In this document: positions 1 through 64,000 of the stretch, in pieces | Position numbering within the stretch: the stretch's first letter is position 1 | Layout: each line of letters starts with the position of its first letter | NCBI RefSeq assembly: GCF_037975245.1 | Contig: NC_092563.1 | Span: 26,536,960 to 26,600,959 of the forward strand | Length of the DNA: 64,000 nt | From: Apostichopus japonicus | Taxonomy: Eukaryota; Echinodermata; Holothuroidea; Aspidochirotida; Stichopodidae | Direction: 5' to 3' | The notes under the pieces: generated by a model | Database searches by the model: none | What the model saw: only the letters and a program-made list of their open reading frames with translations | Told to the model about the DNA's origin: nothing | Position numbers and translations under genes: made by a program

Positions 1-1
1 C

Positions 2-3000
2 CTAGATGGGGGTTTCGTGGAATGGACGATGGGAGAGAAAGATTCTGGTGAGGATAGTACAGGAAAACAGATAGTAACAGAGGACCACTGGCCTGAAATG
101 AGGATTATAATATTAGTGGTGAGTACTTTCACCTTTTTAACTTTCATGATGTAAAATAAAACCAGGTTCTTGGTCATAGTTATACTTTCTACCATGGCAT
201 TCACTCCACCACATCACCCTTCCCCATCACTCATCCCCTCACCTTCCCTGCCCTCCTCTCCCTTGTGACCCCAGAGTGTAAACAGGAAGTTGGGCACAAA
301 GAAGCTGTCAAGAGTTTCATTGCAACGCAAGGCTTGCATCAACAAATATTACCGCTCTGAAGTTTACTGAAATAAGTATTAACTACATTTTACATGCACT
401 GTGTCATTTCACTACACAGGTCAGTGGGAAGAAGAAAGCCATTGGGAGTTCCAAAGGTATGTTACGTTCCACACAGACCAGCCCATTTCTCAAGCACCGA
501 GCAGACAAAGTAGTACCAGATAATATGAAAAAGATGCAGGCAGCTATCAAAAGCAAAGACTTTCCGGCCTTTGCTGAGGTAACAATGAAGGTGAGTACTG
601 TTTCAAGTACTCTGAGGAGTCTCTTATGAGTTTACCATAGCAACAGGGTTTACAATAGTCATGGTAGGCCTATTAAATAGACAGCTTAGGCTCCTTGTAA
701 GTGTTTGTAATCTGTAATATGTTTACTGGGAATCATGGACCATACAAAGAGGTAGAGGATGTATCTTCCTGTCATGTAGCTAGCAGTATGATAATGAAAA
801 AGTAGGGAGATTGAGCAAACCAGTGCAGGTTACTTACTGCAGTAGTGACATACATTTGTACCTCCATGTGAGTTTAAATTGAAAAGATGTGATTGAGTGA
901 AAATACTAATTTGTTGATGTTGCCATGGCAATTGTATTGTGGTCTGAATCCTTTGAATCCTGTTAGTACTATTACAAAGAAAAGGCAAGAAGAAAGCAGT
1001 GGAATAGATGAGGTTGCTGTGAATAATGTTAAATATTTATAAGTCTGAATTTCTTTTCTGTTTACATGAAATGATCTTCTATGCATATTGAAATTGGTAT
1101 GTTGTTGGTGCAATATCATTCTGTATTGTTTTACCACAAGACACTGTAATGAGGCAAAAGTTCATCTTTGATAATGTTTATCTGTCACAATTATGGTGCT
1201 GCTGCTTTCTTACAAAAGTACTGTAACCCCCCTCCCCTTTTATCTCCCCTTGTTTCCCCTCTGTCACCCCTCTTCTCATAGCACTCTACCACCTTTTTTT
1301 CTCCTCACCTTTCTGTCTTTGTCCTTCTCTAGTTTATTCCCTACCTCCTTCCCTTAATCCTCTCTTTGTCCCTCTAATGTTTATCTTCTACCTCTCCTCT
1401 TCCCCTGCTGGTTTCCTTCTTCCTTCTCTCCATCCCTTGTCTACTAATCCCCTAACATCTATCTCTTTGTGTTCACTATGCTCACTAACCTGTTTGTATT
1501 CTGTGCATGTATTTGTCCCTTCTGTTACTGATACTTGTCATTCAGCCACTGAAGAAGATCATGCTAGGATCGAAACTTCAGACCCTCTTACATTTACACA
1601 TTCCCTTACGCAGGCTCATTAGTGGATAAGCAGTTTGCTAACAGATTTGTTTTACTTCGAAAAGTAAAACAAATCATATTCCTCTTTTTCGTGTCTGAAA
1701 TCGTTCACAGGAGAGCAACCAACTCCATTCTGTCTGCCAAGATACCTACCCACCGATATCATACATGAACGATACCTCCTGGTCTATTGTGAGGCTTGTA
1801 CATGCGTACAATGAATATAAAGGACAAATTAAAGTAAGCACTATCAAATCATTTTAAAAATATGTTTAATTCACCCTTCCCATAATAGCTCCACTGTAGA
1901 TCACATAGGCTTATAATGCATTTGTGTTTAAAAAGTCTTGCGAGGCCTTGGGAATCGACATGGATCATCAGAATTTGAATATAAATAACAACCTCAGTCC
2001 GGCATCTCTGCAATATGAATTTTCCATAATTTGTTCCTTCGTTCCTGTTCAGGGTCTACTTTTGGACTAATCACTTATAATGATAAAATTATTCTTAACA
2101 TGTGTGTATGGTTTTTTCTTTGTGTGTGTATGTGAGTTGGAAAAGGTGACAACTTGGCAACCAACAGTATTGTACAAGTCTTTGCAAATGCAGCTAAGGG
2201 TACAAAAGTATAAACTTCACCCTCTAGTGCTTCCCATTTATCCATGCAACATGAGTTTGCAACACATGCACCATTTTATCCTCTATGATTATCTGTGTTT
2301 TCATCTGGTATCTTAATACATTTGCTAGATTATTTGTGGCGGTCATTTTAATCTACTTTCTTTCCTTTCAGGTTGCTTATACATTCGATGCAGGTCCCAA
2401 TGCAGTACTCTACCTCCTGAAAGAAAGTGTTTCTGAAGTCCTTGCTTTCATAAATCATGTCTTCCCTCCTCCCAATAATCAGGAGAAACATTTATATTTT
2501 AAAGGTTTGCCATCGGAGAGTAACCATGAAGTGACAAAGGTGAGCTTTTAACGATGAATATCGTTTTGTGTCACAGTCTCCACAAATAATACTGCTTGAT
2601 CAATGTGACGTAAAATTACAGCGCTGGTGGTGGCCAAAAGTTGAAGTACTGGGACGAGGTGTCCCAAAATCAAAATAGCAAAAGCCCATAATGTATAAGT
2701 TGATAGTCTACATTTGATTATAGCCTTTGTTATGTGGCATTTCTGGTGCACCTTGCATGAGCTAATATTAATCAGCCCCTGGTTTTGGTTAGAAAATTTC
2801 CCTTACTTACACCAAGTAATTAAGATATAAGAAAAACACCTCAACAATAAGTTATCAACTACTTCAACTGCAGCCATACTTTTTGCTGTGATTTTCATAT
2901 TTAATGTTAGCAATGAAATCATAGAATTGCTTCCCATTTTGTGTGTAACTGAATCATGCACTACAGTATATTGAAGTGAGGAGACCATTGAAATGTGATA

Positions 3001-3424
3001 CCATGCAAGTACAGTGAATTAATCACTGAGTATTTGCCATTTGAAATGCAATATAATATTGTTTTTACTTATATTTTGTACTTCTTTGAAAATCACTTAT
3101 CTTGTCATGCATTGAGTATACAGTTCGGTCTTTAGAAGATCTCTTTGACCTAGTAAGTAATTGTAACAAGTCAAATAATATATTGAATTTGTCAATTATC
3201 TTGTAAAATCTTGTAGGTTGCAACCTAGTAAAGATGATTCAACATCTTTCGCTTCAATTTGACATTTACAGGCAACGTTGAATTCTGTTTTATCGATGGA
3301 GCCGCAACAGAATGCTGTGAAATACATAATTCATACCAAGGTTGGTCCTGGAGCTCAAGAGATTACCAATGAGGATGCATCGCTACTCGATGAAAATGGA
3401 CTGCCAAAATCTATGAAAAGCTAG
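2..3424 (+). CDS. MVD: Diphosphomevalonate decarboxylase, C-terminal part (5 exons)
   Basis: The enzyme uses ATP to decarboxylate mevalonate 5-diphosphate to isopentenyl diphosphate, the last step of the mevalonate route to sterols and other isoprenoids. Exons are 2-118, 420-590, 1711-1833, 2372-2539 and 3272-3424, all phase 0 with GT..AG borders, giving 243 residues before TAG at 3422. Family landmarks appear in order: GGFVEW and [12 protein letters not shown] in the first exon, [13 protein letters not shown] in the second, the DSNQFHA-like [20 protein letters not shown] in the third, [16 protein letters not shown] (with the catalytic Asp) in the fourth, and [11 protein letters not shown] plus LLDENGLPK at the C-terminus. 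The human protein has about 400 residues, so the N-terminal 40 percent lies left of the window. It converges with PRMT7. The identification is by remembered family sequence and is very secure. Confidence 0.96.
1340..1640 (+). repeat. Dispersed C/T-rich repeat (copy 1)
   Basis: This segment of an MVD intron is pyrimidine-rich and ends in a module reading GAAGAAGATCATGCTAGGAT then CGAAACTTCAGACCCTCTTA. The reverse complement of the same arrangement sits at about 24545-24795 in a FANCA intron, and a more diverged relative lies near 34440-34830. It is therefore an interspersed repeat, not a gene, although it contains an 81-codon open frame. I do not recognise the family. Confidence 0.6.
1644..1675. 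repeat. Perfect 14-bp inverted repeat with CGAA loop
   Basis: GATTTGTTTTACTT (1644-1657) and AAGTAAAACAAATC (1662-1675) are exact reverse complements around CGAA. The hairpin lies directly after the dispersed repeat, inside an MVD intron. It may be that element's terminus; this is inference. Confidence 0.7.
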
Positions 3425-3566
3425 CAGTCTTGAGAACAGTAGTGTACATGCAGTGGTTAAAGGAGGGGTCTTAGTGGGTTGATTGTGGCCTATGTTAGAG
3501 GGGGAAGGGGAGGAGGGTGGGGGGGGAGGTGCCTGATTAAGATAACATTCAAGGTACAACTTGTGC

Positions 3567-3572
3567 AATAAA
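3567..3572 (+). promoter_or_regulatory. Polyadenylation signal AATAAA of MVD
   Basis: A canonical AATAAA lies 143 bases after the MVD stop codon, which implies a short 3' UTR. It is the first such hexamer downstream of the stop. More copies in an AATAAATAAATAAAT run near 4220-4237 could be alternative sites. The assignment rests on position only. Confidence 0.6.
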
Positions 3573-4585
3573 TACTGGCTAAAGAGGCTTTAAACTCATT
3601 TTGTTAAGAAGTTCTCAGGGGGAACTTAACTCCAGTTTTGTGTGTATATGAAAACGGAAGTGAGAATAATGAATTGATTGAGTTGGGGAGTAACTTCATG
3701 TACAATGTTTGTCATTGCACTATGTTAGATAGACAAGTCAAACAGTATAATCTGTATTGGGTATAATGATAGAACAAAATGTAAAGTTGGAGCAGATTCT
3801 ACATTTGTATCAAAGGTTTATTGAAGAATATTTTATGACATCAAAGAACAATAATCCTTAAACAATATGGCCTTTATTAAATTATCATCCTTACCATAGT
3901 CTGAATGGAAACAAACACAACTTGACAAGTGATTGACTGCAAACCACAAAGTTGGATGGTTTGGAACAGTAAGTAGATTGTTACAGAATATTGTCCTGAT
4001 GACTTCCGTCAGCAGGTCGGTTTAAGAATTGTGTCGATTTCTTGCGCTTGCTGAAGCTTACCATCCTAACTACTTAATTTGGCCTACCTTCTTGTGTATT
4101 CTCCAACTTTTTATAAAAACGACTAATGGCATGTGCCTTTATAGCGACCATATTGGTCATATCAATTCAAACAAAGTACATACATTGGAATTCTATCATA
4201 TTGAGCATGAAAATTCTTAGCAATAAATAAATAAATTAATTGAGCATTATTTATTCTGCTTTTCATTATTTCAAGAAATTTTTAGTGTTTCTTTCTTTCT
4301 TTCTTTCTTCCTTTTTTTTTTTTTTTTTGTGGGGGGGGGGTGTGAAGACATAGCCTGCAAAGGTAGACAACAATTTTGTAACTATTGTTGAAGAAAAATA
4401 GGAGGATAATTACCAGGAAAATGCACCTTTTTGGATTAAAAGGGGAACTCCATAGTTTGAACAGACCTGACACTATTGATTTTGAAGGTCAATTTTGGCA
4501 TAAATCAAACAAACCAGTAGGGGATGTGATTCCTTAAGCATATGAGTAAATAAAGGAAACTTCAACTTAACCTCAAGTCATGATA

Positions 4586-5000
4586 CCTGACACTCACAGA
4601 CACATTTATAATATCAGAGTATTTGCACCTAATGCACACCGAGACATTTGTAATATCTAAGTGTTTGCACCTAACACACACAGACATTTGTGACATCAAA
4701 GTGTTTGCACCTAATGCACACCGAGACATTTGTAATATCAAAGTGTTTGCACGTAACACACACAGACATTTGTGACATCAAAGTGTTTGCACCTAACACA
4801 CAGAGATACATTTGTAATATCAAAGTGTTTGCACTGAACACACAGAAATACATTTGTAATATCAAAGTGTTTGCACCTAATGCACACACAGATATTTTAA
4901 TATAAAAATGTCTGTACCTAACACAGAGATACATTTGTAATATGAAAGTGTTTGTACCTAACACACACAGAGAGACATTTGTCATATCAAAGTGTTTGCA
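4586..5000. repeat. Minisatellite, unit about 40-45 bp
   Basis: About nine imperfect copies of a unit containing CATTTGTAATATCAAAGTGT and TTGCACCTAACACACA. The array fills much of the gap between the convergent MVD and PRMT7 genes. Short open frames on both strands here are repeat translations with period-like peptides and are not genes. The rest of 3573-5317 shows only simple sequence (CTTT and T/G runs near 4290-4340). Confidence 0.85.
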
Positions 5001-5317
5001 ATGGAAATTACATTGATAAATCTAATTTCATTTGAGAGGTGGAAGTGAAGAATGGTTTGGGAGCAATCATGGACCCATACATTCAGACAAACTATCTAGG
5101 GAATGTAAACCAAAGTCTATTCTGTACCTTGCACAGCTGTGCAGCATCTTATGGAATCTCATACTGATTCAACCAACCTACTTGGTCAAATATTATGGAT
5201 GGTTGTTATAATTTCATTCTACATAAATCAGTTGATGGCTTAAAGACTTGCATAGCTTAAAACCTTTCACCTTAAACTTACATCAAGTTGAGGTTTGTGG
5301 TTTCCATTGTGGCGTCA

Positions 5318-5323
5318 TTTATT
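5318..5323 (-). promoter_or_regulatory. Polyadenylation signal AATAAA of PRMT7
   Basis: TTTATT on the plus strand reads AATAAA on the minus strand, 42 bases beyond the PRMT7 stop codon. This implies a very short 3' UTR. It is assigned by position only. Confidence 0.55.
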
Positions 5324-5365
5324 AAACTAATATCATCATCTTTCCTTTCGTAGGAACTAAATTTT

Positions 5366-8300
5366 TCACCTAGCAACCACCTGAAATTCAAAAAATATGT
5401 TTCCACTGTTTGGTTTGAACGAGGCTTTGTAACTCAGTTTCTGAGTTTTCTCATCTTCGATGATGGGATTATGTTTGAGAAAATGAACTCCTTGCTTCCA
5501 GGTCCTGCACCATTCTAATTTATCAGTCGCACTGCCTAACAACCCGGTAGTTACAGTTGTCTCAGCGTCCAGTTGAAAATCCATCCATATGGCAATTCCA
5601 TGACAAGTGCCCGGCCTGTTATTAGAAACGAAACAAAATAAGCAAAGTATGAGGAACAGACCTGACGATAAAATGTTGGGAGAGAAAAACAACAAAGAGG
5701 AGAGGATTAGTTGCAGGAAGGGGATGATAAGAATGGGAGGTAGAACTTGTTTCATTGACCCCCTTGGTCCTGATTTTTTCTCTAACTTTCACAGCAATGT
5801 GTGTGTGAATAAGTTAAATTCATACTACTGTGTGGTGCATGTCTTCCACATTTGTATGTAAACTGCCTGATGTATTAGAGTAGGCCAGATTTGTATGTAG
5901 TCTGTTATTATATCACTGCCTGATGCGTAAGAGTAAGCCAGATTTTTATGTAGTGTGTTACCTGATGTGTAAGTGTAGGCCAGATTTGTATGTAGACTGT
6001 TAATATATCATTGCCTGATGTGTAAGTGTAGACTACAAACCATTTGGAATATTTCACCCACATCTGGCTTCTTAGTCTTCTAGACTGACCAAAAACTTCA
6101 ACACAGTGTCTACAGGGAACACTGCGGGATGAAACGATACACTGTGACAACCTGAATACTGCCTTTAATGGATAAAACAACAGTAGGCCTATTATTACAG
6201 AGTATTATAAATGTGAATGCTAATATTACAGAAAACAAACTAATGACAGAAATCTGATAACAATGTATGATTCTTTAAAGAAACACAATCACTGATTTAC
6301 CTGACAAAGGGTATTTCTCCTGTCACATTGATGGGTTCGTCTGGAATACAGCTCGTGAAATCAAATTGCATCAGGTCAAAATCAGAGGTCAAAGGGCATC
6401 CAGGATATTCCCAGAGATGGTGAGGTTCCTCCTTGGCATCGGTGTCTTTGGCTGCTCTCTGCAGAGAGGAAGAAATCACATAAATGATAACGAAATTTTC
6501 AACTGATGTCACATCCTGTTTAAGTTATAGTCAGTATCTACCAATAAATAATATCTTGATGAAATGGGAGATCAAGTTTATTCTCTAAAATGAAATGTCA
6601 AACAAGTAAACTAAATTAAATCTCAAAATGTGAGCTGGATATGAACTTATAATTCATAAAGGCATGAAATGAAAATGTTCATATGGCAATTAACATCAAA
6701 GAATAGAAAACAGATGAACATAGTGAAAATATTTATCCTTGGTGTCATCTCAAACCAAACATAAGTAGTATGGAAAGGCAGATGTCACAACAAATAGCCA
6801 TCTTTATCTATGTAATATCCCATTAGTTATGATTTATGGACGATCTTTATCTATGTAATATCCCATTAGTTATGATTATGGCCAATCTATATCTATGTAA
6901 TATCCCATTAGTTTTCATATATGGTCAATCTTTATCTATGTAATATCCCATCAGTTATAATTTTTTCACGATCTTCATCTATGTCATATCCCATTAGTAA
7001 TCATTTATGGACGATACCTGTGTCAAGTCATCAAAGATTCTGACATCAAATCCCTCCAAATCTCCCACTGGCGCATGAAATTTCCAGAGGTGCTCAAACT
7101 GGACCGCTACAGCCCTGAGACGCGCACCACAGGGCAGAATGGTTGCCCCCTCTGCGAGCCGTCCTGCGAGGGCTGTACGACAGTACCAGAAATAGAGTGA
7201 GTGCCATGGAAGGAGGCCGCTGGTGAAGAAGGGCTCCGATACCAATAAATCAATCTGTAAATGAAGTCAAAACTTCAAGCGGTTAATTATCCAATCAAAC
7301 ATGTTATATAAACCAAGTCTGTTTCACTGATAATGACATTTGGCCAAACTGAAATATTATCAGTAAAAGTCACATAGATACTTGGATGGTACATGAAAAC
7401 AATGTCATTTAGGCATTGTCATCCAAAGATTGAGTGATGCTTGTAAACAAAGAGTATTTGTACACTTTAAAACTGATCGAATGGATCATAAATGTAAATG
7501 CACTACCCTTCTCCTAAGCCCACCCATAACGTTGTAAGTCCTTCTTTTCCCCTGATATCAACCTTGTAACCATGCCTCCTCACATTCTACTCATTAACCT
7601 CCACTTCTTCCTCCTAGCCACACCATTACAATTTTGCATGCCCCCCCTTTCCCTTCTCCTAAGCTCCCATTTGTTATCTTGTCTCAGCCCACTTTTGTAA
7701 TCTTACCTAACCCCTTCCTCTGACCACACCCTTCCCCTCCCCCACTTCCATTATCCTAGCTGTTCTCCTTCCCCTAAGCCCACCTTTCTAATGCTGCTTC
7801 CTCCTCCATCCCCTCCCCCGGTCACCTGTCATTCTAAGCCCACCTTTGTAATCCTACCTCATCCCCTTCCCCTAACCACACTCTTGTAATCCTGCATCAC
7901 CCGTTCCCCACTTTTGTTTTCCTAGCTGCACTCCTTCCCTTAAACCTTTCTAATTCTGCTTCCCCCCACCTCCTCCCCTCCTGGTCACTCTAAGCCCACC
8001 TTTGTTATCCTACCTCATCCCCTTTCTGTAACCCACACTCTAGTAATCCTGTATCACCCATTCCCCACTCTTTTGTTATCCTAGCTACTCTCCTTCCCCT
8101 ATGCCCACCTTTCTAACTACACTTCCTAGCCCCCCTCCTGGTCACTCTAAGCCTACCTCTATAATCCTACCTCATCCCCTTTCCCTAAACCACACTCTTG
8201 TAATCATGCATCACCTGTTCCCCACTTTTGTTATCCTAGCTGCTCTCCTTCCCCTAGGCCCACCTATCTAACAATGCCTCCTCCCTCCCCACATGTTGTC

Positions 8301-11300
8301 ACTCTAAACCCACCATTGCAATCCTACCATATTAAGTCACAGCCATCTTACCTGATATTCCTTATCCTCTAGTTTCAAATCCTGAGCAGTCTGTGGTATC
8401 AGCTCGACCTTACCACTAAGGTCGTTGGCCTCCACAATCTCCTGCATGACTTTTCGAGACATAGAGTTTGGCTCCAAACTGTAAACCTACCGAACATAAA
8501 AATATAGATTCACTACAAAGGAGAGTGGGCATAAGGGTCTAAAGTGAGACTTTGAGGTCCACCGACAAATGCCCATTGACAGATCATAAAACTTAATCTA
8601 TATTCATGATGGACAGTAAAATGAAATACATTTCAAATGTTCCATTTATTGAAAATTCAGCAAAGATCATGTTCCTTCATTCACGATATTTTTCATTACT
8701 GTAAAATCTTTGAAAATGTCACCACAAGTTAGTAACGTCAGTCCATTTCATTATTTAACTTGTGTTAAACTTTGTTTACATCTTACCTGACATGCCCCAA
8801 GTCTTGCAGCAATTAATGGTAATAAACTGCCATCACTAACGCTCATGCAAGTTGTAGATGAATTGACCACCTAAAGATCATAAAATATTGAAGATTGTAA
8901 AAAAAAAACCAAAAAAAAACCATGATCAATTCCTAAAATTTCATCCCATAAGTTGGCTAGTCAACATTCTTAAGATATTCAACATATCTGGATAGTTATG
9001 ATATTAGAGCAACCATGAACTTCTACCCAGCTACAGAACCACTTTACATGCTGTCCATGAATATAACCTTGCAAAACTAGTATCTCTTCCTTGCATCTAA
9101 ACCCATACCTGTTTAAGCAACATATACCATAATTCCTAGAACCCCCCCCCCCCCCCTCAACCCACAAAATGTTCATTAGTTGCATATGTTTTAGAAAAAT
9201 ATGGGATATTACCAGAAAAGTGGTAACTTTCACAAATGTGTGGTGTTGTTTGCCAGTTCAATCTCCTGTTTCTTTCAAAAAGAAATATTCAAGTCTACAA
9301 AAGTACACAATTCCTACAACTGCGATCCTCTTACCTTCTGCAGAGCTGATATAAACTTGTCGTTCCTGGAGACTTGGTTCATCATCGCAAACCTCTGTCT
9401 GCTCCAGACGACGTGAGCTCCACACTGACAGATCGGTCTCTCTACTACTGGTTGTGCGGAGCTGTTGAATACAGAGAACCACAGACTGTAATCATCATGG
9501 CTGACAGTCACATCAAGCGATTGTCCTGCGGAAGAAAAATGTAATAGACAACATAGATTATCAAAGACATTTCTCAAAACATATCACTAATGGGTCTACG
9601 ACTCATCTGCACCTTTTGTCCTTGTTGAGACGGATGATTTATATAATCTCGCAGGGAGGTGGTACACATGTTGCCTGTAAAATACAATTTAAAATGGCAT
9701 GATCACCACGACTTTCGTCAGCTTTGGTTTCTGATATAACGTCAAGGTGTGAATTGCAACTTTCAAAGTCTAAGGTAAGTCTAAAAAATATGCAATTTTC
9801 TAGAGAACTAAGGAAGACTAGTTTTCAGAAATTTGTGCTCATTCATCTGCCTAACAAATATTACATGTTGCAACTTTTTGTCATACTACCGACCTTTCTC
9901 AACCTCCGTTGATGTTGGCAGAAAGTAAACGGCTTGCATCCAATGGTCCCTCCATGGTGCCTTGTCGCCATCAGGATGGACCCAAGTGGGGGCAGTACTT
10001 AGAATGACTTCACCAGCCTGGTCCATCTGTAATTCCCACCACATAAACACACAATGACATCTTCCCTTCCTCAAGGAATGTGCCTCCACTCTGTTCCCAC
10101 CTCTCGCCTTAAAGTCTCCTTTACTAAAATTGAAATCCAACATTCTAAGGGGTTCTGTAATTGGCTTGAAGAGGTCAGGTGACAACTGGCTCAGCTGGAG
10201 ATCAAATACGGAGGCAGCGCCCTCACATCTCGTCATTCTCGAAGGTGGTATGATGTCATCTGAATCAGGTACATTGATTGGCTGGAGTTTATGACACTGT
10301 TCCAGGTAAGTGGATTCTATCACCTGTGCATAGACTGTGGCTGAATGGGGAACACAAATACAATCTTCCTGGAAAATTGAAAATGAAAATAAAAAGAAGA
10401 ATTTTTATCTGGTCATGTTTCCTTTTTTATAATCCTGATCATGAACCACTAAAGCCCAAGTTTTCTCAAGTATATGAATTTATCAAGCTAAAGGGATTGT
10501 AATCATACCACCCAAAAGACACAAGCCAAACATATAATGCTATAATTATGCAAAGTTTGACAAGTATTTACCGAGTTTAACATTTACACATAGAGCAGGG
10601 CTTGTCAACCTTGATTATGGACTACATAAACCTTAAAGAAGGCATCCTATAGGGCCTGTGAGACTTCCAATTGAACAAAATATCTATAAATACTGACTGC
10701 TTGATTTTGAATTCATTCAACTATAGAGGTATTACTTCAAATAATACAAAAAGAACACATTTGATCTACATCTCAAATTGTCATTACACAGCTGCACACT
10801 CAAATTTAAGTGTCTTCCGACAATACTTAACAAGTACATAAACGAGCCATGGTAACTGACTCTACAGAATGCACTGTGTGGATTATATAAACCTGAAATT
10901 GAAAAAAAAAAGGGATTCTTCATTTTATGGTTATAAAACTAAGAATGTCAATAAGTATATCATTCCAAGGTGTTCTAGGTTCTAACAGTAGAGACTGATG
11001 GTAAACAAAATTGGTTTCTTGGTTCATCTGTAGGGGAGCATTGTTGATAAAAATAAATTTGACAGAATACATAACATTTTGAAGATTACATGTTTCCGCA
11101 AAGGAGAGTTCTTTGCAGAATTCCTTTTCACTTTAAATGAACCTATAGGAAGCAATATCTATACAGGGGGGATATGTGTTCTAACTATACTAACTGTTAA
11201 GAGATTTTTATGTGCATGTAAGTATGTCGGTATAGCACCCTCTCCTACCAGCTCCGGATCAAACACTTTTGACTATACTTACTGTTAAGAGATGTTTATG

Positions 11301-14300
11301 CGCATGTAAGTATGTCGGTATAGCACCCTCTCCTACCAGCTCTGTATCAAACACTTGTGACTATACTTGCTGTTAAGAGATGTTTATGGGCATGTAAATA
11401 TGTCGGTATAGCCCCCTCTCCTACCAGTTCCGTATCAAACACTTGTGACTATACTTACTGTTAAGAGATGTTTATGCGCATGTAAGTATGTCGGTATAGC
11501 CCCCTCTCCTACCAGCTCTGTATCAAACACTTGTGACTATACTTACTGTTAAGAGATGTTTATGGGCATGTAAGTATGTCGGTATAGCCCCCTCTCCTAC
11601 CAGCTCCGTATCAAACACTTCTGCTGGCAGAATGTTTGCGCGTCTCGATAGATCGCCAACTTCAGACAAAAACAAAAATAGACATTGTCAATATACTGAG
11701 ATTTTGTAGTACTTAAGTCTGTCTTCCATACTCTCACAACAATCAAAGCATACATACATTTCTTATATTTTAGGATGGTTCCATACATTTAATGTTTAAA
11801 CAGTATTTGCACTCATGCATGGTTTATAGATGGCATGTCAAAATACTGTACTTGTGGTTCATACGTTGTGAAAAGATTTAACACCGACATTGAGGTGCCA
11901 TTGGTCTTAGTTATGTGCCAATACTGTGTGTTATTTGAACAGATTTAACACTGACACTGAGGTGCTATTGGTCTTAGTTATGTACACATACTATGTGTTA
12001 TTTGAACAGATTTAACACCGACACTGAGGTACTATTGGTGTTCGTTATGTGGACATACTGTGTGTTATTAAAAGCAGCTGGTGGCATTTCACTGCTTAAA
12101 CCTAGACAAATCTAGTGAACCTATCAAAATATTTAGTGAGAAATTGAGATGCTCTCTCAAATCGCTTGTACTGGTGCTGGTTACTAGCCCATAAATTGTT
12201 GGGCACTTGTGGAAGCAAATACATTATAATATGTCAAATATTGAAACTTTACCTTGCACTGATTTAAAATCTACAAAAGATGATTTTGCAATTACATGAA
12301 AATTTAGGACATCCAAAGCCCACCAGGACCATACCTAGAGCTTGTTGTTGTTTTAGATAGTTGTCATGACAACCATAGAATAGAAATTACAGAAACCTTT
12401 CATCATGGATACATGTGTAATTTATGGGGATATTCAAAGCCCTTTCACATCATTAAAGCACCACAGCTTACTAAAATAAGAGATTATATCATCTACATAG
12501 TTAATTCTGGAAACAAATCGGTTCAAATTGAAACTGCCGACCTTACCTGGACCAACTGTCAGCTCTGTTGACCTCTTCATAATCACTTTAATTAGATCTT
12601 TGAAACCATTCTTGGCTACAATTTGTCGAGCTGCTCTTCCAATAGGCTCAAATGCCTGTGAAAGGTTAGAAAGGTATTAAACTCAAAGATGAAGCAGGTT
12701 ACACAGCAGAGCAGATGTATTGTTGTATGGTGCCTATTGTTTGAGGATAATATGAGAAATATGTAACAGAATAATGGCAGGAGGAATATTTCTGTAATAA
12801 GTGTACACACAAAAATGAAATTTTTCGATTTGTGTTTTCTTCAAGTTTCCTTGAATAAATATTGCCAGGAATTAACTTAACAGAATGATTAAGTAGCTCC
12901 TTGACCAGATTTTGGTGTCAAAATGCTCTGACACATCAAATTCTTATACAAAAATAAGGATATTTTTAAAGATAGATTTTGGAATGAGATCAAGGAATAA
13001 AAAATGTCAACTTGTCTTACTTCACATGCAACGACTGTGTCTGCTCCACTCTGTGCTGACATCATTGCTAAGAGACCTGTCCCAGTACCAATGTCCAGTA
13101 CATGTGCCTCTTTGCCTCTAGACTTGATGCTAGCAATAGCTTTCTGGATTCCTATAAGGTATTTCTTGTTCTGTTACAAAAGGTAAAATTAAAACAAGAG
13201 CCCAAGGGCACTGTGGTTCCTTGCTTGGGGTATATGACAATACACATATTATCAAGCAAGATTGGGCTCAAATAGTCCAAGTTATTGTGGTCCTACATGT
13301 ACGCATAAAGTAACCAACACTATAGCCAACACTTTTGTGATCACAAAATGTGATCGGATTTTTGATCAAAAGGCACTTTTGAGATCTAAATATGGCGTCG
13401 AAAATGTAAGGTGTATAAGGTCGCCTACAAGCGGGTCAACAGATATGATAACATTGGTGACCACAGATGACATGACCTTTAAGTTTGAAAATGTTCCACC
13501 ACCCCATTCACAACTTGTCCCAAATTATCAACCGTGTCACACCTTGGTATTGGGATTTAATTGCATTAAATGTCTAAAAATTAACTTTGAACTTGTATAC
13601 ATAACTTCACACACAAAGGTCACCCGAAGGTCAACCAATTGACATTTTTGATCGGTGAGACCTAAACGGAGCATCAAAACTGTAAAAATTCAAACATGTT
13701 TTCTTTGCCCATTTTCTCCCCCCAAAATACTAGTTTTTTAACATTAGCTGACCTTTGGTGACCTTGGATCACATGACCGCTAAGTTTGAAAATATTCCCC
13801 TATACCATTCGCAACTTGTCCAAAAAAATCAACCTTGTCACACCTTGGCACTGGGAGTTATTGCATGAAATGTCTCAAAATTAACTTTGACCTCCTATAA
13901 CTTCACACACAAAGCTCATCCAGGGGTCAACCTATTGACATTTATGATCAGAAGGTACCTTTGTCATCTAAAAATAGCATCCAAACTGTAAAAATCCCCA
14001 AAACACGAAAAGGTCACCAGAGGTCAAATTGAGGTCAAGGGTCACCCAGATGTGGGTGGACAATTGGATTACGTAGAAGCAACTCCCAACCCTAACTGAC
14101 AATTCGTTCTCAAGTTATCGCAAAAATACTAGTTTTTTATCATTAATTGACCTTTGGTGACCTCCGATCACATGACCGTTAAGTTTGAAAATATTACCCT
14201 ATACCATTTGCAACTACTCCAAAAATATCAACCACGTCACACCTTGGAACTGGGAGTTATTGCATTAAATGTCTGAAAATTAACTTTGACCTCGTATAAC

Positions 14301-15788
14301 TTCTCACACGAAGGTCACACGGGGGTCAACCCATTGACATTTATGATCAGAAGGTACCTTTAACATCTGAAAATAGCATCGAAACTGTTAAAATCCACAA
14401 AACACAAAAAGGTCACCAGAGGTCACCAGAGGTCAAATTGAGGTCAAGGGTCACCCAGATGCGGGTCGACAATTGGATTACATTGAAGCAACTCCCAACC
14501 CTAACGGACAATTTGTTCTCAAGTTATCGCAAAAATACTAGTTTTTTGTCATTAATTGACCTTTGGTGACCTCGGATCACATGACCGTTAAGTTTGAAAA
14601 TATTCCCCTGTACCATTTGCAACTTGTCCCAAAATATCAACCGTGTAATACCTTGGCACTGGGAGTTATTACACTAAATGTCTGAAAATTAACTTTGACC
14701 TCATATAACTTAACATACAAAGGTCACCTTGGGTCAACTTATTGACATTTTTGATCGGTGAGACCTAAATAGAGCATCAAACTATACAAATTCAAACATT
14801 TTTTTCTTTGCCCATTTTCTCCTCCCAAAATACTAGTTTTTTAACATTAATTGACCTTTGGTGACCTCGGATCACATGACCGTTAAGTTTGAAAATATTC
14901 CCCTATACCATTTGCAACTTGTCCAAAAATATCAACCACGTCACACCTTGGAACTGGGAGTTGTTGCATTAAATGTCTGAAAATTAACTTTGACCTTGTA
15001 TAACTTCGCACACGAAGGTCACACGGGTGTCAACCCATTGATATTTTTGATCGGAAGGTACCATTGGTATCCAAATCTAGCATCAAAACCAAACATTTTC
15101 TTTTTTGCTCGTTTCCTCCCAAAATAAGCACATTTTTTCTAATGTGACCTTTGACCTTTTGACCTTGGTTTCAGATGTAGTTTAATCTCCTGATTCCAAA
15201 AAACAAATCGACAAGTCTGTGCAACCATCCTAACTCCGACCGAAAAACTTTGACCCCATATAACTTCTCACATAAAGGTCACACGGGGTCAACCTATTGA
15301 CATTTATGTTCAGAAGGTACCTTTGACATCTGAAAATAGCATCAAAACTGTAAAAATCTCCAAAAACACGTAAAGGTCACCAAAGGTCAAATTGAGGTCA
15401 AGGGTCACCCAGGTGCGGGTCGACAATTGGATTACATTGAAGCAACTCCCAACCCTAACGGACATTTCGTTCTCAAGTTATCGCAAAAATACTAGTTTTT
15501 TATCATTAATTGACCTTTGTTGACCTTCGATCACATTACCGTTATGTTTGGAAACGATGCCTTACCCCATTCACAACTACTCCCAAAATATCAACGATGT
15601 CGGACCCTGTCAATGGGAGTTATTGCTGTTTTTAATATATTGGTTTTTGGCATCTAACTGACCTTTGGTGACCTTTGCGGGCACCAAAAACAATAGGGAT
15701 CTTCCTCTTACTATGGGCTATCCACCCAACAAGTTTCATCATGATACATCATTTCCTTATTGAGATATCGTGTACACAAGCCAAGCGT

Positions 15789-15825
<37 letters not shown>

Positions 15826-17704
15826 ACGCCAAGTTGAACGCATAGGTTCCTTGCTTTGCAAAAAGCAAGGAACCAAAAAGTAACAAACAAACAGTCTAGA
15901 CCTTGAAACTTTAAGTCTTTAAGAGGCATCCCATGTTTGTTTGAATTCCTGTTCCAAATTACGGAAGAAAGATTTTTTTTTATATATTTGGGTAAAATAT
16001 GTTGTATTTATCAAATATAAAGCAAATTCTCCATTGCAAAATTAATGTTGTGATTTCACAGTTGCTACAGCTTTCTTAGTTTGATAAGCAGTAATCATTT
16101 TAGTTCAGATTCCTACTTGATTTAGTAACTGACCAGAGAATATCTTCAAATGTAATATTAAGAGGTCTTTACGACACACATATTGCATTGTAAGTTGAAT
16201 CCAATACAAACTGTATTGATCCAGACTATGTCTTTACTTTAACTATGTACATTATCTACCTAGATGTATTCTCCACAACAAACCTGAACATTTGGCACAA
16301 ATGTATTGTAACTTGTGACAAACATAGAGGGACAGATCAACACAAAGCCACAATTATATCAAGTAGGCAAGACATGTTAACAATTAACCTTAATGTGATG
16401 AGCTACAAATTATTGAATAGTATCAGTATAAAGGCATTCACTGCACTCACTCTTTCTTCATCATGTAACATATCTGTGTAAGATGATCTAGCAATTTCTT
16501 GAACGTAGTCGTAATTCTCGTCTTCAACGACCCATTCCAATTTTCCTGTGGTTGGGTTAACCCTTCCAGTCAGAGGGGCAGATGAGGAGGTTGCCATAGC
16601 CTTAGAGTTAATGGCTAAACTTGAGATAGTAAAGATAGAGCTCACTTGCTGTACTTTGAAGGATAATCTTGATGCGTTGAGTAGGTATTGGACTTTAAGC
16701 ATTCTGTAATGTGAAGCAAACATCATAGTTTATGAGTATGAGAAAAATGTGAAGCAGACAGTGCCTCAAATCCTCTTGCAATTAATCTTAAAACCTCTTA
16801 AAATATCCAATGCATTGTTAAAACCATTGACACTTTTAGACAGGATCACCAACCTAGGCAATCATTCCATTCATTCACAATGCTCTGAGAAAAGAAGTTC
16901 TAACAAACATTTAATCTACTTCTGCAAGTTAAGGCTATGACCTCTAGTGTTCCTACCCTGGAAAAAAATACAGAAAATGGAAAATAACAAGGCCTATATA
17001 TATGTATGGTTAGTTATCAAAACCATAGACAATCTTGTACACCTCAATTAAAGACAGTCCAACTTAGTATTACTATTAGGCTATTTTGTTAGCCTAATAT
17101 TTATGGAAAAACATAGCAGTCCAAAGTTAGGTACAGGCCCTCTAAATCATTAAAATCCCATAAGCCTTATACTTTTTTAAGAAAGGTCACCAAGAGGCAA
17201 GATACTGAGGTTAGGCACAAACACCAAACAGGTTAAATTATCCACTCTCAAGCCCAGTCCCTTGCACCAAGATTGTGACCATCTGATCACGACGACATTA
17301 CACCAATGTGTATCATGACTTCCTTGGAAGGGAATAGATAATAGTACCAAAGATTCTAGTTAGCTTAGTACTATTATTACTAACTGCTAAGTACTAGTAC
17401 AAGTAGTTGTATCGTTTAGACTAGAGTTAGGCATATTAAAAGTAAACGCTGTGAGTGTGTGCGCCTGTGTACACTAACTTATGATGACTAACTTTGTACC
17501 ATATAAGTAACAATAAATTAGGAAGCTTGGGAATAAGAGTATTAAGACTAAGCAATAACTTCACCTCACCTAAAGGGAACAGAAACATGTATTTCTTGTT
17601 TGTTCTTCGTCTCTAGCCATAAGCTACTTACAGTAGTTTGCCCAGACCTCAACCAAGTGATCGTTCGTGAAATCGGTAACTTACCTCAGGGAGGTAAACA
17701 ACAT
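5366..17704 (-). CDS. PRMT7: Protein arginine N-methyltransferase 7 (12 coding exons)
   Basis: PRMT7 monomethylates arginine in histones and RNA-binding proteins using S-adenosylmethionine and has two tandem methyltransferase modules. Exons in gene order are 17704-17685, 16703-16451, 13170-13021, 12655-12547, 11659-11547, 10368-9894, 9525-9335, 8870-8787, 8486-8352, 7254-7018, 6458-6301 and 5615-5366. Phases agree and total 2175 bases (724 residues plus TGA at 5366-5368). Landmarks: [10 protein letters not shown] and [11 protein letters not shown]; motif [12 protein letters not shown]; the double-E loop [23 protein letters not shown]; the THW-like [13 protein letters not shown]; and in the second module [11 protein letters not shown] and [19 protein letters not shown]. 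The second module lacks a classical glycine-rich motif I, as in known PRMT7. Starting at the internal Met (16597) gives 682 residues, close to the human 692. The exon 7018-7254 is visibly more GC-rich than its neighbours. Confidence 0.96.
5855..6035. repeat. Minisatellite in last PRMT7 intron
   Basis: Four imperfect copies, about 41-53 bp apart, of CCTGATGTGTAAGTGTAGGC followed by CAGATTTGTATGTAG. It sits between the exons 5366-5615 and 6301-6458 and has no coding sense. Confidence 0.75.
6780..7010. repeat. Minisatellite, unit about 43 bp
   Basis: Five copies built on ATCTATGTAATATCCCATTA plus GTTATGATTTATGG. The array runs right up to the splice donor of the PRMT7 exon 7018-7254, and the last copy ends within about 15 bases of it. 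Confidence 0.8.
7500..8335. repeat. C-rich minisatellite, unit about 155 bp
   Basis: About five diverged copies spaced about 150-160 bp in the PRMT7 intron between 7254 and 8352. A recurrent core is TTTGTAATCCTACCTCATCC, followed by CACTCTTGTAATCCTGCATC and CCCACTTTTGTTATCCTAGC. On the transcribed (minus) strand this is a long purine (G/A) stretch, unusual for intron sequence. Confidence 0.8.
11194..11640 (-). repeat. 88-bp tandem array of a PRMT7 exon fragment
   Basis: Copy starts on the plus strand are 11201, 11289, 11377, 11465 and 11553, exactly 88 bp apart. The highest-coordinate copy is the real PRMT7 exon (11547-11659). Each unit equals the last 74 bases of that exon plus the first 14 bases of the following intron, including the GTAAGT donor. 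The copied peptide is [15 protein letters not shown] plus LHAHKHLLT, the catalytic double-E loop region. The four extra copies lie downstream in the intron. Since 88 is not a multiple of 3, reading from one unit into the next meets a TGA. One copy has a mutated donor (GCAAGT) and the most distal reads GTTAGT. Confidence 0.92.
11877..12065. repeat. Minisatellite, three copies of about 65 bp
   Basis: Three copies of a unit beginning GATTTAACACCGACACTGAG and including ATTGGTCTTAGTTATG and ACTGTGTGTTAT. It lies in the same PRMT7 intronic neighbourhood as the 88-bp exon-derived array but is unrelated to it in sequence. Confidence 0.8.
13214..15875. mobile_element. AGGTCA-rich tandem repeat block with terminal inverted repeats
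   Basis: The block fills most of PRMT7 intron 2. TGGTTCCTTGCTT at 13214-13226 is the exact inverse of AAGCAAGGAACCA at 15863-15875, so it has 13-bp inverted ends. Another copy at 15845-15856 makes a hairpin with the right end. Inside are diverged tandem units: the landmark AATACTAGTTTTTT recurs near 13729, 14128, 14537, 14832 and 15491, so unit length is about 290-410 bp. Units are packed with TGACCT/AGGTCA words. A CA microsatellite lies at about 15795-15822. No coding sequence and no clear target-site duplication are visible. It is probably a non-autonomous element that captured a satellite. Confidence 0.65.
16598..17704 (-). other. N-terminal extension of PRMT7 (possible mitochondrial presequence)
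   Basis: Upstream of the family-like start (Met at 16597) the frame stays open to the acceptor at 16703, then across a phase-compatible join to a 20-base coding piece (17704-17685) ending at a strong GTAAGT donor. This adds 42 residues: [20 protein letters not shown], then a further stretch rich in Ser and hydrophobic residues. The stretch contains Arg and Lys but no Asp or Glu. This looks like a cleavable mitochondrial presequence. Three in-frame Met codons exist (17704, 16702, 16597). The upstream exon is inferred from its donor, phase and position, not from homology. Confidence 0.5.
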
Positions 17705-17947
17705 GTGTTTATCATAGTTGACTATCTATTATCACATTGAGTCGTGTACTAACTATTCATTATGTGCTTAAGCTGCTCCAATGAAAAGTATGCAGGGGGC
17801 ATAAGACCCACCCACTACTCTTCCAGGGTGTGAAAGAAAGACAGTCCGACCAAGAGTGGAAGGTGTACGACACTATTTTACATTCTACTGTTCGGTTTGG
17901 GATATTGCACATTGGCGCACCAACTTCAAAACTACCTTGAGAAAATC
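17705..17947. promoter_or_regulatory. Candidate bidirectional promoter, PRMT7/FANCA
   Basis: The farthest-upstream PRMT7 start codon (minus, 17704) and the candidate FANCA start codon (plus, 17948) face away from each other with 243 bases between them. The interval has a CCAAT at 17778-17782, an inverted CCAAT overlapping GGCGC (ATTGGCGCAC, 17911-17920, E2F-like), and no clear TATA box. CCAAT boxes without TATA are typical of divergent housekeeping promoters. Promoter function is inferred from layout. Confidence 0.5.
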
Positions 17948-17978
17948 ATGGCAGAGGCAAAACTGAGATGTGTTTTGG
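17948..17978 (+). other. Candidate first coding exon of FANCA
   Basis: ATG opens [10 protein letters not shown] and leaves one base before a GTAATT donor. That phase fits the acceptor at 19652, giving a basic run KRRHKKTK at residues 12-19, where human FANCA has its nuclear localisation signal. The ten-residue peptide itself has no recognisable homology, so this start is supported by phase and position only. The 1.67-kb first intron holds nothing else I can identify. Confidence 0.45.
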
Positions 17979-20900
17979 GTAATTCTGCGTGGACAGATAG
18001 CCATTTGAGCACAAATTCGTAAATGGGGGCAATGTGAACCTAACAGGACTAGGGCCTAGACATATGATATAGGCCTTGGCGATGCCTAGCTTTAGTGAGA
18101 CCTACATCTCCAAACCGGCAACTGAGTTAATTTAGGGTTAACTATAGTGGCAGTAGCCTACCACTGGTTGACTGATACTTGCTAGGCCACAACAGTGGCA
18201 CAAGCTGCCTACGTACTAGTACTAGCCCTTCTAAACTATTGTAATTTGTATGGGACTAGAACTAGTGGTGGAGTGAACATGGGAGCCATGCAACCAATCG
18301 TCTGTTCAATAAAGAAAGTGTTAAAAGCTGGTGTAACACTTATCTAGACAACCCATACTCCATAGATCTAAGGAACACAACATATCACAAATGGATCCAT
18401 GGAGTGGAGGTCTGGCCGGTGTACAGCCCCTTTGCTCCTCAACTCTCACAAAACAACTAAGTAGATATTAGCTCGAACCTTGCTTGTAGCCCTCATTATA
18501 GACATAATTTATAGCCAAAATATGCCCCAGAATACACCATTTCACATCTAAAAATATGTAGGCTCCTATTGCTTTCTTGGGAGGACGTCACACCCTCAGC
18601 ATCAATTCAGCTTAGACGGCCTCAAGGCCACTCTTCCGTTTTTGAATCCTGTAACCGCCACTGGGTAGGACTATTAAAATGAAAAACATTTCAATCATTG
18701 TATAAGAACAGAAATAAAGTGCATGTTTAAACATTTAATTTCCATATAGTAGCTAAATTAATAAAACATCCTCAGGTAAGCCTACTATTCTTGCAAGCAC
18801 TTACAAATACAGGTATATTTTATGAAAGATATTTTAATTTCTTTGGGTACTTTCTTTGGTCTTACACACTAATTATGTATAATAAATTAACACTAAACAT
18901 TATGGTGATTTGACTGTTTTTTAGATAAGATGCATATACCTTGCTATATGGTTTGTTGAGTCTCCCAGCCCACTGACTGTGATCTGGTCAATAAGCAAGT
19001 GTGCTATGGTTATTCACATGGTTATTCACCCAACTATAAACATGAAAAGATACTTAGAATAGGTGTAACTTGAGTTGGTTCTAACTAACGTTAAGCCATG
19101 CTTATTCACCCTAGATAGGGGAAATAGCCACAACCAGTAAACAAATTATGACAAATTTATATCAAGGAGGGTTTAGAAAGAATAAGTGGGAATCCCTCAT
19201 TGACAGCACATTGGACACAGAAATAACACTTGCACTGATCAAGCCTAAGTCACCAAATTACGTTAGGGACGAATTTTGCAAACTTACAGCACCTTTTGAC
19301 TTAATTGTTTGGAAACACATCAAGAAATATACAATAATTTTGAAGCAATGAGTTTGTAGAACCTTAAATCAACCAAAACAATGAATGCACAGAATTGACC
19401 AAAAAGGAAAAGCTCAAAGGGTTGGCTGTAATGAATACTTCCATTATTCATGAGAAAAGGTTTATCATTAAGTGTTTCAACCCACTAGTTGGACAAGAAA
19501 AGTTTTCTATAGGTTTTACAATCAAATTTGTATCCTAGCCTTGAAATACAAAGCTCCCATTGAGATAAACAAAAGGCACATTCTGAGTGGTCAGATCATA
19601 GAGGATTCATTCGGCCAGATTTGCACATTTTCTTCTCTCACTTTTTTGCAGATAAAAGGAGACATAAAAAGACAAAGCCTTACGCGGGTTTAAAGGAAGA
19701 TATTTTCCGATTGATTAATCACAATCAGGACCTGCATGGACTCCTTAGAGAATTTGGAGAGGAAAGATTTCTGGTAGTATTTCAAACATGTCTTTAAACG
19801 TTCATTGAACAGTCTGAAATTTTTCAGTTGATTTATCATATATATACTCATTACTACTGATATTCATTTTGTTGCAACAGCTTGGTAAAGTGAATCAATC
19901 TCATTCCTAGCTCATCGAGACCCATCCCAATGTAGTGCAAATCTGATGGCTAAAATAAGGGACCAGATGTCCGGGACATTCCCTGGAGTTTATGTACTAT
20001 TTATGGATTTGTAATAGGAGTGTCTCCATAGATGTCCCCGGATTTTATTTACTACCCCAGAAATTTAATATCTCCAAATTTGAAAAAAGGCCCTGATTAA
20101 TTTCAAGTTTCTTTAGCCTCCTGTTGGTAGAGACAGCTTGAACCTAATGAAGCTGCGATTGCTAACAATGACAAACGTAAAGTTCATTCATGGCAGATAG
20201 AGGCAACCCAGAGCATTTAATAGTATCATAGCCTGAAATTTACATTCGTTTTTTTTTTTTTTTTTTTTCATGAAAAGTATCAGGTTGCACTAAGTGATGC
20301 ATAAGTCCTGAGACTTCCAGTTACCTTCACATTTTTTTCTGCATTCAGTTTTAATCTTGAACAAACTATTTGTTTCTGGGTGAGGTGTTTTATACTTGGG
20401 CAGAAACCACCAAAACAATTAGTGATGCTCGCAATGCCACCCCTCCCGTTCAATATACAGTGTAGGTACTGACCAAGTTATGTCAACATGGGGGCGGGGG
20501 AGGGGGGAGGTGGTAAATTGATATCATGTCCTCATATTCAGTGGCAACAATATGCTCTTGGGTTACAAGTGAGTAGTCAGTGGGGAATGGGGGGGGGGGG
20601 GGAGGGGGAGGGCATTGCATAATTGATTGAATTTGTATGATAAATGAGATATTGATTTTGTGTACAGCTGTTAAACATAATTTTACTATCTTCTTTGTTA
20701 TTCCAATGATTAGAAGCAGTACAATGAAGAAGCTGATGGTGAAGACTCAAGTCAATATAACCTTGACGAGAGGTCAATAGATAACATGGACTCACTATTA
20801 ACAGTGCTGAGAAGTCAGGCTGATCTATCTGGAATTCCAGTGTCTGTGTTGTCTGCTAAGAAATGCTCTTCACTACTCTCAGAGTTTCTTGTGAAGAACA

Positions 20901-23900
20901 AGATCAAAATGGAACAAACTTTTCTCTCTCACTCAGAAGATCAAAAGGTACAGTAATTCTATTAAAATTTAATAATTGCCAGTAGATAGTTTACCAGTTG
21001 GAGTATCTAGTCTGTTACAGTGAAAAGGATTTTCTGGTGACAAACAATGTGAAACTTATATTGAAGTAAAAATTCTTCCACACTGCTAGTTGAAAAGCCC
21101 TATTTCAATATCTTGTTACTAACCCGAGATATGGTTGATTGAATACATTTATGTTAACTGGCTAAACCTACAGTACTCCAGGAAGTTGGATCACAGTAGG
21201 GGTCTGTGATGCCTTCTGACCAATTTATCTGCACAAGCTTTACAGAGGCTATTCAACCTTCTTGATGATTTATCCTAATACAATTGGAATGTTTGTTTTG
21301 CTGTCACCTTTGTATGTACTTTGCAAGAATTTCATCAAACTTTATCTTTTTTTTAGAAATATATATTTTCTCTGAGGATAATTGATGAATAAGTTATAAA
21401 GAAAAACAAATACAGTTTCAGCTGAATTGCCCTGATGACATCATCCATTCCGCTGTTGCCATGCATTTACCAAATATTACAAAATTTTACAAAACTCATA
21501 TCTGTTTGATTAAAAAGTGCTATGAGGATGTGGTTTTTGCCTAAAGATTTGGAAAAGTTCAGCAGTTTCGCTATTCGCTTCAGCCACCAGAAATCCTCCC
21601 CCAAAGAGAAGAAAATGCATTTCAAGACTTGGTAGCCCATACTGTATATAATAAAAGACAGTAATCATGTAACACATATGTTGTTTGTCTTACAGAAAGT
21701 GAAAACCTCATGTCTAGTTTAGGTTAGTGTTATCATTCTGCAGATACAGTACATATCATTGCAAGATTTTACAAAAATGTGGAAATGTCAACCATTCTCT
21801 GTCTCACTTTTCTTTGCAGAAGGGATTTGATGCCCTCCTACAAACAATCAAGCATCTTTCCTCCAATTTCTCATCTTTCGATAAGGTACATTTTCTGGAG
21901 TCTGTCACAAACAAGGTATGTTAAACTTTAGTATTACACTCAAGTATTAAATAAAACTGACAAGCTGATGGTAAACTGACAATCACAAATCTTTGCTGTA
22001 TGATAAACTATCACAAAAGATGAATTAATGCATTAGTTATCTGTTAATGAATTAGACTAACATGTTCCTTTGTAATCTACAATGAATGTTGAGGTGGTGC
22101 ATAAGTGAACTAATTAGGGAATGCTCATGAATCTAGAAACTTGTTATTTTTTGAAATTAATACAAAATAACATATTCTACACAAAAAATGGATAGACGGT
22201 GCTCATTCAAGGTTCAATTTTACAATCTTTTGAGCTCACTCTGCTTACTTTAGGTTGTAAATAAAAACAACTAGATTAACAATTAGTTCCTTTGTAATCT
22301 AAATGAATGTTGCGGTGGTTCACATGTGAACTAAAGGGCTCATGCAACTAGAAAATTGTTATCTTGTGTAATTAATGTTGAATTTTACAATCTGTTGAGC
22401 TCACTCTGCTTAATTAAGTTGTAAATAAAAACAAAAGGTGCAGATCCTTCATTTGTGTCTTTGTACTTCTTGTGGGTTTTTTTCTTTCATTAACTTTCTT
22501 TTTTGACCACAGAAAGAATTGAAATTTAGAATTGTCATTATTTACCTTTTTTGTTAGATGCCATTACCCCTGGAGTTGATCTGGCTTCTGCACAAGAATG
22601 CTATCGTACCCTTGGAACTCTTCATTCAAGCAAATCTTGGAAATGGAGTAATTTACAAAAGACTTATCAAAGATTTACTGAGCCTCATCATTGGTGACTT
22701 CAACAGAGATAAAGAAGAACTATCAAAATGTATGATAACTGGTAAGAAATATGGAAAGTTGTATTTTTTTCCAATGGACATTATTCAAATTACATATAAC
22801 CTTTTTGCCCTTCCATTAGATTCATTTGTTTTGTTTTCTGGCAATATAGATCACTTTTTGTAAAGACACACAATGTAACAACAATGACAACTTCACTCTA
22901 GAGTTTGACAAAACAAATAGTTGGCTTTAGGTGGTTCATCTGCTATGGGAATCTCTTAGAGGCTAGACAATGTGGGGCTGTTTAGTTTGAAAGTAATCAA
23001 AGTATTCCTAATTCTGGAGATATTAAACATCCATTTTTGTCCCTAATGGCCCCTTATGGAAGTAACTAGACAGGTTTGTTCTCATGCCTGTTTTACTCTA
23101 CCTACTGAGAGATGTTATGTTACAAATGCAACCATCTGTAACTGAAAGAAAACAAAAGGAAAAAAAATTAAAGGAAAAAATAATCAATAAAAGGGCATTG
23201 ATAATTGTAAATCAATATAAAATGACTTTAATCAATTATTTAAGCAGCTAAGTTATCTTCTTACCTACAACGGCCCACATACATTGACTCTCAGTCTACA
23301 AGTCTCACTTTCGTATTGCATGAATGAAAAGATCAAATGTGATTTCGAGCTTTATTACTAAAGTTCTTCTTTGACATGTGGCTACTCTCACTGTTCGTCT
23401 ATTCTATCAGATTTACTTTCATTTTTGGTCAAGAATGCTTTCTCAGAAGAGGAACCGTCCAAGTCATCTAGTCAGGAACAACCTCTTCAAGAAGCTACTC
23501 AGCTTTTACTTGGAGCAATCTTTGAAGGTAACCTTAAATGTACCACTCTTTAAGAAGCTACTCAGCTTCTACTTGGAGCAATCTTTGAAGGTAACCTTAT
23601 ATACACCACTGTAAATTCAATGGGGAGGGCAGAAACGATTGTCATATATTTCTGAGGTAACATTAATTACCACATATTATCATGTGATCAGTCACCAACA
23701 CTTACATTTTACACACTGCTCTCACCTTTCTATGGATGGGATACTATTTACTGTTTTGTGGGTGCCACAGATAATGGTTTTAGGGTTCCCTTTTTGAATT
23801 TGAGTGTGAATGGATCAGAATTGAGTGCAATTTTATAAATATGTATTTCTCAATCAGCACAGTTCATTATGAAGTGTATTTAGCAAGACTGAAAAATGAC

Positions 23901-26900
23901 TATAAATTACTTTCATAACAAATTTGAAGTATTTGCATCTTTAGAAATGTACCACATACCCTTCTTTTTCTTCAGCATGATATTACAGGTCATGTCCCAA
24001 TGTTAATAAACTAAAGACCTTTGCCACATTGCTTACTACATAGAGCCTCAAGCCATGGACCTCAATAACATGAAGTGAAATGTTTCTACTCTGCATTTCG
24101 TCATTACAGTTATTTTTGCATATCTCTTCCGTTCAGATGTCTATGATCACTCCCGAATCCACATCCAGGATCGTCTCTTTCTGCAAACGTCTTGGTTAAA
24201 GGGACACGTACTTGATGCATCGTTCAAAAAGTTCACACGCACACAACTCATGAAATTTGTAAGCTACAAGCCAAAGTGGACAGGTATGTCATAAGAATTA
24301 CTCGTATTTACCATTCTCTCTTTCTCTCTGTCATAGTCATTTTAATCAGTGACGAAGATGAAGAAACGTTTGGTTTTGATATGATTCTCGGAGACCTGTC
24401 ACCACTGTAACTCTGTCATAAAAATCACTCAGTTGCAGTCACTTAATGCTAACGTCGATAATATAATGTTTATCGTTATAGCTTACGGTTTGCAAAAATG
24501 TTAACTTTAAAGTTTTCTCCAATCTATTTGTATCTTATGTAAAAGTAAGAGGGCCTGACGTTTCGATCCTAGCAGGATCTACTTCAGGGCTGAATGACAA
24601 GTAACAGTAACAGAAAGGACAAATACAAGCACAGAATACAGACATGTTAATGAGCAGGGTGAACACAAAAGAGATAGATGTAAGAGGATTAGTAGACAAG
24701 GGATGGAAAAAAGAAAGACCAACAGGGGAAGAGGAGAGGTAGGAGATTAACTGTAGAGGGACAAAGAGAGGATTAAGGGACGATATTTGTATCTTATTAG
24801 ATGATTAAATAAGTGTTGGATAAACTAAGCAACCTTTCAGAATGTACGTTATTCCCAGACACACATGTCAGTTACGGTTTTCTTAACATTTCATTAATCA
24901 GTGATTTCAGGGTGGTCAGTAAAATGTCACTTGAAGTTTGTTGGGTTTTTTTATACCCTTTTTGACTTTCTAGCACATTTCAGGCTACACCGATGGTCTT
25001 TAAAAGATGAAGGAATATGAGTTATAAGTTGTGGTTTAAATAATGTTTATTCTCCATTCAATAGTTACGGATGCATTTACCAAGCAAGGAGAATGGAGTT
25101 ACGCCAAGACCAATGATCTAACCCGGCGACTGTTTCAGGAGCTGACTCACAAGATGAAACCGCAGGAGATGCTAGTGATACTGAAGAGAATCCTGGAAGA
25201 GGAAGAGGTTGGTCAGTTTCAAAAGAGAGGAATGTGTAATGCGAAATGATAAAAGTCATAAGACTTTTTTTACTATACTCACTGAGAAAGGTTTGTAAAA
25301 GTCTGTTAAAAGGCATGAAAATGTAGAGACCCATCCTCACAAAGAGAAAACAAGATGTTAAGAAACCTTAAATGGCTGTTAATGAAATGAACTTAAAGCG
25401 ATTGGCATTTCAATCCCATCATAATCACAAGAACAGATTCCCTTTATGACTAGTCTGTTGATCAATTCTGTCCAGGTGATGCCATAACTAGCCATCTTAT
25501 TATTTCTTGGGTTCCTTCTCACTTCTTCCAACTAATTCAATATTCAAATGTGCCACACACTGTGTTTAATATTTACAGATTAATACAACTGGCACAGATA
25601 ATAACATAGATTTGTAACAAGGTGAGGCAAAGAGTTAAACAAGCTCTATATTGTCTTTTTGTGTCCTTTTTGCAGGTCAACTGGAAGATAGCTTTGTCAT
25701 TTTCATCATATTTAATGGTGACTTCCACAGACATCACACCGATATTTAAAGGTAAATACAACTTATTGCAAACGATTTCCAGTATGCCCAAATATTCAAA
25801 ATTTATTGTGAACTGATTGGCAAGAGCTTGTTACTGTTGATTACCACGGCAACTGGTAATCTCCTTTTCCAACACAACACAATTGCTTGAGTAGCATAAT
25901 CTTTGGTTTTCGTTACTTTAATAGTGCCCAAGTTTGAAGAAATTAACAGAGTGGTCACTTCAAACAGTTTACTGCCTTACTGAGAGCATTTCCTTCATCC
26001 AGACACTTTAAGGGTGTGAAGACTCGCACAAAAAGAAACGTCTAATGTTGGTACGAATCTGACCTAGTTTCGAGTGAGGTGTCACAGAAGTGTTAGACAC
26101 CACCATCGATCCCAGAAAATACACACAAAGCTTGCTACCGTCGGTAATTAGACACTAGTGTACAGTCAGTACATACAGCTGTGGTCAATAGCCACAGCAC
26201 AGTGTATAAACGATACAGCGATGGACATCTCAGGTCCAGCTAAAGATAACAAGGTATCACCTTTCATTACTGTCTGCATTTTGTAGCGACACAAACAAAA
26301 CGTCACTTGCAAGCAACAGAAAGTAAACTTTTTCAGATGGCCCCACGCGGTTTGAGGCAAGTCTTCAATGCCTTTAAGTGGCTGATACCATCCTTCTCCA
26401 CGATTGAGAATAATTTGATGCATCTGAAGAGATAGGAAAGCATGTTTGAAAACTTGTTAATATTGAACTTGAAATCATACAACACTCTTACATTTGATTT
26501 TTCAGAGTTACTGGAGTATTTCTTGCAAGAGGCATTTGAATCATTTGAACAGGAAGGTCTGATATCTGCATTCCTATTGGCTAGACAAGCCACCAATGAG
26601 GGTGTCCATGTGTTCATGTCATATGAAGACTGGTTTCAAGTAAGTTCTTCTTCCATGAGTTTAATACCAGGCAAACATTCTTATCGTCTTCCATTAATTC
26701 AGCTAGTCACATGCTGATCGAAACCTCATAATGTTCAAACCGGAACGATGTAGTTGTCGATACGTGATCGAAAAAGGAGTGCTGGTGGGAACTGGACTAA
26801 GGTTAAATAACTGTAATTTTGAATGTAAAAATAACTGAACTGCTGTAATCACTGATTAAATATTACTGTGTTTTTTTTTGTAGTAGTTTCTTGATATTGT

Positions 26901-29900
26901 CATTTTATTGCTGTGTACCAATCTCTTTCCTCATTCGTTCCTTCGTTCGTTCGTTCGTTCGTTCGTTCGTTCGTTCGTTCGTTCGTTCGTTCGTTCGTTC
27001 GTTCGTTCGTTCGTTCGTTCGTTCGTTCGTTCATGCATTCATTCATTCATTCATTCATTGCTGATTCATCAAGTTTTCGACATGAAGTCTTCCAGAGTGA
27101 AATCGAATTTATTGACTGCATTATATAGTATCATTACATTTTATTTCTTGCCCTACCAAACTTGGACCTGTTATTAATCATTACGTGACAAAACCACAGA
27201 CGGGTTCCTTTTGGAGGAAAAGTGGCAAATCGATATCACAGTGTTACACAAGATGCTTCGTTTTGAAATCACATAACTATCACGTTAATGTCTTGCAGGG
27301 TTCCTTCTGCCGGTCAAATCATCCGTTCTTCTCGAGCAAGAAAGAGGTCACGTTCTTCCTCTCTTTCCTAACAAATCTGGTGCCTCTGGAATCAGCTCAG
27401 TTCTTAAAGGTAACAAGAGGTCATGAATATTCATGGTCGAGATTCAGTAGTTTTCTTCTGCAGGTTTGGTATTTCTTTACTTCCACATTTTCAGAAAGAG
27501 AGATTTTAAGACTTACTTCCCTTTTCGTAGCTATCTCTTAAATACCCTGTCTAAAGACAGCTGTTTATCCAGCCTTTGTGTGATGTGAAGCATATATAAC
27601 ACATCAAATGCGACATGTTTGGCTTCCTACAAGGGGCAGTCTTTGAACAGAAATGGGTCAAAAATTCTTACAGAAATGACTGTAGGAAAAAAGAACTAAA
27701 TGAAACTTTTGGCTCCATTTGATGATTCCAAACAGCTGTGGATATCAATGGAATATTGAAACAGAGTGACCTGTAACTCCACCTGACTAAGGCTTTGGTG
27801 GCATCACGTCTAACTTACTGCTGTAGCACTTGGACCATGATAGTGGCTGACATGCATCGCCTTGATGCGTTGGGCAGAGAAGTATGGCGCCGTTTGCTAG
27901 GCCTAACTTGGAACAATTACGTGTCAAATGATGAGTTGAACGCAAAGATTGCAGGACGTCGGTTGTTCTCTCATCAAAATGTTCTTCAACGTAAAGCACA
28001 GTGGTGCGGACACGCTGTGCGGAGTGAAGGTCTAACTGTGGCTGTACTGTATGGCTTACTGTACTGTATGCTGTACTGTATGGACGTCCACATATGCGTT
28101 GGATTGACAACTTAACCAAATGGTCCCGTCGTTTTGCTAACCACCTGATTGAAGATGGCAGACGTCGGATTAATATTAATAAGTGCTGTGAACCTCATGA
28201 TGTGTATAATCTTCGAGGAGGTCAATGGGCCAATTTGGCATATGACTATTGATTGATTGACCTGTAATATGCACTTTCCTTTGAGTTAATCCATTAATAA
28301 TCCATTAATAATAATAATTAATAGTAAACTCCTTATGGCACTATTACAACATATAGACATGAGTTAAAAATTGTTTTAGCAGTTTCTCTGTACTGCAATT
28401 TTCAAGTTATACCATAAATGTTTAGCTTTTGCTTGGTTGGTTTTCAGCTACATGTTAAAAACAATTTCCCTTTATTTTAATTTTAAAGTTGGGGAAAGTT
28501 GCAAAAAAGATGTCATTTTCTCAGTGTTGTGATATGTGATATTAAAATTATATATATGGTAGCATGGATGAAATTAGTATGATTAAACAGAGCAATGGTT
28601 ATATTAAATCCAATTTTCTGCTATGATCTTAGACAAGATTTGAAATGTAGACAAGATGTCATGAAAAAGATTGAAGTTTTGTTTGTTTTTGTGACAGATG
28701 GAGAAAAAATGGAAATAAGTGGTATTCTGACAAAGAAGGATAAAAGCGAATGAAATTATTTCGTCTTGTGGTCATTCAATAGAAGCAAAATATTATTCAG
28801 CAAGTTTGCAGTACTACTAACAGTCTGTGCTACATCTCATGTGACCTGCATCTGTAACCTCTGACACTCTGACCTCTAATACATTCATGACAACAGCCTG
28901 TTTATCCTACAGGTCCATGTACAACACTCATCATTCATCCCAGCAAAGTATAATGTGTTACTAGATGATTATATTACCCTGGCAAAGACAAGGCTTACAG
29001 ACTTAAAGGTTCGTTTTTCATTATTTATGATTTAAATGGCTTATTGATTACAGATATGTATTCCAGTCATCACGTACCATGTTGGAAGTAAATAAATGTG
29101 TATTGCCTTCATGCCTTGCTTTCATTTATATCATAGTGGGCTCGGTGCCTTTTAACAGCACTGACATTTGACAATTATAACTTGCTATTCCATATCATGG
29201 GAAACTTGCTTGTCTCCGACCACCAATTCTTAGCAGTTTCACGTAAGCATAAGGAATGTTAGTGATAGTGAGAAGCAAGTACTTTTAACATCAAATGAAA
29301 GTTAAATTGTTGTTAGTAATTAATGACACATTCCGTTATAAGAAGAAGTTGCACAAACATCTTCATACTAGTCTCATTGGCCAATGCCATTCAATCATTT
29401 TCTGTGCTTGTCGATTATTTTAATCTTTCGTCCAGCTTAGTTTGTAGGGTCATGTGCATTGCAAGAAGAATGTTTCTTGCATGAGCAGCTCATATAATTA
29501 ATATCATTCTTATAATATTGTCTTATTTTATTTTTATTGTCTTATTTTATTTTAATTTTTTAATTTATTTTATTATTCATTATTTTTATTTGTTTATTAT
29601 TATTATTTTTATGATAATATTGTTGCATAATAACCTGAAATACTTGTGCTTTATTACCTCATCCGACCAATATCTATGTTGACTAATGTAGCAGACTTTT
29701 GGTTTATATTTTGGGTATTATCAATTAAAGAGATTTGATTGGTAAGGGCTGTTAGACAATTAAAAGATCTTAGAACACATTTTACAATATTTGAGACTGA
29801 AGCGTTTGCCTGGAATTTTACTATAACTCATCTGGTTTCAATCCAGGTACCTTGGGATTCGACTGGGATCTTTAAGCAGAAACCATCGGAGACTAATACA

Positions 29901-31867
29901 AGAGTTAAAGATGAGGTAAGTATTACAAATTGAAAACATGAAAAGCAGCCATGACATACCCATATCCTGTCTTTCATCTTGTTTTACTATGGTGCAGGGG
30001 GTTGTGAAGCTGGGGGAGGTGACATAATTTAATTGAAAAGAAACAGTTTAAAACACATCTTTTGTCTTGTTTAATAAACAGTACAGTGGTAAGGTACAGT
30101 GAGAAAAACCTACTGCCTGGTGGATGTCAGCAGGTGCAATGATATTACAAAAATCTCTGATTAGTTGTTTGGAGCCTCAATGTTCTTCATTACACCTGAA
30201 AGTACATAGTGATAAAATGAAAAGTGCTACCTTAGAGAATTGGAAATTATGAAAGTTAGTAGCATAATGCATGCCTGACCATGAAGCACTCTTCCAAATT
30301 GTAAAGATCCAACCAAAGATACCGAAGGTTTAGCTTGGATCAACATTGGACATAATGGACAAGTCTCAATCAGGTTTACTCCTCTGATATGTAATTAACT
30401 TGCCCAAGTAACTGTTTTTGCAGAGTTTATTTATTACTTCTCTTCTTGTAACAATACCTTGGGTACGCCCTCGTTCTATCAGACGAAGAATCCAGCAGAG
30501 GCAGATGTTAACAGAGCAGTGGATGCCTTTGAAAAGACTGGAAAAATACCATCTACCGTCCTCCAAGCCATGTAAGTATGGAGCAGTACTAGTGGTTTTT
30601 GGACTAGTGGTATCCTGGCTTAGTTTTCTGTACTAGCACTCACCCCCTCACAGATGCGTAATCATGCTCTGACATTTTGGGAAATTTAATATAGACTCGA
30701 GGACTTGAGGACTCATGGTACTCATGCTTGTAATGTAGTACTGAATACAAGTATGTGGTATCATTAATGACTTAAATTGATATAGCCATTACAAAGCTTG
30801 TCAGCTAATGTAAGTAAATGTTGCCAAGACATTTTATCACCCAGTGGTATGTTTCTATCATTTCTCTTTCTTGTTTCTTTCACATAAGAACCCACAATAT
30901 CTCCTTCCATCCTCCACCCACCACCTCCCCCCCCCCCGGCCCCCACGGAAAAAAAAAATAGTAAAAGAACTGTTTGGTATGCTATTCAAAGCTTAATAAT
31001 CAGGGGGGGGATGCGTCAAAAAAATACCGCAAGAAATGTGACAAAAGTATTAAAAACATCAACTTCCTGTTCTTTGCTGCCACTGCTCTCTCGTATCATA
31101 GTTACCTTTATATTATTGGCAATTGCAAGTATCTGTGTCAATATTCTTTTTCTTAATTCTTCCCGTAGCATGTTTAGAAGAAAATACTTTCATTCGTATT
31201 TCTTACCGACGTTACTTGCACCAAGAATGGTGAGTCACTGTAGCTTTATATTAACCTTACAATTCATGAAATAAAAATGCTTGTTGTAAAACAGTGCCAG
31301 AAATTAAGAACTCCATGTACTGTAGCTGTGTGGTGTACTCTTTTGATTCTGTCTGTAGAAATAATAATATTTGACAAAACTAGTCGACAACCTGATGACA
31401 CTTGATGCTCTGTACTACAATGTCCTAATCAATCAATATTTATTATCACATAGTAGTCTGCAAACTGAATTAACTTGATGATTTGTACCACAATGTCCTA
31501 ATCAATCAATATTTATCATAACATATTAGTCCTCAACCCAAAGACACTGTATGTTCTGTACCACAATGTTCTAATCAGTCAATATTTATTATTACATAGT
31601 AGTCTGCAAACTGAATTAACTTTATGTTTTGTACCACGTTGTACCCATCAATCAACTATATTATATAAAAGCTGCATTTTGTGTTCAACTCTTTAAATCA
31701 CTGTTATCCATTTACAATGATATTTCTCCTCAGCTTCCTGATATTCCTGACAGTAAGATGAAGTTTATCATGGCTCTCAATCAGTGAGTTTCTGTTTACC
31801 AGTAGTTATTTTCATCTGTGTTTATATTTATGTATATATCTGATGCATTCATTAACAACAGACAAAT

Positions 31868-31923
<56 letters not shown>

Positions 31924-34900
31924 AATAATATCTGATTATTACATTTCTGTCTCCTTACATTTTCAACCAATTGAAATTTCCTAAAAGTTTGTTTTTCTAT
32001 TAGTTAACACTGAATGAACACATTCATAAGATACGGTCCTGCTAAAACTGCCCTTGCGCTTGGTCCACCTTAAATCTCTCCATTGTAAAATTTAGGATAA
32101 TGTGCAAAATGAACCCACTAGGTATTAAAATATGTAATGTATTCAGTATGTTAAACAAAGTAAAAAAAAAAAACTTTAAAGAAAGCTTAATTTTTTTTAT
32201 TATGGCAAGATCAAAGAGTTTCCTTTTCAATGAACTAGCTCATACTGAATTAATTTATTTGTTATTTATCTGCATATCCATAGTTTTGCGTTACCTTGTC
32301 TCTTATTTATTTCTTTGTTTCCTCTCTGATTCACATGCTGATATCCTTTCTTGATTGTCAGCTACTTTCCGTCTTTCTCTTTGGAAGTTCATTTAAATTT
32401 TACTGTTAATACTTTGACCGACTCCCAGCATCTTTTCCACTGTGTTTTGTTATTGTTGTTTTTTTATGTCAGGGCAAACAAAATTCCATCAGAGAAGTTC
32501 CTCGAGTATGAACAGAGATGTGGAGAGATGCTCAACGAATTACTGGAAGGTAAGTCGGACGAAATATACAGTCACTGATTGGTGCATTTAAGTATTATGG
32601 TGTGTTTGAGGTACCAGAAGAGAGGTATTAAGAAAACCTGAAACTATAATTGTCAGGAACTCAACATTATGTAGTCACATAGATTTCACAAAAACTATGT
32701 CAAAAATCATTGCTAATTACACAAAATATTTGCATATTGCATAATAATTATTCTTATTGATTATTGACTATTCTTATTGATATTAGAATTCTTTCTTCCT
32801 TCGATTTCCTTCATGTCCCGCTTTCAAAGCCCTTGCACTGACAGTACAAGCAGGATGAATAATATGTTTTTATTCAGATAAAGGTTCAGAAGAACTGTTC
32901 ATACTGTCAGTACAAGTGCTTTAGAAGCATGATATGAGAAGACAGTATAGAGTGGTACTAGCATTCAAACTTGTGCCAAATGGCTGCAATAAATCATTTT
33001 ATACTAGATGTTCATAAAGTACTTAACATTCAAGGTTTTCTGTGTTCTGCCAAAAAAAGACAATAAGCTGATTTAATTTTCTACCATTTTAAAGCAGTTT
33101 GTAACTATAAACAAAAGTTTCTGCACATCAAGAAACATGGCAAAAGGAGTATAAAAGACAGGCATTATTTAACCCAAGTCATATTCCGTGGTCTAATGCT
33201 ATAAACTTTCTCTCTTTTTATTGTCAATTCTCAGAGGCTTTCTCTGAGGAGGTCATGGAGGTTATTTTGGAGCCATTGGATGCCCTTAAAGCTGATATCA
33301 GTAAACTGGCAGTGATTGTAGCAACAGGAGATTGTCAAGGTGAGAAAACAAACCTAAACAAACTAGAGGTTAATGGAGCCATAGTGGGTTGCCAAGAACT
33401 CTTGAGTACTCGACCCTTCTAGTTATGGAAGGAGAATGCCCCATATATCATTTGACAGGGTGTAAGTTAGGCCCTTCCTTTCTAAAGTGCGACCACTAAA
33501 GTGCCTGTTTAATTCGCATTTAAGGACACAAGGAGGAGCTGACTGGTTTGCTATTATGTAATAACGTCTTAATATGATAATCAGATTTTCTTTCATATGA
33601 CAAATGCTATGATCAAATAAATAGATTTGGCAGCAAGGAAACCTACAATCTAAAGAGGTTTTGGGTTTAGGCCCTCACCTGACAAGCAAACGAATGCTGG
33701 TTTTTGCATCCAAGACTTATCAAAGTTTAAATTGTTTTCAGGTTAAAGTCATTATAATGTAAACTTGTTAACAAGACTCCCATCTGGTGTCTGCTGTGAA
33801 GTGCAAAGATACAATTCATGGAGCTGTCCTGTTTCTATGAGCGCTTTAATGCAATTGAGTACTAAAAACGATTTAGCTGTATATACTAGTTCTTGCAAGT
33901 GAACTTACACAGTGCAGAACATAGGAACTAGAGAAGCAAACACAACATAACTGCCTGTCTACAGAGAGACATAAAGTGATTAATATCTTTCTGTTCTCTA
34001 CAGATGATTTGAGACGTCAGTTATCAGTGATGGCAGATTCTTTGAAGATGATGCTTAGAAGTGCCGAGGGAGAAACATATCAGAGTGTAGTGGACTTGGA
34101 GCAAGTTGTGATCGATAAACAATTAACAGAGGTTAATATCTTGGTTTTTGTACCTTAGTTTATATCTTAACATAACAATATGTATTCTATTTTACACCTT
34201 GATAGCTAGTAATGCATGGTCAATCAAGGCAAGTCTTGTATTTGCTGAAAGCTGCAGCACTCATGGACTCAGTTTCTTGTCTTCAATGCTATGGCTTGTA
34301 TTCGGTTTTCTTTGTATGGTCTAACAAAAGAAATTTAAAAAAAGACAAAGGAAACAAAATCACCTCAGCAAAGATTGTTTGTGGATCCAAAACCTTCGCA
34401 TCATTCAAATTACATGGTTTCAACATCTGCGATGTGAATGACTAAACCTCCCCTCCCCATCCTCCTCCCCCTCCCCCCACACACACACACACTCCAGCCT
34501 CCAGCCTCTCTCATCTTTACTATTCACTTTCACATGCGTTCTGTCTGAATCCCCTTTCCTTCCTGTTCTCCTCCATTAATAATTACCCCCCTGTCCCCCC
34601 CCTCAACACCCCTATTATTTTATCTCCACAGCTCGTAATCCTTTCATAACTCTTTCCTTTTATCTTACCTCTCCTTTATTGTTTCCATTTTTACTCTACT
34701 CATTGCTCATCTTAACTGACTGTCCATCTGTGTCTCTTAATGTGCTCTCAGTTTTTTTATTTTATTATAAAGTTAGCCTCTGATGAATGTCCTACTAGAA
34801 ACATGGAAACGTCAGGCATCTAACTTTCACAGAGAGAAAAAAAAAACAATGTTAGTGTCTGCAGTTACATTAGAGATGTTTTGTGAAATAAACCCACTAT

Positions 34901-37900
34901 GTGAATATTAAGCCATTAATCCCTCTTACGATCTTTCCTTGTTTGTATTAGATTGTTGATGTACTGCTTGGCAGTTTCTCAGAAGAAGCATCAGATGGTG
35001 ACACTGCTAGAGGTCAAAGGTCACATCACTGGTTGGATTCCTTTGTCACAATGCTCTCTGGACATCCAGCTCTCCATGTGGCATTATTCAAGAGATTGTG
35101 GATGATGCAAAGGGTAAATAAAATGAAAATTTAACTATGATCAGTTTTGTGAAATTCTTAATAGTTTTGCTAGTATTTCATATAAAAAAGGTTCATTAAT
35201 ATTACCTGGAAATATGAATGGTGAATATTAGTCACTCATGCACTGAATTCAAGCAGTGGTTTGTAGCCAGCCTCAAAGATATTTTTATCACAGAGGTGTT
35301 TTAATTGCCTAATATATACTCAAGCTGTAAGATATATTTCTACTTTCGTGAACAGAAAAACAGAATCAGAAAGATTACAAATTTATTTGTTACAGATAAA
35401 GAACAGACTTAGAAATTGTGAGAAACCAAAAAGCGTAAGAACGGAATTCAGAGAAGAAATACTGAAATACAGTTCTTGTGCAAGTGCTTGAATGAAAGAA
35501 CAGAAAAAATAGAAATAAGGTTAGAAGAAAAGACAAAAACACACATAATCAGTGTCTGTGAATAATTTGAAATGTTAGAACCTAAGCAATTACGTTTTCG
35601 TAATTTTAGGGAGACAAAGTTTTTTGCAGACACTTATATCCTTCCAAGGTAGATTGTTTAGTCTCCCTCAGGCTGGTAATATGCAATATATTGATGAAAC
35701 CGAAAAGAGTTTGGTCACAAAGTGATTGTAATTTAATCAATCTTGGACTATTCCAGGCCATTTTTAAGCATACGAACATGATTTGCAAAACTGCTTTTCT
35801 TTGCAGCAGAATCTACATAGTTCATCAAAAGTATAGATGCCATTCAAACCAAACATGAAGGCTGATATGTTAACTAGATAATATCCCAAAGTTCAAAACA
35901 AAGAATTTTGTTCAAAAAGTGAAAAATGTGCCATACTCATAGGGTTGCACCTGGCCATCAGGTTTGTAGCATTGCATTATGGGATCATCCCCAGTATTCT
36001 CCTAGAAACACAATATTTCATTTGTGAGAAATGTGTAATATTAAAGTTAAGCCACTTTCTACCTTCAAAATATATATATTTTGTTTTCCGTTTTCTTTCC
36101 TTGTGTCTAGGATAACCACAGCAATGCTATCAGTATGGTTGGTTTTGGTAGTCTTTTTGCTTACCTTCACTACCACAGGGGTCTCTTCCCAAAGGTCAAA
36201 GTTCCACAAATTGTAAGTAATCATCACATCAGCCAATCAGTGATGACGAAAGCTATTTGTCATTGATCTTCTCTTGCATCTTATCAGCTCATTGCAGGCA
36301 CGTGGTAGAAATAGACGATCCTCATACCATGTACTGGATTGTACGTTCTCTGATGCGAGATACTGCAGTGTAGTTTTGTACCATGTACTGGATTCTATGT
36401 TCTCTCAATGCGAGATAGTGCAGTGTAGTATCTTACTAGGAACTGGAATGTATCTTCTGTGATGTGAGAGATACTGCAGTGTAGTTTTGTACCATGTACT
36501 GGATTGTATGTTCTGCCAATGCAAGATACTGCAGTGTAGTTTCGTACCATGGACTGGATTCTATGTTCTCTCAATGCTAGATACTGCAGTGTAGTATCTT
36601 ACTATGTACTGGAATGTATCTTCTGTGATGTGAGATACTGCAGTGTAGTTTCGTACCATGTACTGGATTCTATGTTCTCTCAATGCTAGATACTGCAGTG
36701 TAGTATCTTACTATGTACTGGATTGTATCTTCTGTGATGTGAGATACTGCAGTGTAGTTTCGTACCATGTACTGGATTGTACTTTCTCTGATGCAATTCT
36801 TAATTTAAACACTATGTGCTGCGATGCACTCTGCTGACAATAAAACTACATTAATTTAATATCAATAACACAGGATAAGGTAGAAGGGTGTTCTTGTAGT
36901 ACCTGAGAATGTAGAACAAAAGGTGTATTGTTATACTTGTTAAGGTTGAACAAAAGGTGTTATTGTTATATCCGAGAAGGTGTTATTCACTGTCAATTCT
37001 TTGTTTTTGTTTACATTGCTAGACTGGACAGCGCACATTATTAGAGCTTGTGTCTGAATTACATCCGTGCTCAACAGCTGACGAGATGGCTTCAAGCCTC
37101 AGGTATATCATTAGTTAGTTAATATACTTAACAGTGATTTCTAGCCTACCACATACTTTCCTGGATCAGCTAATATGTATGCTCAGGTGGTTTGACATAA
37201 CCTTGGGTTTACATGTATGACATGAGGGGTTTACATAATGCTATCATGCATATGTTCATATAATGTTTATGAGTAACTTAATTTATCTTTTTACCATTAA
37301 TTCTACAATATTTATTCAATTAGTGTGTCATGAATTTTGAGGTCAAAGGTTACCTGAGATTGATTGAGGTCATATTGAGTCCAGTTGTGACTATTCATAT
37401 GAACCTCTGTACTATTGGTGATCTAGTTCAAAGGCATTGAAGACTCGCCCCAAACCATGTGCCACGCTCTGAAAAAGTTAACTTCTGTTGCTTGCAAGTG
37501 AAGTTTTTCTCTTGTCGCTACAAAATGCAGACAGTAATGAAACGTGATACCTTGCTATCTTTAGCTGAACCTTAGATGTCCATCGCTGTATCGTTTGTAT
37601 ACTGTGCTGTGGGTATTGACCGCAGCTGTATTTACTGACTGTACACTAGTGTCTAATTACCGACAGTAGCAAGCTGTGTGTGTATTTTCTGGGATCGATG
37701 GTGGTGTCTAACACTTCTGTTACACCTCATTCGAAACTAGGTCAGATTACCGGCATTAGACGTTTCTTTTTGCGCGAGTCTTCACACCCTTAAAATGAAT
37801 CTCATCATGTGAACCTCTGTACCATTGGTGATCTAGTTTAAACAATCTCATCATTTCTTGCTGATTCCATATTCAGATTTCTCTTTGGAGCTATAGAAGG

Positions 37901-40900
37901 ATTTATCACTATGAGAGACTGTACCAACATCACTGTGGTTGATATGATACCTTCAGCAGTGGTTCAAAGGGTGAGTCAAATTTATAGCACAGTATGCAGT
38001 TTGCCTAAATTAAAACAACCTGTGTAGAAGTTTCATCAAGGAAATGAGGGCGGAACCAGAAGTGGTAACAGTTTAGAAATTACTCTTTCCCAGGGGAGAT
38101 CAGATCATTGAGTAGTGGGGAGCAAATTGAGGACAAGATAATGAACAATAGCTTCTGAGAGATCCAAGAAAAATAAAATTATATATATGTATATTTATGT
38201 ATATGGACAGGTGATTCGCAATGGGATACAGTAAAATGAAGCCATAATTTTCAGTTCTGAGACAGGTAGCATAGGAAGTTATATATTTAAACATTCAAGA
38301 TATGCTTCCATAGTTATGTCAAAATGTTTGCCAGTGGGATATGGTAAATGAAAAGATCTGTGACGGAATATGTACGAGTTGGCCTTGACAAAGACTAATC
38401 AGTGGATACCAACAGCCCAACAATCACATATAACAATTCATGGTATTGTTATGACTGATGCTTTGGCCGGTCAGTGAGTGTGTGGGCGAGAGAGGGGTGG
38501 GAAGAAAGGTGTGTTGGGAATATACTCCTGAAGAGGGTTTGTTCTATCCTTGAAAGAATATAATGAACACTAAGGAATGCTGAGGACAGAGAAAAAAATA
38601 ATTTATTTTCTGTTATTGATATAATTTGTTTTTAATTCACATTTTTTCGTTAGTAATTATCTTCAACCCATTTTTCTAATACTGTCCCTTTGTTTAACAG
38701 CTCTGCTACCTGATTGGACGGTTCAAAAGTTGCAGTGGATGGAAACGGACCCAGTTGATCAAAGGTCAGAGTTAATTTCATCATAAATATAAGCATTTTG
38801 ATAGTGAATAATTCAAAACATTTAATAGTTAGTTTCATACCATTTTGTAAAGTTTATAGGTAACAGTAAAGAACTACTTCATAAACTTAACAAACTTGCA
38901 ATGTTTCTTCCATATAAATGTAACCACGGTTCAAACGTTAATGGTGAAGCTAAATTTCCAAGCTCAAGTTTACACAACTTGGTCATTTATGAATCAAGCA
39001 AATTATGCACTTGGCTTTTCCTATCACAAAGAACGGTTAATATTGTGGTCACCTTTGAATGAACAAAACTGATAGTTGATGTTAATTGTCTCAGATAATG
39101 TCATTTTGTGTGTGTTCCTCACATGCTTTGTCTTAATAAATTAGCTATTCTTTTTGAAGCAGATTTACAATGTTACTTATAAAAAAAATTCTTCTTTTCT
39201 TCTGGTCCAGATGGTGAATTTTCAAAAGTTCTCACTTTGTTCAATTCAACATCATTTGGTGCAATGGTTGAATCCAAAGGGAAGGTAACACTTAGCAATC
39301 ATCTTTTCTTTTCTTTTTTTCACTTTGACTTTTCAAATTAAGTTAACATTCTCTTGTTTGGCAAATCTTTGCTTGCAAAAATGTGAGCAGATTTAGGTAA
39401 AGTTTTGATATGAATAAAAGCTGTAAGATAAAATGTCCTACATTTTGTAGACAATCATGATCTTGAATGTGAAATAGAATTCTTATTCCTGGAAATGACT
39501 GGGCTCCCCTTACACATTTCATTTTAAATTTAGTCTGATTGATTGATCGATCGATTGGTTATATGATACTACCAAATATGATACTACCTACTTCGCAGGG
39601 TCAAAAATCACGCATAGTTTGCAACTAGCACTTTAATGATCATTTACAACCACCTTATTACAAACCTCTGTACAGAAGGTTGCCACAAATTGCATTCTGG
39701 TTGACCATTTTGCCATTAAGTCATATATCCAAACTGTTTTATCTAAACAGCTTAACATTCATCAATGGGCAACGTGGGAGCTAGATGTTACGCCACACTT
39801 GGATTTATTGTCAGACGCTGAAAGGTGAGAATTCATCGTTATGATCTCATTCTCATGTGTAACTGCCTTTAAATATTTTCTGAGAGATTTTCCATGACTA
39901 CAGTGGACCAGCTGACCTTCAAAATTAATTAATTACCTTATATGTTATGCATAAACATTAACCCAGGCGCAAGTTTACCTACCTTGGAATTCCTGTTTGT
40001 GTGGTCCTTGTTTAACCCTACAGCTACCAGTTCAAGCCGGGTTTTTTTTTTTGGCTCTTTATTTTGTTTTCGGTACAAATTTTATTGCTCCAGCTCAAAA
40101 GGGCTGTCCCAATATGAAATGCATTATGAATAAAAACCTGAATTATTTAATAGAACAATAATTTCACTTAAGCTTTTAATTTCCTAGTTTTAATGCAGTT
40201 TAAATAAATTGATATCATATAGGCCAGAAAATGCTTTCATAGAAGAAAAGATGTTTATAAGCAATTATTAAATGTTTGACAATGATGAAATACACAATTT
40301 TTTTTATTTTACATCTCAGACACAACTACCACCATCTTATTATGTTTAGTGAGTTTCTGCCCCAACTGAAAGAAACAACAGAAAACATCTACTGGTCAGC
40401 AGGGAGAATCATCCTCAATGCCATTTTGGATTTGAACAAAGAGCAATATTTGGACACAACACCAAACAAACTGGATGTTAAATTGACCAGTCAAAGAGAC
40501 TTGGTTCTTCTAGTTTCTGTAAGTATAACTACATCATGCCCAGGGGTGCCTCTTCCCCTCCCCCACCCGCCAGCCTTCTTTTGGACATTTACTAGAAGCA
40601 TAATTTTGAATGCAACAATAAGTATCGCAGTGGAGAATTTAACTTGTTTCATGAGGGCATTCCTTAATACTTTGTACCAATGGTTTCTATATGCACTGGT
40701 ATTTTGGTAGTAATTCCAGTATTAACCAATGACTAAGTATTAAATCCATCAGGTGAAAAACAACAATGGTGTTATTTGTTACAGAGGATACAATTTTGTT
40801 TTGGTTCATTACAAGAGGAGTTCATTGGACATAAAGTGGAACTTGTTTCAATCCAATCATGAAATTTCACAAGTAGATAAATAATTCAAATCTTATTTAA

Positions 40901-43900
40901 TCAAGAAAGAGAAATCATTGTAAACTTTCTGTTTTTGTACAGGAGTTGTTATCGGCAATGCCACCTCAGGCTGACACAAGAAGCAACAAAGTCTTCCTCT
41001 TGGGTTTAATAGAGGAGAGATGCGATGCATTGAGGGCAGGCTTGAACGCAGAATCGGTCACATCGGCTACTGAAAGAGAGATGGAATCTTTTATCAGGTG
41101 AGAGAATTATGTGTTTATGAAGCTCTTAAGAGTTGAGTGTGTCATGTCATATACTGAGGAATGTTCATTGCTACTAAAATCCATTTGTTTTCTGTTTCAT
41201 TTTATTTTGATCTGTCTGTTAGAATCCTGTTGTGTCTTCCTCCGGCTTTCGTTATCTCCAACCACCACTCACAACCCCCTTCTGAACACCTTCTTGAACA
41301 TCTGGCTCAGTTTTTGGAAAATCATGTGAGTCTTTAGTCTTTTGGCATTTCTGTAAATTAAAATCAAGTGTCCAATTTAAAAAAATTAAATATCATGGCA
41401 AATATTTCTGTCAAATATTGGGTATCCTCTTGTGGTCACACTTATAAGGTTTTATAATTATTCATGTTATCTTGTTGGGTGTTATCACCATTGCTTCTCT
41501 GCAAGTGAGGCTGTGAGTAGCTATTAATGCTTGATATCAAATTTTAAGACATACACAAGCCTCCCTCAAATTTGGGCTATTTCCTGGCTAAATGCCAGTC
41601 CATTTTATTGTTTGCTACTAGAAAAAAAAGGTTCTTTAATTTTTCTGCCTGTTGACATTAAGAACATTAACAAGTAATAATTGTCTGTTAACAATTGTCA
41701 GTCAAAATATCTGCACGATTTCTGTTCCTAACATGAGCCCTGTCTTCTTTATTGAGCTGCTCTCAAAAGCCAGTATAGTAAACTGATCTTGCAAGTTAGG
41801 AAAATGCAGTGAGAAATGATTTTAGACAGTAGAACTTTTTAAGCACTCACACTTGGCTGAAGTGGCTAACATTATGAACTTGTAGGCCTACAGTTTATAC
41901 AAGATCTCTTTGACATGAAATTCGGTAAAAGTCTTAACTATGAATGGAACTAAGTTTCTGATAACTAGACTTCTGTCAGAAATTAACACATTTAATGAGA
42001 AATGTGTGGTTTTACTGTCAAAGTAAGAAAGCAGAAACAGATATTGGATTCGAACCATTGATCACTTCAATCTTGAACCTTTGTATAACTTTCCAGTCTG
42101 TTTTCTATAAATTATTCTCTTAAAACTAAATATAATGAATTCATAAGAAGAGAATTTCACACAGTTTTAACTTTACTTAGCATGTTTAATGCTCACATGA
42201 CCTTTGCTCCATACATTGACCTATAAAGGATACATATTTACAAGCCTGAATTTGTATTGTACATTAGATAGGAGATAATATCTTGAAGTTTTGGCTTTTG
42301 ACATTGTCCATTCTCGGATCTGTCAGAAGACTCGCAAGGCTAGCTTAGCAGTAACACAGCTATGTCATTTGATACATGTTGTCCTTACAATTCCTGCCTT
42401 CTATTAATAAATCATGTATTAATAAATCATGTATTAATAAATCCTGTTTTCATAAATCCCTGTATTCATAAATCCTGTAATCATAAATCCTATATTCATA
42501 AATCCTGTATTCAGAAATCCCTGTCTTTATAAATCCTATATTCATAAATCCCTGTATCCATAAATCCTGCATTCATAAATCCTGTATTCATAAATCCTGT
42601 ATTCGTAAAACTAATTCCTGTTATGACCGTCTCAGCTTGTGTGTCTAGTATTAATGTAGCTCCATTAAACTGTACATTACCACTGAAGATGTAACAGAAG
42701 TATACCCTCCCTGGTTCGTTTTGTCAACAGAGACAAGATTTAATGGATGAACCAACAGTCCTGCGATTCTTGATCACAGTTCACATTTTCAAAGTAAGAA
42801 ACCATTTTTAGGTTAACTTTATTTCCTGATGAAATGTATCACACAGTCATTGTTACTGTAACTGCCATGACAAAGTTTAATGGCAGGAGAAGAGAGGGGA
42901 GGAAAAAAAGTTAGTTGTTTAAATTTGTTTTAACATTTTGCTCTTAATTAAGTTTGATTAATTAATTAGTTGATGTTTATGCATTAATTAATGTTCATGC
43001 ATCAGTATTGCTATGTCCAATTTGGGGAGATACCCTTATCCCCTCTCCCACCCACCGTCCCTCCCTCCCTCCCTCCCTCCCCCACGCTCCCTTCCCTTGA
43101 ACAAGATTAAAGTAGAATTCAGGAAATGCTATAATCCTTTTCCATTCTCCTAGCACTATGTTGGCATCAGAAACTTTTCTTTGTCAAAATAGTTAAAGGG
43201 ATTTTATTAATATGAATTAAGGATGAAATGATAATTCACATATTTCATTGTTTGTTTTGATGTTTTTTATTCTCAACAAAAGGCTTTTTTGATGGTGCCC
43301 GATTCTATCTCATCCTTGGACACAATGTTGGAGAGGATCTTTCACCTCTCTCCATTACTTCAGATATCATTTATGGTAAATAATTCAAACAAAAAAGAAA
43401 TAAACTATTTGTTCTTCATTGTAGTTCTTCAGTTATAATTAACCTCCATTGCTGCTGTCTGTAGATGGTTTTTGTCTGTCTGTGTGTTTGTGAGTATGTG
43501 TGTCTGTGTAAATTCAGACTATTAAGCGCAAGGAAGACAAACTGTATTTTCAATATCGTTAATTCGAGTAGAGTTGGCATGAACAGAAATCTAATCCTTT
43601 CAAATTTTTTTCGTATTAAGTGAAAGATATCTCGTTTATAGTAATTGCTGCTTTCACAGATCAACAGGCATCAATGAACAAGTTACAACTTTTTCTTCCA
43701 CATTTGAAGGTTCACTGGTCTCAGATGAAGGCCTTTGTCATGAAGGATACTTGGAGGTCAAAGGTCATGAAGGATTTCCATGTAGTACAGGAGTGGGCCA
43801 AAGATCCCAAATCGCAGTTACAACCTTTATCAAGTACTCTGAATCACAGTTTACTGCAATCGTCTGCTGTTTTTGCTAACATTTATCAGACTTCTCCCAT

Positions 43901-46900
43901 TCTGTCAGAAGAATTGCTGGATTCTTTTCGTCATAATTCTGAAACACAGGTAAAGTAACTTTTGACTCCGAAATTGTAACGTGACCCCTATTTCCTTAGT
44001 TAACTCTTTGGTTATCTCTACATAATATATATCGGATGCTAAAGACATTTGATTATCCGCCCTGAGCTTCACTGAACTCTAAGGTTAATCTGACATTTAA
44101 GCTATACATAATATATCGATCAAACTGTGGCCCATCCAACAGAGAACAGCAACCAAAACTGTCGCTGGGTGTCTCACAAAAAACACAATCTAATCAGAAT
44201 ACTGTAGAAGTCCTATATAGACGAGAGTTTGAATTAGAATTGGCTGTGTGGCGTGGCTTTTGACCTTATGAGTCATGTGTTTGGCTTGAGCAGGATTGAA
44301 ACAGTGTCTCCAACATTACCAGTCCCTTGCTCTACTTAAGGAGCTACAGTATGCAGCGGTTAGTTGGTGGCAATCCTTATGTAACCGTTCTTTGCTGGGG
44401 ACGACCGTCAGAATCCACAGTGCTTTGTGTACCGTTTAACCAGCAATCACACCACAGTTTCATGTTGTTCAGTCATAAAGCAACAGGTTAGGGATTTCAA
44501 GAGAATATTGGAACTTTCAATTAAGATTCATAATTCATAAATCAAGAATGGGTAACTGACGCTCAGATTATTTATATATTAATGCCCAATCAGTTCCCCA
44601 CTATTGTCTCATTTCCAGCATCAAAACAACAACATTAACATAATCTTAGGATGGCTATTGGCCTGAGGTTGCATACTTTCTTAGTATTCCTCTGTTATCT
44701 CCATTAAATGATGATCATACTCACATCAAATTATTAATTTTTCCATTGGCTATACTTTACATCTTTCCAACTACTTCATATTGCTCCGACAGCTGATCAA
44801 TCATTGCAATGTCTGACAGAGGGAGGTATAAATGAGGAATTACTTAGCATTAAGTTGGTCCTGAAGAAACATCCCATTAAAGGCATTGAAGACTCGCCCC
44901 AAACCACGTGGTGCACTCTGAAAAAGTTAACTTCCTGTTGCTTGCAAGTGACGTTTTGTTTGTGTCGCTAGAAAGTGCAGACAGTAATGAAACATGATAC
45001 ATTGTTATCTTTATCTGGACCTGAGATGTCCACGCTGCTATGTACACTGTGCTGTGGGTATTGACCGTAGCCGTATGTATTGACTGTACACTAGTGTCTA
45101 ATTATCGACGGTAGCTAGCTGTGTATATTTTCTGGGATCGATGGTGGTGTCTAACACTTCTGTTTCATCTCATTCGAAACTAGGTCAGATTACCGGCATG
45201 AGACGTTTCTTTGTGCGCAAGTCTTCATACCCTTTAAAGAGATATACTCTCTATCAAAACAGGAAAAGTAATTTTACAACATCCACAACAGTTGAATTGG
45301 AGACTGTCCTTACTTTTGGCCAAACGTTTGTTATGAGTGGTCAAAGTTGCTACCCACAAATCTTATCTGGTTCTGCTTGGCTAATAGCACCTTAGATGAT
45401 TCTAGTTTCAGGTCGCACATGTAATTTTGCTTTTTGTAAAGTAAAAAGTTTCTTTCTGACCTCTAACTCCCTTCATTTATCAGGTTTCTCAGACATTTGC
45501 AGAGTTTCTAGTGAGTCAATCTGCCTGGCATATTCTTCATCAAACTGAGCACAACATTTACTTTACAATGCTAGTGGCCATTCTTCAGCTGGACTCTACC
45601 ATTTTGCTGCAGGTTTTCTCAGGTACTATGTTGTTTATTGTATGCTATGCTAGGATTTGCAGTCATTATTCCCAGGACTGGAGCCCTGTTATCTTTACAT
45701 AGTATATTAACTATCATACCCATCCTCCACTGCAAGGATCAATATTGTGTTTCAATTTACTTGTTTCTTTCCTTTAAACTAAACTTATCCAAATATCTTA
45801 TGTCACATCCCCCCCCCCAAAAAAATGTATAAATATAAAATTATTCTTTAAAAAATGCAAACAAAAAAGGACACCTTGTTTTCATGTACTTAATTCATCT
45901 CTCCTCTGTAAACTTGTGAGTTGATAAACCTTTCCAATGTGTCTTTGATGAAACCCTGATAGCATTTGAACATTTGGTCAACTTTAGCAGGGTCATTCTG
46001 GAATCTTTATTTTTCTGACTATAAAAGTGTTTTTTCTTTCTTTTTTGTCTCTTTTAGATAATTCTTCTTTGAAAGATAAAGTTCTCCATCCATCATCTGT
46101 CTCTCTGTTTCCAGTCGTTTTCTTCAGGTAAAGATGTAGAAATGGGACAATGTCTTGCTGCTGTTAGAGAGTTATATGTAGTATTAGTTCTTGAGAGATG
46201 ACAATGACAGTCTCAACTTATTGTAAAGTAAAGTGGATGCCTGTCAACTATCAGATTTACTAGAAAATTCAATCAAGTTATGTTCTGTAGGGTGGAGTTG
46301 TCCAAAAAGAGAGGGGGTGGGGTGCAGTTAGCCCCAGTTAATGACATAAGGTTCAGGCCCAAACCTGTTATATATTAGTGTGATGTTGACTAAGTGTATT
46401 TGTTTGTTATTGTTTGTTTATCATTTATTTCGTGCATTACGTTTGTTGTGACATAAATGCAACAAAATTAAGAGAGTTGTTTCCATTCAAAAGTTTTTGA
46501 AAGCAGATGAAGGTATAATTGTAACCAGTTCTTCAAATGTGATATAATCTAGTATAATACTTTATAATATTGAAAGATATTGCAGTATAGTTGATCTAGT
46601 GGATATGGTAGAAAGTGGATTAGCATTGTACAGTTTTTTTGTTTAAGACTTGCTGTTTTTCTTATTGTTATCTACTTTGCAGAATATTTGAAGAATATCG
46701 TGGATCTGATTGGTTAAAGTGTCTCCCTTCCGAGTCATTCCTTGCCACTGCCATCAAATGCCACATCAACCAGAAGAAACTCTACCTTGATTCAGACCTG
46801 TTTCTTCTGCAATCACCAAGAGAAACATCACAAGCTGCTGAGGTGGGGAGATTTGTCTTTACATTGTCATTGTCTAATTTATTATCGTTATCATTCTGTG

Positions 46901-47646
46901 AAAAAGTGAGTAACTTGAATCATAAATTTTACAAATGGTTTGTTGGATTGATTATGCCTTGCCAAACCATAAACATTTTTTATTGTTATTGATGGTTTTT
47001 ATTTAGGTTGGTATGTATTTGTATGCGTGTACGTGTGTTATATGCATGTATGGATGTATGCGTGTTTGTATGTAGGCCTATGTACGTACCCGTGTATGTA
47101 CATGCAGGTGTGTGTATAGGTTTGTATGCATGTATGTAAAACTTGGTTTGTAACCATTACAACTCACAAGTAAATCTTTATCTTGGCTGGAATGGTCTAT
47201 GTTGACAAGCATTTTGAGGCATTCCCTAATCTGCACAATTTAATTCTGGTAGTGGGGGAGGGGGGCATTTTGATTTTGGAGCAATCCCTAAGCTGCACAT
47301 TTTATTTCTGGTGGTGAGGGGGGGAAGGAATGCCGGGGGGACTGGACCTCCATGCTTATCGTATACTCACCTATACTTATAGTTCCCTAATTGGGAAAAT
47401 TGTAGAAAACGTTTGAGACTTTTAATATATCCCTTTCTGCTATAATAATTTGAGTAGATTTAATATTTACATTTTCTTTTTTTTCAGCTTTTGTCAGTGG
47501 AATATCTGTCCAATTGCAATCACATGATGGAGACAATCATCAGCCAATCATCTCACCCAGCCATAGAAAGCTTGCCGGATAATCTGGTCAGGAGATGTTC
47601 ATCTGAAGTACAGTCCTATATAAGAAGACACCAAGCATCAACGTAG
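17948..47646 (+). CDS. FANCA: Fanconi anaemia group A protein (about 35 coding exons)
   Basis: FANCA is a solenoid subunit of the nuclear Fanconi core complex (with FANCG and FAAP20), which monoubiquitinates FANCD2-FANCI for interstrand crosslink repair. Exons: 17948-17978, 19652-19773, 20714-20947, 21820-21915, 22558-22741, 23411-23527, 24137-24283, 25065-25207, 25676-25751, 26506-26639, 27299-27409, 28913-29008, 29847-29915, 30483-30571, 31169-31229, 31734-31783, 32473-32549, 33235-33339, 34004-34131, 34952-35113, 37023-37102, 37877-37970, 38701-38764, 39211-39284, 39751-39824, 40320-40518, 40943-41097, 41223-41325, 42731-42793, 43283-43375, 43668-43949, 45484-45622, 46058-46127, 46683-46842, 47488-47646. 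Phases agree throughout, total 4041 bases (1346 residues; human 1455). Matches include [99 protein letters not shown] and VSQTFAEFL. The exon at 20714 could start at 20717 or 20720 in the same phase. Confidence 0.96.
23483..23610 (+). repeat. 63-bp tandem duplication of a FANCA exon end and its donor
   Basis: The sequence from 23483 (CTCTTCAAGAAGCTACTCAG) through the donor GGTAACCTT is repeated from 23546 with about three substitutions. The real donor is at 23528 and the copied one at 23591. The unit is 63 bases, 21 codons, so the second donor would keep the frame, but one C-to-T change in the copy turns CAA into TAA. Confidence 0.9.
24545..24795 (-). repeat. Dispersed repeat (copy 2, inverted)
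   Basis: GCCTGACGTTTCGATCCTAG then CAGGATCTACTTCAG and an A/G-rich tail match the reverse complement of 1340-1600, including the CTACCTCTCCTCTTCCCCTG stretch. It lies inside a FANCA intron in opposite orientation to copy 1. Confidence 0.65.
26008..26377 (-). mobile_element. TTAA-flanked MITE, copy A
   Basis: TTAA (26008-26011) is followed by GGGTGTGAAGACTCGC, and the right end reads GCAAGTCTTCAATGCCT before TTAA (26374-26377). The 17-bp ends are imperfect inverted repeats. The 362-bp interior is colinear, in reverse, with the copies at 37431 and 44881. It has no coding capacity. Inverted ends plus TTAA target duplication suggest a piggyBac-type non-autonomous element. Confidence 0.82.
26936..27060. 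repeat. (CGTT)n microsatellite followed by (CATT)n
   Basis: About 24 uninterrupted CGTT units from 26936 to 27031 pass into ATTCATTCATTC. Open frames through it translate as repeated RSFV and are artefacts. It lies in the FANCA intron between 26639 and 27299. Confidence 0.95.
27782..28262 (+). pseudogene. LINE ORF2 3' end relic in a FANCA intron
   Basis: The plus strand encodes [48 protein letters not shown], then after a frameshift [13 protein letters not shown] and [17 protein letters not shown]. This is the arrangement at the C-terminal end of non-LTR retrotransposon reverse transcriptases, where similar peptides follow the polymerase domain. It ends in ATTGATTGATTG, a tail like those of CR1/L2-type elements. 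It is 5' truncated and interrupted by a (TACTGTATGC) local duplication near 28050-28080, so it is dead. Confidence 0.8.
31380..31650. repeat. Minisatellite, unit about 70-75 bp
   Basis: At least three copies of CAATGTCCTAATCAATCAAT plus ATTTATTATCACATAGTAGT at about 31420, 31490 and 31565, in the FANCA intron before exon 31734. Confidence 0.75.
31870..31919. repeat. (AT)n microsatellite
   Basis: About 25 uninterrupted AT dinucleotides in the FANCA intron after exon 31734-31783. It has no coding meaning. Confidence 0.97.
34440..34835. repeat. C/T-rich segment, diverged relative of the dispersed repeat
   Basis: A pyrimidine-rich stretch with a CA run, ending in GATGAATGTCCTACTAGAAA then CATGGAAACGTCAGGCATCT. 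The ending resembles the module at 1550-1600 and its inverse at 24545. It lies in the FANCA intron between 34131 and 34952. Confidence 0.45.
36300..36800. repeat. Minisatellite, unit about 55 bp, alternating types
   Basis: About eight copies of ATACTGCAGTGTAGTTTCGT followed by ACCATGTACTGGATTCTATG. Copies alternate between a TTCTCTCAATGC version and a TTCTGTGATGTGAG version, so the higher-order unit is about 110 bp. It lies in the FANCA intron between 35113 and 37023. Confidence 0.88.
37427..37793 (+). mobile_element. TTAA-flanked MITE, copy B
   Basis: The left end AAGGCATTGAAGACTCGC starts at 37431 after TTCA, a decayed TTAA. The right end GCGAGTCTTCACACCC runs to 37789, followed by TTAA. 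The interior is about 359 bp and matches copies A and C. Just to the right, at about 37805-37845, GAACCTCTGTACCATTGGTG plus ATCTAGTTTAA repeats the left flank with an undisturbed TTAA, resembling an unoccupied site. Confidence 0.82.
42390..42612. repeat. Short tandem repeat of ATAAATCCTGTATTC
   Basis: About 15 imperfect copies of a 13-16 base unit in the FANCA intron before exon 42731. It has no stable frame. Confidence 0.88.
43055..43085. repeat. (CCCT)n microsatellite
   Basis: A short CCCT run in a FANCA intron, purely low-complexity. Confidence 0.85.
44877..45237 (+). mobile_element. TTAA-flanked MITE, copy C
   Basis: TTAA (44877-44880), then AGGCATTGAAGACTCGC; the right end is GCAAGTCTTCATACCCT followed by TTAA (45234-45237). 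The 353-bp interior matches copy B in the same orientation. This copy has the cleanest boundaries. The 84-codon open frame across its right end is chance. Confidence 0.88.
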
Positions 47647-49868
47647 AAGTAGCTGTATTGAAAAATATAATACTGAAACCCCAGAGTCTTTCTGTAAAAG
47701 AAAATGTGGACAAACACTGGTTTTCCTTTGGAAACATAAAAGAAATGGCAGCTGTGGTGATTCAAACTGTTTGTAATGACTCTTTTGGTAGGGCTGTTGG
47801 TAAACTGAAAATTTATATTATTCAGTTTAAATAGTTTGGTTCAGTATTTTCCAAAAGAAAGTACTACTCAAAGGTTTGCTGAATTATTAAAATTTATGGT
47901 AATTTCATTTCTAAATGTATCCTCTCCACGTGTTTTTCCCATGAATTTTGATGTATAGTTGGTGCATCCTGAAAACTGACATAATGGTGTTTTCTTTCCA
48001 TTTTGATGCACTAACAGGAATGTATAGAGTAAGAATGACACACGATATTAAACATGATGAAATTTGTTTCTTACAAAGAACAAAATACTTTTGTTTGATT
48101 GTTTTTGTGCTTTTGTTTTCTGTTTTTTACTTGAGTACATTCTTTAACTTCAGATTGACAACAAAGAAAACGGATAAAGGTTAAACCATTTGTAATCATT
48201 ATTGGTTCCTTAAAGATATATCTGCATATTATTCCAGAAAGGTGGATATGTTGCCATGAACCAACCATACATTAGAGGCAGTGAGAATCAGATTGGGCCC
48301 CAGGGATGTCTATAGTGCTCCCACTTGTTGGACTGTTTTACTTGAATAAGTTATGATGAGACTTTATTAGGCTGTAGCCCCTCCTGACACCACTGCACCC
48401 TCCCCTCTCATCAGCCTGATCACATATCTTGATGTGATGAGACTGTCTTTAGCTTACATCTCATGGCGGGTGGTATTTTGAAACTTTGGGCACATAAGGT
48501 TATCTTGCTTGGCATGACCATGGTCTGACCCACAACCATCCAGATTCTGTACTTTATGGATTTTAAAGTTCGGACCTAGGGTTTGTTTTCTCACCTCAGC
48601 CCAGAGTGAATGTGAAGGAGTGAGAGCCAGTGGGAGAGGTACCCATCTCCAGAGTGGCACATGAAATATAGTGTGGTTGAAGGGATTGTATGACTTATAG
48701 TGTGGTTAAAAGGATCATATGACTTGTTGAAGGGATCATATGACATTAAGTGTGGTTGAAGGGATTATATGACATAAAGTGGTAGAAGGGATCATATGTG
48801 TTGGTTTTGCATCATTCATTGAGTTTCAATGTTTCAGCATATCATCTAAGTTCAGAAAGATTTTCTGACAACCACGAATGTTTCAGTAACTTATCTTCTT
48901 TAATTTTTTATTTCATTTCTGTAGCAATAAGCATCCTGATTTTAACTTCAGTAGTTTAAAAATTGTTTTCATCCCTATACTCAAATTTCCTTCATTTTAT
49001 CATATTTGTGCAACCCCATGACAATTTCTGATGACAAGACAGTGGCAACGTAGCAGTGTCTTCAAATTGTGGAGGTGGACGGTCCTGTGGAGTGTGTGGC
49101 TTGGTCCACTCCCCTAACCCTATCATCTCTCTGGTAGTATTAAGTGTTGGAGAAAGATTCACGTTTTCAATCAAAAACTTTGTGAAAAGCTCATCGTTTC
49201 TAGAACGGACCAGTTACTGGAGGATTACAAGAAACCAGACAAAGTGAAGACATCTCCCTTGGTTGAATGAAACACTTAGCAGCAAATTCAGGTGGGTTCA
49301 CCTTATGATGAGGAATTAAGGTTGCTCAATGGTGGCTGTGCTATTTTTTATTTCCCAACTCCTGGCAAAAGTCCAAGTGATCATTAAGACTGTTTACTTG
49401 CAGGTACTACTTTGGACAAATATCAATTATTGAACCTAAATGTCCATACTCTGCCATTCCGTGTGCTAGTCTGCATACAGCCATGGCCCTCTAGTTTTCC
49501 CGCTAGCTAATATTAAGTGTAAACAAAAACTTTTTATCGACTTATTTCAAAATCATTCTAACATTGAAGACCTCTGAAATATGTGAAAGACACTATAAGG
49601 TACATACATGTATGATACATTTGAATTTGAAATCAAACCAATAATCCTGCTGAAAGTTAAGTTGTCCTACATGTGTTTTGTTTATGTTTTATAGTTTGTT
49701 TGATTTCTTACTTTTCTAGGGAAATTAATGTGGTCATCATAATTAACCACCTAAAAAAAAAGATGACAAGTTTTACTATAAGTTTCAATTCAAGTACATT
49801 TCTGTTTCTGTTGTTCAACTTATAAGAATGTGAGCTCAATATAGTTGTCTCATCAATGGTTGTTCAAA
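47647..49868. other. FANCA 3' flank, no gene recognised
   Basis: A weak ATTAAA polyadenylation hexamer lies at 47886-47891; no AATAAA occurs nearby. A small tandem repeat built on TGTGGTTGAAGGGATCATAT lies at about 48665-48800. The remaining short open frames lack splice context or family resemblance. Confidence 0.5.
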
Positions 49869-50151
49869 ATGAATCTTGCAACTCCTCAGTTTTTTCTTTC
49901 TTTTTGGAGCAGGTTACTAGCTTCCTTCTACATTATATCTTGTCAGATTGCCATTTACACCGTAAGAAGTAAGAACACAAGTCCTTACTCTGCAGAACCC
50001 AGCAAAAGCCACAAGGAACATCTTCCACGGGAACTTTTGTTTGGAGAAAATGGAACATTTCCCAATGGCAAAAGCCACAATCAAAGCCATGATAAACTGA
50101 CAAGAGGACCAATGCTCAACACTGCATTGGATGTTTGCATTGGTTTTCAAG
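49869..50151 (+). CDS. Possible first exon of an unidentified membrane or secreted protein
   Basis: ATG at 49869 opens 94 codons ending at a strong GTAAGT donor (50152). The peptide starts MNLATPQ, then a hydrophobic segment FFLSFWSRLLASFYIISCQI at about residues 8-27, then a hydrophilic Ser/Lys/His/Asn-rich stretch with an N-glycosylation sequon (NGT) and a second NQS. That is the layout of a type II membrane protein stem or a signal peptide. I do not recognise the family, and no continuing exon is visible before the window enters repeats. It could be chance. Confidence 0.3.
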
Positions 50152-50542
50152 GTAAGTTCACCTCTCTAAACCATTAAATGAACACTGAAAAAATATACTC
50201 ATGAGAATTGCAAATCATTTTTTTAAGCTCTGCTAGAGATATGTCTCTATGAGGTAACAGTTATAGCCAATATAAATGGTGGTTGTGTTTGAGTGAGGAG
50301 GGGGCAGTATTCTGGAAAATTATGCTGGAATATACATATATTTTTACATTTACCACAAATACAAATTAATATGGCTTCCCTTCAAGTTAACTTAATTATT
50401 TAGTATGGGTAGTCCTCATAAATTATTTTATTGTTTTATACTGTTTAATAGTATTTTAGAGTTATGGGTGATAGGCATTGTCTCTTTTTGTGATGTGTAT
50501 ATACCGTGATAAAATATGTTAAATATTAATTAATAGAAAAAC

Positions 50543-51766
50543 TGTAGCAGAGACAACGCTCAATAAAGTTAAACATGTGGGCTGAGGGTTTTACCGTTTT
50601 ATTTCGCACACATGGAGTGACTGAACCACGGTGAAAAAATATCAAAACTAACATAATAAACAAACATTGGGCAAAACTCACAAATATCATTCATAATATA
50701 TTACTGAATAAGATTTCACATCATAAATAATGCACAAAGGAAGAAACAACAATTTGTAAAAATGAAAACACACGAAAATCAAAGAGTAAATCAAAAACAA
50801 TTACAGCCTTAACAATAACAACGCTCAACTTTAAGATGGTTGCCGGGCAAAACTACCAGCACAACTGCACTAACAGCAACATACTGTAAAGGGGCATTCA
50901 GGGTTTACAGCTTCTTTCTGAACTTGAATGTACAGAATACCAACAAAATATTAACCTCTGGAGAACTACTCTTCAAAGACAATACTTTAACTTAAGATAC
51001 CCTTACAAATAAGCAAAACAACAAATACACTAAAAGGCAATGAAGACCAGAGGCACAAGCATATATATAGCAAAAGCACATTAAATGCAAATTCCTTAAA
51101 TATGATGATCAACACTTGAGTAAACAATAAAGATACTTAACGGTTATCCTTCAAAATAAAACATACAGCGTACTTAAAACATACTACTACAGATTTTGCA
51201 ACCAGAGCACAAGCAACACTCTGAACCAGCAGAGGAATGAAGCATGCTACTCACACTGTACATATACAGAGAAGAGAGGTGGGTGTAAAAAGCCACACCT
51301 TAAACACCATTGGGCTAGGGCGCAGTGAACTTTACCCGTCCTCAACCCAATGGAAATTACCCTTGCAACTACGCTAAGGAAAACACATGGACAACATGAA
51401 TACTCCATATTCAAGTTAACAAATGATTACTACAGAACAGGCGAATTTAACACAATACTGCTCAAACACCTCAATACCCACAGGAAAAAACAGTGTTACA
51501 TTAGCTGCAATTCGTTACCTAGGCCAATAAGCCATTACTTGTACAACCGCCGCAAGCCCTAAGTACCCTCTTGACCAAGGGCATTCTCTTAATGACCCAA
51601 ACATCCCTTATTATACTTAGCACCAACTTAACATCAACATGGGTAATACTATGTACATCGATCTTTACCAATAGACTCAGCACTGCAGTTAGCACTACTG
51701 TAGGTTTTCTCCCTGACATTATACAAAGATGTTTACTGAAACAGAACCAGTAATCACCTGGCAACA
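50543..51766. other. LTR-like segment with TGT...ACA ends
   Basis: The segment begins TGTAGCAGAGACAACGCTC and ends GGCAACA. It includes CAATAAAG near its left end and a TATATATAG near 51059. No coding sequence fits a known family. No matching 5-base target duplication is visible (AAAAC on the left, ACTTT on the right), so the solo-LTR reading is weak. Confidence 0.25.
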
Positions 51767-52429
51767 ACTTTTCACAGAACTGCTTTGTTTATTTATTCTT
51801 TAAGTTTCTCAATGGAGGCACCGCAACATTAAGGTTATCATTTTCCTAATTTTTTATCGGTTATCATATATTAATAATAATTAGTAATATGTTATAATAA
51901 ATCCTAATTACCCACTGAAGTGGCTAAAGTTCTATCCAATACATACATCTGACTTCAGGCACCTGCACTCTGTTGTCAAGTTTCTTATTTATTTTGTTTT
52001 TGTGTCTCTTAAAACTGCTCAGAGGTCCTCATGCTTCCCGAGCATTATGATTTCCAAGGACCAATGTTTAGCAAGAAACTAACAAGACCCCTTAGTGTTT
52101 GATTTCTCTTACATCTGTTTTAAAGGAGTGGTACATCTGTTAGCTGTTACTGTTAGCGCCCTCAATTACAGTACCCTTGTGGTATCACTAGTTCGAACTT
52201 TCACCACTTTGACTTTCAGCTTCGACCACTCAACACGACGAGCTACCAACGACGTTAATCGCCTACATTAATCGCCTTATATTTACTTTCGATCAGATAA
52301 TTCTTATCAACTTGAGAAACATTCCTTTCCGACCGCTAGAGATGTATTTTATTGGAACCACATTCCTTTATTTCGTCACATAAACTTTTCGTATTTTTGT
52401 GAAGGATCTAAACATACTTTTAATTATGG
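51767..52429. other. Flank of the mobile-element cluster, no gene recognised
   Basis: AT-rich sequence followed by a more GC-balanced stretch (about 52150-52330, TTCGACCACTCAACACGACG and similar) just before the candidate element start codon at 52430. The latter could be that element's promoter or 5' UTR; this is inference. Confidence 0.3.
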
Positions 52430-52513
52430 ATGGATCCTGTATTTTCTATTAAGTTATTTCGCAACGGACCGACCCAGTGGACTGGAGTTATTTTTGCTGT
52501 GCTAGACAAACTG
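52430..52513 (+). CDS. Candidate first exon of the tyrosine-recombinase element gene
   Basis: ATG starts 28 codons (MDPVFSIKLFRNGPTQWTGV then IFAVLDKL) and runs directly into a GTGAGT donor in phase 0. About 110 bases on, the acidic exon known from a second copy at 56436 follows. The position at the left edge of the cluster suggests that this is the element's 5' end. No homologue is recalled for this peptide. Confidence 0.4.
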
Positions 52514-52619
52514 GTGAGTAATAATTTCGCTTTAATTTGTTACCACCAAACATCCCCTAACGAATGAGTTCTCACTATAATGTTTTACTTTTGTTTTATA
52601 AGACCTATTATCAATCAGT

Positions 52620-52737
52620 GGTTGATATTTACATCCCTTCCGAAAGTAAAGACAGTAACACATCCAGTTTCAATTTATTTTTGGAGAAGAGAATGTGGAT
52701 AGTGATTCATCAGAATATGACAATGATGGTCCTTTGG
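52620..52737 (+). pseudogene. Acidic N-terminal exon of the element, frameshifted copy
   Basis: This matches the copy at 56436-56590 (VDIHIPS, NTSSFNLF, ENVDSDSSEYDNDGPL) and ends at the same GTAAGA donor. Two extra T bases in the TTTATTTTTGG run shift the frame, and an internal repeated segment is missing. The copy is therefore broken. Confidence 0.7.
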
Positions 52738-52967
52738 TAAGAAAGCCTGTCCACTCAGTTACAGCATGGAGGTAAAACTGTTTTACCTCCATGGTTACAG
52801 TAACATTATCCTGGATGTGCAGTACTGTCCATTACTAAGGAAGATTTTATAGTAACATGTATTGTTCCAACGCTTCCTTTATGGAATAAACATGGAATAT
52901 TTTTATAATTCAAATTATTGGAAAAAAAAGGCACTAGTAGGGAGTAGAAAGAGCTTGCTTTTTAAAG

Positions 52968-53590
52968 TTAGCCCAAATATGGAAGTTCTCTCTGCATTAT
53001 GAGGTACGTTTCTATGTTCAGATTGTTATGGTTATTACCATATCAAATACTCTGGTTTCACAGAAATTGTCAGCTACAGTCTGATAACACCCAAAAATCA
53101 TCCATACATGTGCAGGAGGGAAGGGCACTTCTACCCTCTAAAGGAAGTATTTCTGGACCATTTAAAACAGTTATGGACAGTATGGTTCCTGATGGGATCA
53201 CGTTGATTGCCAAAACAAACATTGACATTTTGGACGTGGGCCAAAAGGAATTTGACAAAAGTAATTCTTCTAAGAGAGGAGACTTTACCCTAGCGCATCA
53301 GAAAATGAGAAAGATTGCCAACTGTTCAAAGTCACAAGAGACTGGCATAACAAAGTAATTGCAGCAGCTGATCTTGTTACACTCTGGGCCTTTAATACTA
53401 CCCTTAGTGGTGCACCTTGTATTTCCGGGTACAACAAAGAGTCACAAGAACTGCCCATTATTCTAATGCAGGCTATATGTTTGGATTTTGCAGTAAAGGA
53501 TCTAGCAATTGCTGAAAGAGCAAGGTACATAAAAGAAGATAGCAGAGATGAGGCTGCAAAAGTGGATGAATTTTTGAAATTAATCCAATA
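52968..53590 (+). pseudogene. Middle segment of the tyrosine-recombinase element, copy 1
   Basis: A frame open from 52999 to 53358 carries ILWFHRNCQLQSDN, SGPFKTVMDSMVPDGITLIA, KTNIDILDVGQKEF and AHQKMRKIANCS. A second frame upstream gives a zinc-finger-like LCSDCYGYYH, so there is at least one frameshift. A later piece KDLAIAERARYIKE runs to about 53545. In related element proteins this block follows the first zinc finger, yet here it precedes it, so the copies are rearranged. Confidence 0.65.
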
Positions 53591-53649
53591 GCTCAGTTAT
53601 CCCATCTGGCCTCTTTTGTTTTCACTTATGATTCTTTCTGAATTGTAGG

Positions 53650-53711
53650 AATACCTGTGCTACCAGATTTTGTGTTTGAGACTATCACGTTACATGAATT
53701 ATGTAAGTAGT
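53650..53711 (+). pseudogene. Short element exon, copy 1
   Basis: After TTTCTGAATTGTAG the sequence encodes IPVLPDFVFETITLHEL and ends at a GTAAGT donor. The one-base overhang fits the acceptor before 53866 (Tyr codon split T|AT). A shorter copy is at 56889-56935 and loses similarity after ACTATCACGTTG. Confidence 0.6.
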
Positions 53712-53865
53712 TGTAAAACTAACTAAATGGGCATTTATTGTAATTCATAAAGTAAGGGTTTGTTTTCAATGCTGTTATTTCTTGCTTCTAATTTATTCAT
53801 TATTATACCATATTTCCATCTTTATTCAAGAATCCATTGTGCTATCTTGTGACAGATGACGCAAG

Positions 53866-54232
53866 TGTATACCCAGAGGATGGCACACCTGGTGATGCAG
53901 ACGATGACCAAACAGCTCAAGTCAATGATACTGTAGAGAGTAATCAGCCATTTGTCTTCACGACACATGGAGGGACAACCCGAAGATGTGACAAATACTC
54001 CTACTGTCTAGTTTGTGAAGTAAGACAAACAAAGTTGTTGCATCATATTAGAAGTGCTCACCCCGAAGAAAATGAAGTAGCAAGAGCAATTTATTTTGAA
54101 GAATGTAACCAAAGGCAAGAGGCTGACAAAATTTGGGCCAAAATCAGAAATCTTGGTAACCACAACCATAATAAAGAAGTGCATCAAGGTCAATGTTATG
54201 ACCTTGTTGTTAGGCCCAAATATGGAAGTTTT
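53866..54232 (+). pseudogene. Zinc-finger exon of the element, copy 1
   Basis: An open exon starts after TTGTGACAG and encodes an acidic leader (DDASVYPEDGTPGDADDD) and then YSYCLVCEVRQTKLLHHIRS followed by AHPEENEVARAI. This is a C2HH-type finger like those at the N-terminus of animal Crypton-like element proteins (Cys-x2-Cys ... His-x4-His). The frame is intact to about 54230, the best-preserved piece of this element in the window. Confidence 0.7.
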
Positions 54233-54237
54233 CGGAA

Positions 54238-54640
54238 TTTCCATCTTTATTCAAGAATCCATTGTGCTATCTTGTGACTGATGACGCAATTGTATACCCA
54301 GAGGAAGGCACACATGGTGATGCAGACGATGACCAAACAGCTAAAGTCAATGATACTGTAGAGAGTAAACAGCCTTTAGCCTTCACGACACTTGAAGGGA
54401 CAACCCGTAGATGGGACAAATACTCCTACTGTCTATTTTGTGAAGTAAGACAATGAGTTGTTGCATCGTAGTAGAAGTGCTCACCCCAAAGAAAATGAAG
54501 TTGCAAGAGTAATTCATCTTGAAGAATGTAACCAAAGGCAAGAGGCTGTTAAAAATTTGGACCAAAATCAAGAATCTTGCTAACCAAAACCATAATAAGG
54601 AAGTACATCAAGGTCAATGTTATGACCTTATTGTTAAAAA
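54238..54640 (+). pseudogene. Zinc-finger exon of the element, tandem copy 2
   Basis: This is a 425-bp tandem duplication of 53813-54237, including the upstream intron and acceptor. A TGA directly after CEVRQ and later frameshifts (KNLDQNQ region) disable it. Sequence identity to copy 1 is high, so the duplication is younger than most other decay here. Confidence 0.8.
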
Positions 54641-55570
54641 GAGGCCCAAATATGAAAGTTATGTCTGCATTATGAGGTATGTTCTTTGTTCAGATTGTTA
54701 TGGTTATAACCACACCAAAATACTCTGGTTTCACAGAAAGGATCGTCAGCTACAGTCTGATAACACCCAAAATCATCCATATATGTGAAGAAGGGAAGGC
54801 CACTTCTACCCTCTGAAAGAAAGATTTCTGGACCATTTAAAACCGTTATGGACAATATGGTTCCTGATGGGATCACATTGATTGCCAAAACAAACATTGA
54901 CATTTTGGAAGTGGGCCAAAAGGAATTGGACAAAAGGAATTCTTCTAAGAGAGGAGAAACATTGCCAACTGTTCAAAGTCACAAGAGATTGGCATAACAA
55001 AGTAAGTGCAGCAGCTGATCTTGTTACTCTCTGGGCCTTTAATACTACCTTGAATGGTGCACGTTGTCTATCTGGAAACAACGAAGAGACAAAAGAACAT
55101 GCCCATTATTTGAATGCTCCACGTTTGTGCTTTGTAGTACATTAAAGAAGGTAGCAGAGATAAGGCTGCAGAGGTGGATGATTTTTTTAAACTAAAAGAT
55201 GGTGAGTGGAGGGCAAAGATTACAGCAACAGCTTTGCGTCAACGAGGAGAACAAACATAGAAGACGCCGAGAATTCTCCCTCTCACCTCAGATTGTGTGA
55301 AGTTTAATAAACTCCTACATGAATAGGAGAAAGACGTTAAAAGAACAATATTAAAACCAATGTCATGAATGTAGACTTCTACGAGAACTTAGCAAAGGTA
55401 GCAATGATACAAACTGTCTTTCTAATAGACAACGTTTGAGGGAAGTTGAAATGATTACCGTTGAGGATTACTGTACTTAGAGCAACAAGCAAGAAGCATC
55501 CAGTTCAAGATAAGATCCTCCAATCAGGCAGTACCAAGAGGCTGGTTGCCAGAGCCAGTCTACTGTAGAG
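54640..55570 (+). pseudogene. Middle and early catalytic segments of the element, copy 2
   Basis: Joined directly to zinc-finger copy 2, this gives VLCSDCYGYNHTKILWFHRK, then in another frame SGPFKTVMDNMVPDGITLIA, later AAADLVTLWAFNTTLNGARC, the KEGSRDKAAEVDDFF-like block, LTSDCVKFNKLLHE with a TAG, and a broken start of the catalytic domain at about 55440-55560. Order is normal here, but at least five stops or frameshifts intervene. Confidence 0.7.
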
Positions 55571-55594
55571 TACCAAATATTAAGTCCAAAGCAG

Positions 55595-56182
55595 ATGTTT
55601 GACTGGGATGATCAAAACATATCAGGGATAACGTTCTTCTTTGTCAGCAATGTTGAGGTTCCGGCAAATGCAGAGAAGTACAGACTAGTTGATAGGTTCT
55701 CATCATCAAACACTATAGCAGGAACACGATCTCATCACAGTTTTATACCAATTGATGGTGGAAAGATTGAGATGCGGCTACTCTCCAATGACCACCACTG
55801 CAACACTGTGCCCATTAGAGACCATGCAGATGAGAGAGAATCCAATTCAAGTATTCTACCTCAGGCTGACCTGAAAGAGTACCAACCCGGGCGTTATGTC
55901 ATCGCATGCATGTACGACAATGAGTGGTACATTGGTACTGTAGTGGAACGTGCAGAGGAAGAAAATTATGTCTTTGTGAAGTTCATGAAACGAACTAAGC
56001 CCTCCAATGCACTCTCACCACAAAGCACCCACATTGATTGTTGGATACCATTCCAAGATATCATTTGTGTCATCGGTGCTCCAGAGTTACAGGGACATGG
56101 TGGCCGCCAGTTCACTCTTCCTAATGTAGACTTAAAGCCATTCAAGCCAAACTGCAAGCATTCATTAAGTAAAACAAATTGA
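55595..56182 (+). CDS. Element-borne protein C-terminus with Tudor/SH3-like domain (195 codons)
   Basis: This is the longest uninterrupted frame in the window. Residues about 1-55 (WDDQNISGITFFFVS, then RFSSSNTIAGTRSHHSFIPI) match, from memory, the C-terminal part of a widespread uncharacterised animal element protein whose N-terminal parts appear here at 58740-60510. Residues about 90-170 (YQPGRYVIACMYDNEWYIGT, VFVKFMKRT, CWIPFQDIICVIGAP) look like a small SH3- or Tudor-like barrel. The start codon is only the first Met in frame, and the upstream part is absent, so this is a 5'-truncated piece. Its open frame suggests recent arrival or constraint. Function is unknown. Confidence 0.55.
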   Translation: MFDWDDQNISGITFFFVSNVEVPANAEKYRLVDRFSSSNTIAGTRSHHSFIPIDGGKIEMRLLSNDHHCNTVPIRDHADERESNSSILPQADLKEYQPGRYVIACMYDNEWYIGTVVERAEEENYVFVKFMKRTKPSNALSPQSTHIDCWIPFQDIICVIGAPELQGHGGRQFTLPNVDLKPFKPNCKHSLSKTN

Positions 56183-56417
56183 AGTGTGCTAACTTGTATA
56201 TGAACATCCAAGTGTGGTAAGAATTGTATGGACATTGAAGCATTTGAATGACATTCCTTATACTCCCAGGACAGGCCTCCTGAGAGTTGCAACGGTACCA
56301 ATGATATAAATATGCAATATGCAAGAGGACGTTAATGATGTGATTACATGTCATTAACTTAACCTAACACAATTTGTTATGTTACTTTTTGATTTAGCTG
56401 ACTGAAACAATGATACA

Positions 56418-56588
56418 GTGATCATATCACCAGAGGTTGATATTCACATCCCTTCCGTAAGTGAAGACTGTAACAGATCAGTAACACAAGACAGTAACAC
56501 AGAAGACAGTAACACATCCAGTTTCAATTTATTTGGAGAAGAGAATGTGGATAGTGATTCATCAGAATATGACAATGACGGTCCTTTG
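56418..56588 (+). pseudogene. Acidic N-terminal exon of the element, copy 2
   Basis: An open frame gives EVDIHIPSVSEDCNRSVTQD, then a Ser/Asn/Thr repeat (DSNTEDSNTSS) and ENVDSDSSEYDNDGPL, ending at GTAAGA. It is homologous to 52620-52737 but unshifted. The following intron to 56888 is shared as well. Confidence 0.65.
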
Positions 56589-56888
56589 GTAAGAAAGCCT
56601 TTCCACTCAGTGACAGTAACATGATCCTGGATGTGCAGTACTGTCCATTACTAAAAATGATTTTAAGATTTTATGTATTAGGTTTCAAAGATTCCTTTAT
56701 GGAATAAACATGGAATATTTTTATAAATCAAATTATTGGAAGTAAAGGCTCCAGTAGGGAATCAAAAATGCTTGCTTTTAAAACTTTAAAGTTCATGCAG
56801 TGTACATTTAGGTAGAGAAGAGACCCCCAATAGCTCAGTTATCACTTCTGGCTACTTGGTTTTCACTTATTATTCTTTCTGAATTGTA

Positions 56889-56935
56889 GGAATACCTGTG
56901 CTTCCAGATTTTGTGTTTGAGACTATCACGTTGTT
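56889..56935 (+). pseudogene. Short element exon, copy 2 (truncated)
   Basis: IPVLPDFVFETIT after the same TTGTAG acceptor as copy 1. Similarity ends abruptly at 56935, presumably a rearrangement or insertion point before the hAT relic. Confidence 0.55.
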
Positions 56936-57105
56936 AATATCAAGAGTAGCATTTTTCAGTGCCACGCTCTTGTGTGTCTGTGTGTGTGCTTTCAATGAAA
57001 TATAAATGTAGTAATGTAGGGTGATGTTGTTTCTGTATGGACCCAATATAAATAATATTATAAGCTAGCCTTGAATATCAATGTGACTTCCTTTTCAGAA
57101 ACTAA

Positions 57106-58335
57106 ACTGAGCCAATGTGTTCGATGTGGACCTCAGTAAGCTGTACGTTAGCAGCAAAAATCAAACAGAAATGATGGATGCTATCAACACAACCATTGAG
57201 CGAGAGATTGATAGAAAGCTGAAAGAAAGTAAATTTGTTGGGATCATTGTGGATGAGAGCACAGACGTCGCAATAAACAAGAAGTTAACAGTCTATGCAA
57301 GAATTGTTTTAAGAGGCATCCTGGAAGTTGTTTATGTTCACTGTGTGGATATAGAGGATGGCCGGGCTGTAACAATTGTTTAAGTTTTGGATAAGTTATG
57401 GGAACAGAAGGACATGGAACTAGCAAAAATTGTGTCATTAAGCAGTGATGGGGCTAGTGTCATGACAGGCTGTCGGAATGGTGTTGGGGCAATATTGAAG
57501 CGACTGTACAACCCCCGACATATCCATATCCTTTGTGTAGCGCAGTGACTTGCACTTGCTGCAGGAGACGCTTGTCAGGCAGTAAGCAGCTTAGAGGACT
57601 ACCAGACGGTGGTGCGACAGGTGAATAGGTCTTTTTTGCAAACTCGCCGGTTCGCTACAACTCTTTGCGAATGCTTCAAGAAGTTTGGAGAAGCAAGAGT
57701 ACTGGTGAAGATTGCCCATACAAGGTTTGTGCGCTGAAAGAATCTGCAACTTTCCAGCGGTTGTCCTTGCACCAAGCAGTGGAGGCACTGCATGCTTGTT
57801 ATCCCGCCCTTCATTCCGCATTGGAACACTAGGCAGAGAAATAGCAGAATTCCGAGGCGAAGGGACTGGCCAACAAAGTAAAGAACTTTGGCTTCGTTCT
57901 TGTTACAACATTCCTGCTGGATGTCCTACAGAGCCTTACCAAGTTGAGCAAAATTTTTCAAGGAGACGTGGTCGACGTCATCATTGTTCAGCCACTGGTA
58001 GCGAGCACCATCTCAGTACTTGGTACTTTCAAAGAAGAAAACGGGGCTTAAGTGAAAGATGCATATGAGCGGGTTGAGTCCAACGGCAGCTACAACAGGG
58101 TGAAGGTCAGTGATCGGCAATCTGCTAGAATGCTCTTCCAGCGTGAAAGTATGCAGTACATCACAGAATTGTGTACAAATCTGGAAAACAGATTTGACCC
58201 AATGTCAATAGGGCTTCTGAAGTCGATCAACGCAATTCTGAACCCTGCCCACATACCCACTACTGCTGAAGGAATATGTGAATATGGTGTAGGTGACCTA
58301 CAGAAAATTTGCGATGTGCGCGGGGCTGCGAACAT
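57106..58335 (+). pseudogene. hAT-superfamily transposase relic
   Basis: Conserved pieces in order are IVDESTDVAINKKLTVYARI, after a stop at 57381 SLSSDGASVMTGCRNGVGAI, HIHILCVAQ then LALAAGDACQAVSSLEDYQT, a frameshifted middle, and VKVSDRQSARMLFQRE ... SINAILNPAHIPTT. This is the order of the RNase H-like catalytic domain of hAT/DUF4371-type transposases: DEST includes the first catalytic Asp and SDGASVMTG the second. The His of the CVAHRLALA motif is changed (CVAQ-stop). At least two stops and two frameshifts make it inactive. The C-terminal dimerisation region is lost. Confidence 0.82.
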
Positions 58336-58739
58336 GGTTTTTCCGTTCCAGATGAAGTACAATAGCTACTTGGAACCCTGGCCCCGCCCCTCCCCACTTT
58401 ATATTTATAAACCGCATGTTTGTCAGACAGTATGTTGAACAATTGCACTGAAACATTTTACGAATTACACCAAAAGCCAACCCCTCGTATATTATGGAAT
58501 GCCTCACTCGAAATCTGACCAACGATGACTCCTCTTCCAATGCTTTTTGCAATCTATTTTGAATATGTTAATTATTAAGTAAAACTTTTAAAGTGACACT
58601 ACAGAGAACACATCTTGTACAACGTTGTACGTAATGACAACCCCCTGCATATGTACCCCTACTATATACCGCACAGACAGTATATGCACATCAGCCAACA
58701 TATTCCATTCACAGATTATGGGAAATACAATCTTGGGAC
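58336..58739. other. Spacer between mobile-element relics
   Basis: No protein family, RNA gene or tandem repeat recognised in this stretch. Confidence 0.4.
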
Positions 58740-59100
58740 TGATGTGTTGTGCCTGGGTAAAGGATTGCAGTTGTGACGAGATCGATTTCTAACAAAAATG
58801 AAGGATAAAATGAGAAACTTGGACAGGAAGAACATCCAAATGTTAACTCTTGCTCCCAATTCATGGTATGTCTCTAAAGTAAGCAATACATTCAATGTCA
58901 CACATTATGTTGAGAGGCAAGCAAGGAAACTGGGATTGATGGAACTGCCAGAACAAAGATCAGGAGGCCACTAGCTAAGGAGATGCAAAACCTGGTTCAT
59001 AATGTTTTATTTAGAAGATGAATACAGCAGGCAGATGCCAGGAAAAAGGACTTTGTGAGTATTAAGAGGAATGTTCACGTGCAAAAAAGACTTTTGCTTC
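58740..59100 (+). pseudogene. Helix-turn-helix region of the second element protein
   Basis: Plus-strand pieces read TLAPNSWYVSKVSNTFNVTH, YVERQARKLGLMELPEQRSG, then after a TAG and frameshift FYLEDEYSRQMPGKKDFVSI plus KRNVHVQKRL. I recall this order from uncharacterised animal element proteins in which a helix-turn-helix-like segment precedes an EDEYSRQMPGKKDYVS-type motif. The sequence is broken by stops. Confidence 0.55.
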
Positions 59101-59964
59101 ATATCAATTCCTTAGCGCTCTTCCTTGTGCAGCTGCGGAAAGTCACAAATAGTTACTACCCACACCCCTCGTTGACTTACTGTTAGGCCATGTTTTTCTT
59201 CACTGATAACAGTTCTTTCCTCATTTCATTACACTTTGTCTAAAACATCTTTAGAAAGGTGGAATAAATCTCTTCATATCTCTGTTGTTTCCTAGTTTCT
59301 ATTTGGCATGGCACAATCGGACTTTGGGGGTTAAAAAATGTAAAAATACGTAACTTTTGAAAACCAAAAGTCACACGTAAAACACACAAGGCAACATGTG
59401 GCGTCGTGTGGCTTTTGAAACTCCCATTTTTGAAAGTTCAATTGTGTTACTATAACACTGGCCCTCCTCTTTGTCTAAATTGAATATGCATTGAAAATGA
59501 GTGACAGATTCTGTACATATAAAAATTATTGTGATTGGTTCAAGTTTTCAATCGGACCTAGGGGTAACAAATGAGAGTCTTCGTTAGAAAATATCGACCT
59601 TCTAGCCCAACCTCGAGAGACGCTATCGTAGACGCCCGCGTGGTAGCGCCTAGTATAGGGGACTGTAACTACGCACTGTTTAATCGTTTATGTGTAATTG
59701 TATTAAAATTTGTTATTGTACTGTTAAGAACTCAAAATTAGTTTTGTTGGTAGTTTTTTTCACCCAAATTCCCATATACATTGAGAATGCAATAGTTGGC
59801 GTCACAGCAATATAAAAAAAACCCGCAAAACAGAATGGATCAGTCCAATCTTCCTGACCGCGTTGATCCACAGCGCTCACGTATGGGAGCGATGAGTCAC
59901 ACTTAATCCTTCAAAGAGCATATATTGCAGTACTTTTTAGTGTCGTTTTGGGGGGTGAAGGAAT
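59100..59964. other. Spacer with no recognised gene
   Basis: AT-rich sequence with a more GC-rich patch near 59600-59660 (GAGACGCTATCGTAGACGCC). It separates two parts of the same element protein and may be a later insertion; nothing diagnostic is visible. Confidence 0.35.
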
Positions 59965-60510
59965 TGATATGTGCAGCTTAAATGAGTTATATGCTGTATT
60001 TGAACAATATCATCCAAATCAAATGTCAAAATTGGATTTTCAAAATTCTGTAGCCTTCAGCCTAAATGGTGTGTACTGGTAGTCCTGATCATCAGGAACC
60101 TACTCAGTGTGTGTTTGCACAATTCATCAAAATGTGGAATTAATGGTCAGTGCTATTAAATCGGATACCAACACTCATAAACTTGTAGAGATGATGGGTT
60201 TTTAATCGAGACAACAAAGAGTGCATGATACATGGCTGCAAAGACTGCCCCAATGTGGACGAAATACATCAATATTTACAAAGTCAGCTTCAAGAAAACG
60301 AGGAGATTGTGAAAACGGAGATGCAGGTCCAGAAGATGAATTTATAGAATTTAAACAATGGACTACTACTGACAGGGCAGAGCTTTTAACAATAAGTAGG
60401 TCTGTAGTTGAAGTTATTGAATCATTAATAGGTCAACTTGATCGACTCACCAAAACATTCCTTCATTGCAAAGGCACAATCAAGATACTTAAAGATATGC
60501 AAAGAGGATA
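59965..60510 (+). pseudogene. Middle region of the second element protein
   Basis: LNELYAVFEQYHPNQMSKLD, then SSGTYSVCVCTIHQNVELMV, MIHGCKDCPNVDEIHQYLQS, and in a shifted frame FKQWTTTDRAELLTISRSVV plus ESLIGQLDRLTKTF. This continues the protein begun at 58740: the C-CT-HQN and KDCP cysteines look metal-binding. Two stops and a frameshift are present. It joins abruptly at 60511 to an unrelated element. Confidence 0.55.
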
Positions 60511-60795
60511 ACTTGCCCATTATGTGAATGCTCCATATTTGGGCTTTGCAGTGAAAGATCTAGCAATTGCTGAAAGAGCAAGATACATTAAAGAAGGTAG
60601 CAGAGATAAGGCTGCAGAAGTGGATGAATTTTTAAAATTAAAAGATGGTGAGTGGAGGGCAAAGGTTAAACCAGCAGCGTTGCGTCAACAAGAACAAACA
60701 TGGAAGAAGCCGAGAATTCTCTCTCTCACCTCAGATTGTGTGAAGTTTAATAAATTCCTACATGAAGAGGAGACAGATCTAAAAGAACAATATTA
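60511..60795 (+). pseudogene. Middle segment of the tyrosine-recombinase element, copy 3
   Basis: A 90-codon open frame: APYLGFAVKDLAIAERARYI, KEGSRDKAAEVDEFLKLKDG, EWRAKVKPAALRQQEQTWKK and LTSDCVKFNKFLHEEETDLK, ending in TAA. In relatives this alpha-helical block precedes the catalytic domain. It is the cleanest copy of this segment; the matching stretch of copy 2 (55140-55360) has several stops. Confidence 0.65.
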
Positions 60796-60804
60796 AAACC
60801 AATG

Positions 60805-61205
60805 GCATGAATGTAGACTCCTACAAGAACTTAGCAGAGGTACCAATGAAACAAACTGCCCTTTTTTTAGAAGACGTCCCAGGGAAGTTTAAATGATTAC
60901 CATTGAGAATTACTTGGAGCAAACAAACAAGAAGCATCAAGTTCAAGATGAAACCCTCCGAAATATGACCACTGCTGAGAAGATTGCTATTGCCCGCCTC
61001 ACAGTAATTATGGTAAGAGGAAAAAGGGGACCAGGGGTCCCTGTGCTGTTGACACTGGCCATGCGGGAGAGCATCGACATACTTATCAGTTTCCACAAAC
61101 AGAGTACAGTCCTCCCCAACTACATCTTCGCAAGGATTACAAAATCTGCGACTACACCTTTGAGGGTGTACGACTGCATGACAGAGCTGGCACTAAGTTG
61201 CTGAA
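60805..61205 (+). pseudogene. Tyrosine-recombinase catalytic domain, N-terminal half, copy 3
   Basis: NLAEVPMKQTALFLEDVP-like start in another frame, then MITIENYLEQTNKKHQVQDE, MTTAEKIAIARLTVIMVRGK, RGPGVPVLLTLAMRESIDIL and SATTPLRVYDCMTELAL. The frame then passes straight into tail sequence, so the stretch holding the R-H-Y active-site residues has been deleted. Confidence 0.65.
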
Positions 61206-61560
61206 ACATTTTCAAGTCAAACCCACAAGAAAAGTCATTCAAGGTCTGCCAGTCATAGCTGAGCTAGAAGGAAATACAACAAGTGTGAACCCAGCAGCAA
61301 GAGGAATTTCTCTTTGCTCAAAGAAATATCCAGCAACATATGAAGAGAAAGTCAACTCCAGGGAAACTTTTAGGCACAGCTCATCATCAAAAACAGCAAC
61401 AATATACTCTCTGCCATGTGTCTGGCAAGTCATGGAAGGAATTCAAAGACTAAATCATCCCAATATTAACCAACAGGTGCTGAGGAATTGAGGGAGAATG
61501 CAAAAGAACAGAGGAAGACGGCTGGAAGCATTAAGTCTACAAGACCTTCAAAAAAGTAGC
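61206..61560 (+). pseudogene. C-terminal tail of the element, copy 3
   Basis: LLKHFQVKPTRKVIQGL and later pieces match the tail after the acidic stretch at 63500-63640 of copy 4. The last part (LCHVSGKSWKEFKD in one frame) is degraded by frameshifts. Confidence 0.5.
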
Positions 61561-62568
61561 AAACATGGAAGAAGCCGCAAATTTTTACCCTGTGGTTTAG
61601 GTGCTTCCTCCAAGGTGTCTTTGGAGAGAGAGGCAGTTTGGTTGTCAGCCAAACTACATGGCATGTTTGTATTTTAGTCACTGTTGACATAATGTAGTCT
61701 GTACACTACAGTATACGTATACTGTGTATAAAATAGTAAGTTGTCTATCTTGTACTATAAGAATTTATCTTCAATGCATATATCTTTCTGGAGGACTTCA
61801 TTGTTTATAATTGATTTGCTATACATTTGTGTTATAACATCGTTTTTAATGGATTCTATGGAACTGAGAGCTGTGTTCTGTTAGTTGCTGTATTAACCTA
61901 TCTTGTACCTGGACTTCACCTACTCTTCTTGGGAAGAACATTTCTTTGAACATAGATATTTTTATTGGAGTATTCATTGAACTCTCACAACTCACCGTCC
62001 CTTTCATAATTTCCTGCTATCGGACATTTATCAATCCTTTCAAACCTTTCATCACCGTGCCTACCAGTCATTCAACAACATTGCTGTACAGTGCTGCTGG
62101 ACAATACAGACCAACCCGCCAGATAAGCTTCATCCCTTGTTTTATACATGTGCACATGTTTTAGTCTTGTGGCCACTTGACACCCCTAGTTGTTTATTTC
62201 AATATCTTTAGTTTTAATTGTTGATACCCCACAATTAAGTGTAATTGATACCTGTTTTTAAGTATAATTGTATTAACAGTGAGTTCATTTGAGGGGGGAT
62301 TTTGCCAAGTTTCACATATTGCGTATTTACTTAAATGTTGAGGCCGAGTTAATATAGTTACATACTGAATCTAACCCCAACACTCATTCTTTATTTAGCC
62401 TGTTGTATTTAACATAAAGTGGTTAGCTGTCCTCACACTTCGTAACCACTAGGGGGATTCCCAACAAGCTTGCTGGTCAGCTAGCTGCTGACAAGAGCCC
62501 CATTTCTTGCAACTCTTATAAAAAGGCAAAAAAAAAATTACCATCATTCTCAGGCAACATAGAAGAAC
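61561..62568. other. Possible LTR or element flank
   Basis: No gene recognised. An 8-bp inverted pair, AGTGGTTA and TAACCACT, lies near 62418-62451, just upstream of the integrase fragment. Its place between a recombinase tail and a gypsy integrase piece makes an LTR remnant plausible, but no repeat partner is visible. Confidence 0.3.
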
Positions 62569-62690
62569 ATGCCAATAGAAGGTGTATTCAAACGTTGGCA
62601 CATGGACATTCTGGGTCCACTTCAGCCCACACCAGAAGCGTTTAACTACATTTTGCTTGTTGTTGACAGTTTTTCCAGGTGGCCAGAGTA
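62569..62690 (+). pseudogene. Ty3/gypsy-type integrase fragment
   Basis: An open frame of about 40 codons reads FKRWHMDILGPLQPTPEAFN then YILLVVDSFSRWPE and a TAG. The HMDILGPL ... VVDSFSRWPE pattern is the start of the integrase catalytic core of gypsy-like retrotransposons, with the first catalytic Asp present. It switches abruptly at about 62690 to the tyrosine-recombinase element, so it is a chimeric junction. Confidence 0.75.
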
Positions 62691-63364
62691 GCAAACATGG
62701 AAAGAAGCCGCAAATTCTCCCTCTCACCTCAGATTGTGTGAAGTTGAATAAACTTCTCCATGAAAAAGGAGACAGACCTAAAAGAACAATATTAAAACCA
62801 ATGGCATGAATGTAGACCACTACAAGAACTTAGCAGAGGTAGCAATGATGCATAGTCCTTTTTATAGAAGACGTCCGAGTGAAGTTGAAATGATTACCAT
62901 TGAGGTATATTTAGAGCAAACAAACAAGAAGAATCCAGTTCAAGATGAAATCCTCCAATCTATGACCACTGCTGAGAAGATTGCTATTGCCTGCCTCACA
63001 TTAATTATGGTAAGAGGGAAAAGGGGACGAGGGGTCCCTGTGCAGTCCTCCCCACTACATCTTTGAAAGGATTACAAGCTCAGTGACTACACCATTGAGG
63101 GCATACGAATGCATGACAGAACTGGCTCCTCAGGCAAACCTAGAGCAACCTGAAAACGTGAGGACATCAAAACTTTGCAAGCATATCGCAACTGCCAGCC
63201 ATATTCTTGGCCTGCAAATATCAGAACTTGAACAATTGGCAAACCACTTGGGTTATGATATCCAAATACACATAAATACTATAGATTACCACAAGAAATC
63301 TCTCATGCTTGCCAAAGAGAGCAAACTCCTAATCCTGGCCGATAAGCCTAAGCTTCACAAATGA
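62691..63364 (+). pseudogene. Tyrosine-recombinase catalytic domain, copy 4
   Basis: It begins within the helical block (LTSDCVKLNKLLHEKGDRP), then YKNLAEVAMMHSPFYRRRPS, YLEQTNKKNPVQDEILQSMT, IAIACLTLIMVRGKRGRGVP, and after a deletion TTPLRAYECMTELAPQANLE, TSKLCKHIATASHILGLQIS, ELEQLANHLGYDIQIHINTI. The family pattern LRKHIAT ... LANHLGHD ... YRLP corresponds to the Arg-His-Tyr boxes of tyrosine recombinases. Here the box Arg is Cys, the LGH His is Tyr, and the YRLP region is shifted, so it is catalytically dead. Confidence 0.75.
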
Positions 63365-63600
63365 GCTAGAAAATCTCTTGATGAGATTGAGATCAGTCCA
63401 GACGATGTACTAGAGGATGTACTAACTGACGATGAAGAGGATGAGGCAGATACAGAAAAGGATGATGTTGATACTCTAGAGGATGAGACAGGGCATTAAG
63501 TTGCTGGAACATTTTCAAGTCAAAACCCACAAGAAAGGTCATTCAAGTTCCAGCAGTCATAGCTCTGCTGGAAGGAGAAACAACTAATGGACCCAGCGGT
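63365..63600 (+). pseudogene. Acidic C-terminal tail of the element, copy 4
   Basis: KSLDEIEISPDDVLEDVLTD then DEEDEADTEKDDVDTLEDET, followed in frame by GIKLLEHFQVKTHKKGHSSS. The first codons after 63364 are interrupted by TGA. The tail is homologous to 61198-61250. Confidence 0.6.
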
Positions 63601-64000
63601 AAGACGAAATTTTCTTTGCTCAAAGAAATATCAAGCAACAGCATCCAGTTCAAGATGAAGTCCTCCAATCTATTACCACTGCTGAGAAGATTTCTATTTC
63701 CTGCCTCACATTTATTATGGTTAGAGAGAAAAGGTGACTAGGGGTACCTGTGCTGTTGACACACACCATGCGGGAGAGCAACGACATATGCTTATCAGTT
63801 TCCACAGACAGAGTACAGTACTTCCCAAGTCAATCGCAAGGATTACAAGCTCAGTGACTACACCATTGAGAGCGTACGACTGCATGACAGAACTGGCTCT
63901 TCAGGCAAACCTAGAGCAACCTGAAAATATGAGGGTGGACATCAAAACATTGCAAGCATATTGCAACTGCCAGCCAGATTCCTGGCTTGAAAATATCAGA
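63601..64000 (+). pseudogene. Further tyrosine-recombinase element copy, runs off the window
   Basis: HPVQDEVLQSITTAEKIS-like and TPLRAYDCMTELALQANLEQ pieces recur with small indels, and the copy ends at the window edge before the active-site boxes. At least one more tandem unit therefore continues to the right. Confidence 0.6.

Follow-up and report, generated by a model that had tools for sequence, protein, structure and literature searches.

The PRMT7 gene and its 88-bp array

The window (the whole 64,000-nt stretch of Apostichopus japonicus DNA that we analysed) carries a PRMT7 gene on its minus strand. When exons 1-5 were joined by hand, the product matched mouse PRMT7 (4c4a) over query residues 10-330 with an E value of 2e-119, and exon 5 matched Pfam PRMT_C. 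Exon 4 (11659-11547) has an acceptor (TGAAG/) and a donor (ACA/GTAAGT) in the right phase, and its 37 amino acids match residues 132-167 of the mouse protein (E = 1.3e-11). The join to exon 5 keeps the phase, as it does in mouse PRMT7, and exons 3, 4 and 5 form one PRMT7 frame. Because exons 1-5 match mouse and the later exons were recognised by eye from their resemblance to PRMT7, the gene looks intact. Exon 4 and the intron that follows it contain the features listed here.

11547..11659, minus strand: PRMT7 exon 4, 113 nt (acceptor, donor and phase read in the sequence; match to mouse PRMT7)
10369..11546, minus strand: PRMT7 intron 4, with copies 2-5 inside it (exons 4 and 5 read in the sequence, the latter from 10368; the translation of the two joined exons matches PRMT7 over their junction)
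11184..11620, minus strand: array of five 88-bp units (TRF and unit comparison)
11620-11533, 11532-11445, 11444-11357, 11356-11269 and 11268 to about 11181, minus strand: units 1 to 5 of the array (unit comparison)
11545..11546, minus strand: donor GT of exon 4, in unit 1, presumed used (in-phase join with exon 5)
11457..11458, minus strand: copied donor of unit 2, GTAAGT, identical to the true donor (read in the sequence)
11369..11370, minus strand: copied donor of unit 3, altered to GCAAGT (read in the sequence)
11281..11282, minus strand: copied donor of unit 4, GTAAGT (read in the sequence)
11193..11194, minus strand: copied donor of unit 5, GTTAGT, altered at +3 (read in the sequence)
11523..11525, minus strand: in-frame TGA, seven codons into intron 4 past donor 1 (translation)

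TRF reported a period of 88 with 5.0 copies, 94% matches, 0% indels and a score of 776 for 11184-11620, and self-BLAST gave offsets of 88, 176, 264 and 352 (best E = 1.9e-155). Each unit combines 74 nt of exon with 14 nt of intron; in unit 1, the exonic stretch is the end of exon 4 itself (11620-11547). A search of the whole assembly (671,581,487 bases in 35 contigs) with the array returned a single match.

In these respects the preliminary description of the locus was accurate: it had taken the first unit for the true exon, given the unit as 74 exon plus 14 intron bases, placed the copies downstream in the intron and put donors at 11546, 11458, 11370, 11282 and 11194. Its "five exact 88-bp periods" are exact in spacing, but copies 2, 3, 4 and 5 differ from unit 1 at 2, 3, 4 and 7 of the 88 sites (86, 85, 84 and 81 identical, respectively). 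Its view that the array is young or homogenised is supported. The AAG microhomology that it noted at the junctions is present; the distal intron flank AGTTAGAACAC and the exon CAGCAGAAGTG have AGAA in common, which may have been the original microhomology.

Copied donors and differences among the units

Every unit had been credited with a splice donor. A donor-like site is indeed found in each, but GC replaces GT in copy 3 and copy 5 reads GTTAGT. The units had also been said to carry the codons of the double-E loop. Each copy keeps only one of the two glutamates of this motif: where the exon has GAA for the first glutamate, at the edge of the unit, the aligned codon is CAA in copies 2-4 and AAA in copy 5. 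Since a TGA follows seven codons past donor 1, splicing from any of donors 2-5 would cut PRMT7 short in the same way. The extra donors had been proposed as possible competitors of the true one or as decoys; normal splicing is reported for the amphioxus cases described below. None of the copies has its own acceptor; only 14 nt of intron separate the units, without a pyrimidine tract.

Units 1-4 code for an identical 24 amino acids, and missense changes are confined to copy 5. Copies 2 and 4 have two exonic variants in common, compared with units 1 and 3.

A coding reading of the whole array was also considered, in which removal of GTAAGTATAG (10 nt) from each unit would leave 78 nt in frame; it was rejected, since an intron of only 10 nt would be implausible in an animal.

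Boundary arrays at other exons

A second array that crosses an exon boundary was found in the window, and a further array lies next to a PRMT7 exon.

23483..23610, plus strand: second boundary array, two copies of 63 bp (TRF, sequence and translation; exon from frame and splice signals)
6800..7015, minus strand: 43-bp array, beginning at +3 of the PRMT7 donor at 7017 (TRF and exon reading)

The unit at 23483-23610 consists of an exon end (...LLLGAIFE) followed by GTAACC, and an in-frame TAA is present in the copy. Five plus-strand peptides, tried in order to name this second gene, gave no match in Pfam at E 0.01, so the evidence for the 23.4-kb exon is its reading frame together with its splice signals. 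The 43-bp array adjoins an exon boundary but contains no exon sequence.

Elsewhere in the genome, we sampled 120 loci, comprising 68 myosin and 52 kinase matches. The first batch held 30 of 134 kinase and 30 of 70 myosin matches with 1,500-nt flanks, and the second comprised 38 further myosin and 22 further kinase matches with flanks of 300 nt. In 8/120 loci (5/68 myosin, 3/52 kinase) an array reaches the matched exon. This figure is not a per-donor rate, as some kinase loci are long single frames, maybe without a nearby donor. Seven of these arrays are on the donor side (L017, L032, L053, L082, L091, L104 and L105) and one is on the acceptor side (L080).

L017: donor-side array, 31 bp, 15.9 copies
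L032: donor-side array, 53 bp, 17.4 copies
L053: donor-side array, 220 bp, two copies, absent from the TRF list
L032, L082 and L091 (G000:C4, about 23.98-24.00 Mb): arrays at exon donors, all within 16 kb
L104 and L105 (G000:C11:6326796-6327620 and 9612916-9613737): CDK11-like paralogues, 70-bp array (64 nt from the exon, 6 from the intron)
L080 (G000:C19:15108633-15109391, positions 1-375): acceptor-side array, myosin gene, units of 125 bp with about 98% similarity

The eight loci do not represent eight independent cases: L032, L082 and L091 apparently belong to one myosin gene, and L104 and L105 are paralogues. The unit of L080 joins an intron end to an exon start, and the same array is present in L037. 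Automatic scoring over the 120 loci assigned donors to 44 and acceptors to 63; L032 and L091 did not reach the donor score and were included after visual inspection of the overlap list, and at L017 the script picked a copied donor. At L050, a microsatellite adjoining a myosin donor was rejected as a boundary array. The excess of donor-side arrays is only a hint of a bias, with a two-sided binomial P of about 0.07 at 7:1 and of 0.125 at 6:1.

L104 and L105 match CDK11B (E = 3.3e-38), and their array spans the APE end of the activation segment. Because an activation-segment exon is covered here, a catalytic-core exon within an array is not peculiar to PRMT7. The emphasis that had been placed on an active-site exon is thus not sustained, similar arrays being found in myosin exons, a kinase exon, the CDK11-like activation-segment exon and the second gene of the window.

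Tandem arrays as a genomic background

Tandem arrays make up 20,133 of 205,620 bp (about 10%) in L001-L060. Of the automatically scored splice sites, 5/44 donors and 1/63 acceptors lie within arrays; upstream of the acceptors, the overlap reaches up to 6/63 at about 285 nt. Array overlap with donors is therefore near background, and acceptor regions look depleted of arrays, which would be expected if the branch point and pyrimidine tract resist duplication.

Genome-wide, a triple-GTAAGT pattern gave 5,016 + 3,626 = 8,642 matches, showing no enrichment over its backward control (5,548 + 5,503 = 11,051). Many TGAA-type microsatellites are among the control matches listed, and the comparison mainly shows how abundant arrays are.

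Synonymous changes in the exonic parts

The exonic part of the PRMT7 array shows six synonymous and two nonsynonymous events (both of the latter in copy 5), against an expected synonymous fraction of 0.24-0.30. We compared the five sets with readable exon parts, as follows (synonymous:nonsynonymous).

PRMT7, 6:2
L082, 3:1
L053, 1:2
Window 23483, 1:1
L104 with L105, 7:3

Pooled, these give 18 synonymous and 9 nonsynonymous events (18/27), in a test made post hoc, after the pattern was noticed, and with paralogues pooled. Under free drift of the copies, 23-29% of the events should be synonymous (P = 1.8e-6 to 5.2e-5); the prediction rises to 38-45% if half of the changes are placed on the branch of the selected exon (P = 0.002 to 0.018 pooled, and 0.02 to 0.08 under the same model without PRMT7). 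Taken alone, two of the five sets show no excess (L053, 1/3; window 23483, 1/2). The copies in other arrays include missense and nonsense changes, indicating that copies are not themselves protected. The pattern suggests that a selected exon may repeatedly re-seed, or convert with, its own array.

A stronger version of this idea can be put forward, which we regard as possible but rather doubtful. The exon would act as the master unit: exon and intronic copies would swap sequence, selection would purge amino-acid changes, and synonymous variants would be returned to the exon, so that boundary arrays, mostly at donors, would supply coding variation and spare donors across the genome of this animal.

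Probable origin of the PRMT7 array

Tandem repeats that span an exon-intron boundary are known in amphioxus as "mirages". Excerpts from one account (PMC3087553) describe them in globin genes and cite Adh3, with units of 10-160 bp at either boundary, and an excerpt from another (PMC3902484) adds PGBD5 and TnC. The PRMT7 array answers to this definition with its 74 nt of exon and 14 nt of intron, its 88-bp unit falls within the published size range as excerpted, and it shares the trait of copied splice signals, with GT donors in copies 2, 4 and 5 and GC in copy 3. Among the amphioxus cases named in the excerpts (Adh3, the globins BflGb6 and BflGb9, TnC and PGBD5), BflGb9 also has its array at the 3' exon boundary, as in PRMT7.

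We consider it very probable that the PRMT7 array is a minisatellite of this kind: an exon-end duplication that has been tolerated, with turnover between exon and copies. A tandem duplication would have copied the last 74 nt of exon 4 and the first 14 nt of intron 4, probably through slippage or end joining at a short microhomology. Later rounds would then have produced five units; the two variants that copies 2 and 4 have in common suggest that one round duplicated two units together. The array would have been tolerated because donor 1 still closes the normal exon and the copies lie inside the intron. Splicing most likely takes place at donor 1, and the array most likely has no function. Turnover may since have passed sequence between exon and copies and, because the exon is under protein selection, the differences that survive would be mostly synonymous.

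Regulated poison splicing is an improbable alternative, in which the extra donors would sometimes be used and, with the TGA after seven codons, nonsense-mediated decay would bring PRMT7 output down. Copies 2 and 4 do retain GTAAGT, with the exon sequence upstream unchanged except for synonymous changes, and reading beyond donor 1 does end at the TGA, but copy 3 has GC and copy 5 GTTAGT at the donor. Furthermore, the amphioxus mirages are reported with normal splicing in the excerpts of both papers (PMC3087553, PMC3902484), and neutral turnover is better suited than poison splicing to arrays at unrelated genes. It is less probable still that the assembler multiplied a single unit. Arrays are prone to misassembly, and one globin mirage was judged by its authors to be aberrantly assembled in a draft genome, according to an excerpt (PMC3087553). 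However, the PRMT7 copies carry differing variants, a similar structure occurs in other genes, and the HiFi reads for Apostichopus japonicus, given in an excerpt (PMC10344927) as 14.7 kb in mean length at 64x, are far longer than 440 bp. Least credible is a reading of the copies as coding exons, either repeated or mutually exclusive, whose retention would account for the synonymous bias: units 1-4 do encode an identical 24 amino acids, but they are separated by 14 nt of intron without pyrimidine tract or acceptor, a length of 88 nt is not divisible by three, the read-through frame runs into a stop immediately, and missense and nonsense changes are found in copies of other arrays.

The PRMT7 array agrees with other related systems only in part. 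Tandem alternative exons have an acceptor for each copy, whereas the PRMT7 copies have no acceptor signal. Ordinary intronic minisatellites are alike in unit size and similarity, and the PRMT7 array adds coding sequence and an exon donor. The AGGT model of intron gain by tandem genomic duplication, also discussed in PMC3087553, likewise involves a tandem duplication that copies splice signals, but no new intron position is seen in PRMT7, exon 4 joining exon 5 as in mouse.

In the excerpts on amphioxus (PMC3087553), splicing of the globin mirages was undisturbed by RT-PCR, two haplotypes had 6 and 3 units, and somatic instability is cited for the Adh3 mirage. Concerted evolution is described there except at cluster edges, and mirages are proposed as a route to new introns. 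In the one assembly analysed here, the far-edge copy 5 is the most divergent (81/88) and the exon-side edge is not divergent. The sea cucumber arrays differ from those of amphioxus in that they come from another phylum and are mostly donor-side (7/8 sampled cases).

Among the open-access literature matches listed, we found no report of mirages or splice-boundary repeats from echinoderms. A structure named in amphioxus is here carried to an echinoderm, where it is present in 8/120 sampled loci. The array in PRMT7 is real; it belongs to a kind already known from amphioxus and recurrent in this genome, and is not a new kind. The preliminary description, which had called a minisatellite seeded by an active-site exon unusual, is largely right in its interpretation but over-rated the rarity. 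Such arrays raise testable questions, namely how the splicing machinery passes over several copied donors in succession, and whether a selected exon steers the evolution of its own array.

Other features of the window

The window contains 15 array clusters. On its plus strand, open frames at 282-2551 resemble exons of mevalonate diphosphate decarboxylase. Open frames are also present at 53792-58438 on the plus strand, together with a 425-bp direct repeat at 53812-54660; with their zinc-finger-like and transposase-like stretches, these frames look like mobile-element debris.
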